64,000 bases of DNA from Bythopirellula sp. Its GTDB lineage: Bacteria > Planctomycetota > Planctomycetia > Pirellulales > Lacipirellulaceae. Shown piece after piece: positions 1 through 64,000 of the stretch (its first letter is position 1; each line of letters begins with the position of its first letter). Made by a program: the position numbers and the translations under genes. The stretch is from NCBI GenBank assembly GCA_028285205.1, contig JANQQA010000143.1, forward strand, positions 1 to 64,000, in the 5' to 3' direction. A model generated the notes under the pieces. The model ran no database searches. It saw only the letters and a program-made list of their open reading frames with translations, and was not told where the DNA came from.

Positions 1-2
1 TT

Positions 3-167
3 GTACCGGCCGCTGAAGCCCAACTTGAATCAGTAATCACGCGAGGCCAATTTCGCTTAGCCGATCAGCAGGTCGTCCGAGTGATGAACCTCGAAGAACT
101 GTCCCCCGGATTAGCGCAGCAACCGACCGACCAGCGCGCCACGGTCACCGTCGCTGCTGAACGCTAG
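3..167 (+). CDS. C-terminal end of an RND periplasmic adaptor (HlyD/MFP type), partial
   Basis: An open frame runs from the left edge to a TAG at 165-167 with no internal stop, giving about 54 residues. The stop lies 12 bases before the ATG of the RND permease, so the two are almost certainly co-transcribed. In this position the expected partner is the membrane fusion protein that links the inner-membrane pump to an outer-membrane channel. The visible tail, with alternating polar and hydrophobic residues (for example RGQFRLADQQVVRVMN), fits the C-terminal beta domain of such adaptors, but it is too short to identify alone. The assignment is therefore mainly from context. Confidence 0.5.
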   Translation, partial: VPAAEAQLESVITRGQFRLADQQVVRVMNLEELSPGLAQQPTDQRATVTVAAER

Positions 168-179
168 ACGAGCCACAGC

Positions 180-3100
180 ATGCAGCTCAGCTCCAAAGCT
201 ATCGATCATCCCCGCTTCGTGCTCATGAGCACCATTTTGGTGCTGCTGATGGCGCTCTACGCCGCGTCGTTCACTCCGGTGCAGCGCACGCCGGCGATCA
301 CCAAGGCCGTCGTTTTAGTCGCGATCCCCTACCCTGATTCGCAGCCCAGCGAGGCGGAAAATGAGATCGCCCGCAAGGTCGAAGAAGCGCTCACCGAGCT
401 GCAAAGCGTTGACTTCATCGCGTCCACCAGCCTGCGCGGAGCGTCGATCACCCAGGTAATTTTCCTCGACGGTGTCGACCCCGACGATGCGCGGCGCGAA
501 GTTAAGGACCTGGTCGATCGCATCCGTAATGAATTGCCCGTCGGGCGGGAAGTGCAACCTGACGTCCGCAAGATCGACTTCGACTCGGCTCCGTTGATGT
601 TGGTGACGCTCACAGCCCCACCGGGTTTCGATGAGCGGGCCCTGAAAAAGATCGCTGAGGAAGTCGAAGAACGCGTTGCCTCAGTCGAGGGGATCGCCAA
701 CACCCAACTGTTTGGTGGCAAAGAGCGCGAGCTGCACGTCAACATCAACCCTGACCTGATGGCTCAGTATGGGCTAACCCTGACGCAGATGCGGCAAGCG
801 TTGGCTGACTTCAATGCCAAAGTGCCCGCGGGCGCGTTTGACACAGACAAGATTGACCGAACGATTCGCAGTGAGGCGAAATTTCGCGATATTGATGACA
901 TTCGCGAAGCGATTGTTAGTAGCGAGCAGGGTCGCATTATCCGTTTTAAGGATGTCGCCGAGGTAATCGACACGCATCGCCGCGTGATGAGCGTAGCGCA
1001 ACTCGACGGGCAGGATTGCGCAACGATCTTGGTGCGTAAGGAAGCGGACATCAATACGCTGGGTGCGGCCCGCGCGGTAAATGATCTGCTCGAAGACCTG
1101 CGGCAACAGTATCCACGTATCGAATTCACTGGGTCGCGCGACACATCCCAGGAAATCTGGATCATGTTCCGGGTGTTGGGGTCTAGCGCGCTGTTCGGCG
1201 CGATGCTGGTGTTGGTGATTCTCGCCTGGACCATGGGCTTGCGGATTTCGATTCTGGTCCTGATCGCGATCCCGTTCAGCTGTGCCGTCGGGCTGATCTT
1301 TCTGTTCTTCGCTGACATCCCCGTCTCAAACATGGTGGTGTTTAGCTTTATCCTCGTGCTAGGGATGGTCGTCGACGGCGCGATCATCGTGGCAGAGAAC
1401 ATTCACCGACATATCGAACGCGGAGAAGACCCCGTCACCGCCGCCAAAACAGGAATCGACGAGGTCGGTATCCCGGTTATTGCCGCCGATCTCACGACCG
1501 TAGCAGCGTTCTTACCGATGGTGCTCGTACCCGGCATCATGGGTGACTTTATGGGCGTGATGCCAAAAGTCGTGAGTGTCGCGCTGATTGGATCAGTCTT
1601 GGTCGATCACTTCGTCATTCCGACTTTAGCCGCTCGTTGGTACAAAAAGCACGAGCCGGTCCGCGACCAGTCGGCGGTATTCGCGGCGGTCTCCAAGCAC
1701 GACCACGATGAGCCGGCGGCTGTCGCCAGCCAGGTGCGACCGAATCTTGGTTTGGGCACGCGTCTTTATGCCGGCTTTCTACGCACCGCACTTTCGAACC
1801 GCGCGACCGTGTTGCTCCTGTGCGGCCTAGCATTGGTGGGCGCGGGGCAGTTGTTTGGCAAGCTGGGTTTCGAGTTCTTCCCGCCCAGTGACCGTGGTCA
1901 GTTCAGCATCAAGTACGAGCTCCCGCTCGGATACAGCATCGAAGAGACTTTGGCCGCCTCGCGAGTGTTCACCGACAAGCTCGACAAGTGGAAAGAGCGC
2001 GGCATCCTGGTTAACTACGTCACCTCGGTCGGTTCGGCCGGCGGACTCGCCACGCGGATCGAAGATGATTCGGCCAACGGACCGGAGTTCGGCGAAGTGA
2101 TGGTGGAGCTACTCTCGCCCTTGGACCGAACGGTTCACGAGCAGGAAATCATCGCGCAGCTACGACGGGAGATCGTGCCGCTACCGGGCATGAAGTTCTC
2201 CATCAAGGAAGTCGAAGATGGGCCGCCGGGTGGTGCCGACGTCGCGGTACGTCTCACAGGTGACGACATCGATCAGCTCGGCAATCTTGGTGAGTTCATC
2301 TCGGAGCGACTCAAAGATGTTCGCGGCACCGTCGACGCGACCACTGACTACCGGCCAGACAACCCTGAGTTGATCATCGAACCCAAACCAGAGGTCGTCG
2401 GACTCTATGGCTTGACCGAGTCGCAGATTGCCCGCGCTATCCAACTCGCAATCGCGGGCGATTCGCAGATCGAGATCACCATGGACGACGAAGACGTCAC
2501 GTTGAGATTGCAACTTGCACCCGAGTATCAACGTTATCCGACGACACTCAAACGATTGATGGTCACCGCGCCCGACGGACGGAAGGCGCCCATTTCGACC
2601 CTCGCCGACATTCGCAACGACGTCGGACTTTATAGTATCAACCGCTACGAACGCGATCGCGCCGTCGTGGCAAAGTGCGATGTCGTCAAGCCGACCTTGC
2701 CTGACGACGTGTTTAAGGTGCTCAAGGACGATGTCTTACCCGGACTGGGATTCAGGGCGGTGAAAGGCAACTCGATGGTCTTCATCGGTACGCCAACCAC
2801 GCCTTCTGAGGGCATTAAGGCTCAGTTCACCGGCGAAAACGAAGAACGCGACAAAAATTTTCGTTACCTGCTCTACAGTATGATCCTCGGCGTGGTGCTG
2901 ATCTTCGGGATACTCGTGACCCAATTCAATAGTTTCCGCCAGAGTATGATCGTGATGATTACGGTGCCACTCAGTTTCATTGGCGTCGTGCTGGGCATGT
3001 GGGCGTGCGGCTTCCCCTTTAGCCTGGCTTCATTCATCGGTTTGGTGAGTTTGACCGGGATCGTCGTGAACGACGCGATTGTGTTGGTCGACTTTACTAA

Positions 3101-3413
3101 CCAAGCCCGCGGCCGCGGACTGCCGCTCCGCGAGGCCATCATCGAAGCGGGCATCAATCGCCTCCGCCCCGTGATGCTGACGACGGTCACGACCATCGGC
3201 GGCTTGCTGCCCCTGCTCCTGAATATCTCCGGAGGTGCGGAGTTCTGGCAGCCGCTTACCGCCGCCGTAGTGTTCGGCTTAGCGTTTGCAACGGTCCTAA
3301 CGTTGGTAGTGATTCCTGTCTGCTACAGCGTAGGCTACACCGTCACCGGCAGCACCAGCGGCGCTATCTTGAAGTGCCTACAGCTGCTGAAGCTGCGGCC
3401 CGCAGGCGCGTGA
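180..3413 (+). CDS. RND (HAE1/AcrB-like) efflux transporter permease
   Basis: The 1077-residue length and layout are those of AcrB-type inner-membrane proton-driven pumps: one N-terminal TM, a large periplasmic domain, a TM block near residues 325-480, a second periplasmic domain and a C-terminal TM block near 895-1060. The ATG at 180 follows the upstream adaptor stop by 12 bases. TM4 carries [13 protein letters not shown], with Asp399 matching AcrB Asp407, but the next residue is Gly400 where AcrB has Asp408. TM10 carries [12 protein letters not shown], with Asn964-Asp965 where AcrB has Lys940-Asn941. The proton-relay network is therefore not the classical one, though many HAE1 relatives outside Proteobacteria also differ here. 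Substrate is unknown; drugs, metals or lipids are all possible. No regulator is visible beside it. Confidence 0.9.
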
Positions 3414-3549
3414 AACGCGTACTAGGCGTCGGTGACCTGGGTGGTGACAGAGACTTGTTTCTTCTCCGCGAGAGATCTTGCCTACCACCATTTTCTCGGA
3501 CTGCCAAAGTGCGGCAAACACCCATGTTTTTTCGATTTGCCCCTGTTAT

Positions 3550-3578
3550 TTGACTCTATCCTCACACCTAACTAGAGT
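3550..3578 (+). promoter_or_regulatory. Candidate sigma70-type promoter for the PEP-CTERM gene
   Basis: TTGACT at 3550-3555 and TAGAGT at 3573-3578 are separated by 17 bases and lie about 100 bases before the ATG at 3677. The match to consensus is moderate (5/6 and 4/6), and planctomycete promoters are poorly defined, so this is a suggestion only. Confidence 0.3.
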
Positions 3579-3676
3579 GGAAAATACAATATTCGCTGGC
3601 TTGGCGGCGCCGGCGGCCGCAGTGGATTGCGAATCTGGAACTTCAAGTTTTTTCATCATTGAACTGAGTGGAGCTA

Positions 3677-4339
3677 ATGAATCTGATGGGCACCAAGATC
3701 TTTGCCAGCCTCGCGCTGGTCCTCTCTCTGGTCGTAGCCAGTCCGGCGCACGCAACGAACATCACCTACGACTTCTCCGGCAATTCTAGCGGACTTGGCA
3801 CCGGTAACCTGGGTGTCAGCAGCGCATCGGTCACCAGCGGTGGACTGAACGTCACGATCGACGGATTTGACGAATTCGGTGCAGCTGGGTTGCTTGCTCG
3901 CAACACTACCAACGGTTTAGGCATCGTTGGCGAACCCGGCACTGGTCAAGAGACCAACCAGGTTGGCGCAGACGCTAACGGCGGCGAGGCGCTGAGCTTC
4001 GATTTTTCGCCGACATTTGTCACCGTACTCGAAACCGTGGTCTTCGAATTGGGTAGAGAAGCCGGTTCGCTCAACGTGTTTGCTGACAATGTGTTGCTTG
4101 AGACAATCAGCTGGACTGAAACCACCGGTGGCGGCAACACCGGCAACTCAGAAATCGCACACACCTTTACCGCCCCAATCGCCGCACGTACGGGTCAGGT
4201 TTTCAAGTTTCAAGCCGTCGAAGACAGCTTCCGACTGAAAACCCTCACCGTCGTTGAGATTCCGGAACCAGCCAGTCTGGCTCTGTTCGCATGGGGGCTC
4301 GCTGGCGTAGCAATAAGTTCCCGTCAGTCCGCTCGCTAA
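3677..4339 (+). CDS. PEP-CTERM sorting domain protein
   Basis: A 220-residue secreted protein. The ATG at 3677 is preferred over the in-frame GTG at 3668 because a GTGGAG ribosome site lies just before it. Residues 1-26 form a signal peptide ending in a PAHA cleavage site. The middle is Gly/Ser/Thr/Asn-rich and shaped like a beta-sandwich, with no recognised catalytic motif. The C-terminus has PEPAS, then a hydrophobic stretch, then an Arg-containing tail: the PEP-CTERM signal recognised by the exosortase system. The protein is expected to be exported, processed and attached to the envelope or exopolysaccharide. The function of the body is unknown. A strong terminator follows, so it is probably transcribed alone. 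Confidence 0.8.
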   Translation: MNLMGTKIFASLALVLSLVVASPAHATNITYDFSGNSSGLGTGNLGVSSASVTSGGLNVTIDGFDEFGAAGLLARNTTNGLGIVGEPGTGQETNQVGADANGGEALSFDFSPTFVTVLETVVFELGREAGSLNVFADNVLLETISWTETTGGGNTGNSEIAHTFTAPIAARTGQVFKFQAVEDSFRLKTLTVVEIPEPASLALFAWGLAGVAISSRQSAR

Positions 4340-4377
4340 CCGAGCGCGCGAAGTGATTTACTTGGAAGTTGCTTAAC

Positions 4378-4415
4378 AGCCTCTCTGCCCACTTTGGCAG
4401 GGAGGCTCTTTTTTT
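4378..4415 (+). terminator. Rho-independent terminator after the PEP-CTERM gene
   Basis: A 12-bp stem (4378-4389 with 4396-4407, one G-U pair) encloses a six-base loop and runs straight into eight T residues. It lies 39 bases after the stop codon at 4339. Confidence 0.85.
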
Positions 4416-4765
4416 GGCAGGTCATCAAGAACGAAAATAACACAACGCGCGCGAAACGAGTTGCGTGGCGCACAACTTCTCCCTGGCTAATCCCTTAAGT
4501 GCGCGATGCCAAATCACAGCTTGGTAGTACTCTGCCGGGGCCGCTGAATTGACTACAGAATGGTCGCTGCAGCTGATTTGCGAGTTACCCACAAGTATTC
4601 CGGTGTCCTAAACGCGGCGATCGGCCTTCCGATCGCGGTTGCACGCTAGCGCGAGCCGAGATAGATTGCTGTCTTCGTGTTGCCAAGTCTGCCCGCGGGC
4701 TTGGTGAGTCTGTCGATCTTCGCAACTCGACGCCTTCCGTCAGCGGGCCAGCCACCGAGGTCTTG
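4416..4765. other. Intergenic region without a recognised gene
   Basis: About 350 bases between the terminator and the sulfatase. No convincing coding frame, RNA gene or repeat is seen. It presumably holds the sulfatase promoter. Confidence 0.4.
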
Positions 4766-6301
4766 ATGCGATCACTAAGTCTGGTTTGGCTATTTCTCTT
4801 CGCTACGAGCATGCGGGCAGCGGAGTTGCCGAACGTCGTGATCATCTATGCCGATGACATGGGCTATGGCGACCTCGCGGCGAATAATCCTGATTCCAAG
4901 ATCCCGACGCCGAATCTAGACCAACTCGCGGCCGAAGGAATGCGTTTTACCGACGGACATAGCTCGTCAGGCATCTGTACACCGAGCCGGTTTGCACTTC
5001 TGACGGGTCAACACCACTGGCGGCGTTTCCATGGCATTGTCGGCATCTTCGGAGAGAGTGTCTTCGAGCCCGACGACTTTACGATTGCCAAGATGTTCAG
5101 GTCCAAAGGCTACAACACTGGCGTCGTTGGAAAATGGCACTTGGGGTGGAACTGGCAGGCCATGGAGAACGGCAATCCTCCCCGCGACTCGAAGAGTTAC
5201 AACCGCAAGGTGAAGGTCTATGGTCCCGAGTCTCTGGATTGGGACAAGCCGATTCCCCAAGGCCCACTTGAGCAAGGATTCGACTATTACTTTGGCGATG
5301 GGACGATCAACTTTCCGCCGTACTGCTTCGTGCACAACGATCGCGTGACGGAAGTTCCGACGATCATGATGAGCACGGACAAGTTCAAAGCCATCCCCGA
5401 AGGCAACTGGGAGTTTCGACCCGGCCCCATGGTTGAAGGCTGGGATCCCTACCAGGTGTTACCGACGCTCACCGACAAAGCCGTTGAGTGGATCGGCAAC
5501 CAAACGGGCGAACAACCGTTCTTCCTTTACTTTCCGCTGACCGCACCGCACGCGCCGATCATCCCCACCGACGAATTTCGCGGCACGTCGAAAGCCGGTG
5601 CCTACGGCGATTTCGTCCATCAGGTCGACGCGGTCGCCGGTCGGGTGTTAAAAGCTCTAGCCGAGGGGGACTTCGCCGACAATACGATTGTCGTCTTCAC
5701 CGCCGACAACGGTCCCGAGAACTATGCTTTCGCACGCAAGAAAAACCATCAGCACTGGAGCAGCGGACCGCTGCGTGGATTGAAACGCGACCTTTGGGAA
5801 GGCGGACACCGCGTACCGTTCCTCATTCGTTGGCCGGGCAAGATCGAAAAGGGCACGGTCTCTGACGAAACCATCAGCCAGGTCGACCTGGCGGCCACGT
5901 TTGCCCAAGTTGTGGACTACCAGTTGGAGCCGACCGAGGCGATCGACAGCTACGATCTGCTGCCGCTACTGCGAGGCCAGCCGCACGACCATCCACTACG
6001 CATCGCGACGGTGCAAAACACGCAGAAAGACAAGTACGCCCTGAGACAAGGCGACTGGCTCTACATCGACGTAACTTGCGGTGCAGTCCGGGGTTGGGAA
6101 CCTGAATGGTATTTGGAAGCCACTGGGTACACCAAGGAAACCACGCCCGGTTTGCTGTATAATCTCAAGGAAGACCTCGGACAACGCATGAACCGGTACA
6201 CTGACTACCCCGAGAAGGTAGTGGAAATGAAAGCGCTGCTTGCTCGCTATCGAGCAGGTGAAGGCTGTGCTCCGCACAGCAAACTGGCGGCAAAACAATA
6301 A
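4766..6301 (+). CDS. Secreted sulfatase (alkaline phosphatase superfamily, formylglycine type)
   Basis: A 511-residue arylsulfatase-family protein predicted to hydrolyse sulfate esters, probably on a sulfated polysaccharide. The ATG at 4766 has GAGG six bases upstream and is preferred to the TTG at 4763. Residues 1-18 form a signal peptide. Metal-binding residues lie in [13 protein letters not shown] (24-36), and the CTPSR motif at 71-75 supplies Cys71, the residue converted to formylglycine. GKWHLG and a later TADNGPE motif complete the active site. The next gene, 32 bases downstream on the same strand, is a Gfo/Idh/MocA oxidoreductase, so a small glycan-catabolic operon is likely. No formylglycine-generating enzyme is encoded nearby. 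The exact substrate cannot be told from sequence. Confidence 0.93.
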
Positions 6302-6333
6302 CTCACACGCATCCCAAAGTTGGAGATTCCCTC

Positions 6334-7641
6334 ATGGCGAACAGCGATCAAACCCGGCGCGACTTCATCAAAACCACAGGCGCAACGGCGGGCGCTGCGG
6401 CGTTCACTTCGACGCTCACTGCCCATGCCGTGCACTCGGGCGTTGACGAAACCCTGCGCGTAGGGCTGATCGGTTGCGGAGGTCGCGGAACCGGTGCCGC
6501 AAAAGATGCGTTAGCTGCCGACCCGCAGGCGAAGTTGGTGGCAGTCGGCGATACGTTTTGCGATCGGGCGGAAGGGTGCCTCAAAGAGTTGCGGCTCGAC
6601 GAAGCATTCGGCAGTCGAGTCACGGTCGACGAAGATCACGTCTTCGACGATTTCGATAACTACAAGAAGGTGACCGACGCTTGCGATGTCGTGATTCTTA
6701 CCACGCCGCCCCACTTCCGGCCGCTGCATCTCGCTTATGCCGTCAAGCAGGGCAAACACGCATTCGTCGAAAAACCCGTCGCGGTTGATGCACCCGGCGT
6801 GCGTAGCGTCCTTGAGTCGTGCCGCCTTGCCAAAGAAAAGAGCCTCGCGGTCGTATCCGGCTTGTGCTGGCGCTACGACTCGGGAGTCCGCGAGACGATG
6901 CGACGCATCCTCGAAGAGAAAGCAATCGGCGACATCGTCGCGATCGAGTCAAGCTACAACGCTGGCACGCTCTGGCATCGCAAACCAGATCCCAGTTGGA
7001 GTCGCATGGAATACCAAGTCCGCAACTGGCTCTACTACACCTGGCTCTCCGGCGATCACATCATGGAGCAGGCAGTCCACTCACTCGACAAGACGGCCTG
7101 GCTCATGGGCGATACCCATCCTGTGCGCGCCATGGCGATGGGTGGTCGACAGCAACGCACCGATCCGAAGTACGGACACATTTACGATCACTTCACTGTG
7201 TTCTACGAATACCCGACCGGCCAGCGTGTCTACTTCACATGCCGACAACAGGACAAGACCACCAACCATGTCGACGAAACGGTTCTTGGGACCGCCGGGC
7301 AAGCCGAAATCCTCAGGCACCGAATCGTCGGCAGCGATGGGAAAAAGTGGCGCTATCGTGGGCCCAAGCCAAGTATGTATCGCGTCGAGCATCAAGAGAT
7401 GTTCCAAAGCATCCGTGATGGTAAGCCCATCAATAACGGCCACTACATGTGCAATAGCACGATGATCGGTCTGATGGGTCGCATGGCTGCCTACTCGGGG
7501 AAAACGCTCACTTGGGATGAGTGTTTCAACAGCCCCGAGCGACTCGGACCCAGCGAATACGCGTGGACCGACGTGCCCGAGCCTGAGGTCGCAATACCAG
7601 GCAGGCAAAAGAGTGAAGCCGCGGAAGTCGCTGCGACGTAA
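6334..7641 (+). CDS. Tat-exported Gfo/Idh/MocA family oxidoreductase
   Basis: A 435-residue NAD(P)-dependent sugar dehydrogenase-like protein. A twin-arginine signal (RRDFIK, Arg8-Arg9) precedes a hydrophobic stretch ending near residue 32, so export as a folded, cofactor-loaded protein is expected. The Rossmann motif VGLIGCGGRG lies at 43-52, and the family EKP motif with its catalytic lysine is at 146-148. GGAG-type ribosome binding (TTGGAG) lies 8 bases before the ATG. It directly follows the sulfatase and is likely co-transcribed with it. Members of this family act on glycosides, inositols and amino sugars. The substrate here is unknown, but the context points to a de-sulfated sugar. Confidence 0.9.
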   Translation: MANSDQTRRDFIKTTGATAGAAAFTSTLTAHAVHSGVDETLRVGLIGCGGRGTGAAKDALAADPQAKLVAVGDTFCDRAEGCLKELRLDEAFGSRVTVDEDHVFDDFDNYKKVTDACDVVILTTPPHFRPLHLAYAVKQGKHAFVEKPVAVDAPGVRSVLESCRLAKEKSLAVVSGLCWRYDSGVRETMRRILEEKAIGDIVAIESSYNAGTLWHRKPDPSWSRMEYQVRNWLYYTWLSGDHIMEQAVHSLDKTAWLMGDTHPVRAMAMGGRQQRTDPKYGHIYDHFTVFYEYPTGQRVYFTCRQQDKTTNHVDETVLGTAGQAEILRHRIVGSDGKKWRYRGPKPSMYRVEHQEMFQSIRDGKPINNGHYMCNSTMIGLMGRMAAYSGKTLTWDECFNSPERLGPSEYAWTDVPEPEVAIPGRQKSEAAEVAAT

Positions 7642-7682
7642 GACTCGGCCGTGTGCTATGTGCCTTTGGTAGATCGCCGTGC

Positions 7683-7700
7683 GCAGGCTCTTAAGCCTGC
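7683..7700. terminator. Hairpin between convergent genes, possible bidirectional terminator
   Basis: A perfect 7-bp stem (GCAGGCT with AGCCTGC) around a CTTA loop lies in the 72-base gap between two convergent oxidoreductase genes. It lacks a T tract, so a termination role is only inferred from position. Confidence 0.35.
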
Positions 7701-7713
7701 CATGTAAGCCTCG

Positions 7714-9069
7714 CTAGACATCGTCTGGTACCGGGTGCTTCCATTCGCCTCGATACTTTCGTTGCAACCGCGAATTCGCTTCGTCGTCACCGAGCACACG
7801 CTCGGCTTCGCCGTCCCACCGCAAACTGCGTCCTAAGTCCATCGACAGGTTGGCCAGGATGCAAGTCGTGGTCGAAATATGGCCTTCGACGATGCTGGCC
7901 ACCGGCTGACGTTGTTCGCGGCGCGCGGCGAGGAAATCCCGCATGTGCGCACGTGTACCCGGAGCGGCATAAACTTCAGTCGGCTTGTGCTGCAGATCCT
8001 CGGGGTACTCTTCACGCTCGTCCAGATAGTCTCCGTGAACGCTTTTTCCTCGGCCTTGCGGAACATAATCATACGACGTGACACTGAGCTTGAGGGTCCC
8101 CTTCTCGCCGTAAAGGGTCGCGCCCCAGGGGTATTGCGGATCGGGATTCTCTCCCCAGTTGCGCTGGTTCCAAACGACTTGGACATCGGGATAGTCAAAG
8201 ACCGCCGTCTGGGTATCGGGCGTGTTGTACCAAGAGTCAGCACTTCGCATCAGCGACCCCCCAGTGGCAGACACTTTCGTCGGCCAATCGAGCTTGAGCA
8301 ACATCCGCACCAGATCGAGAAAATGAACGCATAGATCGCCCATTTGACCGTTGCCGAACTCCATCCGATTTCGCCAGGCTCGCGGATGCATGCCACTCCG
8401 ATAGTCGACCCAGGCCGCCGGCCCAACATATTGTTCCCAATCGAGATGATCTGGCGGTGCTACCTTCGGATCAGTCCCACGTCCGCTGCCAAAGTAGCTA
8501 TGAATATCGACGTAGGCGATTTTTCCCATCACTCCTGAGTCGACAAATCGCTCGCGTGCCTCCAGCAAATGATGCGTGCTGCGACGTTGAAGCCCGACCT
8601 GCACGGTGCGGTTGTATTTGTTGGCCGCTGCCACCATCGCTTGGCCTTCGATCACATCTACGCTAATCGGCTTCTGCACATACACGTCCGCTCCAGCCTT
8701 GCATGCCTCGACCATCGGAAGACAATGCCAGTGGTCGGGCGTAGCAATCAGCACGACTTCGGGTTTTTCCCGACTCAGCAGATCACGAAAGTCGGCAAAC
8801 GTTGGCGGTCTTGTCCGCGAGGCCTGACGCGTCGCGACCAACTCGGCTGCCTCGGTCACCATGTTGCTGTCGACGTCAGCCAGTCCGACGACTTCGATCG
8901 GCGCGACCTGTATCAGATGCAACAAATCGGTCTTGCCGTACCAGCCAGTACCAATCAACCCCACGCGAATTGACGCGTCATTAGCCGCTGCAAAGGCCAT
9001 TTGTTGCAACGAAGCGAATGCTGCCGCGCCGCCGACTCCAGTGGCAAGGAATCTTCGTCGATCGATCAT
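7714..9069 (-). CDS. Tat-exported Gfo/Idh/MocA family oxidoreductase
   Basis: A 451-residue paralogue of the gene at 6334, transcribed towards it. The ATG at 9069 is chosen over a GTG at 9105 because it places the Tat signal DRRRFLATG at residues 3-11. A hydrophobic run to about residue 28 follows. The nucleotide-binding motif IRVGLIGTGWYG begins near residue 34. The usual EKP motif is present as QKP (132-134), keeping the lysine and proline but changing the acid to Gln. This variant is common in planctomycete members. The C-terminal half has the alpha/beta substrate domain with a LVRMLL segment and a LCVHFLD motif. The substrate is unknown, probably a carbohydrate. It stands alone, divergent from the next sulfatase. 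Confidence 0.9.
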   Translation of the reverse strand: MIDRRRFLATGVGGAAAFASLQQMAFAAANDASIRVGLIGTGWYGKTDLLHLIQVAPIEVVGLADVDSNMVTEAAELVATRQASRTRPPTFADFRDLLSREKPEVVLIATPDHWHCLPMVEACKAGADVYVQKPISVDVIEGQAMVAAANKYNRTVQVGLQRRSTHHLLEARERFVDSGVMGKIAYVDIHSYFGSGRGTDPKVAPPDHLDWEQYVGPAAWVDYRSGMHPRAWRNRMEFGNGQMGDLCVHFLDLVRMLLKLDWPTKVSATGGSLMRSADSWYNTPDTQTAVFDYPDVQVVWNQRNWGENPDPQYPWGATLYGEKGTLKLSVTSYDYVPQGRGKSVHGDYLDEREEYPEDLQHKPTEVYAAPGTRAHMRDFLAARREQRQPVASIVEGHISTTTCILANLSMDLGRSLRWDGEAERVLGDDEANSRLQRKYRGEWKHPVPDDV

Positions 9070-9699
9070 CGTACTGGCCCTGTTTCGTGATTGTTCTTGG
9101 CACACAGCATGGGATGGCCGCCGTTCCGTACGCCGGTTATATCAGGTCGGCGAAGGCAAAATCAACGTGATGGCGCTGCCCTCGTTAGGTTGGCGCGAAT
9201 CCGCAAGTAACAATGGCTCGCTGCCATAGATGGCCAAAAATAGTTGGTGCAATCGCATCCGCGAATAGGTACAGTAGACGGGCCGATTGGAAGGGATCAC
9301 TGGCATCTGTTCAGTGATTTCGTGGCAGGATTTCCATTTGAGAACCAATAAGTAATGGGCAACGAGCCACAAACGACAAAAAGAAAGGCCTCGATCCCAG
9401 AATCGCATGCGTAACTTCAAGCTTCAACACGACTTAGCGCTTTGCCCCTGCACCTCGGCGAGTGAGTTTTGCGGTTTTGAGTGATGTTTTCGCTGCCGCC
9501 GCAAAAAGCAATTCACCAAAACCCTGTTTTTTTAGCGCATCGCACCTTTCGCAACACGAGTTTTGCCAGGCCCTGCAGGCAAAAACACGAGTGCCGCATT
9601 ACCAACAAACTATTTTCCGATTGTACCAACCGTAGATGGACTTTAGGTTTTCGCCGACAGTCGCACACTTTCCCACCTACAACCTTCGCAGAAAACACT
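9070..9699. other. Divergent intergenic region
   Basis: About 630 bases separate the divergently transcribed oxidoreductase and sulfatase. The sulfatase frame stays open upstream to 9481, but that part encodes a Cys/His/Arg-rich peptide with no signal sequence and is read as untranslated. No RNA gene or repeat was recognised. Promoters for both genes should lie here. Confidence 0.4.
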
Positions 9700-11169
9700 A
9701 TGCCATCAGTCACCCGTTACTTCTTTCTTTTCGCCGCGTTCAATACTTCACTGGTAAATGCGGCCGAACGACCGAATATCGTCTTCATCCTCACCGACGA
9801 TCAGTCTCCGCTGACGCTCGAGGCTTACGGCGATACCGCTTGCGATACGCCCAACATCGATAGCATTTCGCGTGACGGGATGCACCTCGACGATGCCCAT
9901 CACATGGGTTCCTGGTCGGGCGCGGTCTGCCTACCCTCGCGGACGATGATCATGACGGGTCGAACGGTGTGGCACCTCCCCGATCGCCACGGTAGACGGA
10001 AAGACCCCGACGCGAATCGCAGGCTCGCGGAGCACAGCATGCCGGCATTATTTAACGCGGCAGGCTACGACACGTTTCGAACCTGCAAGCGAGGCAACAC
10101 TTTCAAGGCCGCCAACGAGCTGTTCGATGTCCGCCACGATAAGGACTGCCGTGGAGGTGAGAAACAGCCGAACAGCCAATGGCATGGCGACCACGCGATG
10201 CAATACCTCAAGCAACGCGAAGCGAGCAATGACCAGGATCCGTTCCTGATGTTTCTTGGCTTCTCCCATCCCCATGATCCGCGTAATGGCGAAGCTGAGT
10301 TGCTGGAGAAATATGGAGCATTCAACACGAAAGAACCTCCAGAGCGCTACTTGCCAGGCGCACCGAAGCTTCCTATCAGCTATCTGCCTGCCCACCCGTT
10401 CCATCATGGCCATCCCAAGCTGCGCGATGAGGTCAACGTGCAAGGCGTGAAGCGGGATCGTAGCGAGGCCACGGTGCGCAACGAATTGGGACGTGAGTTC
10501 GCCTGCATCGAATCGATTGACGATCAAATCGGACGAGTATTCAAAAAACTGAAAGCGATGGGCGAATGGGAAAACACCTACGTCTTTTTCACATCCGATC
10601 ACGGCATCGCGGTCGGGCGTCACGGTTTGATGGGAAAGCAGAACTTGTACGAGCATACTTGGAAGGTGCCGATGCTCGTCCGGGGACCAGGAATCGAGGC
10701 GGGCAGTTCGGCATCCGGTTACGTCTACCTACTCGACGTGCTGCCAACAATGTGCGACTTGGCCGGAATCGAGATTCCTGAGTCCTTGGAAGGCAAGAGC
10801 TTTCGTCCCGTGCTAGAAGGTGCTGAGCAACGCGTGCGTGACGTGCTGTATGGCTGTTATGCGGGTGGCACCAAGCCTGGCATGCGATCCGTCAAATCAG
10901 ACGGCTGGAAGCTGATCAAGTACGACGTGCTGGACGGCGAAGTGCGCGAGACGCAGCTGTTCAATCTGCGTGAGAATCCCAACGAATTGCTCGTCGAGCA
11001 TCAGGATCAGGCCACCGCAGCGATGATCGGCAATCAGCCGGAGCCGCGGCAAGTCGATCTGGCCGAGGATCCCAAACACGCCGAGAAGCGTCAGCAGCTG
11101 GAAGCGCTGCTGCTCTCCGAGCAACAGCGACTGGACGACCCGTATCGGCTGTGGGACCAGCCGAATTAG
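9700..11169 (+). CDS. Secreted sulfatase (formylglycine type, CLPSR variant)
   Basis: A 489-residue sulfatase. The ATG at 9700 is preferred to upstream in-frame starts because it gives a clean signal peptide (residues 1-21, ending VNAA). IVFILTDDQ (28-35) carries the metal-binding Asp pair. The formylglycine motif is CLPSR at 77-81, with Leu in place of the usual Thr/Ser at the second position. That still matches CxPxR and should be modified by formylglycine-generating enzyme. HPHDPR and a FFTSDHG metal-binding motif follow. The family resemblance is to choline-sulfatase/iduronate-sulfatase-like proteins. The substrate is not determined. No partner gene is immediately linked; the Popeye-like gene is 172 bases downstream. 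Confidence 0.9.
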   Translation: MPSVTRYFFLFAAFNTSLVNAAERPNIVFILTDDQSPLTLEAYGDTACDTPNIDSISRDGMHLDDAHHMGSWSGAVCLPSRTMIMTGRTVWHLPDRHGRRKDPDANRRLAEHSMPALFNAAGYDTFRTCKRGNTFKAANELFDVRHDKDCRGGEKQPNSQWHGDHAMQYLKQREASNDQDPFLMFLGFSHPHDPRNGEAELLEKYGAFNTKEPPERYLPGAPKLPISYLPAHPFHHGHPKLRDEVNVQGVKRDRSEATVRNELGREFACIESIDDQIGRVFKKLKAMGEWENTYVFFTSDHGIAVGRHGLMGKQNLYEHTWKVPMLVRGPGIEAGSSASGYVYLLDVLPTMCDLAGIEIPESLEGKSFRPVLEGAEQRVRDVLYGCYAGGTKPGMRSVKSDGWKLIKYDVLDGEVRETQLFNLRENPNELLVEHQDQATAAMIGNQPEPRQVDLAEDPKHAEKRQQLEALLLSEQQRLDDPYRLWDQPN

Positions 11170-11341
11170 TTCCGCATGCCGCTGTCGGGGCACGACCGAC
11201 CGCAAAAACGCGCTGTACGTGGGCGGTCACTGCCCTGGGAATCTTGCTTGCAGGCGGTCATAATGGGCGGCTTGCTTTCCTCGCGGTTCGTACTCATGCC
11301 GAACCGAAGGCAGATTCAGTCCCCAAAGCACGAGCTGCGCA

Positions 11342-12031
11342 ATGAACGTCTGGCTGCATATCGGCAACATACTCTATCTGCTTTCCTACTCAGTACGCGA
11401 CATCTTATGGCTTCGCATCATCACCGTGGTGGCGATCATAAGCATGATGCCTTACTACTACTGTTGCACTGAGAACCCGTTGTACGAGCCGATCCTATGG
11501 AATGCCCTGTTCGCGGTGGTGAACGTGGTGCAGATTGGTCGTTTGATCCTAGAGCGTCGGCCAGTTTTTCTTGGGGAGGACGACCTGCGTCTGTACAATA
11601 TGGTCTTTCGCAGCCTTTCGCCCCGCGAGTTTATGAAACTGATTGCGATTGCCGATCACAAGCGAGCGGACGCTGAGCAAGAAATACTGAAGCAACACGA
11701 ACCGATCAAGGAATTGATCTTGGTCTCCAAAGGTCGGGGGCGGGTTGAGGTCGATGGTCGACTGGTTGCCGAAGTGATGCCGGGCCAGTTCATCGGTGAG
11801 ATGGGATTCCTCACGGAACAAAATGCCAGCGCGAGTGTGCACACCAGCCTGCCACTAGAGTACGTGGCATGGCCGGTTGATGAGCTGAAGGAACTGTTTC
11901 GCGAGAATCACGCGCTACATGTCAAGGTACAAGGCATCCTGGGCGTTGATCTCGTCGAGAAACTACGCCAAGAAGGCTACGCAACCGCACATCCTTCCAA
12001 GATCATGGCCGGCTATCGAAAAGACGACTGA
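11342..12031 (+). CDS. Popeye (POPDC)-like membrane protein with cyclic-nucleotide-binding-like domain
   Basis: A 229-residue protein with three N-terminal hydrophobic segments (about 4-19, 22-40, 49-68) and a soluble C-terminal domain. The first half carries features I recognise from animal Popeye proteins: RDILWLR at 19-25, a tryptophan-containing third helix LWNALFAVVNVVQI, and LERRPV at 70-75. Residues about 105-190 look like the CRP-type beta-barrel (ELILVSKGRGRVEVDG, GQFIGEMGFL). Vertebrate POPDC proteins bind cAMP and regulate membrane channels. A similar membrane-tethered nucleotide sensor is inferred here. The classical CRP phosphate-binding RxA motif is not evident (NASASVHT lies there), so the ligand is uncertain. 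There is no obvious operon partner; egtB converges on it. Confidence 0.75.
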   Translation: MNVWLHIGNILYLLSYSVRDILWLRIITVVAIISMMPYYYCCTENPLYEPILWNALFAVVNVVQIGRLILERRPVFLGEDDLRLYNMVFRSLSPREFMKLIAIADHKRADAEQEILKQHEPIKELILVSKGRGRVEVDGRLVAEVMPGQFIGEMGFLTEQNASASVHTSLPLEYVAWPVDELKELFRENHALHVKVQGILGVDLVEKLRQEGYATAHPSKIMAGYRKDD

Positions 12032-12060
12032 ACACGCCAGGACGTCGACACAGTGATTGG

Positions 12061-13353
12061 CTATTCCGACTTGGCAAGACGGATGCCGGAAAACTGCCAC
12101 TGTGAATCGGGCGAGAAGAAGTTGCGATACGTCGCGCGGATGTGATCGGAGGACGTCGCCACCGAGCCGCCGCGCAACACGTACTGGTTGCACATGAACT
12201 TGCCGTTATACTCGCCGAGCGCGCCCGCCGCCGGTTGGTAGCCGGGGTACGGCGCGTAGGAACTAGAAGTCCATTCCCAAACGTCGCCGAACATCTGCAC
12301 GGGAAAGTCGTCCTCCGAGTCGATTGAGGCGGGGTGAATGGCAGAGTTGCTTGCCAGCAATGTGTCCGCAAAGTGGCCCTCGCGCGGCACGTCAGCGGCA
12401 TGCACTTCCCACTCAGCCTCCGTGGGCAGTCGCCCGCCGGCCCAACGTGCGTAGGCGTCGGCTTCGAAGTAGCTGACGTGTGTCACTGGGGCAGCCTGAT
12501 CCAGTGGCCGTAGGCCAGCGAGGGTGTACTCCTGCCAACTACCGTCGACCTGAAACCAGTACAAGGGATGAGCACAACCAGTCCGTTGCACGAAGTCCCA
12601 ACCCATCGACAACCACAGCTCTGGCCGCGTGTAGCCACCGTCTTCGATGAAATTCAGAAACTCGCCACTTGAGACCGGTCGACTCGCAATGCTGTGCTGT
12701 TCCAAAAACACACGATGTCGGGGGCTTTCGTTGTCGAAGGCAAATCCTTCGCCGGCGTGACCAATCTCGTGGACGCCTTCCAAACCGGGCAACCACGCAG
12801 TGGTCGTGCCATGCGGTTGGGAGCTTCGGGACTTGCCGTCACGAAAAACAGGAAATAGCGGGTTATGCGAGAACAGGTGCTTGAGATCGGTAAGAATGAG
12901 TTCCTGATGTTGTTGCTCGTGCTGAATCCCGAGTTCGACGATTCGCGTCAGATGCGAGTCATCGTCAGTCGCCGCTTTGATTCGCTCGGCAACCGCCTGG
13001 TCGATGTGTTCGCGATAGGCAAACGTTTGCTCCAGGGTTGGTCGCGAGAGCAGCCCGCGTTGATGGCGAGGAAACTGCTCGCCGACGGCGTTGTAGTACG
13101 AGTTAAACAGCACTTCGTAGCTGTCGTCAAATACACCGTAGCTCGAGTCTTGCTTGAGCAGAAACGTCTCGAAGAACCAGCTCGTATGAGCAAGATGCCA
13201 ACGCACAGGACTGGCGTTCTCCATCGATTGCAGGCAGCAGTCTTCGGGTGAGAGCGTCTCGCAAAGCTTCATCGTGAACGAACGCACGGCAAGGTATCGA
13301 TCGCAGAGACTTTGGGGCGAAACGGCCGGTGGAAGTTCAATGCTTTGGGACAT
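12061..13353 (-). CDS. egtB: Ergothioneine biosynthesis sulfoxide synthase EgtB
   Basis: A 430-residue non-haem iron enzyme that joins hercynine to a cysteine-type thiol donor with oxygen, giving a sulfoxide intermediate of ergothioneine. The ATG at 13353 was chosen because it begins the conserved N-terminal DinB-like domain; the longer frame to 13461 is unconvincing. The iron-binding HxxxHxE motif is HEQQHQE (His145, His149, Glu151), and RWHLAHTSWFFE (51-62) supplies the DinB-side His. The C-terminal half is a formylglycine-generating-enzyme-like fold (FGE-sulfatase domain), with SSGEFLNFIEDGGY and a final VLRGGS segment. The start overlaps the upstream transporter gene by 17 bases, so the two are translationally linked. 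EgtD is encoded first in the same operon. No egtA, egtC or egtE is visible. Confidence 0.93.
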   Translation of the reverse strand: MSQSIELPPAVSPQSLCDRYLAVRSFTMKLCETLSPEDCCLQSMENASPVRWHLAHTSWFFETFLLKQDSSYGVFDDSYEVLFNSYYNAVGEQFPRHQRGLLSRPTLEQTFAYREHIDQAVAERIKAATDDDSHLTRIVELGIQHEQQHQELILTDLKHLFSHNPLFPVFRDGKSRSSQPHGTTTAWLPGLEGVHEIGHAGEGFAFDNESPRHRVFLEQHSIASRPVSSGEFLNFIEDGGYTRPELWLSMGWDFVQRTGCAHPLYWFQVDGSWQEYTLAGLRPLDQAAPVTHVSYFEADAYARWAGGRLPTEAEWEVHAADVPREGHFADTLLASNSAIHPASIDSEDDFPVQMFGDVWEWTSSSYAPYPGYQPAAGALGEYNGKFMCNQYVLRGGSVATSSDHIRATYRNFFSPDSQWQFSGIRLAKSE

Positions 13354-14878
13354 CGCTCTCACTCGCTGAAAGGGGACGCAGACCGGCGGGAACCAACCAC
13401 CGTTCAGAATACTCAAATACAACTTGCAACAGAATCGCCAAACAGGCAGCAGGCACCGCACCTTGCATGATCAGCGAAGTGTTATTCAGTCGGATCCCGG
13501 TGAGAATCGGCTGCCCATAACCGCGCGCCCCCACAAGTGCACCCAGGGTGGCAAATCCAACATTGAGCACCGCCGCGGTCTTAATGCCTGCAAGAATCGA
13601 AGGTGAGGCCAGCGGGAGATCAATATGGAATAGACGAAAGCTGCGTGACAGACCGAGTGCGGTCGCAGACTCGCCGTACTCCGGGGGAATCGTCGCCAGG
13701 CCGGTTGCGGTATTGCGCACGATCGGCAGCAGGCTGTACAGGAACAGCGCCACCACCGCAGTCATCGAGCCGGCACCAATGGTGTTCAAGTTCAAATAGG
13801 CAACCGGAGCGATCAGTAGCACAAGCAATGCCAGCGCCGGAATCGTCTGCACGATGCCGACGGCTCCGAGAATGATTTGACCCAGACGAGGCAACTTCGC
13901 CGCGATGACGCCTAGCGGAATCGCAAAGAAGATCGCCGGAATCAACGAACGACGCACCAAGTCGCAATGCTCCAGAGTGCGTTGCCAAACTTGGGATGCG
14001 AGTGACGGGTCTTCGATATCGCTGGAAACGGAGAACTCGTCACGCAAGAAATCGGCGGCCGCCTGACGCTCGCTAGCCTCCTGTGCGGCAACGCGGGCGT
14101 TAAGCTGTATGATCGCGGGTTCATCGATGGCCGATTCGAGCTGCAGGACCTTGTCCACCAGCTCGGGGTAGCGATTCTGCAAGTCGGACCGATAAAGCAC
14201 CACGGCATCGTATCGGGGGAAGTACGCCAAATCGTCTTCCAGCAAGACCAGGTCCAACTCTGCCAGCTGCGCGTCCGTTGTATAGGCGTCCATCACGTCG
14301 ATGTCTTGCACTTCGAGCTGCCGGTATGAGACGGCGTGTTCCATGCCGGATACCCGCTCATGGGGCAGCGAGTAGACCTTACGCAAGTTCTTCCAACCAT
14401 CGTCGCGGTCAATGAATTCGTTGCTGAAGCCCAATCGCATGTCCGGATGATCGGCTAGGTCCGAAATCGTCTTCAAGTCCAATTGCTCGGCGGTTTCGCG
14501 TCGCACTGCGAGGGCATAGCTATTGTTAAACCCCAGTGGTCGACTGATACTGATCCCATCTTTGGCGAGCAGTGACGGTAGCTGCGCTTCCGTCACGTCG
14601 GCCTCGCTGGCGAAGATCTCTTTGATCAGCGTGCCCGTATACTCAGGATAGGCATCGATTTCGCCGCGACGCAGCGCGTCGAACACGACCGTTGTGCCGC
14701 CGACCGATAGATGTGTGGAAGGCTGTCCCGTCGATCGGATGAGCTGCGTCAGCATTTCGCCCAAGATGGCCGTTTCGGGGTCCTGCTTCGAGCCGACGCG
14801 GATGCCTGCCGGTGGCGAGCCGCTTGGCAGCAAGACCAGCACCAACAACAGTAAGCCAATGACAAGGTACCGATTCAT
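13337..14878 (-). CDS. OpuC/EgtU-like ABC transporter: substrate-binding domain fused to permease
   Basis: A 513-residue fusion. Residues 1-22 are a signal/anchor helix. Residues about 24-283 are a glycine betaine/OpuAC-type solute-binding domain with the characteristic DAYPEYTGT (76-83). Residues about 305-495 are a permease with the EAA-like ATPase contact loop EYGESATALGLSRSFRLF (400-417). Such proteins import trimethylammonium compounds or, in the EgtU branch, ergothioneine. It overlaps the ATPase gene upstream (ATGA-type, 4 bases) and egtB downstream (17 bases), so it is embedded in an ergothioneine operon. The likely substrate is ergothioneine or its betaine precursor hercynine. Known EgtU proteins carry the permease first and the binding domain last; here the order is reversed. 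Choline or glycine betaine remain alternatives. Confidence 0.85.
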   Translation of the reverse strand: MNRYLVIGLLLLVLVLLPSGSPPAGIRVGSKQDPETAILGEMLTQLIRSTGQPSTHLSVGGTTVVFDALRRGEIDAYPEYTGTLIKEIFASEADVTEAQLPSLLAKDGISISRPLGFNNSYALAVRRETAEQLDLKTISDLADHPDMRLGFSNEFIDRDDGWKNLRKVYSLPHERVSGMEHAVSYRQLEVQDIDVMDAYTTDAQLAELDLVLLEDDLAYFPRYDAVVLYRSDLQNRYPELVDKVLQLESAIDEPAIIQLNARVAAQEASERQAAADFLRDEFSVSSDIEDPSLASQVWQRTLEHCDLVRRSLIPAIFFAIPLGVIAAKLPRLGQIILGAVGIVQTIPALALLVLLIAPVAYLNLNTIGAGSMTAVVALFLYSLLPIVRNTATGLATIPPEYGESATALGLSRSFRLFHIDLPLASPSILAGIKTAAVLNVGFATLGALVGARGYGQPILTGIRLNNTSLIMQGAVPAACLAILLQVVFEYSERWLVPAGLRPLSASESDVPKH

Positions 14879-15606
14879 GCGAAGACAGGCCGTTGTGCTT
14901 GGACAAACTTGGCAGCGAACTCATCGACGGGATTCGCTATCAACTCAGAAAAGTCGCCCTGTTGTACGATCTTGCCGTGGCTAAGCAACGTGACACGATC
15001 GGCCAGGAACCCCGCTTCCGCCAGATCATGGGTCACCAGCACGACCGTCTTGCCCAATTCGCGGAAGATGATTCGCAGGTCTTGCTGTAACTCCGCTCGG
15101 ATCATTGGATCGAGGTCGCCCAGCGGTTCGTCGAGGAGCATCACGTCGGGATCGAGCATCAGCGCACGCATCAAGCTCACACGCTGACGCTGGCCGCCAG
15201 AGAGTTGACGCGGGTAGCGGTCGAGCAACGCGATAGGCAATTGAGTCAGCTCCAGAAGCTCCTTAATTCTTACGTCCGATTCGGAGGGTTGCCACCGCAG
15301 GTAACGGGGCACGATAGCAATGTTCTCTCGCACAGTCAGGTGCGGGAACAAGCCGCCTTCTTGTATCATGTAACCAATTCGTTGTCGCACCGAGTCCAGT
15401 GTGAGTTCGTCAAGCGGTTCGCCTTCAAACAACACACTTCCGGAATCCGGAGTGACCAAGCCAACCATCATTCGCAGCAGCGTGGACTTACCGCACCCGC
15501 TCGTACCGATCAAAACCTGGGTCTGGCCCTTGGGACAGGTCAGATCGATAGCATCGACAGCCAGCTGGTGGCCGAATCTCTTCGATACCTGGCGAAGCTC
15601 GATCAT
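14875..15606 (-). CDS. ABC transporter ATP-binding protein (OpuCA/EgtV-like)
   Basis: A 243-residue ATPase that energises the fused binding/permease protein encoded next. Walker A is GTSGCGKST (34-42), the Q-loop is in YMIQEGG near 82, the ABC signature is LSGGQ (135-139), Walker B is VMLLDE (155-160) and the switch His is His193. It matches the quaternary-amine-transporter ATPase class but lacks the C-terminal CBS pair found in OpuCA and OpuAA. Direct ionic-strength or cyclic-dinucleotide control by that module is therefore not expected. It sits 39 bases downstream of egtD and overlaps the following gene by four bases. The arrangement egtD-ATPase-permease-egtB implies one transcript. Confidence 0.92.
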   Translation of the reverse strand: MIELRQVSKRFGHQLAVDAIDLTCPKGQTQVLIGTSGCGKSTLLRMMVGLVTPDSGSVLFEGEPLDELTLDSVRQRIGYMIQEGGLFPHLTVRENIAIVPRYLRWQPSESDVRIKELLELTQLPIALLDRYPRQLSGGQRQRVSLMRALMLDPDVMLLDEPLGDLDPMIRAELQQDLRIIFRELGKTVVLVTHDLAEAGFLADRVTLLSHGKIVQQGDFSELIANPVDEFAAKFVQAQRPVFA

Positions 15607-15645
15607 CGATCCGTCCAGTAGAGAAAAGCAACAGGGAAGAGTGAT

Positions 15646-16620
15646 CTAGTCTAGCAGAGCAAAGTGAAGCACGGCGAATCGCTGCTGCTCGTCGGTCCAA
15701 CTGCGTCGCAGCATTAGGCCGACTTCCGCCGCGATATCAGCAAATCCGCCAATGGTGTACTTGTGCGAGTACTCAGTGAGTATCTTCTCATTCTTCTCGA
15801 TGTGAAAAGTCTGATCAGAAACGGAGACCTTCTGCTGGCTACTGCTAACCAACGAGATTTCAATCCGGTGCTCCTCTGAGTCATAGACCGCCCGATGGTC
15901 AAACTCGTCCAGTTGGAAGTCACTCGCAAGTTCGCGATTGATATGCCTAAGCATGTTGAGGTTGAACTCGGCCGTCACGCCACGAGCGTCATTGTACGCG
16001 GCCTCGAGGACTTCCACGTCCTTTTGCAGGTCGATCCCGATCAGCAACCCACCGCCTCGTCCGCAAAGATCAGCGATCTGTTGCAACATCACAAGTTTTT
16101 CAGGAACCTCGAAATTGCCGATCGTTGAGCCCGGGAAGAACACAGCAGTATGGGTCGGATCTTGGCGCGGCTGCGGCAAATCGAACGGCTGCGTAAAATC
16201 GGCACAGACAGGCAAGACTTCGATCTTGGGAAACTTCTCGCGCAGCTGCTTAGCCGTCAGCCCCAAGTGATCTCGCGAGATATCCACCGGCACATAGGCA
16301 GCGGGACGATCGAGTGCATGCAGTAACGCTTCTGTCTTCGTGCTACTTCCGCTGCCGTACTCCACCAGCATCACGCCAGGACCGATCTGCTCCGCCATTT
16401 CATGCGAATATCGTTTGATAATCCAGTCTTCGCAGCGGGTGGGATAATACTCGTCCAGTCGGCAGATCTCGTCGAAGAGCTGCGAACCGCGCTGGTCATA
16501 CAAGTACTTTGAGGGGAGCTGCTTGGGCGTGGCATTGAGTCCCGCAATCACGTCCTCCAGAAATTCATCGCGACCGGGTTGCTGGTCTATGAGGGCGCTA
16601 ACAGAATTAGATTTGTCCAT
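15646..16620 (-). CDS. egtD: L-histidine N-alpha-trimethyltransferase EgtD
   Basis: A 324-residue SAM-dependent methyltransferase that converts histidine to hercynine, the first step of ergothioneine synthesis. The ATG at 16620 is preferred over an in-frame TTG at 16635; a GGAATTAGG stretch lies upstream. Family hallmarks are all present: LPSKYLYDQRGSQLFDEI near the N-terminus with the following EYYPTRCE, SAM motif LVEYGSGSSTKTE, YVPVDIS, and FFPGSTIGNFE. The C-terminal half binds the histidine substrate. It is the first gene of the egtD-ABC-egtB operon. The next gene upstream, a multihaem cytochrome on the same strand, ends 90 bases before it, so read-through from there is possible. Confidence 0.93.
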   Translation of the reverse strand: MDKSNSVSALIDQQPGRDEFLEDVIAGLNATPKQLPSKYLYDQRGSQLFDEICRLDEYYPTRCEDWIIKRYSHEMAEQIGPGVMLVEYGSGSSTKTEALLHALDRPAAYVPVDISRDHLGLTAKQLREKFPKIEVLPVCADFTQPFDLPQPRQDPTHTAVFFPGSTIGNFEVPEKLVMLQQIADLCGRGGGLLIGIDLQKDVEVLEAAYNDARGVTAEFNLNMLRHINRELASDFQLDEFDHRAVYDSEEHRIEISLVSSSQQKVSVSDQTFHIEKNEKILTEYSHKYTIGGFADIAAEVGLMLRRSWTDEQQRFAVLHFALLD

Positions 16621-16710
16621 TGAGCCTAATTCCAATCAATTGCGGAATGCCGGTAAGCGGGCAATTTTACAGGAATTCTGACTCAAACTGCAGGGAGAAT
16701 CCCTCGCGAA

Positions 16711-19659
16711 TTAGCGCACATCGGTTCGGGCGGACGTGATTGGTAGCTTCCAGTCCTCGATAGCAGTACCTCGCAGGTCGATATTGCTGCAAATGTAGTG
16801 CAAACGCTGCGTGGCCGGTCCGTCCGGCGCGATCTCAAACAAGCTTTGCAGAAAGTAAGGAGGGATCGCTTGATAGTGCATTGTTACACGAACCTCCAAT
16901 CGATCTCGGTCGGCATCTGCGGGCAGCGCGACTCGATAGGTCACTTCATCGGATCCGCTGCCGTCGGTGTAGCGAGGATCGCGCTTTGCCTTCGGTCCGG
17001 GGTGGGTCGCTTTGAGAAACTCGCCGTTGAGAGCCGGACCAGGTCCTTCAGCACTCCAACCGCGTGGCAGCAGTCGGTTGTCTTTCACGATCTTTGATCC
17101 ATGAATAAAGCTCGTCGTATAGCGATGGTGCTCACTATGCAGCAGTGTTTCGTAAATCTGCACTTGATCGGATGAAGTGATCACATCGTGATGTGGTTGC
17201 GAGACCTGTTCGTCACTTGCATTCGGCCCCTCGCTGAAGAACTCAGACGGCAGAGGATTGCCCTCCGCATCAATCAGCACGCCCAATTCATTGGTCCTGC
17301 CCGACGACCATACAACGCGTTCGTCGCCGGTCCCATCCGTGGGCTTTTCAATCACGAGGAACTCAAGAAACGCACGACGAAATCCCACGCCGCTGGGAAA
17401 GCGATGGCCCACCTTGTTGTGAACCGTGACATCCGCAACCAATTCATTATCGTCGTTGACCGCCGCGCTTACCCCGATCGACGCGACGTCGTGCCTGGCT
17501 TGCCGCACGAAATCATCCACGGCGTGCGGGATATCGGCCTTCGAACCCGTCATGAAGTCGAACTTTCGCACGCCCAGGATATCGTCGAATTGGTTGAACA
17601 TCTCGAGCAAGAACACGTTAAGACCGCGGAAGTTGTGTCGAGCATATCCCTCTTTGCGAACGCGGACGTGCAGGTCTTTGTGTTCGGCCAGATTCTCCGC
17701 GTCGGGAAACGTATCGTCCTGAATCGCGGCGATCCGGGTCTCGATGCGATCAAGGTGCACCGCCAGGTCGTCGTTGTGGTAGTCTTTCGACATGTGACAG
17801 TCCTGGCAGCTCTTCGCTTTGGGATTGTCGGGGTTGAATTCGTTCTCAAATTCGCTGTTGAGCCATTCCAAGTACGTTGCTTGTTCGATGTGGTGGTGAT
17901 ATTGCTTGAACACCGGATTCTGTTCAGCGGCGATCAATGCATCACCGTCGGCGGAATGTGCCGGCTTGTCTAAGATCGGCAGGTTCACGACGTGGCAGGT
18001 ACCGCACATTTGTGACGACTTGATATACGGATTGTGCTTCGGCTTGAAGCCTAGCGCGTGCTCCATCGAATATGGCGCAATTTCCTTGTCCTCGAACGGC
18101 CCATGCAGCTCGTTGGCTTTGCCCAGATGAATGTTCCCGGTAATGGAGGTCTCCAGGAAGTACTCAAGATAGTGCCGATGGTCATCGGCGGGCTGTTCGC
18201 GCGGTTGCATGTGGTGGCAAATTGTGCAACTGATTCCGTCGCGTGCCAGCGACCCATACTGCCAATGATCCTCTTCGGCGGCATTTTCGTCGGTTGAGGC
18301 GCGCATCACATGATCGAGTCCGAACGGTTGGGCATCCGGTCCGTGATCGAGTCGATACTGGTGTTTGCCCATCGCGCCGTGACAAGTCAAACAAGTCTCG
18401 ACCAGCGTTTCGATGTGCAGCTTGGTCTTCTCCGTGTCTTTGCCAAAGTCGGCTTTGATCAGCTCGATTTCGCTCTCAAGCTGAGCAAAGAAGATTGGGT
18501 CACGACCAGCCAGACCCATCGGCGTCCAACGCCATTCGCCATACGGTGAAAGGTGCACGCCCTCCGCGGCGTAGCCAGCATCTTCGCCGGTCGGCACGAA
18601 CATCGTCGGCCCGAACGGTTCGGTAAGGCCTGCGTGACAACTCATGCATTGGTTCGAGGTGACAAACGGCTGCGATTGTTGTTCAGACGCAGGGCGACGA
18701 ACGACCCAATCGTGCGTGATTGGCGGAAAGTGCAGCACATCCGGCCGCATTTTCTGTGCGATCTGTGGGAAGAGCTTAAGGAACTGTGGACTGAGAACCG
18801 CCTGACAGCGTTCCGGATGGTCGGTGTCGCTGCAGCGAGGATGCGCGGAGATCGGCAGATTTTCTAAGCTGGTGGTAAGCAGGATCTCATTGCCCTGGTC
18901 ATCGGTTCCTTCGTCGGGAGTGGGTTCCTCGTGATGCTCGACTTCGCGCCACGAATCATCGACACGGAAAAGGAGTGGCTCGCCTGGATACCCTTCAATG
19001 TTACGCAGCGACGAAAACGTGAACTCATTTGTCTCGCCCTGAGTATGAGTTGACGCGTGGCAACGAACACAGTAGATGCCAAAGCCGGAGATGGGATGAT
19101 CAAATGGGTATTGATGGTTGTCGACGACCTGCTGATCTTTTGCTGGGTTGCTCCAAAACCACCCGTCGTGCGAGCCTGCCGAATCTTTGACCATCACTGT
19201 CCAGCTTGACAGCAATTCGAAGCGTTGCTCGTCAGTCATGCCCTCATAGCGCGCAGCTGGCGGTTCGAACTGTTCTTTGATGATCATCGCGCCATCGGGA
19301 ATGGCCGTTCGTTTGCCGTCCTCTAGCCACTCAATGATTTCTGGGGAATAGAATATGTGAACCGCGGGATGGGTGCCGTAATATTTGCCGTCGATATATG
19401 GGCCGGTGTCTCGCACGCGCTTGTCGTGAGCCCAGCCGAGTCGTTTATAATCGCGCTGATTGAGAAACTTGAAGAGTTGCGTCTCATAATCAGTGACGCT
19501 CAACAAGCTAGGTAGCGGCAACGGACTCGCATTAACTGGTTGCTCAAGCCCAACCAGCGTGACGCCTTCCACCGACTTCTCCGGCGAAGTTTCGGCGCAG
19601 CCAATAATTGCACACGCACCACAAGCGATCACCAACGCAGCTGAAAGTCGCAGCGTCAT
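16711..19659 (-). CDS. Large multihaem c-type cytochrome lipoprotein
   Basis: A 982-residue exported protein with six CxxCH haem-binding motifs (CVRCH at 197-201, then CMSCH, CLTCH, CTICH, CGTCH and CQDCH, spread through the middle). The N-terminal signal ends in an IIGC lipobox (Cys21), so lipid anchoring is likely. Many additional His residues could serve as distal haem ligands. The last 300 residues lack haem motifs and look beta-rich, possibly a partner-binding or sandwich domain (for example VTVHNKVGHRFPSGVG). It resembles large periplasmic electron-transfer cytochromes; no catalytic lysine-ligated haem (CxxCK) is seen. It probably moves electrons in the periplasm or at the outer membrane. 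The closest neighbours are the egt operon downstream and a GAF protein upstream. Confidence 0.85.
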   Translation of the reverse strand: MTLRLSAALVIACGACAIIGCAETSPEKSVEGVTLVGLEQPVNASPLPLPSLLSVTDYETQLFKFLNQRDYKRLGWAHDKRVRDTGPYIDGKYYGTHPAVHIFYSPEIIEWLEDGKRTAIPDGAMIIKEQFEPPAARYEGMTDEQRFELLSSWTVMVKDSAGSHDGWFWSNPAKDQQVVDNHQYPFDHPISGFGIYCVRCHASTHTQGETNEFTFSSLRNIEGYPGEPLLFRVDDSWREVEHHEEPTPDEGTDDQGNEILLTTSLENLPISAHPRCSDTDHPERCQAVLSPQFLKLFPQIAQKMRPDVLHFPPITHDWVVRRPASEQQSQPFVTSNQCMSCHAGLTEPFGPTMFVPTGEDAGYAAEGVHLSPYGEWRWTPMGLAGRDPIFFAQLESEIELIKADFGKDTEKTKLHIETLVETCLTCHGAMGKHQYRLDHGPDAQPFGLDHVMRASTDENAAEEDHWQYGSLARDGISCTICHHMQPREQPADDHRHYLEYFLETSITGNIHLGKANELHGPFEDKEIAPYSMEHALGFKPKHNPYIKSSQMCGTCHVVNLPILDKPAHSADGDALIAAEQNPVFKQYHHHIEQATYLEWLNSEFENEFNPDNPKAKSCQDCHMSKDYHNDDLAVHLDRIETRIAAIQDDTFPDAENLAEHKDLHVRVRKEGYARHNFRGLNVFLLEMFNQFDDILGVRKFDFMTGSKADIPHAVDDFVRQARHDVASIGVSAAVNDDNELVADVTVHNKVGHRFPSGVGFRRAFLEFLVIEKPTDGTGDERVVWSSGRTNELGVLIDAEGNPLPSEFFSEGPNASDEQVSQPHHDVITSSDQVQIYETLLHSEHHRYTTSFIHGSKIVKDNRLLPRGWSAEGPGPALNGEFLKATHPGPKAKRDPRYTDGSGSDEVTYRVALPADADRDRLEVRVTMHYQAIPPYFLQSLFEIAPDGPATQRLHYICSNIDLRGTAIEDWKLPITSARTDVR

Positions 19660-19888
19660 TCGTCTCTCCCTCTGAAACGCACTTCCTATTTGCCGTAGAT
19701 TGCATAAATTCTTATCATATTCCGTCGTTGCAACCTACCCCAACAGGCTGAATCTCGGCGGTTCCCAGGATGATGATCGGACCAGTGACGGGTCCACGAA
19801 ACAGCGGCCGCGCAGATTGCGCCTCATACGCGCAGGTAGCGGGTTCCGCTCCGGATGAATACGCGGCCAGGCAGGGCGCGCATGATTG

Positions 19889-20392
19889 CTAGAGTGAGTG
19901 CGAATCCAGTCGCTGCGAAATGAGTTTCGCGATCTTCTTTAGCTGCATCGTCTCGGCCGGTGAAAACTCCCGAGCTTCAATGGTCTGCACTACTAGTACG
20001 CCACAGACTTCCTCGTCGTGAATGATCGGCACACCCAAGAATGACTGGTACTCGTCTTCGTCGGCCTCTGGAAAATACTTGAAGCGAGGATGCTCGGGAG
20101 CTCGGGCCAAAACGACGGGGCCACGATCCTCGGCAACAAGCCCCACCAGCCCCTCGTCCAGCCGCATCCGAAGGTTGCCGACGCACGACTGGAGCAAACC
20201 GACAGTCGCAACTAGCACTAAAGAATCTTCGCCCGGCTGAAGCAGGTACAGCGAGCCCACGTCTGTCTGCATTTGATTCGCGATCGACACCACGATCCGA
20301 TCGAGCGTACTATCTATCGATTGCAGCCCGGAATCCACAAGATGGAGTTCACGGGTCGTATCGAGAGACAAGTCCGAACTATCAACACTCAT
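19889..20392 (-). CDS. GAF domain protein
   Basis: A 167-residue protein made almost entirely of one GAF domain (about 22-160), resembling the N-terminal sensory GAF of PtsP/NifA-type proteins: GSLYLLQPGEDSLVLVATVG, then GLVGLVAEDRGPVVL, then FLGVPI and GVLVVQ. It has no output domain. It could bind a small ligand or act as a partner for a kinase or phosphotransferase encoded elsewhere. A short N-terminal acidic stretch precedes the domain. There is no operon partner within 200 bases on either side on the same strand apart from the cytochrome gene 230 bases downstream. The ligand is unknown. Confidence 0.75.
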   Translation of the reverse strand: MSVDSSDLSLDTTRELHLVDSGLQSIDSTLDRIVVSIANQMQTDVGSLYLLQPGEDSLVLVATVGLLQSCVGNLRMRLDEGLVGLVAEDRGPVVLARAPEHPRFKYFPEADEDEYQSFLGVPIIHDEEVCGVLVVQTIEAREFSPAETMQLKKIAKLISQRLDSHSL

Positions 20393-21366
20393 GCCTGGTA
20401 GCCAATCGGATGCAGAAAAAGGACGCAGTCAAAAAAACTGGAACTCCAACAGAGGACCAGCCGCTTACGCGAGCAAACCGCGTGCCAATTAAGCTCCCAC
20501 AGATGTGTCTGTACTTTTCGTCGTCTTGGGGGAGCTAGGCAAGCACTTCGCAAGTATCTTTTTCTAGTCGCCCAATATGGCGACACTGGACTGCTCGATA
20601 AGGTAGCACTCGCTATTCTGCCCTTCAAGACACCTCGGAACGTGTATCGTACTCTATCAGCCGAGCGGATGGTCTGCGTTGGGCGCAACGCCGGGAGATC
20701 CGTGATCTAGCCCCAAGGCGTGACCCTCGCTGCTGCGGTGCTCTTAAACAACCAAGCACTAGCGAAACGATAACCTGGCTCTTGGCGATTGGCCTGAGCT
20801 CCGCCGAACGGTGTACAGTTCGACCACTTGTCGTGTATTCAAATCGCGTTCCACGGAAAACGATACAGGTAGCTGATGTGGTTCGAGCCGGTTGCCGCAT
20901 ATTTTCTCACTGGCTAGTCGATGGCTGCAAAGCAGCGGTCGCTAATTCGACCGTCAATATCTTGAGAATCTGAACCGCATTTCGATCACTGGTTTTCTGA
21001 TCCTCGACGAGTACGGGCGAGCCATGCTTTAAGCGAGAATCCCACATTCAGATTTCACTCCTGCTACTCCAATTGCTCTTAGCGTGCGTAGCCTATGCGA
21101 GCTGAGACCCGAAGCAACGCGCCATGAGAATCACTATACGTTGTCACGCGAAGCTGACGACGGCAGCTACGTCCTGCTGCTGCCGGCTCAACGCATCATA
21201 TCAGGTAGATCGCGCGATCAAGAATCGTCCGTGTGCGATAAAAAACTCGCAACACAGCATTAGTATGGACATCAACAACCCCGTCAGAGCTGATACAATC
21301 AACATTATGATGTGCTGCCAAAAGAACGTTAGAGTTGTGAAGTATCGAGTCGCGGCCATTCGCTGT
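20393..21366. other. Long intergenic region
   Basis: Nearly 1 kb between the GAF gene and the PSD1 gene. Short frames in it have implausible composition and no RBS. The PSD1 frame remains open back to 21124, so part of this may be its leader or a longer N-terminus. No tRNA, terminator with T tract, or repeat was recognised. Confidence 0.35.
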
Positions 21367-24300
21367 ATGCCTCGACTCGGTGCGTCAGTATTGATCTGTT
21401 CGCTCCTAGCCGCGTTCCCAACAGCCTGGTCGGCAGACGGAGTCTCCTTCAATCACGACGTGCTGCCGATCTTGTCTGACAAGTGCTTTCACTGCCACGG
21501 CCCGGATGCCAAGAACCAAGACTCGGAATTCAGGTTAGACACACGCGAGCACGCTGTGGATGATTTGGGTGGGTACTTCGGGATCAAGCCGGGCGACCTC
21601 GAGGCGAGTGAACTGCACCGACGGATCCACGCAGCCGACGACGAGCAGATGCCTCCGAAGGATGCAGTGCGGCAGCTTAATGAACAGGAAAAGGCGACCT
21701 TGGACGCCTGGATTTTGGCAGGCGCGCCTTACGAAGCCCACTGGTCGTTTATTCCGCTACCACGTGAAGTCGACGTCCCGGACGTGGGAGACGCTTGGGC
21801 CGAAAACGAAATGGATCGCTTCATTTACGCTGAACATCTGGAAGCTGGAGTAGAGCCAAACGACCGCGCGAGCAAGGAGATTTGGTTACGCCGAGTGACG
21901 TTCGATCTGACAGGACTGCCGCCGACGGTGGCCGAAATTGGTGCATTTCTTGGCGATGATTCCCCTAAGGCGTATAGCAATGTGGTCGATCGACTGTTGG
22001 CGAGCATCGCGTGCGCTGAGCGTCTGACGACCGAGTGGCTGGATGTTGCTCGGTACTCAGACTCGTACGGGTATCAACGCGACGACGCTCGTTTCGTCTG
22101 GCCGTGGCGTGATTGGGTGATTGAAGCCTTTCACGAGAACATGCCATACGATGACTTCATCACTTGGCAGTTGGCCGGCGACCTGTTGCCCAACCCGACG
22201 CGAAATCAAATGCTAGCGACCGCTTTCAATCGATTGCATTCGCATAAGAAAGAGGGTGGCGTGGCGGTCGAGGAGTTTCGCGTCGAAAACGTAGCCGACC
22301 GGACCCATACCGTTGGCGCTGCATTCATGGGCCTCACTTTTGAATGTGCGCGCTGCCACGATCATAAGTACGATCCGATCACCACGAAAGACTACTACCG
22401 GCTGAGCTCATTCTTCGCAAACGTCGACGAACGTGGACTGATTTCTTTCTTTACCAGCGCTGTGCCAACGCCAGCCATGCCGTTACCGACCGCGCAGCAG
22501 GAACAAGATCTCAAGGACGCGGAGCAAGCGATCGTACATTCGGAAGAAGAACTCAAGCGGGTCGTTGATGATGCGCAGGACCCTTTCGAATCTTGGCTAC
22601 AGAATCGCCAGCAGACCAACGAATTGGCCGGCCTGGTCGCGCACCTAAATTTCGACGCGTTTCAGTCAAGCCCCACGGATGCGTCTGAAGGTGACGATGG
22701 CAAAAAGAACTCTGCCGCAGAACCGAAACTGCAGAAACTGGCGAATCTTGCTACGCCAAAGAATCAGGCTCACACGGCGAAGGCGAACACGTTGGTCGCT
22801 GGCAAATCCGGCCAAGCAATCAAGCTCACCGGGGACGACCCTGTGGAGATCCCCAACACAGGGCACTTCTCACGCGATCAGCCTTTTTCGATTTCATTGT
22901 GGATCAATACGCCCGAAACGAAAGAGCGTGCTGTCATCTATCGTCGTTCACGCGGCTGGGATGACGCAGGCAGTATTGGCTATGAACTAACGAAGCTAGG
23001 CGCCAAGCTCAGCGCAAAGCTAACTCACTATTGGCCTGGCAACACGATTGACGTCGAGACCAGTGAGTTTTTGGAACCGAATCGCTGGTATCACGTCGCC
23101 GTGACTTACGATGGATCGAGCAAAGCCAAAGGGCTGCAGATCTACATTGATGGCAAGCACGCTGACACCACGATTGTGTACGACCACCTTACGCGGCAAA
23201 TCACCGAGTGGGGTGGCGAAAGAAACTTGGCCATCGGCACACGCTACCGTGATCGTGGATTCAAGAACGGCCTTGTCGACGAATTTTATGTATTTAATCG
23301 AACACTTTCAGCCCTGGAGGTCAGTCATCTCTACGACGGTCAGGCACTTCATCAGATCCTGGGCAAACCGACCGACCAACTAACGGCCATCGAACGAGAT
23401 CAGTTGCGTGAATTCTTCATGCTGTCTACTCACGAGCCTATTCAGCAGGCACGGCTGCAACTCCGCGAGGCGCGCAAACAATGGAATCAGGCCATGGACA
23501 GCACGCCGGCGATCACAGTCATGCGCGAGCGATCCCAGCCGCGACCCACGTTTGTATTGGAGCGAGGCGGCTATGACAGCCGGGGCGAACAGGTCACTGC
23601 CAGCACGCCAGAGTTCATGCCCAAGTTTCCCGCCGACCAACCCACGAATCGACTCGGGCTCGCCCGTTGGCTCACGTCAGACGATCATCCCTTGACCGCG
23701 CGCGTGACCGTCAATCGTTATTGGCAGCTGATGTTTGGCACGGGCCTGGTGCGCACCCCGGAGGATTTTGGTGCTCAGGGCGAACGTCCTACCCACCCCG
23801 AGTTGCTCGACTGGCTGGCACGCGACTTCGTTGATCACGGCTGGAATGTACGGCGGCTGTTGCGAATGATGGCCCTCTCGGCCACTTATCGCCAAAGTGC
23901 GATTGCCACCCATGAATTGCGCGACCAAGACCCGGAGAATCGACTACTTGCACGTAGTTTTGGTACCCGGTTATCGGCAGAAATGATTCGCGATAACGCC
24001 TTGGCCACCAGCGGCCTGTTGTCCAGCGAAGTAGGAGGGCCGCCCGTAAAGCCCTACGACATCAGCCTGTCGTACAAACCTTCCACGCCCGATAAGGGGC
24101 CTGGTTTGTACCGCCGCAGCCTTTACACATTCTGGCAGCGCACCTCGCCAGCTCCGGTGATGACTACGCTCAACGCGAACAAGCGCGATGTATGTCGGCT
24201 CCGCAGAGAGGTCGCTCCCTCGCCATTGCAGGCACTAGTGATGCTGAATGGCACGCAGTTTGTCGAAGCCGCGCGCGTGATGGCCGGCAATTTGCTCGCG

Positions 24301-24567
24301 GAACATGGCGAGAATGAACTGTCGATGGTCGCCGATGCCTACCGGAGGCTGACCAGTTCATCGCCAACAGCTAAGCAAGTGGAAATTCTGCAACAACTGT
24401 TCAACGAACAGTTGACGATCTTCCAAGAGCAGCCTCAACGTGCGAATCAGTTGCTCGCGGTGGGCAATGCTCCCTCCCCAACTTCAGAAGATCAGGCGCG
24501 CCATGCGGCCGCTACGGTGTTGGTCAATTCCATCATGAACCTCGACGAATGCGTGAGGCTGCAATGA
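21367..24567 (+). CDS. PSCyt1-PSCyt2-LamG-PSD1 (DUF1549/DUF1553) planctomycete secreted protein
   Basis: A planctomycete-specific exported protein, 1066 residues from the ATG at 21367. That start gives a compact signal peptide ending SADG, though the frame is open back to 21124 and the true start is uncertain. PSCyt1 carries the haem motif CFHCH shortly after the signal. PSCyt2/DUF1549 follows, with a second CxxCH (CARCH) near genomic 22350. A concanavalin-like LamG module lies around 22870-23320 (FSISLWINTPE...). PSD1/DUF1553 fills the C-terminus (NRLGLARWLTSDDHPLTARV, then FGTGLVRTPEDFG). The catalytic role of this class is unproven; carbohydrate binding or redox activity is proposed. It is followed with a 4-base overlap by DUF1501, its standard partner. 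Confidence 0.88.
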   Translation: MPRLGASVLICSLLAAFPTAWSADGVSFNHDVLPILSDKCFHCHGPDAKNQDSEFRLDTREHAVDDLGGYFGIKPGDLEASELHRRIHAADDEQMPPKDAVRQLNEQEKATLDAWILAGAPYEAHWSFIPLPREVDVPDVGDAWAENEMDRFIYAEHLEAGVEPNDRASKEIWLRRVTFDLTGLPPTVAEIGAFLGDDSPKAYSNVVDRLLASIACAERLTTEWLDVARYSDSYGYQRDDARFVWPWRDWVIEAFHENMPYDDFITWQLAGDLLPNPTRNQMLATAFNRLHSHKKEGGVAVEEFRVENVADRTHTVGAAFMGLTFECARCHDHKYDPITTKDYYRLSSFFANVDERGLISFFTSAVPTPAMPLPTAQQEQDLKDAEQAIVHSEEELKRVVDDAQDPFESWLQNRQQTNELAGLVAHLNFDAFQSSPTDASEGDDGKKNSAAEPKLQKLANLATPKNQAHTAKANTLVAGKSGQAIKLTGDDPVEIPNTGHFSRDQPFSISLWINTPETKERAVIYRRSRGWDDAGSIGYELTKLGAKLSAKLTHYWPGNTIDVETSEFLEPNRWYHVAVTYDGSSKAKGLQIYIDGKHADTTIVYDHLTRQITEWGGERNLAIGTRYRDRGFKNGLVDEFYVFNRTLSALEVSHLYDGQALHQILGKPTDQLTAIERDQLREFFMLSTHEPIQQARLQLREARKQWNQAMDSTPAITVMRERSQPRPTFVLERGGYDSRGEQVTASTPEFMPKFPADQPTNRLGLARWLTSDDHPLTARVTVNRYWQLMFGTGLVRTPEDFGAQGERPTHPELLDWLARDFVDHGWNVRRLLRMMALSATYRQSAIATHELRDQDPENRLLARSFGTRLSAEMIRDNALATSGLLSSEVGGPPVKPYDISLSYKPSTPDKGPGLYRRSLYTFWQRTSPAPVMTTLNANKRDVCRLRREVAPSPLQALVMLNGTQFVEAARVMAGNLLAEHGENELSMVADAYRRLTSSSPTAKQVEILQQLFNEQLTIFQEQPQRANQLLAVGNAPSPTSEDQARHAAATVLVNSIMNLDECVRLQ

Positions 24568-26027
24568 ACAAGCCATTTCCGCCAGGAAACTCCCTTTGCA
24601 CTGGCTTCGAGGATCCCTTGGGACTGAGTCGGCGTCAGGCACTGAGTCGATTTGGGTACGGCCTGGGCGCCATGGCGCTTGGCACGCTGCTGAATCAAGA
24701 TCAGACGGTGCGAGCTGATGCGAAAGTACTCAAGCCGCATTTGCCCGTGCGAGCTAAGCGAGTAATCTTCTTGTTCCAATCGGGAGCCCCTTCGCAAATC
24801 GAGTCTTTTGATTACAAGCCGCTGCTCAACGAACTCCATGGCCAGCAACTGCCCGATAGTGTCCGGCAAGGGCAAAGACTCACTGGCATGAGCGCCCATC
24901 AAGCCAGCCTGCCGATGGTCGGATCACCGTTCAGCTTTGCCCAGCATGGGAAGTCTGGAGCGTGGGTCAGCGACCAACTGCCGCACACCGCGAAAATCGC
25001 CGACGAGCTCTGCTTCATCAAGTCCATGTATACCGAGGCAATCAATCATGGACCGGGCGTGATGTTTATGCAGACCGGATCACAGTTTCCAGGACGACCC
25101 AGTATGGGCGCTTGGCTGTCTTACGGATTGGGATCGGAGAACCGAGATCTGCCGTCTTACGTCGTTCTGGTGACCAACGGCCAAGGCGGACAGCCACTGA
25201 CATCGGGGTATTGGGGAAGCGGCTTTCTGCCCGGCAAACACGACGGTGTCCAATTCCGCAGCGACGCTAATGCCGTGTTGTACTTGAAGAGCCCAGACGG
25301 CGTTGATCAGGCCAGTCGGCGAAAGGCGCTTGATCGTATTCAGGAGATGCATCAACTGCGGTTGGCAGAGACCAGCGATCCCGAACTCGAAACGCGCATC
25401 GCGCAGTACGAGATGGCCTATCGCATGCAGACTTCAATTCCCGAGGTGACGGACATCTCTGACGAATCGGAATCCACGCTCAAGTTGTACGGTGAGGACG
25501 TCAAGAAGCCCGGCACCTACGCGGCCAATTGCCTGTTGGCGCGCCGCATGGCGGAGCGTGGTGTTCAATTCATTCAGTTGTTTCATGCAGGTTGGGATCA
25601 TCACGGAGGTTTGCCGGGTGGCTTCAAGCAAAAGTGCCAACAGACGGATCAACCGACAGCCGCGCTGATTCAGGACCTCAAATCCCGCGGCATGCTCGAG
25701 GACACTTTAGTCGTCTGGGGCGGGGAGTTCGGTCGCACCAACTACTGCCAAGGCAAGATGACACCGGGCAACTTCGGCCGCGACCATCACCCGCGGTGCT
25801 TCACGATGTGGATGGCCGGCGGCGGTGCGAATGCGGGACACACGCACGGCGAAACCGACGACTTCAGTTACAACCTGCAGTCCGATGGAGTACACATTCA
25901 CGATCTGCATGCAACGATCCTGCATCTCATGGGAATAGACCACGAGCGATTGACGTTCAAGTACCAAGGGCGACACTTCCGCTTAACCGATGTTCACGGC
26001 CATGTGGTGCAGCCAGTGATCGCATAG
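24564..26027 (+). CDS. DUF1501 domain protein (Tat signal), partner of PSD1
   Basis: A 487-residue protein of the DUF1501 family, related to the alkaline phosphatase/sulfatase fold but without the formylglycine motif. The ATG at 24564 overlaps the previous stop (ATGA) and has GAGG in front. A Tat-like signal LSRRQALSRFGYG (Arg23-Arg24) directs export. Conserved segments include FQSGAPSQIESFDYKP, FIQLFHAGWDHHGG and WGGEFGRTNYC, the last two being characteristic of DUF1501 and probably metal-binding. Coupling to a PSD1 gene is the rule in planctomycetes and suggests the two act together in the periplasm. The biochemical role is unknown. Confidence 0.9.
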   Translation: MNKPFPPGNSLCTGFEDPLGLSRRQALSRFGYGLGAMALGTLLNQDQTVRADAKVLKPHLPVRAKRVIFLFQSGAPSQIESFDYKPLLNELHGQQLPDSVRQGQRLTGMSAHQASLPMVGSPFSFAQHGKSGAWVSDQLPHTAKIADELCFIKSMYTEAINHGPGVMFMQTGSQFPGRPSMGAWLSYGLGSENRDLPSYVVLVTNGQGGQPLTSGYWGSGFLPGKHDGVQFRSDANAVLYLKSPDGVDQASRRKALDRIQEMHQLRLAETSDPELETRIAQYEMAYRMQTSIPEVTDISDESESTLKLYGEDVKKPGTYAANCLLARRMAERGVQFIQLFHAGWDHHGGLPGGFKQKCQQTDQPTAALIQDLKSRGMLEDTLVVWGGEFGRTNYCQGKMTPGNFGRDHHPRCFTMWMAGGGANAGHTHGETDDFSYNLQSDGVHIHDLHATILHLMGIDHERLTFKYQGRHFRLTDVHGHVVQPVIA

Positions 26028-26080
26028 CGCGCACACGTCTTGCCGCTGCTTCGCAGACTTAAACTGGATTGGGCTGCCCG

Positions 26081-27586
26081 TCACTCTTTGACTTCCGCCA
26101 ACATCTGTTGCAATTCGGCGAGTTGCTCCGGCAGTTCCCCTGCCAGATTCGTCGTCTCACCAGGATCTTTGGCCAAGTTGTAGAGCTGCGGCTGACCGCT
26201 ATTACCCAACTCGGTATTCGTATTTCGATTCACCTGGGCACCGTTGGAGGGCGCGATGTACTTCCAATCCCCCTGGCGTACGCTTAACGAACCGGCCTGC
26301 TCAATTACGAACGATCGCCCCACCTCCGAATCGCCAAGCAGTGCCGCAGACAAATCGATGCTGTCAGGAATGGCATCAGTCGGAAGAACCGATGAATTCC
26401 CAGCAATGCCCGCCAGCGTCGCTGGAAAGTCGATCTGCGACATCAATGCGTTGGAGACACCTGGCTCGACGCGTCCAGGCCAATAAACAATGTGCGGAAC
26501 ACGTGTGCCTCCTTCGAAATTGCTGTACTTGCCGCCGCGCAACAGTCCCGCCGGGCGATGATCCCCCAGTTTCGCGACAGACTGATCTTGGTATCCGTCG
26601 TCAACCACCGGGCCATTATCGCTGGTAATTATGACCAGTGTTTTCCTATCAATACGCGATTCGACCAGCGCAGCCATGATTGCACCCACAGAGCCGTCGA
26701 ACTCGACCACCGCGTCGCCGCGCGGACCGTGGGGCGTCGTGCCGACGAATCGTGGATTTGGCGCTCGTGGGACGTGGATATTGTGAGACGAAAAAAATAG
26801 AAAAAAACGTTGATCAGCGTGTTCCCTGACAAATTGGCAAGCCCGCTTCGTAAACACGTCCGCCATCTCCTCGTCGACCCAACGGATATCCATTCCGCCA
26901 GTCATGAATCCAATCCGGCCAATACCGTTGACGATCGAATTATTGTGGCCGTGTGACCAATCCATCTTCAGAGTGCTTCGATGTGTCTTGCCGGTCACTT
27001 GCCCATCGGGGTTCTTTCTGAATACATCGACCGGATCGCTAGGGTCCAGATCGACAATGCGATAGTTCTCGACATAAACGCAAGGCACACGATCATTGGT
27101 CGTCGGAAGCATAAAGCAGTAATCAAAACCAACTTCCAGCGGGCCAGGCTTGATTACACCGGACCAATCGGGTTTGGGAGGTGTTCCCAGACCGAGGTGC
27201 CATTTGCCAATCAGCGCCGTTGTGTAGCCCGCATCCTGCAGTAGAGACGGAAGCGTGACGCGGCCCGGTTCGATGAGTGCCGCACCATTCGGCGGCGCGA
27301 TCCCAGTCCCGGGGCGGCGCCATGCGTACTCACCGGTCAGCAAACTGTACCGGCTCGGTGTACAGGTTGCCGATGTGCAATAGGCTGAAGTGAAGCGAAG
27401 TCCACCGGCCGCCAACCGGTCGATGTGTGGGGTCGGGATGCTTTCCGCACCGTAGCAGCCCAGGTCACCGTAACCGATGTCATCCGCATAGATGAGCACA
27501 ATATTCGGAGCAGTCGAGTCAGCCGCCACTGGACCGCAACAACTGAGTGTCATCAATACGCAGGTAGTAATCTTCCGAACTGACAT
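26081..27586 (-). CDS. Secreted sulfatase (formylglycine type)
   Basis: A 501-residue arylsulfatase. The ATG at 27586 is chosen because GGAAGG lies 8 bases upstream and residues 1-22 then form a signal peptide; the open frame to 27670 lacks one. IVLIYADDIGYGD (29-41) carries metal ligands. CTPSR at 75-79 gives Cys75 as the formylglycine precursor. GKWHLG, SHNIHVPR and IITSDNGP follow in the expected order. It converges on the DUF1501 gene with a 53-base gap. It is the third sulfatase in the window and the most similar to the one at 4766 (shared IYADD.GYGDL and CTPSR). The sulfated substrate is unknown. Confidence 0.92.
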   Translation of the reverse strand: MSVRKITTCVLMTLSCCGPVAADSTAPNIVLIYADDIGYGDLGCYGAESIPTPHIDRLAAGGLRFTSAYCTSATCTPSRYSLLTGEYAWRRPGTGIAPPNGAALIEPGRVTLPSLLQDAGYTTALIGKWHLGLGTPPKPDWSGVIKPGPLEVGFDYCFMLPTTNDRVPCVYVENYRIVDLDPSDPVDVFRKNPDGQVTGKTHRSTLKMDWSHGHNNSIVNGIGRIGFMTGGMDIRWVDEEMADVFTKRACQFVREHADQRFFLFFSSHNIHVPRAPNPRFVGTTPHGPRGDAVVEFDGSVGAIMAALVESRIDRKTLVIITSDNGPVVDDGYQDQSVAKLGDHRPAGLLRGGKYSNFEGGTRVPHIVYWPGRVEPGVSNALMSQIDFPATLAGIAGNSSVLPTDAIPDSIDLSAALLGDSEVGRSFVIEQAGSLSVRQGDWKYIAPSNGAQVNRNTNTELGNSGQPQLYNLAKDPGETTNLAGELPEQLAELQQMLAEVKE

Positions 27587-27826
27587 TGACGTGCCTTCCG
27601 TCATTAATGGCGCAGCGAACGACGATTTTTCGTCAATAAAACTGGACGATGAATATAACACATGCTGCATAAGCGAGGCCCTTGCGACTCAGGATTGTTT
27701 TTGCCATGATACTGAGGCGGTTCTTGCCGTCCTGGGATAGCCATCCGCAGGCTGACGAGGCTCAATGCACTGCCAAGTCCGGCTCCGGCCATCTTGCGGA
27801 GATGTGTTTCTGCCAGAGAACAACTT

Positions 27827-27900
27827 GCACCCCTAGCTCAACTGGATAGAGCATCGGTCTACGAAACCGAAGGTTGTTGGTTCGAATCCAACGGGGTGTA
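27827..27900 (+). tRNA. tRNA-Arg (anticodon ACG)
   Basis: A 74-base cloverleaf. The acceptor GCACCCC pairs with GGGGTGT (G1-U72 wobble), the D-arm is GCTC/GAGC, and the anticodon stem TCGGT/ACCGA encloses loop CTACGAA with anticodon ACG. The T-arm is GTTGG-TTCGAAT-CCAAC. CCA is not encoded. An integrase remnant begins about 120 bases downstream, so this gene was probably an old integration site. Confidence 0.95.
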
Positions 27901-28021
27901 CTTTACCTAAGTCTTGTCGGTAGCAGCAATTGCATCCCGTCGACCTGCTCGACGGCGCGACATGAATCCAGGGTGCTTTGAGGGTGAACTCATCCCCAAA
28001 CGTCCATATTGGAGGATTGCT

Positions 28022-28309
28022 ATGTCGCGTTCTAAGATTCCCGCCTACCGACGTCATAAGAGCGGATGTGCATACGTCTATCACCGCTCAATCAACACGG
28101 CCGACCATCGACTCTCGCTCGGCAAGTACAACTCAGCCGAGAGTTTGTAGCGGTACAAGCAGTTCCTCGCCCAACTGGGCATGACTAAGGCCGATGACGA
28201 TCCGATTCCAGCTGGCACCGTGCCGACGATCATCGAGGTCGCCGCCTACCAGCAATATGCGCGGCAACACTATGCTCGGCCCGAAAAGCCAATCAGTGGG
28301 CCGCAATAG
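28022..28309 (+). pseudogene. Remnant N-terminus of a phage-type tyrosine integrase
   Basis: The frame starts at ATG 28022 (MSRSKIPAYRRHKSG...), which matches the N-terminus common to planctomycete phage-type integrases, including the LGKYNSAESL segment. It is interrupted by TAG at 28148-28150, continues in the same frame (YKQFLAQLGMTKADDDPIPAG...) and stops at 28307-28309. The catalytic domain is missing altogether. Its position just after tRNA-Arg supports decay of an element once integrated there. The family call is from recollection of N-terminal patterns and is moderately secure. Confidence 0.6.
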
Positions 28310-28426
28310 TCTCTGTGACGGCAACTCAACCCTTTCCGAGTACTTTCGATCTTCAGAGCCTTTACCACCTGCATCGCAAGTTCGATTCCAAACGCAGCGT
28401 GACTCGATTGCTTGATGGCATGCAGT

Positions 28427-28468
28427 TTCATCACATTACTTCCAAGCTTCATCACATTACTTCCAAGC
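28427..28468. repeat. Tandem duplication of a 21-bp unit
   Basis: A 21-base unit beginning TTCATCACATTACTTCC is present twice head to tail with no mismatch (28427-28447, 28448-28468). Only two copies and no spacers are present, so it is a simple slippage duplication in non-coding DNA between the integrase remnant and the beta-repeat gene. Confidence 0.9.
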
Positions 28469-28670
28469 TTGGCTCCCACCTGCATTTTCACTATGTAGTG
28501 AAAGTCGCAGCGGCGATCCTCGCTCGTCTGCAGAGTACTTTCCAGTTGAGGGTATTCGCATGGACAACTTCCAGGCGTCGCTCGTCGATTCGCTTCCCGT
28601 TTGTCGAAAGATACGCTCAGAGCTATACTGATTCTGACTAATTGCCCGCCCGCTTTCCTTGAACGTCCCG

Positions 28671-31600
28671 ATGAGGCACGGCACACTTCAGTACCTGCTG
28701 CTTGTTGTCTTGGTCGGACCGCCGACGCAAGTCCGCGGCGAAATCTCGATCGACGACGCAACGATCATAGACACTCTCACGATTGCAGCCGGTGAAACGG
28801 GCGTGCTCGGCAACACCGTTACGCTCGACAACGGGATGATCGCCGTTGACGGAACCTTACAAACAGGGGCCGGAACCGTGCGAGTTGAGGGCATGGGTAA
28901 GGTTCTGCTCAATGCACCCCAAGGCCAATGGAACGCTGGCGGAGGGATCGTGTCGTTGGCGATTGAGCCGGGACTCGAAGTGCTTGGTCAAGCTGGCACA
29001 TCCTTTGCAACCCCGATGACGACCAACCGCGGTGTGTTTGCAGCGATCGCTGGCGGAACTTCGAACAACGGATTCGAAATCGACACCGCGGGTAGTTTTC
29101 GTAATGAGGGCGTAATGGAAGCGCGCGACGGTGGACTTCTCAACATTCCTCAAGCAGACGCAGCCGAGTTCAATGACCAGGGGACGATTCGCGCCCAACC
29201 CGGTGGCACGGCAAGACTCGGTTTTTCGTCGATTGACAGACTCAGCGACTTGGGCACCGTTGAGAACCTGGGAGGCACCATCGAACTACAAGGCCTACTA
29301 GACAACAGCGGACGCACAATCACCTTCACGGGCGGCGAATGGAACCTCCGTGAATCGGAAGTACTCGGCGGCACACTCGCGACGGCCGGAGGCGGATCCC
29401 TGAGACTAGCTCGTCCGACGCTCCGCGGAGTTACGCTCAACGCGGACGTCTCCTCCGGGTACCCGGAGGAGACGCTGGTGTCAGACGGGATCAGCGTCAA
29501 CGGCAACTGGGATATGGGTTGGTCAATATTGTTTGACGGCGACAATGTGGTCAGTGGCACGGGAACGATTAACTCCACGTACCGAAGCGGTTGGCTTTCG
29601 ACGACCGATCGCGTGGTCATCGACTCAGGAGTGACGCTACGCGGCGCAGACGGTGCCATGCGCCTGCTGGGCGGCGGGACTTTCGAACTGCACGGTACGA
29701 CCCTGGCTGAAAACGGCGGGCAAGTCCAGGTCAGCTTTGGCACGACGGTCGAGAATTTCGGACTCCTACTCGCGCGAAACGACGGCTGGATCCAGCAACG
29801 GTATCCCGCTAGTTCAAATCCTCCGATCCTTGTAAATAAAGCTGCCGGCGTCATCCGCGCCGAAGCGGGTGGCAACCTACGCTTCACGGAAACAATCGTC
29901 AACGAAGGGCAGATTGCCGTGGATGGAGGCGCAGTGTACGTGGTTGACTACGACGTCACCGGGCCCGGCAGCGTGTCGATCGAAAACTCCTTGATTCTCT
30001 CGGCCGGCACCACATTATCCGAGTTATTGAGCGTACCCCGCGGCCCGGGGAGCGAGTATGGTACCGGCATGGGCACCCTTCAACTCGAAGATAACACGCT
30101 TGAGTTGGCAGATTCGCCGGGCAATCGTTTTACCTTGCGCGGTGGGACGCTGTTTGGCGGAACGATCACCTCTGCCGACGGCCAGCCGCTCGTCGCGACG
30201 ACCAGGATCAACGGCGATCCGACCACATCGATGGTGCTCGGCGTACAGCTCGATGCCGATTTGGTGGTGACCGCAGGGGCGACCACGGTCATTCAGGAAC
30301 GGGAGTTTGACGTCAACCGCGGCGTCTTCGTGACCGGTTCCGGGCAGTTTATCGTCGACGGAGGCCGACTGAATCTCGGCGGCAGCTTGAGTGGAGTCGT
30401 GCGGCGAGAACAGCTCGAGCGAGTTGTGCCGATTTCGGGCGCGGTGGTCCTCGGGGGCGAGCTCGACAACATCGGCCAGACTACGACGCTTGCGGCGGGT
30501 GTCGACTGGATCGCAAGTAACGGGCGCGGCGATTCGATCGTGGGCGGGCGCGTCGAAGGAGAACCTGGAGCAACACTCCGTATCGAACGCCTCCGCGGTG
30601 CTGCCTCGTTTCGACAAGGAGTCACGTTGGCCCTGCCCGTGGTGATGGCGGAAGCGAATCTCTCTGTCCGCGAAGGTCTCACCCTCGATGGGAATGTGAT
30701 TACCCTTGGCGAACCCGATGGCAACGAATCCACCACCGGCAATCTTGTTCTCTTGGGAGAACAGACGATCAGCGGGAATGGGGAACTGCACTTCAACGCC
30801 AGTGATGGTGAGGCAGTAAATGGAATCCTGGGAGAGCGGTTTACGATTGGACCCGAGATCATCGTCCGCACGGCGGCAGGCAGCGGGTTAATCGCTGCCG
30901 GCACCCACTTCAGCATTCTCCCGCTCGATCTGACCAACACCGGGCTGCTGCTCGCCGAAAATGGGCATACGCTGACGTTGGCCGTCGACCAGTTCGAACA
31001 ACGCGGCACGCTGCGCGCCCAGGCCGGCTCGACGATGCTGGTACACGGCGATTTGGACGCGCCACTTCCCACGTTCACCAACAACGGACGGATCGAAGTT
31101 GCCGGTGGCGAGATGCAATTCTTGAGCAATCTTGACCTGGGATCTGACTCGACGGTGGAAATCAACGTATCGCTTGAGGAACTGGATGCAGGGTCGCCGA
31201 TTCTGGTCAACGGTGCGGTGACGTTGGAGGGGCTGCTCGAGATTTCCTTCGATGCGACCGGTGAGACGCCGACCGTTGGCGACGCGTTCTCGCTGCTCGC
31301 CGCAGCCGATGGCATTGCCGGTCAGTTTAGGGGCTACTCATTCCCTCACCTCCCAGGAGATCTCTACTGGCACGTCGATGTCGCCAGCAATCATGTTTCC
31401 TTAAGCATCGCCGACGGCGCGCCAGCGGGCGATTTTGATTCTGACGGGCGCGTTGATGGTCGAGATCTGCTCGTCTGGCAGCGTGATCCCGAAGTCGGAA
31501 GTTTGTCGGACTGGGAATCGAACTACGGCAGTGCCGCAGCACTTGCCAACGCATCCTCTGCGGTTCCAGAACCCAGTGGGGTGGCGATGTGCGTTATTGG

Positions 31601-31715
31601 CTGCTTGCTGGTCTGGAAAGGCAGGCGATGCCGCCGATCCGTGCTACCTTGCGACGACCACTTGGGAAGGATCAAACGCAGCGAACACACGGCGGTGGGC
31701 CGCAGAGACTTTTAG
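28671..31715 (+). CDS. Large secreted beta-repeat protein with dockerin-like loop and PEP-CTERM-type tail
   Basis: A 1014-residue exported protein. The ATG at 28671 begins a signal peptide (about residues 1-23); the TTG at 28659 is less likely. Most of the chain consists of degenerate Gly/Asn/Thr-rich strands (for example GGTIELQGLLDNSGRTI) typical of a beta-solenoid adhesin or autotransporter passenger-like repeat. Near 31430-31540 it carries GDFDSDGRVDGRDLLVWQR and a following WESNYG, the planctomycete dockerin-like calcium loop. VPEPSG, a hydrophobic helix and an Arg-rich tail follow, which is a PEP-CTERM anchor. The tail after KGRRCRR continues about 30 residues further than usual, so a frameshift or a late stop is possible. 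It is probably an envelope or extracellular structural protein. Confidence 0.8.
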   Translation: MRHGTLQYLLLVVLVGPPTQVRGEISIDDATIIDTLTIAAGETGVLGNTVTLDNGMIAVDGTLQTGAGTVRVEGMGKVLLNAPQGQWNAGGGIVSLAIEPGLEVLGQAGTSFATPMTTNRGVFAAIAGGTSNNGFEIDTAGSFRNEGVMEARDGGLLNIPQADAAEFNDQGTIRAQPGGTARLGFSSIDRLSDLGTVENLGGTIELQGLLDNSGRTITFTGGEWNLRESEVLGGTLATAGGGSLRLARPTLRGVTLNADVSSGYPEETLVSDGISVNGNWDMGWSILFDGDNVVSGTGTINSTYRSGWLSTTDRVVIDSGVTLRGADGAMRLLGGGTFELHGTTLAENGGQVQVSFGTTVENFGLLLARNDGWIQQRYPASSNPPILVNKAAGVIRAEAGGNLRFTETIVNEGQIAVDGGAVYVVDYDVTGPGSVSIENSLILSAGTTLSELLSVPRGPGSEYGTGMGTLQLEDNTLELADSPGNRFTLRGGTLFGGTITSADGQPLVATTRINGDPTTSMVLGVQLDADLVVTAGATTVIQEREFDVNRGVFVTGSGQFIVDGGRLNLGGSLSGVVRREQLERVVPISGAVVLGGELDNIGQTTTLAAGVDWIASNGRGDSIVGGRVEGEPGATLRIERLRGAASFRQGVTLALPVVMAEANLSVREGLTLDGNVITLGEPDGNESTTGNLVLLGEQTISGNGELHFNASDGEAVNGILGERFTIGPEIIVRTAAGSGLIAAGTHFSILPLDLTNTGLLLAENGHTLTLAVDQFEQRGTLRAQAGSTMLVHGDLDAPLPTFTNNGRIEVAGGEMQFLSNLDLGSDSTVEINVSLEELDAGSPILVNGAVTLEGLLEISFDATGETPTVGDAFSLLAAADGIAGQFRGYSFPHLPGDLYWHVDVASNHVSLSIADGAPAGDFDSDGRVDGRDLLVWQRDPEVGSLSDWESNYGSAAALANASSAVPEPSGVAMCVIGCLLVWKGRRCRRSVLPCDDHLGRIKRSEHTAVGRRDF

Positions 31716-31949
31716 CGTCGCATCCCGCACACAAATCGAATTCGCGCATTTCTAGCAAATCCTTTGGTTGCTCCAAGCAGCCACGAAGCAACTTCGATTT
31801 TGCCTGCTGATAAGTGCCGACCGGAGCTATCCACATGAGGAGTGAACCATCTCGGGTGGAATCACAGTTTCGAGAAAACTACCCAAGCCGATGAAGCTGA
31901 GGCGTTTTCGGACAGGACGTTTGCCGCTCTTGTGTATACTCAGCGAATC

Positions 31950-32705
31950 ATGAATGTTCATTACATGTTCTCGGATAAGTCGGATCTATATGCCCGCATT
32001 CGACCTCGATACCCGAGAGCCATTTACGATTGCCTCGTGGAGGTAACGCCATCTCATGGCTGTGCGTGGGACTGTGCCTGAGGTAACGGCCAAGTTGCAT
32101 CAGGCCTTGCGAAGCATTTTGACAGGGTTGAGGCGACTGACATCAGCAGGGAGCAGATATCCCACGCTTCGCCAACAGACTGCGTTAGGTACTCCGTGGG
32201 TGAAGCAGAGTCAACCTCATTTGAAGATCACGTGTTTGACCTTGCCTGTGTCGGTCAGGCTCTTCATTGGCTCGACTACGATCGATTCTGGCCAGAGCTC
32301 GACCGGCTACTAAAGCCAGGAGGCATATTTGCGGCTTGGGGGTACATTTTTCCGAACATGAATCAGGAACTAGACGATGTACTCGAGGAGACCCTCTATC
32401 CAGTGATCAAGCCGTATTGGTCAGCACGAAATCAACTTCTATGGAATCACTATGAAGATGTTAATGTGCCGTACCTGAGGCTAGATACCCCTGAATTCAA
32501 GTTCTCGATTGAGTGGAACCTAATTGAACTGTTAACGTACGTCCACACCTGGTCTGCCGTAAGAAGATGTATGGAATCACTCGGTGACGGTTTCTACACC
32601 GAGACATGTGAACGGGTTCGTAAGGTTTGGGGCAGCAAGTCGACGCGACGCGAGATAAGGATGGATTTCTGTTTTCTTGCTACGCAAAAACAATCAACTG
32701 TTTAA
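31950..32705 (+). pseudogene. Class I SAM-dependent methyltransferase interrupted by one in-frame TGA
   Basis: Read from ATG 31950 the frame encodes a Methyltransf_11-type enzyme: MFSDKSDLYARIRPRYP at the start, then WDCA-TGA-GNGQVASGLAKHFD as SAM motif I, VEATDIS as motif II, and DLACVGQALHWLDYDRFW in the middle. It ends at 32705, a normal 251-residue length. The only defect is TGA at 32079-32081, exactly in motif I where relatives often have Cys, Gly or Thr. No frameshift is needed. It may be a recent pseudogene; stop read-through or a sequencing error would also explain it. A clear bacterial SECIS hairpin was not found after the TGA, so selenocysteine insertion is not favoured. The methyl acceptor is unknown. 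Confidence 0.7.
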
Positions 32706-32862
32706 CCAGGGCGGCTAGTATGTCGATATCGGGTGGTCGTGCAACGTTACCTCGACCCGTCGCCATCCCGCGATCGACGTGAAACGCCGAACGCGTCTGG
32801 ATGATGAAGCGGACGCACTCTCGGAGGCTGTTTCTTGAGCGAGTGTCGGACACCCAGGCTTC

Positions 32863-33954
32863 TCAGAAGGTAAGTTCCCAAGCACCGCTTTCCAGACCTA
32901 AGAACCTCGCCATCGACTCAACTTCTTCCTCCGCAAGCAAGCGAAACTCTTTCGCCCGAGGTCGTTTCCACGCGTATCCAAACGCCACTTTCAGGCGTTC
33001 GTTTTCCACTTTCGCATTCGTCCACCCGACTACTTCTTCTCGCCAAAGAACTGGCATCGCGTAATAGCCCAGTTTGCGTTTCGCCCGCGGAACATAAGCT
33101 TCGAACCGATAAGTCCACTCCCAAAGATGCTCGAACCTCTTCCTGTCACGCACTAAAGGGTCAAAAGGCGCTAACACTCGAACTCGGTGCGAAGTCTCCG
33201 CCGCAGACGCATCCTTTTGAAGCCAAAGATAAGTGACACCAGCCACTTCGACCTCCGACAGTTCCCCATTCTTTATCAAGGATTCTAAAGCTGCTAGTCG
33301 GTCTCCTCGGGTGGGCAGCAGGTGGTTTTGATTCCGCAACTCCGAAACCAAGAATCGCCTCGTCGTCGGACCAAACACACGGGCGGTCGTCAACGCAAGA
33401 CGACTGTAACGCTCAGACGGGCCCGCTAGTTCACCACTAGTATCCTGGGGAGTCTGATAGATGCGAATTCCCTTTTCGCGACGACTTACCCGTAGATATC
33501 CATGAAGATGGAGCTTTTCCAAAATCCGCTTTGTTTCTTGGGACTTACCTCCCCAATAGTTCTCCACCGACTTCCGACCAAATCTCTCATCCAATCGACG
33601 TGGATGAACTTCGCCCAGTTCAGCCACCGTTTGGAGCACCGCACGCTCAATCTTCTTCAATTTGCGATGTGGACGCCAACGAAGGTCCCGCCAAACCTCT
33701 GGCGTCATAAAACCATAGGCAAATAGAAAGCCTTCTTCCACTTGTAGGTCTGGGAACGTGTCCTCCAAATCTCCCGCGACGTATCCGGCGACGCGTTGCC
33801 GGAGCACTAAATCCTGAGCTCTCGCTGGCGACCTAATCGGGTCAGCTTGTATAAACTGCATCCCTCTCAAGGCATCGGATAGACGTAAGAAATCCGGAAA
33901 GGATTCAGCAACAATGCGTCTCTTGAATTCACTCAGTTCCAGCTGCTCAACCAT
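32863..33954 (-). CDS. YcaQ-type winged-helix DNA glycosylase (HTH_42)
   Basis: A 363-residue protein of the AlkZ/YcaQ family, which unhooks interstrand crosslinks and excises alkylated bases. The ATG at 33954 (MVEQLELSEF) is preferred to the longer frame to 34005. The N-terminal catalytic segment GMQFIQADPIRSPARAQDL contains Gln36-Ala-Asp38, the QxD signature of the YcaQ branch, compared with QxQ in AlkZ. Further family features are FAYGFMTPEVWRDLRWR, a long run of winged-helix segments, and the C-terminal LAPFDPLVRDRKRFEHLWEW. It is monocistronic and sits among accessory genes, so acquisition by transfer is possible. It would act in repair of alkylated or crosslinked DNA. Confidence 0.85.
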   Translation of the reverse strand: MVEQLELSEFKRRIVAESFPDFLRLSDALRGMQFIQADPIRSPARAQDLVLRQRVAGYVAGDLEDTFPDLQVEEGFLFAYGFMTPEVWRDLRWRPHRKLKKIERAVLQTVAELGEVHPRRLDERFGRKSVENYWGGKSQETKRILEKLHLHGYLRVSRREKGIRIYQTPQDTSGELAGPSERYSRLALTTARVFGPTTRRFLVSELRNQNHLLPTRGDRLAALESLIKNGELSEVEVAGVTYLWLQKDASAAETSHRVRVLAPFDPLVRDRKRFEHLWEWTYRFEAYVPRAKRKLGYYAMPVLWREEVVGWTNAKVENERLKVAFGYAWKRPRAKEFRLLAEEEVESMARFLGLESGAWELTF

Positions 33955-34011
33955 ATCCGAATGGTAGCGAATTCCGTGAATCGTGTCGCTGGCGGCACCT
34001 CGCATCTGCCT

Positions 34012-34063
34012 CAGCGTGAAACGTTGACGCAGATTGGGAACTAGCAGATTCCACCTTCGGCGA
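34012..34063. repeat. Dispersed intergenic repeat, copy 1
   Basis: This stretch, starting CAGCGTGAAACGTTGACGC, is closely similar to 38620-38672, including a shared GCAGATTCCA block and a later GAGTCCC. It is in direct orientation and upstream of the YcaQ gene. It may be a piece of a mobile element end or a planctomycete intergenic repeat; the full family cannot be judged from two copies. Confidence 0.55.
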
Positions 34064-34548
34064 GTCCCTTCGATGCGCGCAACTTCGAGTAGCAGAATGC
34101 TGATGAGTTCAATCGATGTCAGGTTTGAGACTCGAAAAACCGCTCAGATGTTTTAGAAAGTTGATGTCATCGAATTGACAGCATGCCTTACCCCTCGGTT
34201 AGCGGCCAAATGTCGTACTGCTTCGCGAAGAGTGAGTTTCTAGGCTTCAGTTCCTAGCCACAAAAACACAAGAAGTCACAAAACCGATATTCTGAGCATC
34301 TTTCTGTGCCTTTTCGAATTATTTGTTGCCACATGAAAGTGGAACAACAATGGGCTAAAGTCCGACGCAATCACCTGGAATCAGGCAAATGGCCAAATCT
34401 CGGCCTCGAGATCGAGGTGCTTGGCCTGCGAGACTTGATCTCGGATCATTCGATCGATGAGGTCGCTATTCTCGGAGTCGCTTGGCATCACAGCGCTCTT
34501 TCCTAAGCGTTATTAGCGGTAGCTCCGCTGCCTGATGACGCACGAAGA
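34064..34548. other. Intergenic region with a CACAAAAACAC-type repeat
   Basis: About 480 bases. At 34256-34340 it contains AGCCACAAAAACACAAGAAG and, further on, a roughly inverted TGTGCC...TTGTTGCCAC. A related block occurs at 40310-40400. A short frame at 34306-34506 has no recognised similarity and is not called. Confidence 0.4.
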
Positions 34549-36198
34549 TTAGGTTCTGTTTCGGCCCACCCACAAAACCAAACCAGTGCATAGAATCACC
34601 AAAGACTCGGGCTCGGGGACAAATGTGGCGATGAAGACGCCAGAGGTGCCGTCTGTGAACCGAATCCAGTAAGCGAGCTGACCAGAATTGTTAAAAGTGC
34701 TTTGGCGGCCATCGCTTGAACTCGTGCCTGTGACAAATGCAGCAACCTCGACAGTGCGATTGTCGGTGATGAGGGGATTGGGGTTGATATCGAAGAGATC
34801 ACCCTCACGAGTGAGCATTCGAAGTTCGCCTGAGGGATCTGTCACGAAGAGACCTCGATCATTCGTTCTGTCTACTCCAGGACCAGTAAAATCGGCGATA
34901 AAGGCGACTTGCCCGATGTCGTTAAAAGCGGGATCGCCTTGAAATTCAGCGAATCTCACGTCAGAAGAAATGCCCGGAACGGAATTACCGAGCCGGGCGA
35001 TGGGGCGAAGTTCGAATTCGTTGTCCGTGTAGATCACTTGATTATTAGTACTGTCGATTCCTGGCCCCTCTAGGATCGCGCGAAAGGCGACATGGCCTGC
35101 GTCGTTCAGCGCGGGAGTGAAAAAATCACTAAATCTCACATCCTGCCCATCAATCTGAACTATCTCTGCCTCGCGTGCTATCCGCCGTTGCGTAAGGTCT
35201 GGATTGAATATTAAGAGAGCGCGATCATTTGAAAAATCGATGTCTGGTCCAGTAACTAGCGAGACGGTCGCAATCTCACCACGGTTGTTGATTGTGAGAC
35301 TACTGCTTCTACCATAGTACAGGTCTGAACCAACGCTGGGCATAGGGTCACCCTTTCGGGCAACAATCTCTAGATTGCCGTTAGATTGTGAGAAGATGGC
35401 ATTATCCTCGGGTCCAATTGCATTTGGTCCAGAGAGGCCAGCACTAAACACGAGTTGTCCTGCATCATTTAGCACGGGGCCTCGTGAAATCCTATGAAAG
35501 TTGCGGCTGGGATCACTGCCTGGCACCACCCCACGATCTCGTGCGACTAAGCTGAGAGTACCACTAATATTGGAAAAGATGGCAACATCTCTCGCGCGGA
35601 CATCCGGCCCGGTGAGTGGAGCAGTAAACGCAATTTGTCCTGCATCGTTCAATAGAGGTGGAAGAGAAAAGTAGCTGTAATTCACGCCCGGCGGTGTTCC
35701 GGGAGCGGGATCACCAAACAGGGCGATTAGCTCAAGGTCGCCTTCCGTTGCGAGATAAATGGAATCCGCAACGAATTCATTGCCGAAGTCATCAACATGG
35801 CCCGTGAAAAAGGTTTGACCTGCGTTATTGAGCACGGGATCACTAAACCCGTCGAACCTCATGCCTGACCCGGCACCTGGCGCGGTATCGCCTCCGCGAG
35901 CGAGCAATCGCAAGCTGCCCCCGGAATTTGAATAAATGACCTGGTTGTTATGAGCGGCAACCGTACCACCAAAGGTTACTTGGCCCGGGTCATTCAAAGT
36001 GATTTCTCTGAAGAATTGGAAACGTACGGCTGGATCGGTATCAGGTGCAGGCTGGAAGTTAAACGCGACTGGAAAATTGATGATTGGTTGTGCCTGTGCA
36101 GTTGCTCCTTCGATCCCAGTTAGCATGGACGCGCCTAGGGCTGCAGCGAGTAATCCGTAGGTTCGATGCTTAATCGTAAATGAGTCTGACAAATTCAT
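34549..36198 (-). CDS. Repeat-rich secreted protein of the DUF7453/choice-of-anchor type with PEP-CTERM tail
   Basis: An approximately 549-residue exported protein. The ATG at 36198 gives a signal peptide (AAALGASMLTGIEGATAQA); longer starts at 36252 and 36291 exist. The body is built from about eight repeats of 45-60 residues with the pattern L-N-x-x-G-Q-V-x-F-x-x-x-x-x-G-P, then a clause like NNQVIYS...LRLLARGGDTAPG. This is a beta-propeller-like layout known from planctomycete and cyanobacterial secreted proteins. The C-terminus has FVPEPESL, a hydrophobic segment and an Arg-rich end, the PEP-CTERM anchor. The function is unknown. Base composition is more AT-rich than the backbone. Confidence 0.8.
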   Translation of the reverse strand: MNLSDSFTIKHRTYGLLAAALGASMLTGIEGATAQAQPIINFPVAFNFQPAPDTDPAVRFQFFREITLNDPGQVTFGGTVAAHNNQVIYSNSGGSLRLLARGGDTAPGAGSGMRFDGFSDPVLNNAGQTFFTGHVDDFGNEFVADSIYLATEGDLELIALFGDPAPGTPPGVNYSYFSLPPLLNDAGQIAFTAPLTGPDVRARDVAIFSNISGTLSLVARDRGVVPGSDPSRNFHRISRGPVLNDAGQLVFSAGLSGPNAIGPEDNAIFSQSNGNLEIVARKGDPMPSVGSDLYYGRSSSLTINNRGEIATVSLVTGPDIDFSNDRALLIFNPDLTQRRIAREAEIVQIDGQDVRFSDFFTPALNDAGHVAFRAILEGPGIDSTNNQVIYTDNEFELRPIARLGNSVPGISSDVRFAEFQGDPAFNDIGQVAFIADFTGPGVDRTNDRGLFVTDPSGELRMLTREGDLFDINPNPLITDNRTVEVAAFVTGTSSSDGRQSTFNNSGQLAYWIRFTDGTSGVFIATFVPEPESLVILCTGLVLWVGRNRT

Positions 36199-36560
36199 CA
36201 ATTCGACCAATGTTCCCAGTGCAATGCCAATGCTCACTTGGAGCTTCGTCATCGAACTGCAATTTGAGTGGACTAAGAGCCGTAGGCCCAATTTACCCTA
36301 AGATGCGAGGGAGAGCCAGAAAAACCTGAAACGTGCGGCAGACGCAGAACATCTTGGTTAGTTCTTGCCAATAATTGCTTCTGCTTATCTCAGCAAGTGC
36401 GACTAGACCAGTTTGTCGAGAGATATGCTGAACGCATTCTGCTGCTCGTCGATTTTGCTTCGGCCGGTTTGTCCGATGCAGGTTCAAATATTTCGCTTAA
36501 TTGCCCAAGTGAGTCGTCTTTAGGCAGTCAACCTGTTTCCTCGATACCGAGAAGCTCCAT

Positions 36561-38414
36561 CTATTCGTCGTACAACAATTCCAGTCGCAAGTCGCCTGTA
36601 TTCCAATCGGTAAAGCCGTTCGCGGTCTCGTCTTGGCCGACACCGCCGTCATCCTGCCTATTCTGCCCCAGGCTGTAGATGGTATACCCATCATCTGAAC
36701 GACCGTAGATAAATGGTTCTTCCTTTCTGCTAAATGGGTCCTCAAACACCCGAGGGATGAAGTCCGGCACTAGTTCACTGAGATGACGGGGAAACTCTGC
36801 ATGTTTTGCACGGTAGGCATGCAAAGCAAGCTCCAGCAGTAGCAGCCTGGCTTCCGTGACGTATCTTGGATGAATCGTTTCATGAAGATTCTCTCGAACC
36901 CAGTAGCCCCCCGCGATATCCCACAAGTACTCGAAAACATGGCCTTGCCATCCGTCAGCGTTCTCGCACCATGCACGGTCCCGACTGACTATTTCGTCTA
37001 GTGTATCTCTGTTCGATTGAATCGCTATCAACTCATCGACTAGTTCTTGATAGCGGGTCGGTTCTAGCTTCCCAACAACGCTAAATAAGTCCCAACGGCC
37101 AGTATCCTCGATTGCGGTTCCTGTAAGATAGTCCGTAAGTACTCCTTGCTTCGCTATGCTCACCCCCAACTTCAAATTCATCATGGCATTCGTTGCAGCG
37201 TCTTCATAGCGACTTTCTCGCCGAGCCAAATCACACTTCATGCTCAAGGCATAGGAGATGTTACGAAAACTGCTAAAAGCGTTAATGCATGCAGCTTGCG
37301 TCTCCGCAAATGAGTCCTGTGAATACCACCTCGGATTCGCGAAGTCTTGGGAAAGTCCTTTCGAGACACATTCGTAGGCGTCTGCATATTTCTCAACTTC
37401 AGCAGCCAGTTGTTTTGTACTTGCGGGGGCAACTGCTGTGTTCAGAATCCGACTATCAAACATCTGTCCGGCTGCAACGAGACTTTCGAAACCATTCGGC
37501 TCAGGGGGCTGAATCTGAATCATTTCTTGGGGATTGAGCAGCTTCCAACACGTCACCACAGGAGCAGACACGATTGAACCTACCAACAGAAGGAAGCAAA
37601 AACCAAAGGCTCGGTTGGTAAACTGTCTGCTCGTTTCCTCCCAAACATGTCCGCAGCCAGGGACCAGATACGCTCGTGATTTTTGAAGTAACCAGAGTGC
37701 AACGACTATGAGAAAGGCAAGCCCTATCACTATGGGAACCCAAACTAAGGTCCAGTTGGAAGAACTGACATTAGGCCAATTGAGAGAGTCTTCTAGAAAT
37801 GAGTTGTACGTAATGTATTCCGTCCATTCGTTGAAGTAGGCTAGAGAAGCGGACGCCAGTGTAGCCACGAGCAAGACTACCAATGAACGGAATACTCTGC
37901 GTACTTGGGAGTGGGAGGCCCAAGTAGAAGCAAGAACCACGGACCCAACCATAAAACCAGTCAGCAAATAGTTGGGCCAATCATGAACAAGTTCTTCTTT
38001 GTTTATCCTTACAAAGAGAAACAGCAAGATGGCAGCCAAAGCCATAGAAAGCAGGATGTCAGCAATTGAACAACGCATGAGGAACAACAGTGGTTTTCCT
38101 GTTTCACCCGAAATGCTCTTCGAATTACCCCAAACATCAGTGAAGACAATATATGTATTACTTCCAACTGCACACACAAGAACTTGGATTAGAAGTACGA
38201 GCAATGGCTCGTATGCGGGAACCAGAGTCAAGGGGAGAAACACTGCGACAACAACTAGGCTTCGAATGAACCAATGCCATTTGCTCAGACCGACCCATAT
38301 CCCCAAGAGGCCACAACTCACAAAGGTCGTAAGCAGCAATGTACCAACAACAAAATGAATACTCAGGCTAGGCAAAGGAAAATCACCAAAAATATGTGAA
38401 CTGTGAGATGCCAA
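36561..38414 (-). CDS. Multi-pass membrane protein with periplasmic C-terminal domain, function unknown
   Basis: A 617-residue protein with about eight to nine hydrophobic segments in the first 310 residues, then a soluble region. The only usable start is a TTG at 38414 with no clear RBS, so the N-terminus is uncertain. The end carries a stretch seen in several planctomycete proteins: LALHAYRAKHAEFPRHLSEL, then DPFSRKEEPFIYGRSDDGYT, then IYSLGQNRQDDGG. This resembles the mature end of type II secretion pseudopilin-like (GspG/H) proteins. No enzymatic motif is visible. The sequence is AT-richer than the housekeeping genes. It lies in the accessory stretch downstream of tRNA-Arg. It is not assigned to a pathway. 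Confidence 0.65.
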   Translation of the reverse strand: MASHSSHIFGDFPLPSLSIHFVVGTLLLTTFVSCGLLGIWVGLSKWHWFIRSLVVVAVFLPLTLVPAYEPLLVLLIQVLVCAVGSNTYIVFTDVWGNSKSISGETGKPLLFLMRCSIADILLSMALAAILLFLFVRINKEELVHDWPNYLLTGFMVGSVVLASTWASHSQVRRVFRSLVVLLVATLASASLAYFNEWTEYITYNSFLEDSLNWPNVSSSNWTLVWVPIVIGLAFLIVVALWLLQKSRAYLVPGCGHVWEETSRQFTNRAFGFCFLLLVGSIVSAPVVTCWKLLNPQEMIQIQPPEPNGFESLVAAGQMFDSRILNTAVAPASTKQLAAEVEKYADAYECVSKGLSQDFANPRWYSQDSFAETQAACINAFSSFRNISYALSMKCDLARRESRYEDAATNAMMNLKLGVSIAKQGVLTDYLTGTAIEDTGRWDLFSVVGKLEPTRYQELVDELIAIQSNRDTLDEIVSRDRAWCENADGWQGHVFEYLWDIAGGYWVRENLHETIHPRYVTEARLLLLELALHAYRAKHAEFPRHLSELVPDFIPRVFEDPFSRKEEPFIYGRSDDGYTIYSLGQNRQDDGGVGQDETANGFTDWNTGDLRLELLYDE

Positions 38415-38619
38415 TAAATGCTGATCGCACTAACGTTATTCGAATGCAATGTTACCTTATTGGAGACTTCTTTACCGCGGCGACTCACTTGGAGGTCAGG
38501 GCCGCAATGGGAGCATTGCTATGTGCTCAAAAAGGAAACTGCCCATGCGGAGAATGGAGACTCGACAAGACGCGTCGGACATATAGGCCGATGCGGTAGG
38601 CGAATTTCGCTTTCTGCGT

Positions 38620-38672
38620 TCAGCGTGAAACGCTGAGGCAGTTTGGCAACTCGCAGATTCCACAATCGAAGA
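38620..38672. repeat. Dispersed intergenic repeat, copy 2
   Basis: Second copy of the repeat at 34012-34063, beginning CAGCGTGAAACGCTGAGGC, in the same orientation. It lies within 70 bases of the 3' end of the truncated IS4 transposase gene, so an association with that IS end is possible. Confidence 0.55.
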
Positions 38673-38688
38673 GTCCCACGAATGGCGT

Positions 38689-39505
38689 TTAGTTATTCGT
38701 AACTCGTTTTAGGATTTCACGTTTGGTTTGTTTTCTTGTCTTGCTGAGGTAGGCGTATCTTTTGTGTCGTCGTTTTTTCAGTCGTGGTTCGAATCGATCG
38801 GGCCGGTCGCCGACACGATGCGTTGCAATAGCATCGAGGATCGTTTGATACATGATCTTGCGTGATGCCGCGCCGCCCATGGCAATCACTGGCTGAAAGG
38901 CTTCCAGCGTTTGTAATGCTCCTTTGAAGCTGATCGTCCGTGGCTGGAGTTTATGCTTGATCGCCGCCTGCGCTATGATGGTGCGAATCAGGTTATAGGC
39001 GAGAATATGGGCCCAGATTTCTTTACGCACCAGTTCTGGCGACTGACATCGCAACTGGTCCATCTGCAAAGCAATCTTGATCGACCGTAGGTCGAGTTCG
39101 TTGTGCCAGCGAGCGCGATACAAAAAGGCGAGGTCTTCCTTGGTCACCTCGCTGGGATCGAGGAAGGTGGTGACAACCACGATGCTCGTGGAGCGAAAGC
39201 CAGGTTGGCTCACACGAATACGCGCCTCTCGCACAAACACGTAGTCCGGAAATTGTTGATAGGTTCTTTTACTTACGGAGCGAATCGATGGTGGTTTGCG
39301 CCAGCCAACCAAATGATCTTCTTTGCCGAGGCGAATTCCTTTTCGGAAATCGGCTTTGCGGTGGGCTTTGTTCAGACGACTGACCAGGTGGATGCCGCGT
39401 TGCTGGAGTAGATGAATGTTGGTCCAGTTGGATAAGAGACGATCGCCAAGCAGTACATTGCCAGGACGAAGGATAACCCATAATTGCCGCAATAGCGTTA
39501 CGATA
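38689..39505 (-). pseudogene. IS4-family transposase, C-terminal fragment
   Basis: About 270 residues that match the C-terminal half of IS4-family transposases: a catalytic Asp in VLLGDRLLSNW, then YRARWHNELDLRSIK, which fits the Y-(2)-R-(3)-E-(6)-K signature exactly, then the conserved KEIWAHILAYNLIR segment. The N-terminal half with the first catalytic Asp is missing; the homology stops at about 39505, where unrelated sequence begins. The remnant is inactive by itself. The boundary suggests a deletion or a later rearrangement joined it to the neighbouring protease-like fragment. Confidence 0.8.
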
Positions 39506-39514
39506 AACTCCAAT

Positions 39515-40018
39515 TACGTTCCGCGAGGCGGCAACTTGCCCGGCATTGGTGTTGCCGTACGCCCTACAGCTCACACGTCCGGCAGCGGCAATCTACAAGA
39601 AATATTCCAAGTGGCCGCCCAAACGTGGGAGCGAGTTATCCAGGACGACTTTACACTCACGCTTAACTACGGTTGGTATCCAACTTCGTCGCTCTCGCCC
39701 TCAGCGTTTCATACAGGCGTTCGTGTCGGTGGTAGTCCATCTCGCGAACTCGAAGGCAGTATCGCTTTCAACAGCAACAATGTTAGCCTTTACCCGTTCT
39801 TCCTGGACGGCACACCCTACAGTGACGAGGAATTCTCGGAAGTGTTTGAAAGCGAGCTGGATTTGGGCGGAGGGTTGATCGGAACGAGACGGCATTACTG
39901 GCCCATCGGAGCAGATGTGGTTGGCACCATGTTGCGTACCCCTCTGCTGGGGTTTTGCAATCAAATGTGTTTTCATTTACAGAACCTCCCCCCTCTTGCT
40001 CAGCGGTCGAAATCGTAA
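39515..40018 (+). pseudogene. Fragment of a secreted metalloprotease-like/PEP-CTERM protein
   Basis: The frame from about 39515 to 40018 encodes NLQEIFQVAAQTWERVIQDDF followed by beta-rich segments, reminiscent of the NF038122-type secreted proteins common in planctomycetes. It lacks a signal peptide and an N-terminus because it abuts the transposase breakpoint near 39505. The C-terminus looks abnormal (LRTPLLGFCNQMC) and carries no sorting tail. It is therefore called a remnant. The family suggestion is tentative. Confidence 0.45.
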
Positions 40019-40599
40019 GTCAAATGACTGTCATAGGTTAGGGATTCTATCGAGTGAGTCTGGACGGAAGTATTGAAAGGTTCGGTGTTTGGAACCTTTC
40101 AAAATCTACGACCGGGTGGCGCTAGGTCGTGCTGCTGGTTGAAGTTGGCTTTTGGCGCTTGGGCCTCCAAACCTTTTAGAACCCACGACCGCAATCGGTC
40201 GAGACCTAAATAAGCGCATGTACAAGCGGTCGAACAGTTGCCGCCGCACTGCCGCTGGTGTTGGAGATCATATCCGTTTAGCAAAACGAAATCGCGATTT
40301 TACATGATTCTTAGCCACTAAAAACACAGAAGGCACAGATGAAGGGAAGAGTCGTGAGATCGCCCATTCTTGTGGTTTTTGTGTCTATCGTGGTTCATAA
40401 AGAATCGCCTATCCAGCTCGAATTTACCCGATCTCGTGGCCCAAATTCAACGAAAGACTCTTCGCAAGGGAACCACGACGACCCGACGACACTAAGGAGA
40501 TCTGGACACTGGCTGCATAGCATCGCTACGGCATGATGCACGACGCGTGGTGGAAGGGGTACAAGCAGATGGCGGGAATTCGACAGCAAGCGTCGAAGT
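40019..40599. other. Intergenic region with a CACAAAAACAC-type repeat
   Basis: About 580 bases without a convincing gene. At 40311-40400 it contains TTAGCCACTAAAAACACAGA followed some 50 bases later by CTTGTGGTTTTTGTGTC, giving an imperfect inverted arrangement related to the block at 34256. Lone short frames here have no RBS or family resemblance. Confidence 0.4.
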
Positions 40600-42033
40600 T
40601 CACTCAACCTGTCTCAGTTGCATCGAGTCAACGATTTTTTCGTTTGCCAGTACGTTGGTGATCGCCACGACCCACGATCCAGGCTGGCACCATTGCTTGC
40701 GTTTCAGATAAGCCAGCGCGTCGAGGATTGTTTGCTCGGGATCATCAGAGAATTCCATCAGAAACGGCTCCACCCCCCAAGGAAGGAGCAACTGGCGAAA
40801 GATCTCTTCCACGTCGGTAAAGGCGTAGATTGGCACGCCCATGGGACGTAATGCGCCCAGCACATACGCCAAGAAGCCGCTGCGGGTGAAGACCACAATC
40901 CCCGACTGCCCCAATTCTTGAGCAAGTACGGCCGCCGACCGGAGCATCTTTGCCTTCGGTTTGCGCAGTTCGATGCGTGAATTCAACTGGCCGTCCACTG
41001 TCGGTTCAATGCTTTTGATAATGTTCTTGAACACCTCGACCGATTCCAACGGATACGCGCCAGTCGTTGTTTCTCCCGAAAGCATCACCGCATCAGCCTG
41101 TTCCCGCACCGCATTGGAAACGTCGGATATCTCGGCTCGAGTCGGAATCGGTGAAGTGATCATCGACTCAAGTAGATGAGTTGCGATGATCACGGGCTTG
41201 CCTTCCCCCTGGCAAGCGCGGACAAGCTCAGTTTGGACGAGCGGCAGCTTTTGGTATTCGATCTCGATTCCCAGATCGCCACGAGCTACCATGATTCCGT
41301 CAGATGCTTGAATTATCTCGTGCATATTGCGCACGCCGGCCTGCTCTTCGATTTTTGAAACGATTTTCGCGGTCGAGCCGAGCTCGTCTAAGAATTTGCG
41401 TAGCGTCAGGACATCTTTCGCCTGCCGAACAAACGACAGCGCCACAAAATCGATTCCCGCCTGGACGCCGACTTGTAGATCTGAGATATCCTTTTCCGTC
41501 AAGGCAGGGAGATTGACTTGGACGCCGGGCAGATTGATGTGCCTCCGCGACCCGAGCGCGCCAGGTGTAATTACTTCGCAGCGAATGCTCGTTTCGTGTT
41601 TTGAAAGCACTCTTAGTCGAAGCAAGCCGCTATCGACCAATACGATCTGACCAACGTCAACATCATGGGGCAGATCGGGATAGTTGACCGTAACGCTGAG
41701 CACTCCATCGCTGGCTGGCGGGGAAGACTCGGTACGAAAATCGAGAAGGCCGCCCGCTGTTAACTCGATCTTGCCATCGACATCGCCGGTACGGATCTCC
41801 GGCCCCTTGACGTCCATCATTACGGCGACGTGCCGGCCGAGCTTGCGCGAAACGTTGCGTATTCGCGCGACGACGTCCGACACCCATTCGCGCGAACCAT
41901 GAGCCATGTTCAAGCGAATAATGTCGACGCCGGCGTTAATCAACTTAGAGATCGTCTCGGGCGACTCGGTCGCAGGCCCCAACGTGATGACGATCTTCGT
42001 CTGCCGGTAGTACTTTGGCCGTGACTCTTCCAT
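40600..42033 (-). CDS. pyk: Pyruvate kinase
   Basis: A 477-residue glycolytic enzyme that transfers phosphate from phosphoenolpyruvate to ADP. The ATG at 42033 begins MEESRPKYYRQTKIVITLGPATES, the usual KIVxTxGPA start. Conserved features follow in order: NMAHGSREW (RxNxSHG position, with Met-Ala in place of Phe-Ser), DVKGPEIRTG, the metal/substrate segment IVSKIEEQAG, MVARGDLGIEI, ATHLLESM, PTRAEISDVSNAV and MLSGETTTGAYP. The length fits the bacterial family. A Leu (ATHLLESM) replaces Gln in the usual ATQMLESM. The C-terminal domain is of normal size. It is monocistronic and lies 163 bases downstream of glutamine synthetase on the same strand. Confidence 0.95.
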   Translation of the reverse strand: MEESRPKYYRQTKIVITLGPATESPETISKLINAGVDIIRLNMAHGSREWVSDVVARIRNVSRKLGRHVAVMMDVKGPEIRTGDVDGKIELTAGGLLDFRTESSPPASDGVLSVTVNYPDLPHDVDVGQIVLVDSGLLRLRVLSKHETSIRCEVITPGALGSRRHINLPGVQVNLPALTEKDISDLQVGVQAGIDFVALSFVRQAKDVLTLRKFLDELGSTAKIVSKIEEQAGVRNMHEIIQASDGIMVARGDLGIEIEYQKLPLVQTELVRACQGEGKPVIIATHLLESMITSPIPTRAEISDVSNAVREQADAVMLSGETTTGAYPLESVEVFKNIIKSIEPTVDGQLNSRIELRKPKAKMLRSAAVLAQELGQSGIVVFTRSGFLAYVLGALRPMGVPIYAFTDVEEIFRQLLLPWGVEPFLMEFSDDPEQTILDALAYLKRKQWCQPGSWVVAITNVLANEKIVDSMQLRQVE

Positions 42034-42196
42034 GCACTGTAGTCTCGCGAAACGCTAATCCATGTCCATTCAGAGACGACAGCCTACGCATGAGGAAAAA
42101 ATTCGGAGCAAGCTACCGGAAGCTCTATCTGTCCGCCAGCGTTGATGCTTCGGGCAGCAAGTCGACCGCTTGCTCCGGATTTCGCCCCAATGTCAC

Positions 42197-44425
42197 CTAC
42201 TTGATAAACAACATCTCCTGGTAGGTTGGCAACGGCCAAAGGTCGTCGGCGACGAGGCCTTCAAGTTCGTCCGCACAAGCACGAACTTGCTCCATGGCGG
42301 GCAGGACGGTATCGCAGCACTTTCTGACATCTTCGCAGCCTCCGGTGCTTGCAGCCGAGAGTTCCGCGATACTATCCTGCAACGCCTTCACCAGCTGCGT
42401 AATCCGATCCAGTGTGTCGGTATCAAACTCGTAATCAAGTGCTTTAAGGTTGGTGCATGCGGAAGCCAACTCATTCTGGTAGCGCACGGCGGCGGGAAAG
42501 ATGAGCGTGCGTGCAATCTTCTTAGTGAGGTTTGCCTCAACCTGAACGGTCATGCAATACTGTTCGCAATAGGTTTCGTAGCGACTTTCCAATTCGCGCT
42601 CACTCAGGACGCCGTACTTGGCGAACACTTCTTTGACGTCTTCGGTGATCAGCGCCGACAAAGCGTCAGCGGTTGTACGAAGATTCAGCAGGCCGCGTTT
42701 CTCGGCTTCCGCATGCCACTCCTCCGAGTAGCCATTGCCGTTGAAGATGATGGAGCCGCACTCGTTAATGATCTCCGACAGCAGCGTTTGTACTGCGCCG
42801 TGCAGTTTCGACTCGTCGCCGGAGGTCGCTTCTTCTAACTTGGTCGCACAGTAATCGAGCGAATCGGCGATGATCGTATTCATCGCGACTAGAGGACCGG
42901 CGATTGAAAAATTGGAGCCCACGGCTCGGAACTCAAACCGATTGCCCGTGAAAGCAAACGGACTGGTGCGGTTCCGATCGCCAGCGTCCTTAGCTAGTGG
43001 CGGCAAGGTATCGACACCAACTTCCAACGACCCCGTCGGAAGCGATGAATTTGCACCTCCTGATTTGATCTGCTCGAAGACATCGGCCAGTTGGTCGCCG
43101 AGGAATACAGATAGAATTGCGGGTGGTGCCTCGTTGGCACCGAGCCGATGATCGTTTCCAGCCGACGCGACGACAGCTCGTAACAATCCTTGGAATTTGT
43201 AGACGGCACGGATCACTGCGGCACAGAAGACCAAGAACTGAGCATTCTCATGTGGCGTGTCGCCGGGATCCAACAGGTTGCCGTGGGCACTGCTGCCAAG
43301 CGACCAGTTGACATGCTTCCCGCTACCGTTCACGCCAGCGAAGGGTTTCTCATGCGTCAGGCACTCCATGTCGTATTTTTTAGCGACCTTCTTCAGCACT
43401 TGCATGATTAACTGCTGATGGTCAGTTGCGACGTTCGCCGTTTCGAAGACTGGCGCGATCTCGTATTGACCTGGTGCCACTTCGTTATGCCGGGTCTTGA
43501 TGGGCACACCTAGCTTGTAAAGCTCGCGTTCCACGTCCAGCATGAACGCAAGCACACGTTCGGGAATTGCGCCAAAGTAGTGATCATCAAACTCCTGGCC
43601 CTTGGGCGGCGCGGCACCGAATAGCGTGCGCCCCGCGTTGAGCAGATCGGGGCGCGCATAGTAGAAGTTCTTGTCGACCAGGAAGTACTCCTGCTCGGGG
43701 CCGGCCGTCGAAGCGACAAACACTTTGTCGTCGTGCCCAAATAGCTTTGTGATCCGATGCGCCTGCGCATCGAGCGCCTGCATGCTCCGCAACACTGGTG
43801 TCTTTTTGTCCAACGCTTCACCGGTCCATGATACAAATGCGGTTGGAATGCAAAGCGTGGTACCATTGTCATTCTCTAGAATGTACGCTGGGCTCGTGAC
43901 GTCCCATATCGTGTATCCACGGGCTTCATGCGTCTGGCGAATACCGCCGGTCGGAAAACTCGAACCGTCTGGCTCGCCTTGGCAGAGTTCCTTGCCACTA
44001 AACTGCGCGATTGTGCCACCGTCGCTAGTGGGTGACATGAAGCTATCGTGCTTCTCGGCGGTACCACCGGTCAGCGGATAGAACACATGGGTATAGTGCG
44101 TCGCGCCCTTCTCGACCGCCCAGTCCTTCATCGCCGAAGCGACCACATCGGCGACCGTCGGGTCGAGTTTCTCGCCAGCTTCGACAGTCTTCATGAGCGA
44201 TTTAAATATCTCTTTTGGCAGCCGTTTCTTCATGGCCGACTTGCCGAAGACGTTCGTGCCGAACAGTTCCTCAGGGGTTGTCTCAATAAAGTCGATCGGC
44301 GGCGCCGAAGAACGATAATTGGATGCGGCCGCAATTGCAGAAATGCGTGGAGATCCAGTCGGAGCACCCGCGAAAGGCGAGGATTGACCACCAGCCGATG
44401 ATTTTTTCAGTGTTTCCGTACTCAC
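42197..44425 (-). CDS. glnN: Type III glutamine synthetase
   Basis: A 742-residue enzyme forming glutamine from glutamate, ammonia and ATP. The length and sequence identify GSIII rather than the 450-residue GSI. Residues from about 45 match the GSIII N-terminal domain ([23 protein letters not shown]), followed by [63 protein letters not shown] and [14 protein letters not shown]. The last three hold catalytic and ATP/metal-binding residues. The first 40 residues are Ser/Ala-rich and likely disordered. GSIII is not regulated by adenylylation of the GSI type. No linked nitrogen regulator is seen. Confidence 0.96.
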
Positions 44426-45224
44426 AGAATTACCAGCCCCTGCTGAGAGGCTACCTTTCTGTTGGGTCCACCCTGCGGGATTTCAGGTAAGCATGGAAGT
44501 CAGACATGCAAGTGCGGACGTGTTCAGACGATAATCGGCCGCTACATTCCATGGCCAAAAGGCAAATCGATCCATCGACTTAGCGCCTCAGAGCAATTCG
44601 CGTGCCATTGCGTGCATAGAGTGTTTAGCGGCGGCAGTCACCATCGGATCACAAAGATGCGCGAATCCTAAGCGAGGTTGCTCGAAATAGCGGCAACGAC
44701 TTGCCCAATGCTCCGCCACTGAACCCGCAGAACTGATTGTCAACGCGGAGCATTCGCGCGAAGTCTCCCAGCCCGCTGTACCTTCCTGAGCCAGTTGCTG
44801 TTGCACGTGGCAGTTGCTGCATCAGCCATATGCCTGTCTCGATGCTCGATGACCAGCATGGGAGAGGATTACATTGGTTATTTTACCCTAATATTGATCT
44901 ACTCTGGCCCCATGAATTGCTTTCGTACTCGGTGTGTCTCTTGCGGTTCAAATAACTCAAGGCATGAATGAACAGATCGCCGATACTCGACTTGTCCGAT
45001 AGAGATTGCGCTGGAGACCAGCTAGTGCCGCGGCAAGACGCCGATTTGCGGGTAAACTTTTCGGGTTGCCCTGATTGTCTCGACTCTGGAGGAAAAGAGA
45101 TAACGGTCGTTTCTATTGTGACTTGAGCGATTAGCTTCTTGCAGCAGGAGAAGTGGTATGTTTAAGCAGCCAGCTTCGTTCTGGATAGAATTCACACGGA
45201 CGAAAAGAACCGAGTTACAGTGGC
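44426..45224. other. Long divergent intergenic region
   Basis: About 800 bases between glutamine synthetase and the lipase-like gene. Short frames at 44462-44671 and 44737-44955 lack family signals. A good GGAG ribosome site precedes ATG 45158, but that frame is a shadow of the hydrolase. Promoters for both flanking genes should be here; no specific site is called. Confidence 0.4.
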
Positions 45225-46934
45225 ATGGATGTGCACAGCAGATGGATGCTGCATACGCGTCAACTTATGTGGATGGGCACGTTTGTCTGCCTCATCACTG
45301 GTTGTTCGCTGGCTGCTCGGAAAACCCACTGGTACACTCCGACCTACGCAGAGCCTGACGCCGATGCAATTAGCAACTGGCGACTGGTTGGAGCGGAAGA
45401 CTCCTATCTAGCTGCAGTCTCGCTGGAGTCCCAAGGGCGCCCCGATTGCGTTGAAGCGTATCTCAAAACCGCAGGCAGCAGCTGGACTTCGCTGGAGCAT
45501 GAGTTCGCAACGAACGGACAGCCTTCGCCGCGTACCCTCGATCTTTACCAGTCCTCGGTCTCCAAAGTGATCGTGACTGGCCAGAGATTCGGTCGCTGGC
45601 AACCCGAGCAGGGTCTGGTGATTGCTACGTCTTCGGGGACGATGGTCCTGCCGATGGCTTTTCATGGATTCCATTGGTCGCCAGATCAGTTTCAGCGTTT
45701 ACAACCAGTCGGAGAATACGCAACGCCGGGGCTTACACGAGCCTACAAGAGCGAAGGCTTAGGAGTACCAATCGTTGCCGAACGCCATGTCGTCAATCCA
45801 CAGCCCTTCACCCAGCAACAGCAGTCATTTGCCGCGACCGCATTGGTCAGATACTGTCAGGAAGTAGACTCTTACCAACTAGAGTTTTTTGATCCTCTGC
45901 GTGAATCTTGCGTGCATGTCGGTAGCTGCAGCGCCCCGTTGGCACGCGACCTGTCTGCTCCTCTCGCGTACGAAAACTTGGACGATGATCGTCAGTGGCT
46001 CAGCGATTTTCTCCAACCGGGAGCAACGGGCGCAGGCGACGGCCTGTTCATGATTGAACCATATCAGCCCGGCAAGATTCCAGTCATCTTTATCCATGGC
46101 TTGCTCAGCGATCCGGCCGTCTGGACCGATCTAGTGAATGAGCTCCGCAGTCAGCCTGATTTGACTGCCGGATTCCAATGGTGGGGCTTCCAATACTCCA
46201 CCGGAGAACCCTTCCTAACCAGTGCTGCAGTGCTTCGTCGGCAGCTACGCGAAATTCGTACTACCTATGATCCGCAACGGCAAGACAAGGCATTCTCACA
46301 GATCGTACTCGTTGGGCATAGCATGGGGGGCATCGTCGCGAAACTTCAGGTAACCAGCAGCGGTGACGAACTCTGGAATGCATCGACCCAAATCCCGTTA
46401 ACGGCATTAACAACTTCCAACGACACACGGAGAGCATTACAAGCTGCGTTCTATTTCCAGCCATCCATGGACGTGCGGCGAGTGATCTTCATCGGCACGC
46501 CACATCAGGGCTCTGACTGGGCACGTCGCCCAGTCGGTCGGCTGGGATCGATGCTCGTAGAGCCTTCCGCAGCCACGCAAAGTCGGCACGCTCAGCTGAT
46601 TCGTGACAATCCGGGCGTCTTTGGCGCGGAGTTGCGTCAGCGATTCCCGACCAGCGTTGACCTATTGAAGCCTGATAGTGCACTGCTGCATTCGACCGCC
46701 CGAATTCCATATGCTCCGTGGGTTACGTTGCATTCCATCGTTGGTACGGGCAAGAGCATGCGCAGCGGCGAACCTGGTGATGGAGTGGTTCCTGTAGGCA
46801 GTGCCCGTCTTCTTGGGGTCGCAAGCGAGCTTGCCGTCAATAGCACGCACGCGTCATTGCACCGAGCACCGCCTGCGATTGCTGAAGTGATGCGCATTTT
46901 GAGGACTCACAGGCAAGCGAGCGAAGCACTGTAA
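45225..46934 (+). CDS. Alpha/beta hydrolase lipoprotein (lipase/esterase-like)
   Basis: A 569-residue exported hydrolase. The signal ends in LITGC (lipobox Cys27 counting from ATG 45225; ATG 45246 or 45267 are alternative starts giving the same mature protein), so it is probably anchored to lipid. Residues up to about 280 form a beta-rich N-terminal domain. The hydrolase core follows: VIFIHGLLSDPAVW for the oxyanion-hole HG motif, LVGHSMGGIV with nucleophile Ser366, and a late THASLH that could contain the catalytic His. The acid residue is likely Asp in GDGVVPV. Triacylglycerol or ester substrates are possible. It stands alone before the tRNA-Lys/prophage boundary. Confidence 0.82.
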   Translation: MDVHSRWMLHTRQLMWMGTFVCLITGCSLAARKTHWYTPTYAEPDADAISNWRLVGAEDSYLAAVSLESQGRPDCVEAYLKTAGSSWTSLEHEFATNGQPSPRTLDLYQSSVSKVIVTGQRFGRWQPEQGLVIATSSGTMVLPMAFHGFHWSPDQFQRLQPVGEYATPGLTRAYKSEGLGVPIVAERHVVNPQPFTQQQQSFAATALVRYCQEVDSYQLEFFDPLRESCVHVGSCSAPLARDLSAPLAYENLDDDRQWLSDFLQPGATGAGDGLFMIEPYQPGKIPVIFIHGLLSDPAVWTDLVNELRSQPDLTAGFQWWGFQYSTGEPFLTSAAVLRRQLREIRTTYDPQRQDKAFSQIVLVGHSMGGIVAKLQVTSSGDELWNASTQIPLTALTTSNDTRRALQAAFYFQPSMDVRRVIFIGTPHQGSDWARRPVGRLGSMLVEPSAATQSRHAQLIRDNPGVFGAELRQRFPTSVDLLKPDSALLHSTARIPYAPWVTLHSIVGTGKSMRSGEPGDGVVPVGSARLLGVASELAVNSTHASLHRAPPAIAEVMRILRTHRQASEAL

Positions 46935-47320
46935 CGGTCACACTAAAGTCTGTTAGACACATCGTTGCGTTCATGAACGCAAATATCTCGGCTTCGAGCC
47001 GCTGATGTTCGCTTGGCCTCACCACAATTAAACGCTCTAGGCCGACCGCCTAATACACGCGGCCGGCGTGAGCTTCTCGGCCTTCCATCGCTTCCGGTTC
47101 GGATGCGGCAACGCCAACGTTCACAGAATCGACGAGGACGTGCTGCAGCTACCCATGCGGCAACCGGATCGGGAGACCACCAGGGGCTACGTCAGTAAAG
47201 TTGAGCGGTTGCGGAACGCGGGAACAGCCGACAAGGCCCATATGCCTGAGATATTTACGTCTCGGGTGAGCTGATCCCAGACAAGTTATGGAGCGTGGGC
47301 CGAAATTTGCGGATGACAAA

Positions 47321-47452
<132 letters not shown>

Positions 47453-47517
47453 CTTTGATAACTCGGTAAGTCACGTTTGCACACAATTTGCACCGCGCTA
47501 AACCTCGACGCTTGAAG

Positions 47518-48612
47518 CTACCACCCCATTGCCTCCGCCAGCTTTTCGGCTTGATGTCGGATGTAGAATTGGCTCGTTGTTTTGGGGTCGCTGTGCCGGG
47601 CGAGTGCTTGAGTGTGACTGAGGCTCGCGGTGTCCGCGATGCGAGTTAGCGCTGCAGCTCGCAGGTCGTGTGCGCTCGCATGCTTCCCAGTGCGAGGGTC
47701 GATCACTACACGGGCGGACTTGCCTATCTTAGCAATTCTGCGACCGATATTGTTCGTCGTCATTTGACCATTTCGTCCAGCGATCGGAAACACGCGACCG
47801 CTTCGGGGAATGCCTCTCTGGGCTACTAACTCCCAGAACTGTGGCGGCGCTGGAAGAAAGCCATCCTTTTTGTTTTTCTGGCCGCCAATGAAGACGATCA
47901 ACGGCAGATCCCCTGTAAGATCGACGTGAAGCGTGCTTCGCGGGTTCCACGATAGCCGATTTAGCTCGTCGATTCGGAGGCTGCTCCACCACAGTCCACG
48001 CATGAACCGCTGGAATTCCGCGACGTCCGACGTGCGAACACGCGGGACGGCTTCAAGCATCCGTTCAAATTCCTCTGAAGTTGGAACTCGCGTTCGGATG
48101 GTTGCCGTCTTCTTGACAGACTTCCGGTGCCGGATCTTTGGAACATTATCGATCAGGTCCATGGATGCCGCCCAACTCAGACCCGCGCTAAGAGCGGCAT
48201 AATAGCTCTTGGATGAATCTGCAGAGATCCCTAAGCCCTCCAGCCCAGTCCGGTACTTGGAGAGCATTCCCTTGCTGATATCCGCTACTCTGCGTGGTTT
48301 GCAAATTGCCTCGAAGTGGTTCGCGGCCGTTCGCCAATTGTCTTTGCTGCCACGGCTCAGCTGGTCCAGCCATTCATCTTGGTAGCGTTTGCGAAACGCT
48401 TTCCACGTGATGGAAAGCCCCTCGGTCTTGCCAGGAAGATTGCCCTGCTCGAGTTGTTCTTCAAGACGGCCGGCGGCTCGCTCAGCTTCACGGGCGTTTG
48501 CAGTCCCACTGCTGACCTCGCCGCCCTGCCGTCCATACTGCCAGATCAGTCCGATTGCTCGTCTTCCACCATATTTGTGGAGTCGAACCTTAATGACCGG
48601 TTTTTCGACCAT
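47518..48612 (-). CDS. int: Tyrosine-type site-specific integrase
   Basis: A 364-residue phage integrase. N-terminal arm-binding and core-binding regions precede a catalytic domain with Arg213 (SSLRIDEL), His315-xx-Arg318 (AHDLR), His340 (ARHSDPKTT) and nucleophile Tyr350 (SQFYIRH). All five expected catalytic residues are therefore visible (plus a candidate Lys249). It lies 93 bases from the tRNA-Lys 3' end and points towards it, as expected for an element inserted there. Its start overlaps the upstream excisionase-like gene, so they are co-expressed. The enzyme would catalyse integration and, with that small partner, excision. Confidence 0.95.
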   Translation of the reverse strand: MVEKPVIKVRLHKYGGRRAIGLIWQYGRQGGEVSSGTANAREAERAAGRLEEQLEQGNLPGKTEGLSITWKAFRKRYQDEWLDQLSRGSKDNWRTAANHFEAICKPRRVADISKGMLSKYRTGLEGLGISADSSKSYYAALSAGLSWAASMDLIDNVPKIRHRKSVKKTATIRTRVPTSEEFERMLEAVPRVRTSDVAEFQRFMRGLWWSSLRIDELNRLSWNPRSTLHVDLTGDLPLIVFIGGQKNKKDGFLPAPPQFWELVAQRGIPRSGRVFPIAGRNGQMTTNNIGRRIAKIGKSARVVIDPRTGKHASAHDLRAAALTRIADTASLSHTQALARHSDPKTTSQFYIRHQAEKLAEAMGW

Positions 48613-48791
48613 ACGTCAAGCAGCTCCAAATTGAAAAAGATAGCATTCCCGTCACGGAAGCATGGCGCTGGGCCTGTCGAATCATCCGGGTCTTCACGCT
48701 TAACCCAGTTTTCCTTGATCCAACGCACCTCCAGGTGAAGGGATTCTGCTAGCTGTTCGATATGAATTACGGGTAAGTCATGCCGTGCCAT
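48546..48791 (-). CDS. Small winged-helix/excisionase-like protein
   Basis: An 81-residue protein overlapping the integrase start by 67 bases. HIEQLAESLHLEVRWIKENW resembles the HTH of MerR/excisionase-type DNA-binding proteins (a helix-turn-helix beginning near residue 9), and FRDGNAIFFNLELLDVWSKN fits the wing region. The small size and linkage to the integrase suggest a recombination directionality factor. The family call rests on pattern and context. Acidic C-terminus MVEDEQSD. Confidence 0.65.
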   Translation of the reverse strand: MARHDLPVIHIEQLAESLHLEVRWIKENWVKREDPDDSTGPAPCFRDGNAIFFNLELLDVWSKNRSLRFDSTNMVEDEQSD

Positions 48792-48880
48792 CGTGAAATA
48801 ATCCTTGACGCCACGATTCGGTACGCGTAAATTAGCGCGTACCGGTTACGGGCGGCCCTTTGGGCAGCTTTTGAAACTGG

Positions 48881-48923
48881 CCACTAAATTCAACTGGAAT
48901 GCGAAACCGAGCGAATTCAGTGG
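48881..48923. promoter_or_regulatory. Imperfect inverted repeat upstream of the integration genes
   Basis: CCACTAAATTC (48881-48891) and GAATTCAGTGG (48913-48923) form an 11-bp inverted repeat with one mismatch and a 21-base loop, 90 bases upstream of the excisionase-like start on the minus strand. It may be an operator; no regulator is proven. Confidence 0.35.
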
Positions 48924-48987
48924 GGAAGACAGGGCGAATCTCTGGGTCGCCCGTTTATGTGATTAGAGAGATAAGCGAATCGAAATC

Positions 48988-49010
48988 GGCGGGCTGCCAC
49001 CCGCCTTTTT
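48988..49010 (+). terminator. GC-rich hairpin followed by T tract
   Basis: GGCGGG (48988-48993) pairs with CCCGCC (49000-49005) around a six-base loop, followed by TTTTT on the plus strand. It is oriented to stop plus-strand transcription just before the convergent-facing 3-TM gene end. Confidence 0.7.
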
Positions 49011-49085
49011 CATGCGCTCCCCAGCGCTAAGCTAATTCAAAACGACACCTCCTGTGCCCTCTTGGCACGGTTGAGAGCCACGTCC

Positions 49086-49607
49086 CTACATCTGTAGCGA
49101 CCTAAACAAGACTGCCATCGCCACAGCGACGATCTGGAACTGCAGCAACAACATCATTGAATCAATTTGCCCGGCTCTGACTTCACACTTTGCTTGGTTG
49201 TCAACCACCGCATCGCTAAGGGACCGTAGTTGGCGGTTGTAGGCGTCATACACGTCCTTGGCGATGTACTCGCTGTAAAGCAAATCTGCGTCCGGTGAGG
49301 TCGGGTAGATCGTCGCAGCAGGACGCCAAACAGAAGCACACAAACGAAAGATGCAGATTGCCAGGACGAAAACGGCTAGTGTCGCAAGATCTGCGATTGG
49401 GGTTGCCCGATCAATCACATCAGATATTGCAGCTGTTCCACCAATGAAAGCGACGATGCCACCAGCAACCATTGCGAGTTTTTCCGCTCGCTTGTCATGC
49501 TCGAAGCTGGCGGACTCGACTGCAGCAAACAACTCATTTAGACGCTGCATTACTAGGTTTTGCTGATAAGTAGGCTCGGTCACTTCGACTTGTTCATGAT
49601 CAGACAT
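49086..49607 (-). CDS. Three-TM membrane protein, SLATT/DUF5706-like topology
   Basis: A 173-residue protein with two adjacent TM helices (about 45-66 and 71-94) and a third near the C-terminus (about 150-170), separated by a charged helix-forming segment (AKDVYDAYNRQLRSLSDAVVDNQAK). AAGGAG lies 8 bases upstream of the ATG. The arrangement is similar to membrane effector domains of nucleotide-signalling defence systems (SLATT, Pycsar DUF5706), but no diagnostic motif was found. Alternatives are a phage lysis or superinfection-exclusion membrane protein. It is divergent from the short proline-rich frame at 49624. Confidence 0.5.
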   Translation of the reverse strand: MSDHEQVEVTEPTYQQNLVMQRLNELFAAVESASFEHDKRAEKLAMVAGGIVAFIGGTAAISDVIDRATPIADLATLAVFVLAICIFRLCASVWRPAATIYPTSPDADLLYSEYIAKDVYDAYNRQLRSLSDAVVDNQAKCEVRAGQIDSMMLLLQFQIVAVAMAVLFRSLQM

Positions 49608-49623
49608 TGGAAGGCTCCTTGCT

Positions 49624-49743
49624 ATGAGTTATTTGTTTGATGACAAACCTGCTCCTCCACCTCCACCGCCCCCAGGAACCGGTGACGGCACGCCTGTACG
49701 AAGCCCAATTGGTCGCCCTCGCCCTGGCGGTGGGAACAGGTAG
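49624..49743 (+). CDS. Short proline-rich peptide, possible small gene
   Basis: A 39-residue frame (MSYLFDDKPAPPPPPPPG...). GGAAGG lies 9 bases before the ATG. Composition (poly-Pro then Gly/Arg-rich) is unlike random sequence in this region. Its RBS overlaps that of the divergent 3-TM gene on the other strand, so one of the two may be fortuitous. No family recognised. Confidence 0.35.
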   Translation: MSYLFDDKPAPPPPPPPGTGDGTPVRSPIGRPRPGGGNR

Positions 49744-49989
49744 CCGAGCGATCGCATTGGCTGGTGACGAACGGAGGGAAACACCCCAAGAATTGAGGCG
49801 ACGAAGAAAATACAAATGCGCAGAGTGCGCAGGAATAAGTCAAATATAGGCGTAAACGCCATGGCAGCCGACTCCAGTTCGGATCGTCCGTGGTCCTGTC
49901 GAGGTGTTACCGCACCTTGGCAGGACGCCTTTATCTGAGTTAGTGTGCAGTTTGGGCCGTCTATGTCAAGTTTGGGAACGGGGGATGCA

Positions 49990-50736
49990 ATGGAGCTTAC
50001 CAAGCCAATTGTGGGCGTGCTTTGTGTAGTGCTGGGTTTTGGGCTTGGTGCAGCGACCTTTCTCGCAACAGATTCTTCAGGTCCGATAGTCGCTGACCTA
50101 CGCCAGCAGCTGACAAGAACAAAGGAGCTTTTGGAGGACAGTAAGAACGAGCAGGACAGCCTTAAAGTCGAACTATCTTCGGCTGAAGACAAACGAGACT
50201 CGTTTGCGAAAGAGATCGCAAAGATACGCGATGGCAACGCTGTTCTTGCAAGAGCTGAGAAAGCGGAGGCCAGTGTGGTTACGCTACAACGCAAGGTCAG
50301 GGACCAAGAAATAACCTTGGACCTGAAGCAAGATACGATTGATGGGATTTTGGCTAAGCTAAAAAAACTGCAGCAGCAGTCTTCGCCAGCAACTACCTCA
50401 GGTGGCACACGAATGTCACTTGTCCGTGTTGCCAACAAGCATAAATCTGACGTTCCTTCGGTCGTTCCCAAATTGTCAGTGAGGGTACTGGAACGCAACA
50501 CAGGGTATGATGTACACACTTGGCAACTTACGCTTACTAACACTGGCAGAAGAGCAGCACGTTGCACAGCTACGCTCAAGTGGCTCGACAGTGAAGGATT
50601 TCTACTCGAAGACACATACGGATCAATCAATGAATCCGTGCCACCTGGTGGAAAGCAGGTCTTCTCAGGCACGACGCATATAGATAAGCAGCATGTCGAT
50701 CGGGTGTATGAAGTTGCTGTTGAAATCTCAGAGTAA
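49990..50736 (+). CDS. Membrane-anchored coiled-coil protein with FxLYD-like domain
   Basis: A 248-residue protein from the ATG at 49990 (GGGGGA ribosome site just upstream). One N-terminal TM (about 6-27) is followed by a long charged coiled coil (about 35-130, LRQQLTRTKELLEDSKNE), a Ser/Thr linker, and a beta-sandwich (WQLTLTNTGRRAARCTATLKW...) resembling FxLYD/DUF3426-type domains. It is probably anchored with the bulk outside the cytoplasm. A long antisense frame (49629-50744, minus) covers this gene but has Ser-rich shadow composition and is rejected. The function in the prophage is unknown; it may modify the envelope. Confidence 0.7.
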   Translation: MELTKPIVGVLCVVLGFGLGAATFLATDSSGPIVADLRQQLTRTKELLEDSKNEQDSLKVELSSAEDKRDSFAKEIAKIRDGNAVLARAEKAEASVVTLQRKVRDQEITLDLKQDTIDGILAKLKKLQQQSSPATTSGGTRMSLVRVANKHKSDVPSVVPKLSVRVLERNTGYDVHTWQLTLTNTGRRAARCTATLKWLDSEGFLLEDTYGSINESVPPGGKQVFSGTTHIDKQHVDRVYEVAVEISE

Positions 50737-50740
50737 CCCA

Positions 50741-51058
50741 TCACGACACCTCCCCCACAATCAATATCCCCTTCGTCACCTGCAGGGACCGGTTCTTATT
50801 CGGATCAACCGTCAGCCACCCCTTGCGCTGCAAAGCCTGCAGGTGCCACGCCACGCCGTTAGTAGTCGTGATTCCGAACTCCGCTCCTATCTGGCGTACA
50901 CTGGGTGCCGCGCCGTATACGCGGATGTGAGATTCAATAAAACTGAGCATCTCCGCCTGCTTGTCGGTGGGTAGAAAACGTCGCACCTTTCGCTGTATTT
51001 CGGTGCACTTTCTTTTCGCTGAAGTGGGACGTTTCCGGGGGGCTTCTAATGTGCGCAT
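50741..51058 (-). CDS. LexA-like N-terminal winged-helix DNA-binding protein
   Basis: About 105 residues from the ATG at 51058 (MRTLEAPRKRP; GAGGAAG upstream); the open frame extends to 51193 but the extension is unconvincing. TDKQAEMLSFIESHIRVYGAAPSVRQIGAEFGITTTNGVAWHLQALQRKGWL is the LexA-type winged helix, with the recognition helix near TTTNGVAWHLQAL. There is no autocleavage peptidase domain. It is likely a phage repressor or transcription switch. It sits divergently from the exonuclease gene with the palindrome at 51193-51207 between them, a natural candidate operator. The loss of the peptidase half means a different induction mechanism, if any. Confidence 0.75.
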   Translation of the reverse strand: MRTLEAPRKRPTSAKRKCTEIQRKVRRFLPTDKQAEMLSFIESHIRVYGAAPSVRQIGAEFGITTTNGVAWHLQALQRKGWLTVDPNKNRSLQVTKGILIVGEVS

Positions 51059-51192
51059 ATCTTCCTCGCAATCTAAATGTGGACCTTTCACGCAACCGCG
51101 AATGCGGCTTTTCAGAACAAAAATGGAACAGAAATCGCAGTCAAAACTCAGGAATCCATGAGCGAGGTTTGTCGCTTTTCTGTACTCGCCCA

Positions 51193-51207
51193 ATCTATGC
51201 TATAGAT
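51193..51207. promoter_or_regulatory. Candidate operator palindrome
   Basis: ATCTAT-GCT-ATAGAT, a 6-3-6 perfect palindrome in the divergent region between the LexA-like gene (start 51058) and the exonuclease gene (start 51312). Assignment as the LexA-like protein's site is inference. Confidence 0.35.
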
Positions 51208-51248
51208 ATACATGTGTCCATTACCAGAAGTGGGCCAATCGTTACTTT

Positions 51249-51278
51249 TTGCCAACTATTTTGGGTCGATGTTATAAG
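51249..51278 (+). promoter_or_regulatory. Candidate sigma70-type promoter for the exonuclease gene
   Basis: TTGCCA (51249-51254) and TATAAG (51273-51278) are 18 bases apart and end 33 bases before the ATG at 51312. This is the strongest promoter-like match in the prophage early region. Confidence 0.45.
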
Positions 51279-51311
51279 TACTTTTGCACCAACAAGATGC
51301 GGTAAGAAAAA

Positions 51312-52004
51312 ATGTCAAAGTACCTCATCTTTGATATCGAAACGGCCAAAGTCATGCCGCTCGACGTCGATCCTCTCACGCGCCGACCGCTGGGAATCAC
51401 ATGCATTGCAACTGCGGAAACCGGCTGTGAAAACGCACGCACATGGTACAGTCGCAACGCTGATGGATCCCCAGCTGATGAGATGTCGCGGGCCGACGCG
51501 ATCGACTTCGTTCGAATGCTGCAAGAGCGCACAGCGGCCGGAGATAAGGTCGTGACGTGGAATGGTTTACGCTTCGATTTCCTGGTACTGATGGACGCAT
51601 CTGGGCTCGTCGAAGAGTGCAAGGAACTCGCCCGGCACCATATCGATATGATGTTCCAAGTCTATCGAATCAAGGGCATGCGAGTCGGTCTGGCTCGAGC
51701 TGCCCGGGGGATGGGAGTCACGCCAAAGTCGACTGAGATATCAGGTGCAGACGCCCCTCAGCTGTGGCGAGACGGCCAGTATGAGACGGTGCTACGATAT
51801 GTGTCTGGTGACGCAATCACGACACTGGAGCTTGCTGAGAAGCTACGCGGGCCTGGAAACGAGCTTCAGTGGACCAGCGCCGACGGGGTTGAACTGACGT
51901 GTCCAATCGACGGCTGGCTGACGGTAGACGAAGCGTTGGGGCTGCCGGATCCGGACGATCCACGAATGCCACTTTCAGCATTCACGGGTTGGTTCGATGG
52001 GTGA
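51312..52004 (+). CDS. 3'-5' exonuclease (DEDD/RNase H-like)
   Basis: A 230-residue protein. FDIET (residues 7-11) supplies the first two acids, WNGLRFDFLVL the second motif near residue 89, and YVSGDAITTLELAEKL the third near 160-175, the order expected for DEDD-type nucleases. Together these support a DNA or RNA exonuclease. It could serve phage recombination, replication or proofreading. It overlaps the next frame by 8 bases, and both would be transcribed from the candidate promoter upstream. The C-terminal part (GWLTVDEALGLPDPDD) lacks known motifs. Confidence 0.75.
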   Translation: MSKYLIFDIETAKVMPLDVDPLTRRPLGITCIATAETGCENARTWYSRNADGSPADEMSRADAIDFVRMLQERTAAGDKVVTWNGLRFDFLVLMDASGLVEECKELARHHIDMMFQVYRIKGMRVGLARAARGMGVTPKSTEISGADAPQLWRDGQYETVLRYVSGDAITTLELAEKLRGPGNELQWTSADGVELTCPIDGWLTVDEALGLPDPDDPRMPLSAFTGWFDG

Positions 52005-52239
52005 AATCAACCGCTCGACGAGCTACCACCCCGTCAGCAAGACGCCCCCACTGGAAGACGCCGAAGCCCTCACCATCACCTTCAACGACGGCCTCACGAG
52101 CCTCATCGTCTGGCGAGATAAGCCCAACCCACTCAAGGTCGTGGGAGAGGTTAAGCGGCTGCGGGATTTGCAGGCGGGGGATCGGGTTTTGTATCGGGGG
52201 GAGGAGTTGGTTGTGCGGAGTGTGGAGGTGTTTCGGTAA
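51997..52239 (+). CDS. Small hypothetical phage protein
   Basis: An 80-residue frame starting inside the end of the exonuclease gene (8-base overlap, typical of translational coupling). RDLQAGDRVLYRGEELVVRSVEVF resembles a short SH3-like beta-barrel. No family recognised. The end of the gene is G-rich. Confidence 0.5.
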   Translation: MGEINRSTSYHPVSKTPPLEDAEALTITFNDGLTSLIVWRDKPNPLKVVGEVKRLRDLQAGDRVLYRGEELVVRSVEVFR

Positions 52240-52308
52240 CCATAAATTGGGGTGTTCTCTCCCAAGACCAAGACTTGACCACCCGCTTTTTGTGGCTACA
52301 ATATTGTC

Positions 52309-52476
52309 GTGCTAGGGAGACCTAAAAAACCAGTCGACGCATACAAGTCAGCGCTTCTTCGAATCCGTTTAACGGAATCGGAGCGTGAGCTGCTAGACAA
52401 GGCTGCTGACGGCAAAACTTCTACGTGGGCGAGGGATGTCCTGCTAAGAGCAGCGAAGAGAATCGTAAAAAAATAG
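52309..52476 (+). CDS. Small ribbon-helix-helix-like protein
   Basis: A 55-residue frame from GTG 52309 to TAG 52474-52476. SALLRIRLTESERELLDKAA followed by a second helix TSTWARDVLLRAAKR has the beta-helix-helix pattern and basic start (GRPKKP) of RHH repressors such as the MobC/Arc class. The start codon is GTG and the RBS is weak. It directly precedes the DUF6932 module and might repress it. It was found by reading short frames. Confidence 0.5.
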   Translation: MLGRPKKPVDAYKSALLRIRLTESERELLDKAADGKTSTWARDVLLRAAKRIVKK

Positions 52477-52522
52477 AGGCCGGGACGCCGCTAGCTTTTC
52501 AAATTTGTCCTGTAGGCGTCCA

Positions 52523-53017
52523 ATGGCAGTTGGCAAACAAGACTACCCTCCCTTACTGCCAGAAGGCTTTCACGCCTACACCTTGCCGGAGATTTACGAT
52601 TTTGGGGTAGCCCGCTTTGGGCTTTCCGAGACTCGCAAAAATATCTGTGATGGTCTTGCGCGCTTATCCGATATCTTAGAAAATGGAGGCGTACCTTGCG
52701 ATGTCTGGGTCAACGGAAGCTTCATGACCGAGAAGTATGACCCAGAGGACGCGGATTTATTAGTGCGAGTAGATTGTCAGTTTTTGGAGAATGCATCGCC
52801 GGATCAACACAGCGTGCTGGAGTGGATCAATAAATTCGGCCCCCTAGAAGACGGATTATTATGCCATACTTTTGTCGACGTGGTATATCCACCCGGCACG
52901 CCCATTGGAGAAACGTCTAAACAACAGTTTGGATACTGGCAGAGTATGTTTGGGCTTAGTAGGGGAAACAACGAGAAGGGAATCGCCGTACTCAAGATTA
53001 ACGGTGGTTTGAGATGA
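52523..53017 (+). CDS. DUF6932 nucleotidyltransferase-fold protein
   Basis: A 164-residue protein from the ATG at 52523. The N-terminal YPPLLPEGFHAYTLPEIYDF is the hallmark start of the DUF6932 family. VNGSFMTEKYDPEDADLLVRV provides the GS...DxD core of minimal nucleotidyltransferases (Gly-Ser near 73, with the Asp-x-Asp-like EDAD about 10 residues later). It overlaps the next gene by four bases (ATGA), so the two make a translationally coupled pair. Such pairs in prophages are often toxin-antitoxin or defence modules; this is inference. The nucleotide and target are unknown. Confidence 0.65.
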   Translation: MAVGKQDYPPLLPEGFHAYTLPEIYDFGVARFGLSETRKNICDGLARLSDILENGGVPCDVWVNGSFMTEKYDPEDADLLVRVDCQFLENASPDQHSVLEWINKFGPLEDGLLCHTFVDVVYPPGTPIGETSKQQFGYWQSMFGLSRGNNEKGIAVLKINGGLR

Positions 53018-53952
53018 GAAGAATCTACCAGATACAAGAAGACATCAACAAAACCAACGCTCTGATTTCAGAGTGGGAACGGCATCTTGCATCTGACAGC
53101 GCACCTAGCTCCATTGCTCTGAATGTAAGGTCACTGCAGAAAAAATGTGAGCTACTTGAGGCGGAGCTATTGGCCACCGCTGCAGAGATTGGCGTCGACG
53201 TTTGTTCCTATCGCATCTTCACGCTGGACGACTCACAGCCTGATATTGCGCCAGTGTCCGGTGCTCTCAAGACCTTTCAGTCCGCCTTCACGACCATCTA
53301 CGATGCCCTGACGGATCGGCCCAAAGAACGAGCAAGCTTCCGGGCTGACACGGTGCAGGCAACTGCATTACAGTTTGGCTACTCCTTTACAGGATCGGCG
53401 GGATTTGTCTTAACAGTTAACGACGAACGACTGCTGTTTGACGACTTGGAAACCGACCTAGAAGCAGCGATTCAAACGCTGTTTGAGATTGTTGCATCTA
53501 CGCAGCCAGAAAACATTGGCAACTTTGTTCCGAAAGTAGGGCACGCCGGGATCAGAGCGGTGCAAAGCTGGGTTAAGTCGCACACTGCAGCAGGCCTAGG
53601 GGCAGACATTGAGTGGCATCGCAAGAACCGAATAAGCGCTAAGCTGTTTAAACAATACAAAGAATGGCGGCAGCTGGAGAATGCGATCGACGAGACCGGC
53701 GAGACCTTTATCGACCACATTACGGTTGAAGGGGAGCTTGTAGCAGCGAACCTCCGAAATCGCACATTTATCATGCAATTCCAGGACTCCGAAGATATCA
53801 AGGGGAGCTTCGACGACGCAATTGGCGAATCTCATCACGCTATACTGCCAAAGTACTATCGAGCTGAACTGGAGAAAACCACACAGGTGCATTATTCTCT
53901 CCAGGAAAATGAAGTTTCTTATAGGCTGCTGCGACTCGAGGAGCTGGAATAA
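53014..53952 (+). CDS. Unknown protein coupled to the DUF6932 gene
   Basis: A 312-residue soluble protein. Residues about 1-60 form a charged coiled-coil (INKTNALISEWERHLA, LQKKCELLEAELLATAAEIG); the rest is mixed alpha/beta with no recognised catalytic motif. A HEPN RxxxxH motif was looked for and not found. The ATGA overlap implies fixed stoichiometry with the nucleotidyltransferase-fold protein. It could be the antitoxin, effector or adaptor of that module. Confidence 0.55.
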   Translation: MRRIYQIQEDINKTNALISEWERHLASDSAPSSIALNVRSLQKKCELLEAELLATAAEIGVDVCSYRIFTLDDSQPDIAPVSGALKTFQSAFTTIYDALTDRPKERASFRADTVQATALQFGYSFTGSAGFVLTVNDERLLFDDLETDLEAAIQTLFEIVASTQPENIGNFVPKVGHAGIRAVQSWVKSHTAAGLGADIEWHRKNRISAKLFKQYKEWRQLENAIDETGETFIDHITVEGELVAANLRNRTFIMQFQDSEDIKGSFDDAIGESHHAILPKYYRAELEKTTQVHYSLQENEVSYRLLRLEELE

Positions 53953-53969
53953 CAGCCCACGGCCTCCCA

Positions 53970-54080
53970 ATGCTCGACCTCCCCGACATCCCCGAATGGC
54001 TCGTCCCCTGGCTCTACGCCCTGCTGCTGGCGGCGCTGGCTTGGGGGTATGTGGATGATGGTGGGATTTTCGGCTGGTAA
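53970..54080 (+). CDS. Possible small membrane peptide
   Basis: A 36-residue frame, MLDLPDIPEWLVPWLYALLL..., with a single hydrophobic segment in the middle and an acidic start. It begins 17 bases after the DUF6932-partner stop. RBS is unclear. It could be a phage holin-like or uncharacterised micropeptide; alternatively a chance frame. Confidence 0.35.
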   Translation: MLDLPDIPEWLVPWLYALLLAALAWGYVDDGGIFGW

Positions 54081-54091
54081 CACGCTCTATT

Positions 54092-54109
54092 CCTGTTCGC
54101 CTGAACAGG
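54092..54109. terminator. Hairpin after the DUF6932 module
   Basis: CCTGTTC and GAACAGG form a perfect 7-bp stem around GCCT. There is no T tract, so a terminator role is uncertain. Confidence 0.35.
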
Positions 54110-54174
54110 TTGCTGCCTAGGGGATTTCTGCCTCTATTGTATGGTGGCTTAGCTTTTCTATCGGGGGCACCTCT

Positions 54175-54714
54175 ATGTTGCGTTTTTCTTGCTGCTTCTT
54201 ACTTGCGCTCATCACGTCAACCTGCCACGCTACGATCGTAGTGCCTGCAATCACCTACGACGGCGGGACGCCCAACAGGCCTAGTTCAATCACGGGTTTG
54301 ACGTTTGCCAACGGAGTTTTTAATGCACACTTTGATTATGACATCGTTTTCGGTAACACTCTGATCGACCAATCCTCCGTCACAGGAAGCAGCGACGCCG
54401 TTGTGGGAGCAGCCCTCCGCGACCTTTTGAATGGATCTCCAGAGGACAGCAATGACACGGTGGCGTTTATCAGCGTTACCTCAACCGCCGCCGTCGGCAA
54501 CCCGAATCTATATGAGGGTGGGGCGATTGCAACTCTTTCCTTCGGCCCCGGCCAATGGTTGTTTATTTCGAGCGGAATTGCGTCAAAAGTCTTGGACCCC
54601 GAAACCGCATTGGTGACCTTCGTTGCGGTTCCAGAGGCTAGCGGCTTCTTGTGTTTGGGGCTGGTATCAATGGTAGTGGCGAGTACTTCGTTGCGAAGTC
54701 GCAGTAGGCGCTAA
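54175..54714 (+). CDS. PEP-CTERM sorting domain protein carried by the prophage
   Basis: A 179-residue exported protein. Residues 1-19 form a signal peptide (LRFSCCFLLALITSTCHA). The middle is beta-rich with no known catalytic motif. The end VPEASGFLCLGLVSMVVAST followed by LRSRSRR has the PEP-CTERM layout, with PEA in place of PEP. It needs the host exosortase machinery to be processed. It lies convergent with the late structural operon, a usual place for a moron gene. It might alter the host surface. Acquired host gene or phage-adapted copy cannot be distinguished. Confidence 0.7.
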   Translation: MLRFSCCFLLALITSTCHATIVVPAITYDGGTPNRPSSITGLTFANGVFNAHFDYDIVFGNTLIDQSSVTGSSDAVVGAALRDLLNGSPEDSNDTVAFISVTSTAAVGNPNLYEGGAIATLSFGPGQWLFISSGIASKVLDPETALVTFVAVPEASGFLCLGLVSMVVASTSLRSRSRR

Positions 54715-54743
54715 GAGCTGACGTAGTGGCCTGCTGGGTGAAT

Positions 54744-55799
54744 CTACAGAATCACCGTCACATCATGCTCTGGCGGGCAATTCAATTGAGTTGTGAAGCA
54801 GTTATCAAGCGGGTCGAGCGTACATAGCTCAGTTGAAGTGGTGACAGGCTGAAGGTCGATCGAACCGGAGCAATGCACGTTCGCACACGTCTGCTCTCGC
54901 CGCCAGATCATCGTTGATTGACCCGCCGGGTTCACAGGAAACGACACAACCGCCTCGAGCCCGATGCCCGGTGTAACTGAGTGCGTGACCTCAAGGCGAA
55001 TTTTGCGGCCGGCCAACAAACAGCTATCGATTTCCTTAACCCAGACGGGTCTACACGCTACGACCGAATTCAGATCGAGTGAAAGCGTGTGCCCCATTCC
55101 GAACACGTCTTGGCACTGGCAGCTTTGAAAACCGGCGAACAAGTCTGGTAGGACTAGTGTCACCTCGTCTGGGATGTCACCAGGGCAAGCCCAGCCACCG
55201 AACGGGTTGGTTTCTTGAGCTAGACACGCCACGCAATCGCCTGCAAAGATCGTTACGCCAGACGTGATCGGCGTGCCGATATCACAAGTCGTTTTTGCCT
55301 GCACGGTGTAGCAGCGGCCGTTGTACTCGACTACGCTGCCAACGTCACCGTCGTCGATCCCTGTTGCCAGCCCTGCAAACACTGTCGGCGGAACGGTGCT
55401 CCCGCAACCGCTACAACTTCCGCTGCCTGGTTCGCACGGTACGAGCGGATAACAATCCTCCGTGTTTCCGCCGCCACAATCGCAGTCCTCACACCCAGTG
55501 CCTTCGCAGTTGTCTATCGGGTCACCAGGCGGCGTTGTCAGACCGGTACAGTCTTGGTTGATCGCGGTGATTTCGTAGCACTGGTCAGAGTTGCCCACCA
55601 CGTCGCCAGGGTTGGCCGGGTTGGTGAGTTGATCGCAGGGAATGCCATAGTTGGTTGTGTCGCCAGTATCGCAACTCTTGAGCGCGTAGCAGTTCCCTGT
55701 ATTGCAGTAGCAGCAACACGATTCGGCATAGATCAGAGACCCGTCGGGATTCCTGAGTATCGCGCCCGTGGTGGGGTCTCTAAACAGTGTCTTGGCCAT
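54744..55799 (-). CDS. Cysteine-rich phage protein, probably structural
   Basis: A 351-residue protein with about 31 Cys, including dense clusters near the N-terminus (SCCCYC) and EDCDCGGG. GAGG precedes the ATG at 55799. The last third is beta-rich with few Cys. It lacks a signal peptide. Disulfide- or metal-stabilised virion proteins are known in phages, which supports but does not prove a structural role. It is the last gene of the late minus-strand cluster and overlaps the preceding frame by 20 bases. The start lies within the end of the Zn-ribbon gene. Confidence 0.6.
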   Translation of the reverse strand: MAKTLFRDPTTGAILRNPDGSLIYAESCCCYCNTGNCYALKSCDTGDTTNYGIPCDQLTNPANPGDVVGNSDQCYEITAINQDCTGLTTPPGDPIDNCEGTGCEDCDCGGGNTEDCYPLVPCEPGSGSCSGCGSTVPPTVFAGLATGIDDGDVGSVVEYNGRCYTVQAKTTCDIGTPITSGVTIFAGDCVACLAQETNPFGGWACPGDIPDEVTLVLPDLFAGFQSCQCQDVFGMGHTLSLDLNSVVACRPVWVKEIDSCLLAGRKIRLEVTHSVTPGIGLEAVVSFPVNPAGQSTMIWRREQTCANVHCSGSIDLQPVTTSTELCTLDPLDNCFTTQLNCPPEHDVTVIL

Positions 55800-56199
55800 C
55801 GACCTCGCCCCACTTTCCGATCGGGCACTGCTGGTCGGCCCAACGCAGTTTATTGGTTCCTTGGTAGTGCGAGTTGGCCAGCACGCAACCGCAACCCAGA
55901 TCGAGGCATTTGCCCAGCTCGATTACGGTGCCGTCGGTCAGTTGGCGGTTGCTGCGGAACTCGAACGACTCGCACGCCTGGCAAATGGCAAAACGGGCGT
56001 CAACGTCCGCGTCGCTGGCCGTCGGGCTGCCCTTGGCTTTGTGCTTGACCGTTGCAACGGCAAAGTTCTTCGCTCGTCGCGGCAGCGAGGGACCCGGATC
56101 GTTTTTGGCGTAGGGAATGCGCGTCTCGACCTTGGTGCCATCGGGTAGCGTCTCGATGCACTCGACGTAATCTTTTAGTGGGCGGCAGTCTTTGCTCAT
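55780..56199 (-). CDS. Small protein with a Cys4-type zinc-ribbon-like segment
   Basis: A 139-residue protein with CQAC (about residue 74) and CLDLGCGC (about residue 98), spaced as for a zinc-binding ribbon, and an N-terminal CRPLKDYVEC. It is in the late operon between the collagen-like protein and the Cys-rich protein, whose start it overlaps by 20 bases. The family is not recognised. A virion assembly or tail-completion role is plausible but unproven. Confidence 0.5.
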   Translation of the reverse strand: MSKDCRPLKDYVECIETLPDGTKVETRIPYAKNDPGPSLPRRAKNFAVATVKHKAKGSPTASDADVDARFAICQACESFEFRSNRQLTDGTVIELGKCLDLGCGCVLANSHYQGTNKLRWADQQCPIGKWGEVDGQDTV

Positions 56200-56201
56200 A
56201 T

Positions 56202-58283
56202 CTACGTCGGCTCGATGCAGTCCCCGAGTTCTTTAACGTCTTCAGTAGTGACGGTGCAACTATCCCAAGCACGCTTGTCGAAGACCAGCGTTGCATTGCT
56301 GCCATTGGTTTGAATCCAAACGCGGGTGACGACATCGGTTGTGCAGTAGGTGACGAAGTTGAAGTTCTCGTTGAACTCTTCGTGAATCCAAATCTGCATA
56401 ACGTCTGCGTTGAATCCGGGTCCGCCTCGGAAGTCCTTATCGGAGATCACCAAGTACACGTCGTTTGGCACTGAGGGCGGGTCGGCAGGAATCAGCTTGT
56501 ACATGCTGATCGCAAGTGGCACCGCGGCAGAGCCAACGATCGCAGTTGGTACGCTGCTAACGATGTCGACCGTTTGTGCCGTTTTCGCGCCGGTGGTATC
56601 ACACAAGATACCTTGGCCGGTTCCATAGACGACACCGCCACTATTGACGGTCGCGGCGCTAATAGTGCTGTTGACCCACACGGTACGGATATCGCCGCCG
56701 AAGCTCGCAATCGTTTCTTCGTGATCGGTGCACCCCGCGCCTCCGTCGTATTCTCGATTGAGTTTTAACAACCCATCTTCAACGAACACATCGGTAACGG
56801 GCCACTCGCATTGATTCTGCCACTTAACGCCGCCGCCGATGTTCGCCAGATACTGGTGTGCGCTACCGCCTGGGTCGAATCCGTCGATGCCCTTGAGCCA
56901 CGGAACCAGATTGCGAGAAGAAACTAGTCGCCATTGCCTAGCGAACGTGGTGCTGATGCTGCGATCAAAGAACGCCATCACCTTGTCACCGTTGTCGACA
57001 CGCACAGCCACGTCTGTCGTCGGCTGGATTGTGCCGACGGTTAGTTCGGTGCCCTGCAGCGTTGTTAGGCTTCCAACGGTACAATCGCCCGTGCCAACGA
57101 GTGTTGATGTTGCAGTCCCGATCACGCACCGAAAGTCCTTGGACGGACTGATTAGCACATAAGGTCGACCGGCAGCGTGCACTTGCTGCATTGCTACCCA
57201 CCGCTCGCCGGCCTTGACGCCTGTGGCAACGCCTTGCTTGTTGGACACCACTACGCCAAACGTTGACGGACCAGATGGTGGAACGATGGTTGATTGGATC
57301 GGCAATCGTTCATGCCAGTTGCTGCCAAACGCTGACAGAAACGTCGCTCCGTAGTCACCTGTACTCGATACCGTTTCCAGCAACTCAACTTCAATCAGCG
57401 TTGCAAAGCTCTGCATTGAGTCGATCAAGACGCCTGGATAGCCAGAGTCGAGATAGTTGTTCGATATGATTGGTCCTGTGCCAATGAAGCCGCGCTGGTT
57501 CACGACCGTGTCATCGGGCTGGTCTGCCGATATGTAGGGGCCGAGGGCCTCAATGAACAGACCCGGATCGACAACAATCACGTCCGTATCGCTAGGCACA
57601 TTCTCCCAATAAGAATCTTGGTCAGCTGCATTGCCGTTGCCCGCTCCGCCAAGGTATTTCCAATACGTATCGGGGGCTGGGGTTTCCTGCGCTACGATCT
57701 CGTCTACGTTAATGTCGGTGCCCTCGATCAACGCTTTGCGGGCGGTCTCGTCAACCACGGTATCGACGGTGGTGATTGCTCCGGAGAATGGTGTCCCGTC
57801 AGCGTTCAGAATCTGGGCCATCTTCTCCGTGTCGCTAGGTGCCAAGTCTTCGGTCATCTCGAAGACAATGCCCGTTCCGCCGCTAACACCTGGTGCGCCA
57901 GGGTCGCCCTTCTCGCCTTTGGTATCACGGACTACAAGCCGATCGCCTTCGAGTGTAGCAACCAAGGGTTGCGGCTGGCTTGGGCTAGCACCCGTTGCCA
58001 ATGCGTTTGGGGAGAAGTTGTAGAGCGTCTCGGTGCGGGTTGTAGGTGTGTACTGTGGAGCGGTCCCACGTTGGCAGATCCTGACGGTGCCTGTTCCAGG
58101 AGTGACGACCGACGAAGTTGCGCTGCCGGCAGGAATTTCGGCTTCAGCGAGAACGATGGGCGCAGTATCGTCGTCCATACGACGCACCCGCTTTCCGCGA
58201 ACGGGATTGTGCGGGAGCAACATCTCAGTAGTTTTAACTGAACGCTTGATGCGCCTCGTCGCGTCGTCATTTGGTATCGGCAT
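56202..58283 (-). CDS. Large phage structural protein with collagen-like segment
   Basis: A 693-residue protein, probably a tail fibre or virion surface protein. After a basic N-terminus, GEKGDPGAPGVSGG (near residue 125) is a short collagen-like triple-repeat of the kind used to trimerise tail fibres. Long beta-rich segments follow. The ATG overlaps the previous stop by one base (TGATG), so translation is coupled. No enzymatic domain was recognised. Other possibilities are a baseplate or neck protein. Confidence 0.6.
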   Translation of the reverse strand: MPIPNDDATRRIKRSVKTTEMLLPHNPVRGKRVRRMDDDTAPIVLAEAEIPAGSATSSVVTPGTGTVRICQRGTAPQYTPTTRTETLYNFSPNALATGASPSQPQPLVATLEGDRLVVRDTKGEKGDPGAPGVSGGTGIVFEMTEDLAPSDTEKMAQILNADGTPFSGAITTVDTVVDETARKALIEGTDINVDEIVAQETPAPDTYWKYLGGAGNGNAADQDSYWENVPSDTDVIVVDPGLFIEALGPYISADQPDDTVVNQRGFIGTGPIISNNYLDSGYPGVLIDSMQSFATLIEVELLETVSSTGDYGATFLSAFGSNWHERLPIQSTIVPPSGPSTFGVVVSNKQGVATGVKAGERWVAMQQVHAAGRPYVLISPSKDFRCVIGTATSTLVGTGDCTVGSLTTLQGTELTVGTIQPTTDVAVRVDNGDKVMAFFDRSISTTFARQWRLVSSRNLVPWLKGIDGFDPGGSAHQYLANIGGGVKWQNQCEWPVTDVFVEDGLLKLNREYDGGAGCTDHEETIASFGGDIRTVWVNSTISAATVNSGGVVYGTGQGILCDTTGAKTAQTVDIVSSVPTAIVGSAAVPLAISMYKLIPADPPSVPNDVYLVISDKDFRGGPGFNADVMQIWIHEEFNENFNFVTYCTTDVVTRVWIQTNGSNATLVFDKRAWDSCTVTTEDVKELGDCIEPT

Positions 58284-59203
58284 CAGACACCCAGCCCAGA
58301 ATAGGCTACCTCTCGGCGAACCCTGAACTCACGGTAGTTTCCGACCGTGTTCTCCGGCAAACGACTGCCGTCAGGCTCAAGCAACACTGGCTCAGGTGTC
58401 GGCTTGCCGTTAAAGTCGACAGCGCGATCAGTCTTTCCAAAAGTCGGAGAACCAGGGTTAGTGTCCTTAACCTGGAACCCCTGGTTGAGATACTTCTTGT
58501 CCCACGGCTTATGACGGAACGTGATGCGAATCTGTACCCGGTAGTACGATGTGGCACCCTCGGTGATAAGCTGGCCAGACGGTATCGCATCAATCTTCGC
58601 ATGTCTTGCGGGCGCTCCGTAGAACACATCCGTGTTCGTTGAATAGCGATACTGGTTTTGCAGTGCCACTACCGCGGCGAGATCGGCAAGGTTTTTCGTC
58701 GCTACAAGTACATCGTAGAATCCCTGCTCTTCGGGGATGTCAGTGAACTCATGGCCGGCCGCGTTGAGTAGTGGATTGCCATCCTTGTCCTCCTCAATAA
58801 CTTCTGAGAACGGCTCGACTTCGGTGTGGTAGTCGATAGGCCGCGCAAGTGGATCAGTATTCGCTGCCCCTGATTGCTGCCCTTCGTCCAGGGGTTCATA
58901 CGTGCCTTCGGCCCACCATCGCGTTGGCTTTGTCGTTGGCTCCGGCTTGTAGAGCTGCAGGTTTCCCTTAAAGAAGGCGTAGGGGTCGGTTGCACCTTGA
59001 AAGCTGTAGGACGCCCATCGGGCGGGCAGTGGTGAAGCAAATCCCTGGTCGGTTGCCTGCGCAGCGATGGCGACCAGTGGCGCTGGCATCAATTGGTCAT
59101 CAGTATCGATCTCCCATCGCATGGCGTAGGTAGACCGCCCGCGATGATCGGTTGTCATCCGATAGTGAAAGTCTTGCGGATTCTTAACTTCAGTGACTGC
59201 CAT
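58283..59203 (-). CDS. Phage protein of unknown function
   Basis: A 306-residue protein directly after the large terminase with a one-base stop/start overlap (TAATG). It is mixed alpha/beta with many aromatic residues and no recognised domain. In a typical packaging cluster the portal would be expected here, but the portal signature was not seen and the length is too short. It may be an assembly, neck or tail protein. Confidence 0.5.
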   Translation of the reverse strand: MAVTEVKNPQDFHYRMTTDHRGRSTYAMRWEIDTDDQLMPAPLVAIAAQATDQGFASPLPARWASYSFQGATDPYAFFKGNLQLYKPEPTTKPTRWWAEGTYEPLDEGQQSGAANTDPLARPIDYHTEVEPFSEVIEEDKDGNPLLNAAGHEFTDIPEEQGFYDVLVATKNLADLAAVVALQNQYRYSTNTDVFYGAPARHAKIDAIPSGQLITEGATSYYRVQIRITFRHKPWDKKYLNQGFQVKDTNPGSPTFGKTDRAVDFNGKPTPEPVLLEPDGSRLPENTVGNYREFRVRREVAYSGLGV

Positions 59204-60867
59204 TACCCGATTGCAAACTCCGGTATTGGATTGTCGATGATCTCTTGCAAGCCCGCTCCGATGCCTTGTAGTTCACGCAACTGAGCCCGGTTGAGACGTT
59301 CGATCGTGTCGCCTTGGCTGCCGGGCAAGTTCTTCCGAGCGGATGCAAACGCTTCGGCGCTTCCGGCCTCCAGGGCCGATAGTGGCTGGCGGAACGGAGG
59401 GGCGAGATTTGGAACTCCCTGTCCATCGGCAAACGCTTGCCCCTGAGCAATGGCCAACCGTCGCTGCAATGCAACGCGCTCGCAGCCGAGGTCGTCCTCA
59501 AGGATCTCGGCAGTCTCAACTGCGTAGGTTTCGTCATAGCTAAGCGTCTGCACATCGGTGTGTCCAAACTCTGCAACGATGTCGCGTCGGACTTGGGGGA
59601 AGTCGATCTTCGGGCCTTCGATAATCCGCAAGTGGCCATCGTGTGCCCACTGCTCGTAATCAATCTCACTGCCCCAGCGATCAACCGCGGCACGTGTGAT
59701 CCACAGTAGCGGAAACTGGTAGTAGTATTTGGCTTCTTCGTGCTCTGGATCTTCGCTGTAGTCTTCTCGCCCTTCCGGAACGATGAGAACAGCGCCCGTC
59801 ATGTCACGCGAGAGGCTCATATCCAATCCAAGGTAAGATGATGCGCCTGCAAAATCGCTAAGCTTCTTGTCGTGAACAGCATTCGACCAGGCAGTCGAGT
59901 CAAGCCACGGTGACGACGATGAGCCCCAAATGTTGAAGCGATACATCTTGAACCGAGCCCAAGAGGCTGGTGTCTTGCGGGCCGCATGTAGCTCTCTCTC
60001 GAAAACCTCAGGGTTGATAATGTGCCCCAGACTAGGATTGGCACGATTCCACATCTTGGGGTTGAGAAGCTGCCGATCAGTTGCATTCTGCGGAGCTGCG
60101 TACGCCTGGTGAAGGAACGTAATGTCCTTTTCCTTGCCATCGTTTACCTTATCGCCGTAGTCCCATTGCTGTTTGCCCCAGCCGTACTTGTTCTTGCCGG
60201 CCGTTGAGACCATCAGCTCAATCGCTTCGTCGCGACTGGCTCCCATGAACTCGAGCACGCCCGCTAGTCGACTATCGACAACGTGGCCCTCATCAATGAT
60301 CGCATTCCCATTGAGGCCCTCTTGCGAGTCGATGTTGTCGCCAGCGATTACTCCGTACCAACTATCGGAGGGGATATGGGTGATTCGCTTGCTTGTCTTG
60401 TTGATCACACACTCTGCCGTCAGCTCTGGGGACTGCTCGACCATCTTGATTGCATGAGCGTGGACAATCGCCGCTTGGCCGCCGTCCTTAGCTGCGGAGT
60501 ATGTCTTGCCACCGATCTCACCGTCCGCCACGGTCAAGTACATCCCAACCATTGCAGCAATCGGTGACTTGCCGTTTTTCTTGGGGACCCACAAACGAGC
60601 ACGCTTAAACCGTCGAATCCAGCAGCCAAGGAAGTCCGACCAGATCACCCACGAGAATAGCCGCATGAAGAAATCAACTTCCCAATCCATGAGTTCGACT
60701 AGCTTTCCAGCCCATCGCGTGCCCTCATACAGTCGGAAGTTGCCTTGGACAGTATCAATCATGTGCTGCCCCCGTGCTCGATCGAACCGCGCACCCTGAG
60801 CGACCGCCAGCTCATCGGCTGCGTTTCGAATCCACTTCTTCGGTACTTGCTTCGGAGGTTCAACCAC
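59203..60867 (-). CDS. terL: Phage terminase large subunit
   Basis: A 554-residue DNA-packaging ATPase/nuclease. The GTG at 60867 is preferred; AAGGA in the terS coding end precedes it, and it overlaps terS by eight bases. Walker A is PKKNGKS (95-101), and AIIDEGH near residue 190 fits Walker B. The C-terminal half has an RNase H-like nuclease beginning YLGLDMSLSRDMTGAV near 345, with further acidic residues later. It most resembles the Terminase_1/YmfN branch. It is flanked by terS and HNH, the arrangement of cos-type or HK97-like packaging modules. Confidence 0.9.
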   Translation of the reverse strand: MVEPPKQVPKKWIRNAADELAVAQGARFDRARGQHMIDTVQGNFRLYEGTRWAGKLVELMDWEVDFFMRLFSWVIWSDFLGCWIRRFKRARLWVPKKNGKSPIAAMVGMYLTVADGEIGGKTYSAAKDGGQAAIVHAHAIKMVEQSPELTAECVINKTSKRITHIPSDSWYGVIAGDNIDSQEGLNGNAIIDEGHVVDSRLAGVLEFMGASRDEAIELMVSTAGKNKYGWGKQQWDYGDKVNDGKEKDITFLHQAYAAPQNATDRQLLNPKMWNRANPSLGHIINPEVFERELHAARKTPASWARFKMYRFNIWGSSSSPWLDSTAWSNAVHDKKLSDFAGASSYLGLDMSLSRDMTGAVLIVPEGREDYSEDPEHEEAKYYYQFPLLWITRAAVDRWGSEIDYEQWAHDGHLRIIEGPKIDFPQVRRDIVAEFGHTDVQTLSYDETYAVETAEILEDDLGCERVALQRRLAIAQGQAFADGQGVPNLAPPFRQPLSALEAGSAEAFASARKNLPGSQGDTIERLNRAQLRELQGIGAGLQEIIDNPIPEFAIG

Positions 60868-61303
60868 GTTTCCTTGGTGCGATACCTGGGGCTTTCGGCT
60901 TCTCGATCTTCAAACGACTTCGATCGCTCGGATTCCATCCAAACCGAGCTGCTGCCTGTTCGAACTTCGCCCAGTAGTTGGTCACAGCGATTCGAGCATC
61001 CTTGTCTGTTGGGTCATTCAATGCGATCTGGTAGGACATCACGTACAAACCCCAGAGTTCGCAGGCGGAACGAAGGAGCGGACCATCAACCTTCGTCGCC
61101 AATCCGGCATCAATCGTTGCCTGCACTTCGTCGTCCCAGAGCTTGGATGCGTATGGGCATTCGAATTCCGGCTTCGTGAGCGTTGGATCAATCTCTGGCT
61201 GTGCGTCCTGCGGTCCATGCCGATCATTCCGATGCGTCCCCTGCGCAATGTGCAGGACGGTCGGCTTGGGCTTTCTGCCTGATCTGCCTTTCTTTCCTGC
61301 CAT
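60860..61303 (-). CDS. terS: Phage terminase small subunit, P27 family
   Basis: A 147-residue DNA-recognition subunit of the packaging machine. The basic N-terminus GKKGRSGRKPKPTVLHIAQG is the usual start of P27-type small terminases, followed by ECPYASKLWDDEVQATI and a final basic region. GAGAG precedes the ATG at 61303. It overlaps terL by eight bases. Confidence 0.85.
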   Translation of the reverse strand: MAGKKGRSGRKPKPTVLHIAQGTHRNDRHGPQDAQPEIDPTLTKPEFECPYASKLWDDEVQATIDAGLATKVDGPLLRSACELWGLYVMSYQIALNDPTDKDARIAVTNYWAKFEQAAARFGWNPSDRSRLKIEKPKAPGIAPRKRG

Positions 61304-61403
61304 CTCTCAAACTTCCATTTTCTGCCTAAAAAAGTGCGCGCCTTGGCAAGCGGCTAACGAGCCGCTGCATTCTTCAAACTTGACCGCCCCCCCGTCGCCT
61401 GTC

Positions 61404-61751
61404 TCATTTTGCAACACCTTGCGCCATCTCCTTCGCCGTCTTGCGGTTGTGACAGCTCTCGCAAAGTCCTTGTGTGTTGTCGATGTCGAGTTCTAGCTCT
61501 GGGTGTGTTGCTCTTGGTTTGATGTGATCAATTGCGAATGTCGGTTTGGTTCGCCCTTCCTTAAGGCACAGTTCACAACAAGGGCTGAGCTGTCTTCGCA
61601 TGTCCCTGATGGTGATCCAATCTCTACTGCTGTAGAACGGATCGCCTGGTCTGTTCTTGCTTTCCCTTGCCTTGTGCTCATCACATCGGCCTTGCCTCGT
61701 CATCTTGTTGCAACCAACGTGATTGCACTTCCGAAGCGGCAGCTTGTTCAT
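61404..61751 (-). CDS. HNH endonuclease
   Basis: A 115-residue nuclease with CCELC, then AIDHIKP (the first His), DNTQGLCESCHNRKTAKE (the final His and zinc Cys pair). The CxxC pairs bind a structural zinc. In HK97-type phages an HNH protein encoded beside the terminase takes part in cos cleavage during packaging, which fits its place just before terS. It overlaps the upstream gene by four bases (ATGA). Homing endonuclease activity is an alternative. Confidence 0.85.
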   Translation of the reverse strand: MNKLPLRKCNHVGCNKMTRQGRCDEHKARESKNRPGDPFYSSRDWITIRDMRRQLSPCCELCLKEGRTKPTFAIDHIKPRATHPELELDIDNTQGLCESCHNRKTAKEMAQGVAK

Positions 61752-62497
61752 TCAATCACCAGCTTCGCTGATACAGGAATCGAGTTGCTGTCCACAGTCT
61801 GGACTTCAGCAGTTACCACGTACTCATCAACCGCACTGTCCGATGGGATGTCGAAGTGAAGCGCTCGGCCATCACCACGAACTGCGATGTTGCTCACGGT
61901 GAGTGTCGCTTGGCCCACGACCGTTACGATGTGAGTCGCATTCGCGTCGATGTCTGCTCCCTCATTGAGTGGAAACTCTACCGCCAGCGTGACTGGTTTG
62001 CCTGTGGACAGTGACCGTGTGAGCGTGACCACGCTACTGCTGACATTCCCCTGACGACCGACAAAGAACGTCCGCTTCTCAGATACGGTCTGCGGTGAGT
62101 AGGTGGCTGTTCCGCCCGCACCGGCTGTCGCATACAACGATTGCGACTCGTTAGTAGGCGTCAACGTAGAAGCATCTGCCGTCTCTTGCTGTGATGACAA
62201 TGCTTCGTTCGACTCCACATAGAACACATCTGGCCCGCCAATGACCTCATTCGCGTCACTGTCGTGGATACGCACGACAACCTCCCCAGGGCTACCGAGA
62301 TCGGGTGCATTGCTTCCCTTATACAATCCAAGGAACGGCGATGACTGTTCGGTCAGATCAACCCTGATATCAGCTGGGGTCGACCCAGCAGCCCAGGCGG
62401 GCGTACCAATCGTGTTCTGCCAATAAAAGCCGTCAGATACCCGCTGGATGGAGGCGTAGAGCGTCGCGCCGGGGTCATAATTGGTTTCTATGTTCAT
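61748..62497 (-). CDS. Putative phage tail-associated protein
   Basis: A 249-residue protein from the ATG at 62497, which overlaps the upstream stop (ATGA). N-terminal region NYDPGATLYASIQRVSDGFYWQ... and GEVVVRIHDSDANEVIGGPDVFYV resemble beta-sandwich modules found in phage tail or baseplate proteins. A central linker is Thr/Ser-rich, and a second beta-sandwich follows (TVVGQATLTVSNIAV). No enzymatic motif was found. The call depends on position. Confidence 0.5.
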   Translation of the reverse strand: MNIETNYDPGATLYASIQRVSDGFYWQNTIGTPAWAAGSTPADIRVDLTEQSSPFLGLYKGSNAPDLGSPGEVVVRIHDSDANEVIGGPDVFYVESNEALSSQQETADASTLTPTNESQSLYATAGAGGTATYSPQTVSEKRTFFVGRQGNVSSSVVTLTRSLSTGKPVTLAVEFPLNEGADIDANATHIVTVVGQATLTVSNIAVRGDGRALHFDIPSDSAVDEYVVTAEVQTVDSNSIPVSAKLVIE

Positions 62498-63948
62498 GCT
62501 ACGTGCCACTCGGTTCCGTCAAAGTAGAGGCGATAGACCGTTTGTGCGTCCGCTGCCGTATCAAGTGTTGGCAGGGTTCCGTTAACTGACGTCGTGAAGG
62601 TAACACCGTGCCCGCCCGTGCCGTCCTGAACAACAATCAGGGTGTAGTAGCCAGGTGTGTCGCCTAAATCAGACTCACGTCGGGCTGTGAACAACTGCAG
62701 GTCAGTAACAGACGCGGTGAGCGTTACTTTCTTGGCGTTGAAATGGCCTGCTCCGAAAGGAATGCGAAGTGTTGAAGATGCCGAGTCTTCTAGCACGTCC
62801 TCACCTGACAGCGGGTCGGTAGCTCGCAAACGACACCAGTACGGGTAGATAGTCCCAGTGACGTTTGCGTTTTGGTTGAGCGTAATACTTGTCGATGTGA
62901 GCGACACAATGCGGCACTTAGACGTTCGAGTGTAGCTTGACTCAACAGGCAGCCCATAATCCGCCGTGACCCAATCACCAACCTTTAGCGCGGCTGTCGA
63001 AGCAATGCCCGTGATAGTTGGGCTGCCGCTTGTTGCCTGACCAACCAACATGGCTTCCGTCGCCCAATCAGAGCGTGCGATTCTCGCTCGGCTGGTGGTT
63101 GACGTGATTCGATCAGGGTTGACGAAAGCTTCTGCTGTAATCGTCGAGCCGTCTATGTCTGTGACTTCGTAGCATGCCACCTGTCGAGAGGATACGTCGT
63201 TGAGATTGCGAGCATTCTCTGACAGGATGTCGCCTACCTGATAGAGGATGGCGTTCGTTGTCGAGAATGTTAACGTCGTGCCCACCAGACTAAAGCTGTT
63301 TGAGCTGTTGTCGTGATAGGCGTGCATCCGCGTTGGATAGACGACCTTTAGATCGATACCTTCGATTGTTGTTGTCGATGGTCCGGCGTTGTGTGGACAC
63401 TCGATTCGGCTTGCTGCTGAGCGAAGGTACTTTCCAGGAGGCAGGCCCACTCGCTGCGCGCCGCCTGACTTGCTTTTCCAGCAGTTTTCCAGGGCAACGG
63501 TCTCTTCAGCTACACTGTCATACTTGCCAACTGACAACACATCCTGAGTGCTGTCGAACATACAACGCCGGTGGAACACGTTGCCCGCGAAGTTGTAGAC
63601 CTTATTGCCTAGCTCAGTGCCCCTTCTGGAGAATCGGCAGTTCTCGAAATCGGTGATATGCAGCGACGCAAAATCCCAGGCTGGCCGGTTGGCATGATGG
63701 TCGCTAGTTGTGGAGAACGCAAAACTACAGCCCGAGAAATGTCCGGTTCGATACGTACTCGAAGACCCTAGGCTGTTGCTGCCGATGGTCAGGATGTTCT
63801 CTGCGTCCAAACTGCGAACCACAAACGGCTCTAAGCAGTTGCGTAGGGCAAAGAGCCTGTAAGCCCTAGTTGCAACACCCTGCGGATCGAAGATCAAATT
63901 CATCCTCGGTGGATTGAATACCGCGTCGCTGTCGTTCACTTTGATCAA
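62494..63948 (-). CDS. Putative phage tail fibre/receptor-binding protein
   Basis: A 484-residue protein. The start is uncertain: TTG at 63948 or ATG at 63903. Residues about 30-220 have repeated short beta strands separated by polar turns and small Cys-containing motifs (GCSFAFS, NCRFSRRG, RCMFDST), suggesting a right-handed beta-helix. The C-terminal part includes YYTLIVVQDGTGGHGVTF, a typical tail-fibre end module. It is the first visible gene of the late operon and lies 22 bases from the tRNA at the window edge. A receptor-binding role is inferred. Confidence 0.6.
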   Translation of the reverse strand: MIKVNDSDAVFNPPRMNLIFDPQGVATRAYRLFALRNCLEPFVVRSLDAENILTIGSNSLGSSSTYRTGHFSGCSFAFSTTSDHHANRPAWDFASLHITDFENCRFSRRGTELGNKVYNFAGNVFHRRCMFDSTQDVLSVGKYDSVAEETVALENCWKSKSGGAQRVGLPPGKYLRSAASRIECPHNAGPSTTTIEGIDLKVVYPTRMHAYHDNSSNSFSLVGTTLTFSTTNAILYQVGDILSENARNLNDVSSRQVACYEVTDIDGSTITAEAFVNPDRITSTTSRARIARSDWATEAMLVGQATSGSPTITGIASTAALKVGDWVTADYGLPVESSYTRTSKCRIVSLTSTSITLNQNANVTGTIYPYWCRLRATDPLSGEDVLEDSASSTLRIPFGAGHFNAKKVTLTASVTDLQLFTARRESDLGDTPGYYTLIVVQDGTGGHGVTFTTSVNGTLPTLDTAADAQTVYRLYFDGTEWHVA

Positions 63949-63970
63949 CCTCGTGAAACGATGTTGGAAG

Positions 63971-64000
63971 TGCTGGGGGCCGGATTTGAACCGACGACCT
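63971..64000 (-). tRNA. tRNA, 3' part only (cut by window edge)
   Basis: The minus strand shows a T-arm (GTCGG-TTCAAAT-CCGGC) followed by acceptor 3' strand CCCCAGC and discriminator A. The anticodon lies beyond the window. It points leftwards into the late operon. CCA is not encoded. It could be a phage-encoded tRNA or a second integration target; the isotype cannot be told. Confidence 0.8.

Follow-up and report, generated by a model that had tools for sequence, protein, structure and literature searches.

Ergothioneine import has been described in non-producing bacteria, the EgtU of the pneumococcus and other Firmicutes being a fusion of a permease with an OpuAC-type binding domain, served by a separate ATPase (PMC9732360), in which the permease comes first and the binding domain last (PMC9732360, section 7). 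Synthesis relies on EgtD together with either EgtB, in the aerobic pathway, or MES, in the metallopterin pathway, hercynine being the intermediate common to both routes (PMC9516567, introduction and section 5), and a dedicated transporter is not among the components of either pathway in the parts of PMC9516567 drawn on here. Another relative is H. pylori EgtU (PDB 8dp6/8dp7), whose PDB entry title states that ergothioneine is bound. Its domain order differs from that of the fusion discussed below, and to our knowledge H. pylori does not synthesise ergothioneine. AfProX, which binds glycine betaine and proline betaine, is a separate binding protein, and the osmosensing Opu/Pro transporters have an ATPase with a C-terminal CBS module.

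The window (the whole stretch of 64,000 nucleotides of DNA that was analysed) carries an operon in which EgtD and EgtB of the aerobic type are accompanied by such a transporter, in the order egtD, ATPase, fusion, egtB and with intergenic spacing of +39, -4 and -17 bases (Table 1); the recomputed coordinates agree with the earlier note, which had placed the four genes on one strand with the same spacing. The identical four-gene order is present in two genomes of the same genus. A promoter and terminator scan of the locus gave no excess over shuffled sequence. That the four genes form a single ergothioneine module is, in our estimation, marginally the better bet.

Table 1. The four-gene locus in window coordinates; those of egtD and egtB presuppose ATG starts, longer TTG/GTG open reading frames being present.
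Feature	Coordinates	Strand	Profile matches
egtD, histidine N-alpha-trimethyltransferase	15646..16620	-	TIGR03438 402.4 bits (cut-off 290.9); PF10017 366 bits
ABC ATPase of ProV type, 243 aa	14875..15606	-	PF00005; TIGR01186 proV best NCBIfam match, under cut-off
OpuAC-permease fusion	13337..14878	-	PF04069 195 bits; PF00528 77 bits
egtB, sulfoxide synthase	12061..13353	-	TIGR03440 567.4 bits (cut-off 360)

Both enzymes exceed their curated cut-offs, as the aerobic ergothioneine pathway demands, and all six solved-structure sequences matched by the window EgtD are EgtD/histidine N-alpha-methyltransferases. The window EgtB is far closer to 8qf6/6qki/6o6l (“EgtB (Cabther)”, 472 bits) than to 4x8b (149 bits), the former belonging to a group that presumably uses cysteine directly. 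The statement that all catalytic motifs are intact agrees with the part that was compared: the HLAHTSWFF and HEQQHQE stretches of EgtB, which we take to be the iron ligands, align gaplessly with solved EgtB with one Ala/Gly difference.

In the fusion, OpuAC (residues 26-279) precedes BPD_transp_1 (residues 319-497) in Pfam, so that the binding domain does come first, as had been claimed, and the domain order is opposite to that of the EgtU of Firmicutes. The OpuAC-type binding fold is present by both Pfam and fold match, and the AlphaFold2 model (mean pLDDT 91) has H. pylori EgtU 8dp6 as its top fold match, whereas the best PDB sequence matches are to pneumococcal EgtUC (mutant 9o5f at 150 bits, 7txk at 146), followed by Lmo1422 (136), 8dp6 (132) and AfProX (130 bits). 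In the tree, H. pylori EgtU groups with AfProX and a permease-first, EgtD-associated clade (support 0.90), outside the window's clade. Apart from the fusion, no PF04069 protein turned up in the draft genome (93% complete). Unlike the ATPases of the osmosensing transporters, that of the window has no CBS match in Pfam and no C-terminal extension at the position of the CBS module, and none of the 70 homologues adjoining clade fusions extends 80 or more residues past its end (the largest extension being 64).

The binding pocket resembles that of AfProX, the window protein having equivalents of K13, Y63, T66, F107, Y111, E145, R149, Y190 and Y214 (AfProX numbers were counted along the alignment, with Y63 and F107 named in PMC9732360), among them K31, Y80, F117, Y121, E154, R158, Y199 and Y223, which make up the four-Tyr cage and the counterparts of K13, F107, E145 and R149. 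It differs in having D33 for F15 and Asn for D109. The AfProX-type set (K, F, Y, T, F, Y, E, R, Y, Y) is kept in almost all of the 128 SBP-first proteins (those with the binding domain ahead of the permease). Compared with pneumococcal EgtU, K242, T275, T296, N339, Y341, E375, R379, Y419 and Y443 are all conserved in the window protein, whereas the position of F293 is Tyr (Y80; Tyr in 128/128 SBP-first proteins), that of Y337 is F117, i.e., the Tyr/Phe switch is reversed, and that of G244 is D33, where 127/128 SBP-first proteins have Phe; no paired frameshift was seen at D33, the codons being in frame with loci L060 and L061. H. pylori EgtU likewise has Tyr and Phe at the first two positions, and departs from the window protein in Ser at G244, Asp at E375 and Phe at Y419. 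AfProX-like residues at F293/G244 have been taken as not ergothioneine-specific (PMC9732360, section 13), yet the G244F variant of pneumococcal EgtUC retains ergothioneine binding with a Ka of 2.0e5 per M (PMC9732360, Table 1). The pocket of glycine betaine/choline type that the earlier note had named as evidence against its proposal is thus found in part: the residues are AfProX-like and lack F293 and G244, but as H. pylori EgtU shares the Tyr/Phe pair and G244F EgtUC binds ergothioneine, such a pocket does not settle the ligand. Since egt-linked and unlinked members (and the permease-first proteins as well) are nearly identical at these positions, the pocket residues neither prove nor exclude ergothioneine and do not single out an egt partner, and reading specificity from them was dropped.

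Across the 126 non-redundant loci of the window's clade, an egt gene lies near the fusion in 48 within the stretch examined, at a median distance of 156 bases (48 rows, with the window omitted and L092 and its duplicate L201, the same locus, both counted) and in 15 patterns of gene order, some of them truncated by contig ends. One locus, L146, reads ATPase-fusion-EgtD-MES and is the sole case of linkage to egtD plus MES, the oxygen-independent synthase. Some of these neighbours are distant: the linked methyltransferase of L108 (27%) and one of the two in L094 (28%) may not be EgtD, and the EgtB-like neighbours of L067, L069, L152, L168, L179, L190, L193, L212 and L220 share just 26-36% identity. 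With the same order in two genomes of one genus and 48 of 126 loci linked, the association of the fusion with egt genes is beyond chance. The link between ergothioneine synthesis and a transporter, as originally claimed, is borne out: the linkage recurs in relatives and beyond the phylum, whereas the earlier note had named its absence from relatives as evidence against the proposal.

The association extends to genomes as wholes, for which at most 3-5 candidates per genome were scored, so that presence counts are at-least values, for EgtB especially. In the window's phylum, EgtD is found in 38/40 clade carriers (the window genome counted) versus 50/352 non-carriers, although relatedness among the genomes means that Fisher values make them look more independent than they are; the 40 carriers are spread over 21 families, in every one of which EgtD occurs in one carrier or more, and the co-occurrence holds in 7/7 nearer relatives. 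Taking all SBP-first carriers of the phylum gives 38/43 as against 38/40 for the clade, these 43 having been picked by eye and including G260, G104 and G156, where the match is split in two or contains a stop. EgtD is also present in 73 of 80 named carrier genomes (33 linked, and 40 of the 47 unlinked), a set made up of the top hits to a profile built in part from egt-linked members, and in 8/9 gammaproteobacterial carriers versus 45/134 non-carriers with the centre genome counted, or 7/8 carriers without that genome, which had been chosen as a carrier. Twelve carriers lack an EgtB match, and in 8 of them MES (Molybdopterin plus Aminotran_5) takes its place. In one of the two EgtD misses among the 40, G371, MES lies at the edge of a 5.6-kb contig, the neighbouring position falling beyond the contig, and the other, G109, yielded neither EgtD nor MES; MES was likewise not found in the remaining carriers without EgtD, i.e., seven of the 80 named genomes and the gammaproteobacterial G479 (nine with G109). 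Only 38 of the phylum's 88 EgtD genomes carry the clade fusion, and the transporter is therefore an optional part of EgtD genomes.

The earlier note had been right that EgtU is permease-first, in agreement with PMC9732360 (section 7), but its emphasis on the reversed domain order has to be given up. SBP-first is the usual order in the window's clade, and a permease-first clade is EgtD-associated too, with EgtD in 14/17 genomes, while the genomes of three SBP-first fusions outside the window's clade (L104-L106) gave no EgtD match; domain order is thus not the key, and was set aside as an explanation. As for how the 17 were arrived at, 18 genomes passed (at most four candidates per genome being scored) and G144 (271 bits, 39%) was excluded, its copy L110 falling outside the permease-first EgtD-associated clade in the tree; with it the count becomes 15/18, and both kinds of transporter then occur together in one genome. 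In the tree, nine of the 17 form one clade (support 0.999); the other eight were assigned by score only. Linkage to egt genes was known beforehand for G073 and for G213, which supplied the query protein. None of the 11 initial permease-first loci (L107, L110-L119) is egt-linked, whereas L221 and L222, chosen because genome-scan coordinates already placed both beside egt genes, do adjoin them.

The clade follows EgtD irrespective of the sulfur-adding enzyme, and with it producers rather than non-producers, which makes ergothioneine its most likely cargo. We narrowly favour the reading that the clade transporter is an importer serving ergothioneine producers, with re-uptake of ergothioneine most likely and hercynine second; the earlier suggestion that a producing cell may recycle or salvage such a compound is supported by the linkage in relatives and in other phyla. 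EgtD would trimethylate histidine to hercynine, EgtB would put sulfur on it and a C-S lyase encoded elsewhere would complete ergothioneine, while the periplasmic binding domain would bind a ligand bearing both a trimethylammonium group and an alpha-carboxylate via the four-Tyr cage, Lys31, Thr83, Glu154 and Arg158, with the ATPase powering inward transport. The cargo would then be ergothioneine leaked, exported or released by neighbours, making this a retention or recapture system, and possibly one arm of a cycle that puts ergothioneine to work in the periplasm before returning it to the cell. EgtD co-occurrence, egt linkage, MES replacing EgtB, the permease-first clade and the fold match to H. 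pylori EgtU suggest such recapture; the AfProX-like pocket, the carriers with neither EgtD nor MES, the optional presence and the relatedness of the genomes are the evidence against it. The wider claim, which we hold tentatively and at slightly less than an even chance, is that a hitherto unnamed lineage of SBP-first ergothioneine importers with a glycine-betaine-like pocket may be a widespread but optional component of ergothioneine synthesis in bacteria from at least nine phyla (going by record titles), along both the aerobic and the metallopterin routes, and may recover the cell's own ergothioneine. If so, producers would run an export-and-return cycle of ergothioneine through the periplasm. 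The bacterial importers described in the papers drawn on here come from non-makers, and an EgtD-tracking lineage points to a return path in producers, which bears on ergothioneine's site of action, its sharing between cells and retention genes in fermentation strains; the pocket residues now used to recognise ergothioneine transporters may, moreover, be too narrow.

The same pocket is what lends weight to an importer of glycine betaine or another small betaine, tied to ergothioneine only indirectly through shared stress regulation or the supply of methyl groups for EgtD (three SAM per product), and, with no second OpuAC binding protein seen in the draft genome, the fusion could handle betaine import for the cell in general. 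A general importer, however, need not concentrate in EgtD genomes as this one does (38/40; 73/80), and the clade ATPases are without the C-terminal extension of the osmosensing ones. One aldehyde dehydrogenase family, nearby in 5 loci, could (but need not) reflect betaine metabolism, and apart from it no betaine-metabolism neighbour was seen among the ten representatives scanned. We consider such an importer unlikely, if still a serious contender. Salvage of hercynine (trimethylhistidine) from other cells or from ergothioneine oxidation, to be fed to EgtB or MES, seems more improbable still: it would suit an association with both routes, hercynine being their common intermediate in the parts of PMC9516567 cited above, and the Phe found where EgtU has the water surrounding the thione could suit a sulfur-free ligand, but it predicts carriers with EgtB and without EgtD, of which there are 0/40 with a limited number of candidates per genome scored (G371, in which MES was matched and EgtD was not, ends at a contig edge), and pneumococcal EgtUC binds hercynine far less tightly than ergothioneine (PMC9732360, section 12). 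A mere coincidence of gene order, with a transporter unrelated to ergothioneine, might be read from the 78/126 loci that have no egt gene in the stretch examined; the 15 gene-order patterns, their short median distance and the presence of EgtD elsewhere in 40 of 47 unlinked named genomes make it very improbable.

Clustering of the neighbouring proteins returned, as the most recurrent families, the fusion (99 loci), the ATPase (72), EgtD (41) and EgtB (26). Clusters of 16, 14 and 7 loci were set aside as partners, all 37 of their members being antisense to the fusion, the ATPase or EgtB. None of the remaining families is found in more than 6 loci, and the ten representatives of the 4-6-locus clusters include a sulfatase, a pyridine nucleotide oxidoreductase, a methyltransferase, a class III aminotransferase and an aldehyde dehydrogenase, among others.

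The gene set proposed by the earlier note (egtD, an ABC ATPase gene, a gene fusing a substrate-binding domain, SBP, to an ABC permease, and egtB, all on one strand with spacings of +39, -4 and -17 bases) was borne out by the window sequence, with EgtD and EgtB both scoring above the curated cut-offs. The operon observation stands, and applies more widely than the single window suggested: judged by sequence, the fusion belongs to a lineage of putative importers of the known EgtU/ProX type that is tied to genomes encoding EgtD. None of the titles and abstract openings listed linked ergothioneine synthesis genes to such a transporter, and a mention in Dumitrescu and others 2022 (H. pylori; cited in PMC12689799) is possible. 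Against SenA, the model for selenoneine synthase, the window EgtB scored 369 bits, short of the cut-off of 420; it scored 472 bits against structures 8qf6, 6qki and 6o6l, which we take to represent the EgtB type using cysteine directly, compared with only 149 bits against 4x8b. The fusion is the sole PF04069 occurrence in this draft genome, and its AlphaFold2 model reached a mean pLDDT of 91 (55 aligned sequences).

Coordinates of the operon, its neighbours and one pocket residue in the window
Feature	Position	Strand	Remarks
egtD	16620-15646	minus	TIGR03438, 402 bits (cut-off 291)
ABC ATPase gene	15606-14875	minus	
Binding-domain/permease fusion gene	14878-13337	minus	OpuAC residues 26-279, permease 319-497
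Fusion residue 33	14780-14782	minus	Asp at the G244 equivalent
egtB	13353-12061	minus	TIGR03440, 567 bits (cut-off 360)
Popeye-domain protein gene	11342-12031	plus	POPDC1-3, 53.7 bits; cyclic-nucleotide-binding domain
982-aa protein gene	16711-19659	minus	

SBP-first fusions were counted, by inspection of the matches, in 43 of 392 genomes of the phylum (E 1e-30 or better). EgtD was present in 38 of the 40 genomes carrying a fusion of the window's clade (37/39 without the window's own genome) versus 50 of the 352 others, a contrast whose significance, like that of all these co-occurrence counts, is inflated, as relatedness is ignored. The 40 carriers span 21 families, none of which is without an EgtD carrier, and the two lacking an EgtD match are genomes G371 and G109; all seven nearer relatives encode EgtD, and no EgtD match was found in three carriers of SBP-first fusions outside the clade (G340, G408, G374). 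Among named genomes EgtD was found in 73 of 80 (33 in the flank, and 40 of the 47 others elsewhere in the genome), but not in G429, G430, G432, G442, G444, G449 and G465. The transporter occurs in nine of 143 Gammaproteobacteria and EgtD in 53, namely in 8/9 carriers versus 45/134 others, or in 7/8 carriers if G435, the sample centre known beforehand to be a carrier, is set aside; the carrier in which EgtD was not found, G479, is a 1.5-Mb record. The relation is asymmetric, as the transporter nearly implies EgtD while only 38 of the 88 EgtD genomes of the phylum have the clade transporter.

EgtB was matched in 28 of the 40 carriers and not in the other 12 at E 1e-30. In six egtD neighbourhoods of genomes without an EgtB match (L120-L124, L126), egtD is adjoined by a gene of 1135-1145 aa, split into two pieces in L124, and all four such genes scanned contain Molybdopterin, Molydop_binding and Aminotran_5 domains, the architecture given for the metallopterin-dependent ergothioneine synthase MES in PMC9516567. 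MES, full or in two pieces, was found in 8 of 18 genomes searched, these being eight of the 12 without an EgtB match; they comprise seven genomes of family f60 and G382, with the gene in two pieces in G295. Of the remaining four, G141, G172 and G296 carry close to egtD a gene resembling EgtB (27-29% identity), and neither EgtD nor MES was found in G109. In G371, one of the eight with MES, only 211 bases of a 5.6-kb contig follow the MES gene, and an egtD next to it would not be visible. A Candidatus Scalindua locus (L146) reads ATPase-fusion-EgtD-MES. The transporter thus accompanies EgtD regardless of the sulfur-adding enzyme, and the molecules common to both settings are hercynine and ergothioneine.

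Linkage in relatives, whose absence the earlier note had named among its refuting results, was found within the genus and recurs across the clade. The order egtD-ATPase-fusion-egtB is kept in 2 of 39 near genomes, both of the same genus (70-71% identity). In the binding-domain tree, 125 SBP-first proteins and the protein of locus L103 formed one group (support 0.987), separate from all other permease-first proteins, five PDB references and the SBP-first proteins of L104-L106. With L204 added this gave 127 loci, 126 of them non-redundant (L092 equals L201, titled Candidatus Anammoxibacter), and EgtD, EgtB or MES lay in the examined stretch of 48 (up to about 8 kb per side for L060-L109 and 6 kb for L141-L220, often shortened by contig ends). 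The identity of L092, a locus from the phylum sample, with L201, and the presence of Planctomycetales among the best named relatives, mark the window's genome as a planctomycete. The linked loci show 15 gene-order patterns, some incomplete, at a median distance of 156 bases; by record title they belong to Planctomycetota, Verrucomicrobia, Acidobacteria, Proteobacteria (alpha, gamma and one record titled Bordetella), Thermodesulfobacteriota, Dadabacteria, Spirochaetia, Ignavibacteria and Tectomicrobia, the records being mostly metagenome-assembled. On the tree the linkage label changes 26 times versus a mean of 39 for shuffled labels (minimum 31), which indicates that the linkage has in part been passed on by descent and in part arisen or disappeared on repeated occasions. 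Clustering of neighbouring ORFs (126 loci and the window) gave as its biggest clusters the fusion (99 loci), ATPase (72), EgtD (41) and EgtB (26). Next in size were clusters of 16, 14 and 7 loci, every member of which is antisense to these, followed by a sulfatase (6 loci) and clusters of 4 or 5 loci, including an aldehyde dehydrogenase in 5.

The reversed domain order, which the earlier note had singled out, does not stand as the noteworthy point. A permease-first gene lies upstream of egtB and egtD in locus L221 (G213:C334), and a clade of nine proteins of this kind has support 0.999, with AfProX (0.91) and then H. pylori EgtU (0.90) attaching to it. The L221 protein had matches in 18 of 392 genomes at E 1e-60; with G144 excluded, its copy falling outside this clade, EgtD occurs in 14 of 17 carriers, and not one of the 17 has a fusion of the SBP-first clade (15/18 if G144 is counted, with one genome having both). 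The chance of this zero overlap comes to 1.5e-4 on the assumption of independent genomes, which does not hold. Since this clade, too, is EgtD-associated, domain order is not what makes the egt partnership; either clade is present in 52 of 88 EgtD genomes versus 5 of 304 without EgtD. Locus L222 (G073:C943) likewise has a transporter of this second clade adjoining egtB/egtD.

The window fusion aligns best with pneumococcal EgtUC (mutant chain 150 bits, 7txk 146), closely followed by Lmo1422 (136), 8dp6 (132) and AfProX (130). In pneumococcal EgtU numbering (PMC9732360), it retains K242, T275, T296, N339, Y341, E375, R379, Y419 and Y443 and changes F293 to Tyr, Y337 to Phe, T274 to Gly, I243 to Gln and G244 to Asp. 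Tyr at F293 is found in 128/128 SBP-first proteins and Phe at G244 in 127/128, which is the AfProX pattern; the window is the sole exception at G244, its local KKFTES reading KQDPET, with no sign of a frameshift seen around this residue. The pocket, from which the earlier note had expected a verdict, is therefore AfProX-like and lacks F293 and G244, an absence taken in PMC9732360 as a mark of a different ligand or relaxed specificity. This argument is softened by three observations: H. pylori EgtU, the best fold match of the model (its second entry is titled as ergothioneine-bound), itself has Tyr and Phe at both switch positions and Ser at G244 in the entry's sequence; pneumococcal EgtUC still binds ergothioneine with a Ka of 2.0e5 (G244F) or 2.0e6 (F293Y) per M, the wild-type value being roughly 2e7 (Table 1 of the same source); and pocket residues hardly differ between linked and unlinked members. 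The pocket thus predicts a carboxylated trimethylammonium ligand, with no choice among ergothioneine, hercynine and glycine betaine.

Gene set, fold, linkage and EgtD association are observed; import is inferred from the binding domain, and the cargo is a proposed one. According to PMC12689799, no ergothioneine exporter has been identified. Import of glycine betaine for methyl supply or osmotic balance, which the pocket would equally allow, would not be expected to track EgtD so closely, and an osmotic role is further opposed by ATPases without room for a CBS module (0/70 with at least 80 extra residues). Hercynine import is possible, the pocket being compatible with it, but EgtB without EgtD occurs in none of the 40 carriers. 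Known EgtU serves non-producers, bringing in what the cell cannot make, whereas the window's clade is concentrated in producers, and the transporter is therefore best read as recapturing the producers' own ergothioneine or a community-shared product; the salvage guessed at in the earlier note is to this extent supported by the EgtD association.

Two neighbours of the operon also recur. The Popeye-domain protein, encoded convergently with egtB and a possible regulator, has homologues adjoining egt/transporter genes in L060, L061, L103 and L221. The 982-aa protein, whose gene shares the strand of egtD and immediately precedes it, matches cytochrome P460 and MtrC/MtrF, in both cases weakly and under the cut-off; it also lies next to egtD in L060 and L061, with a homologue near the cluster in L103.
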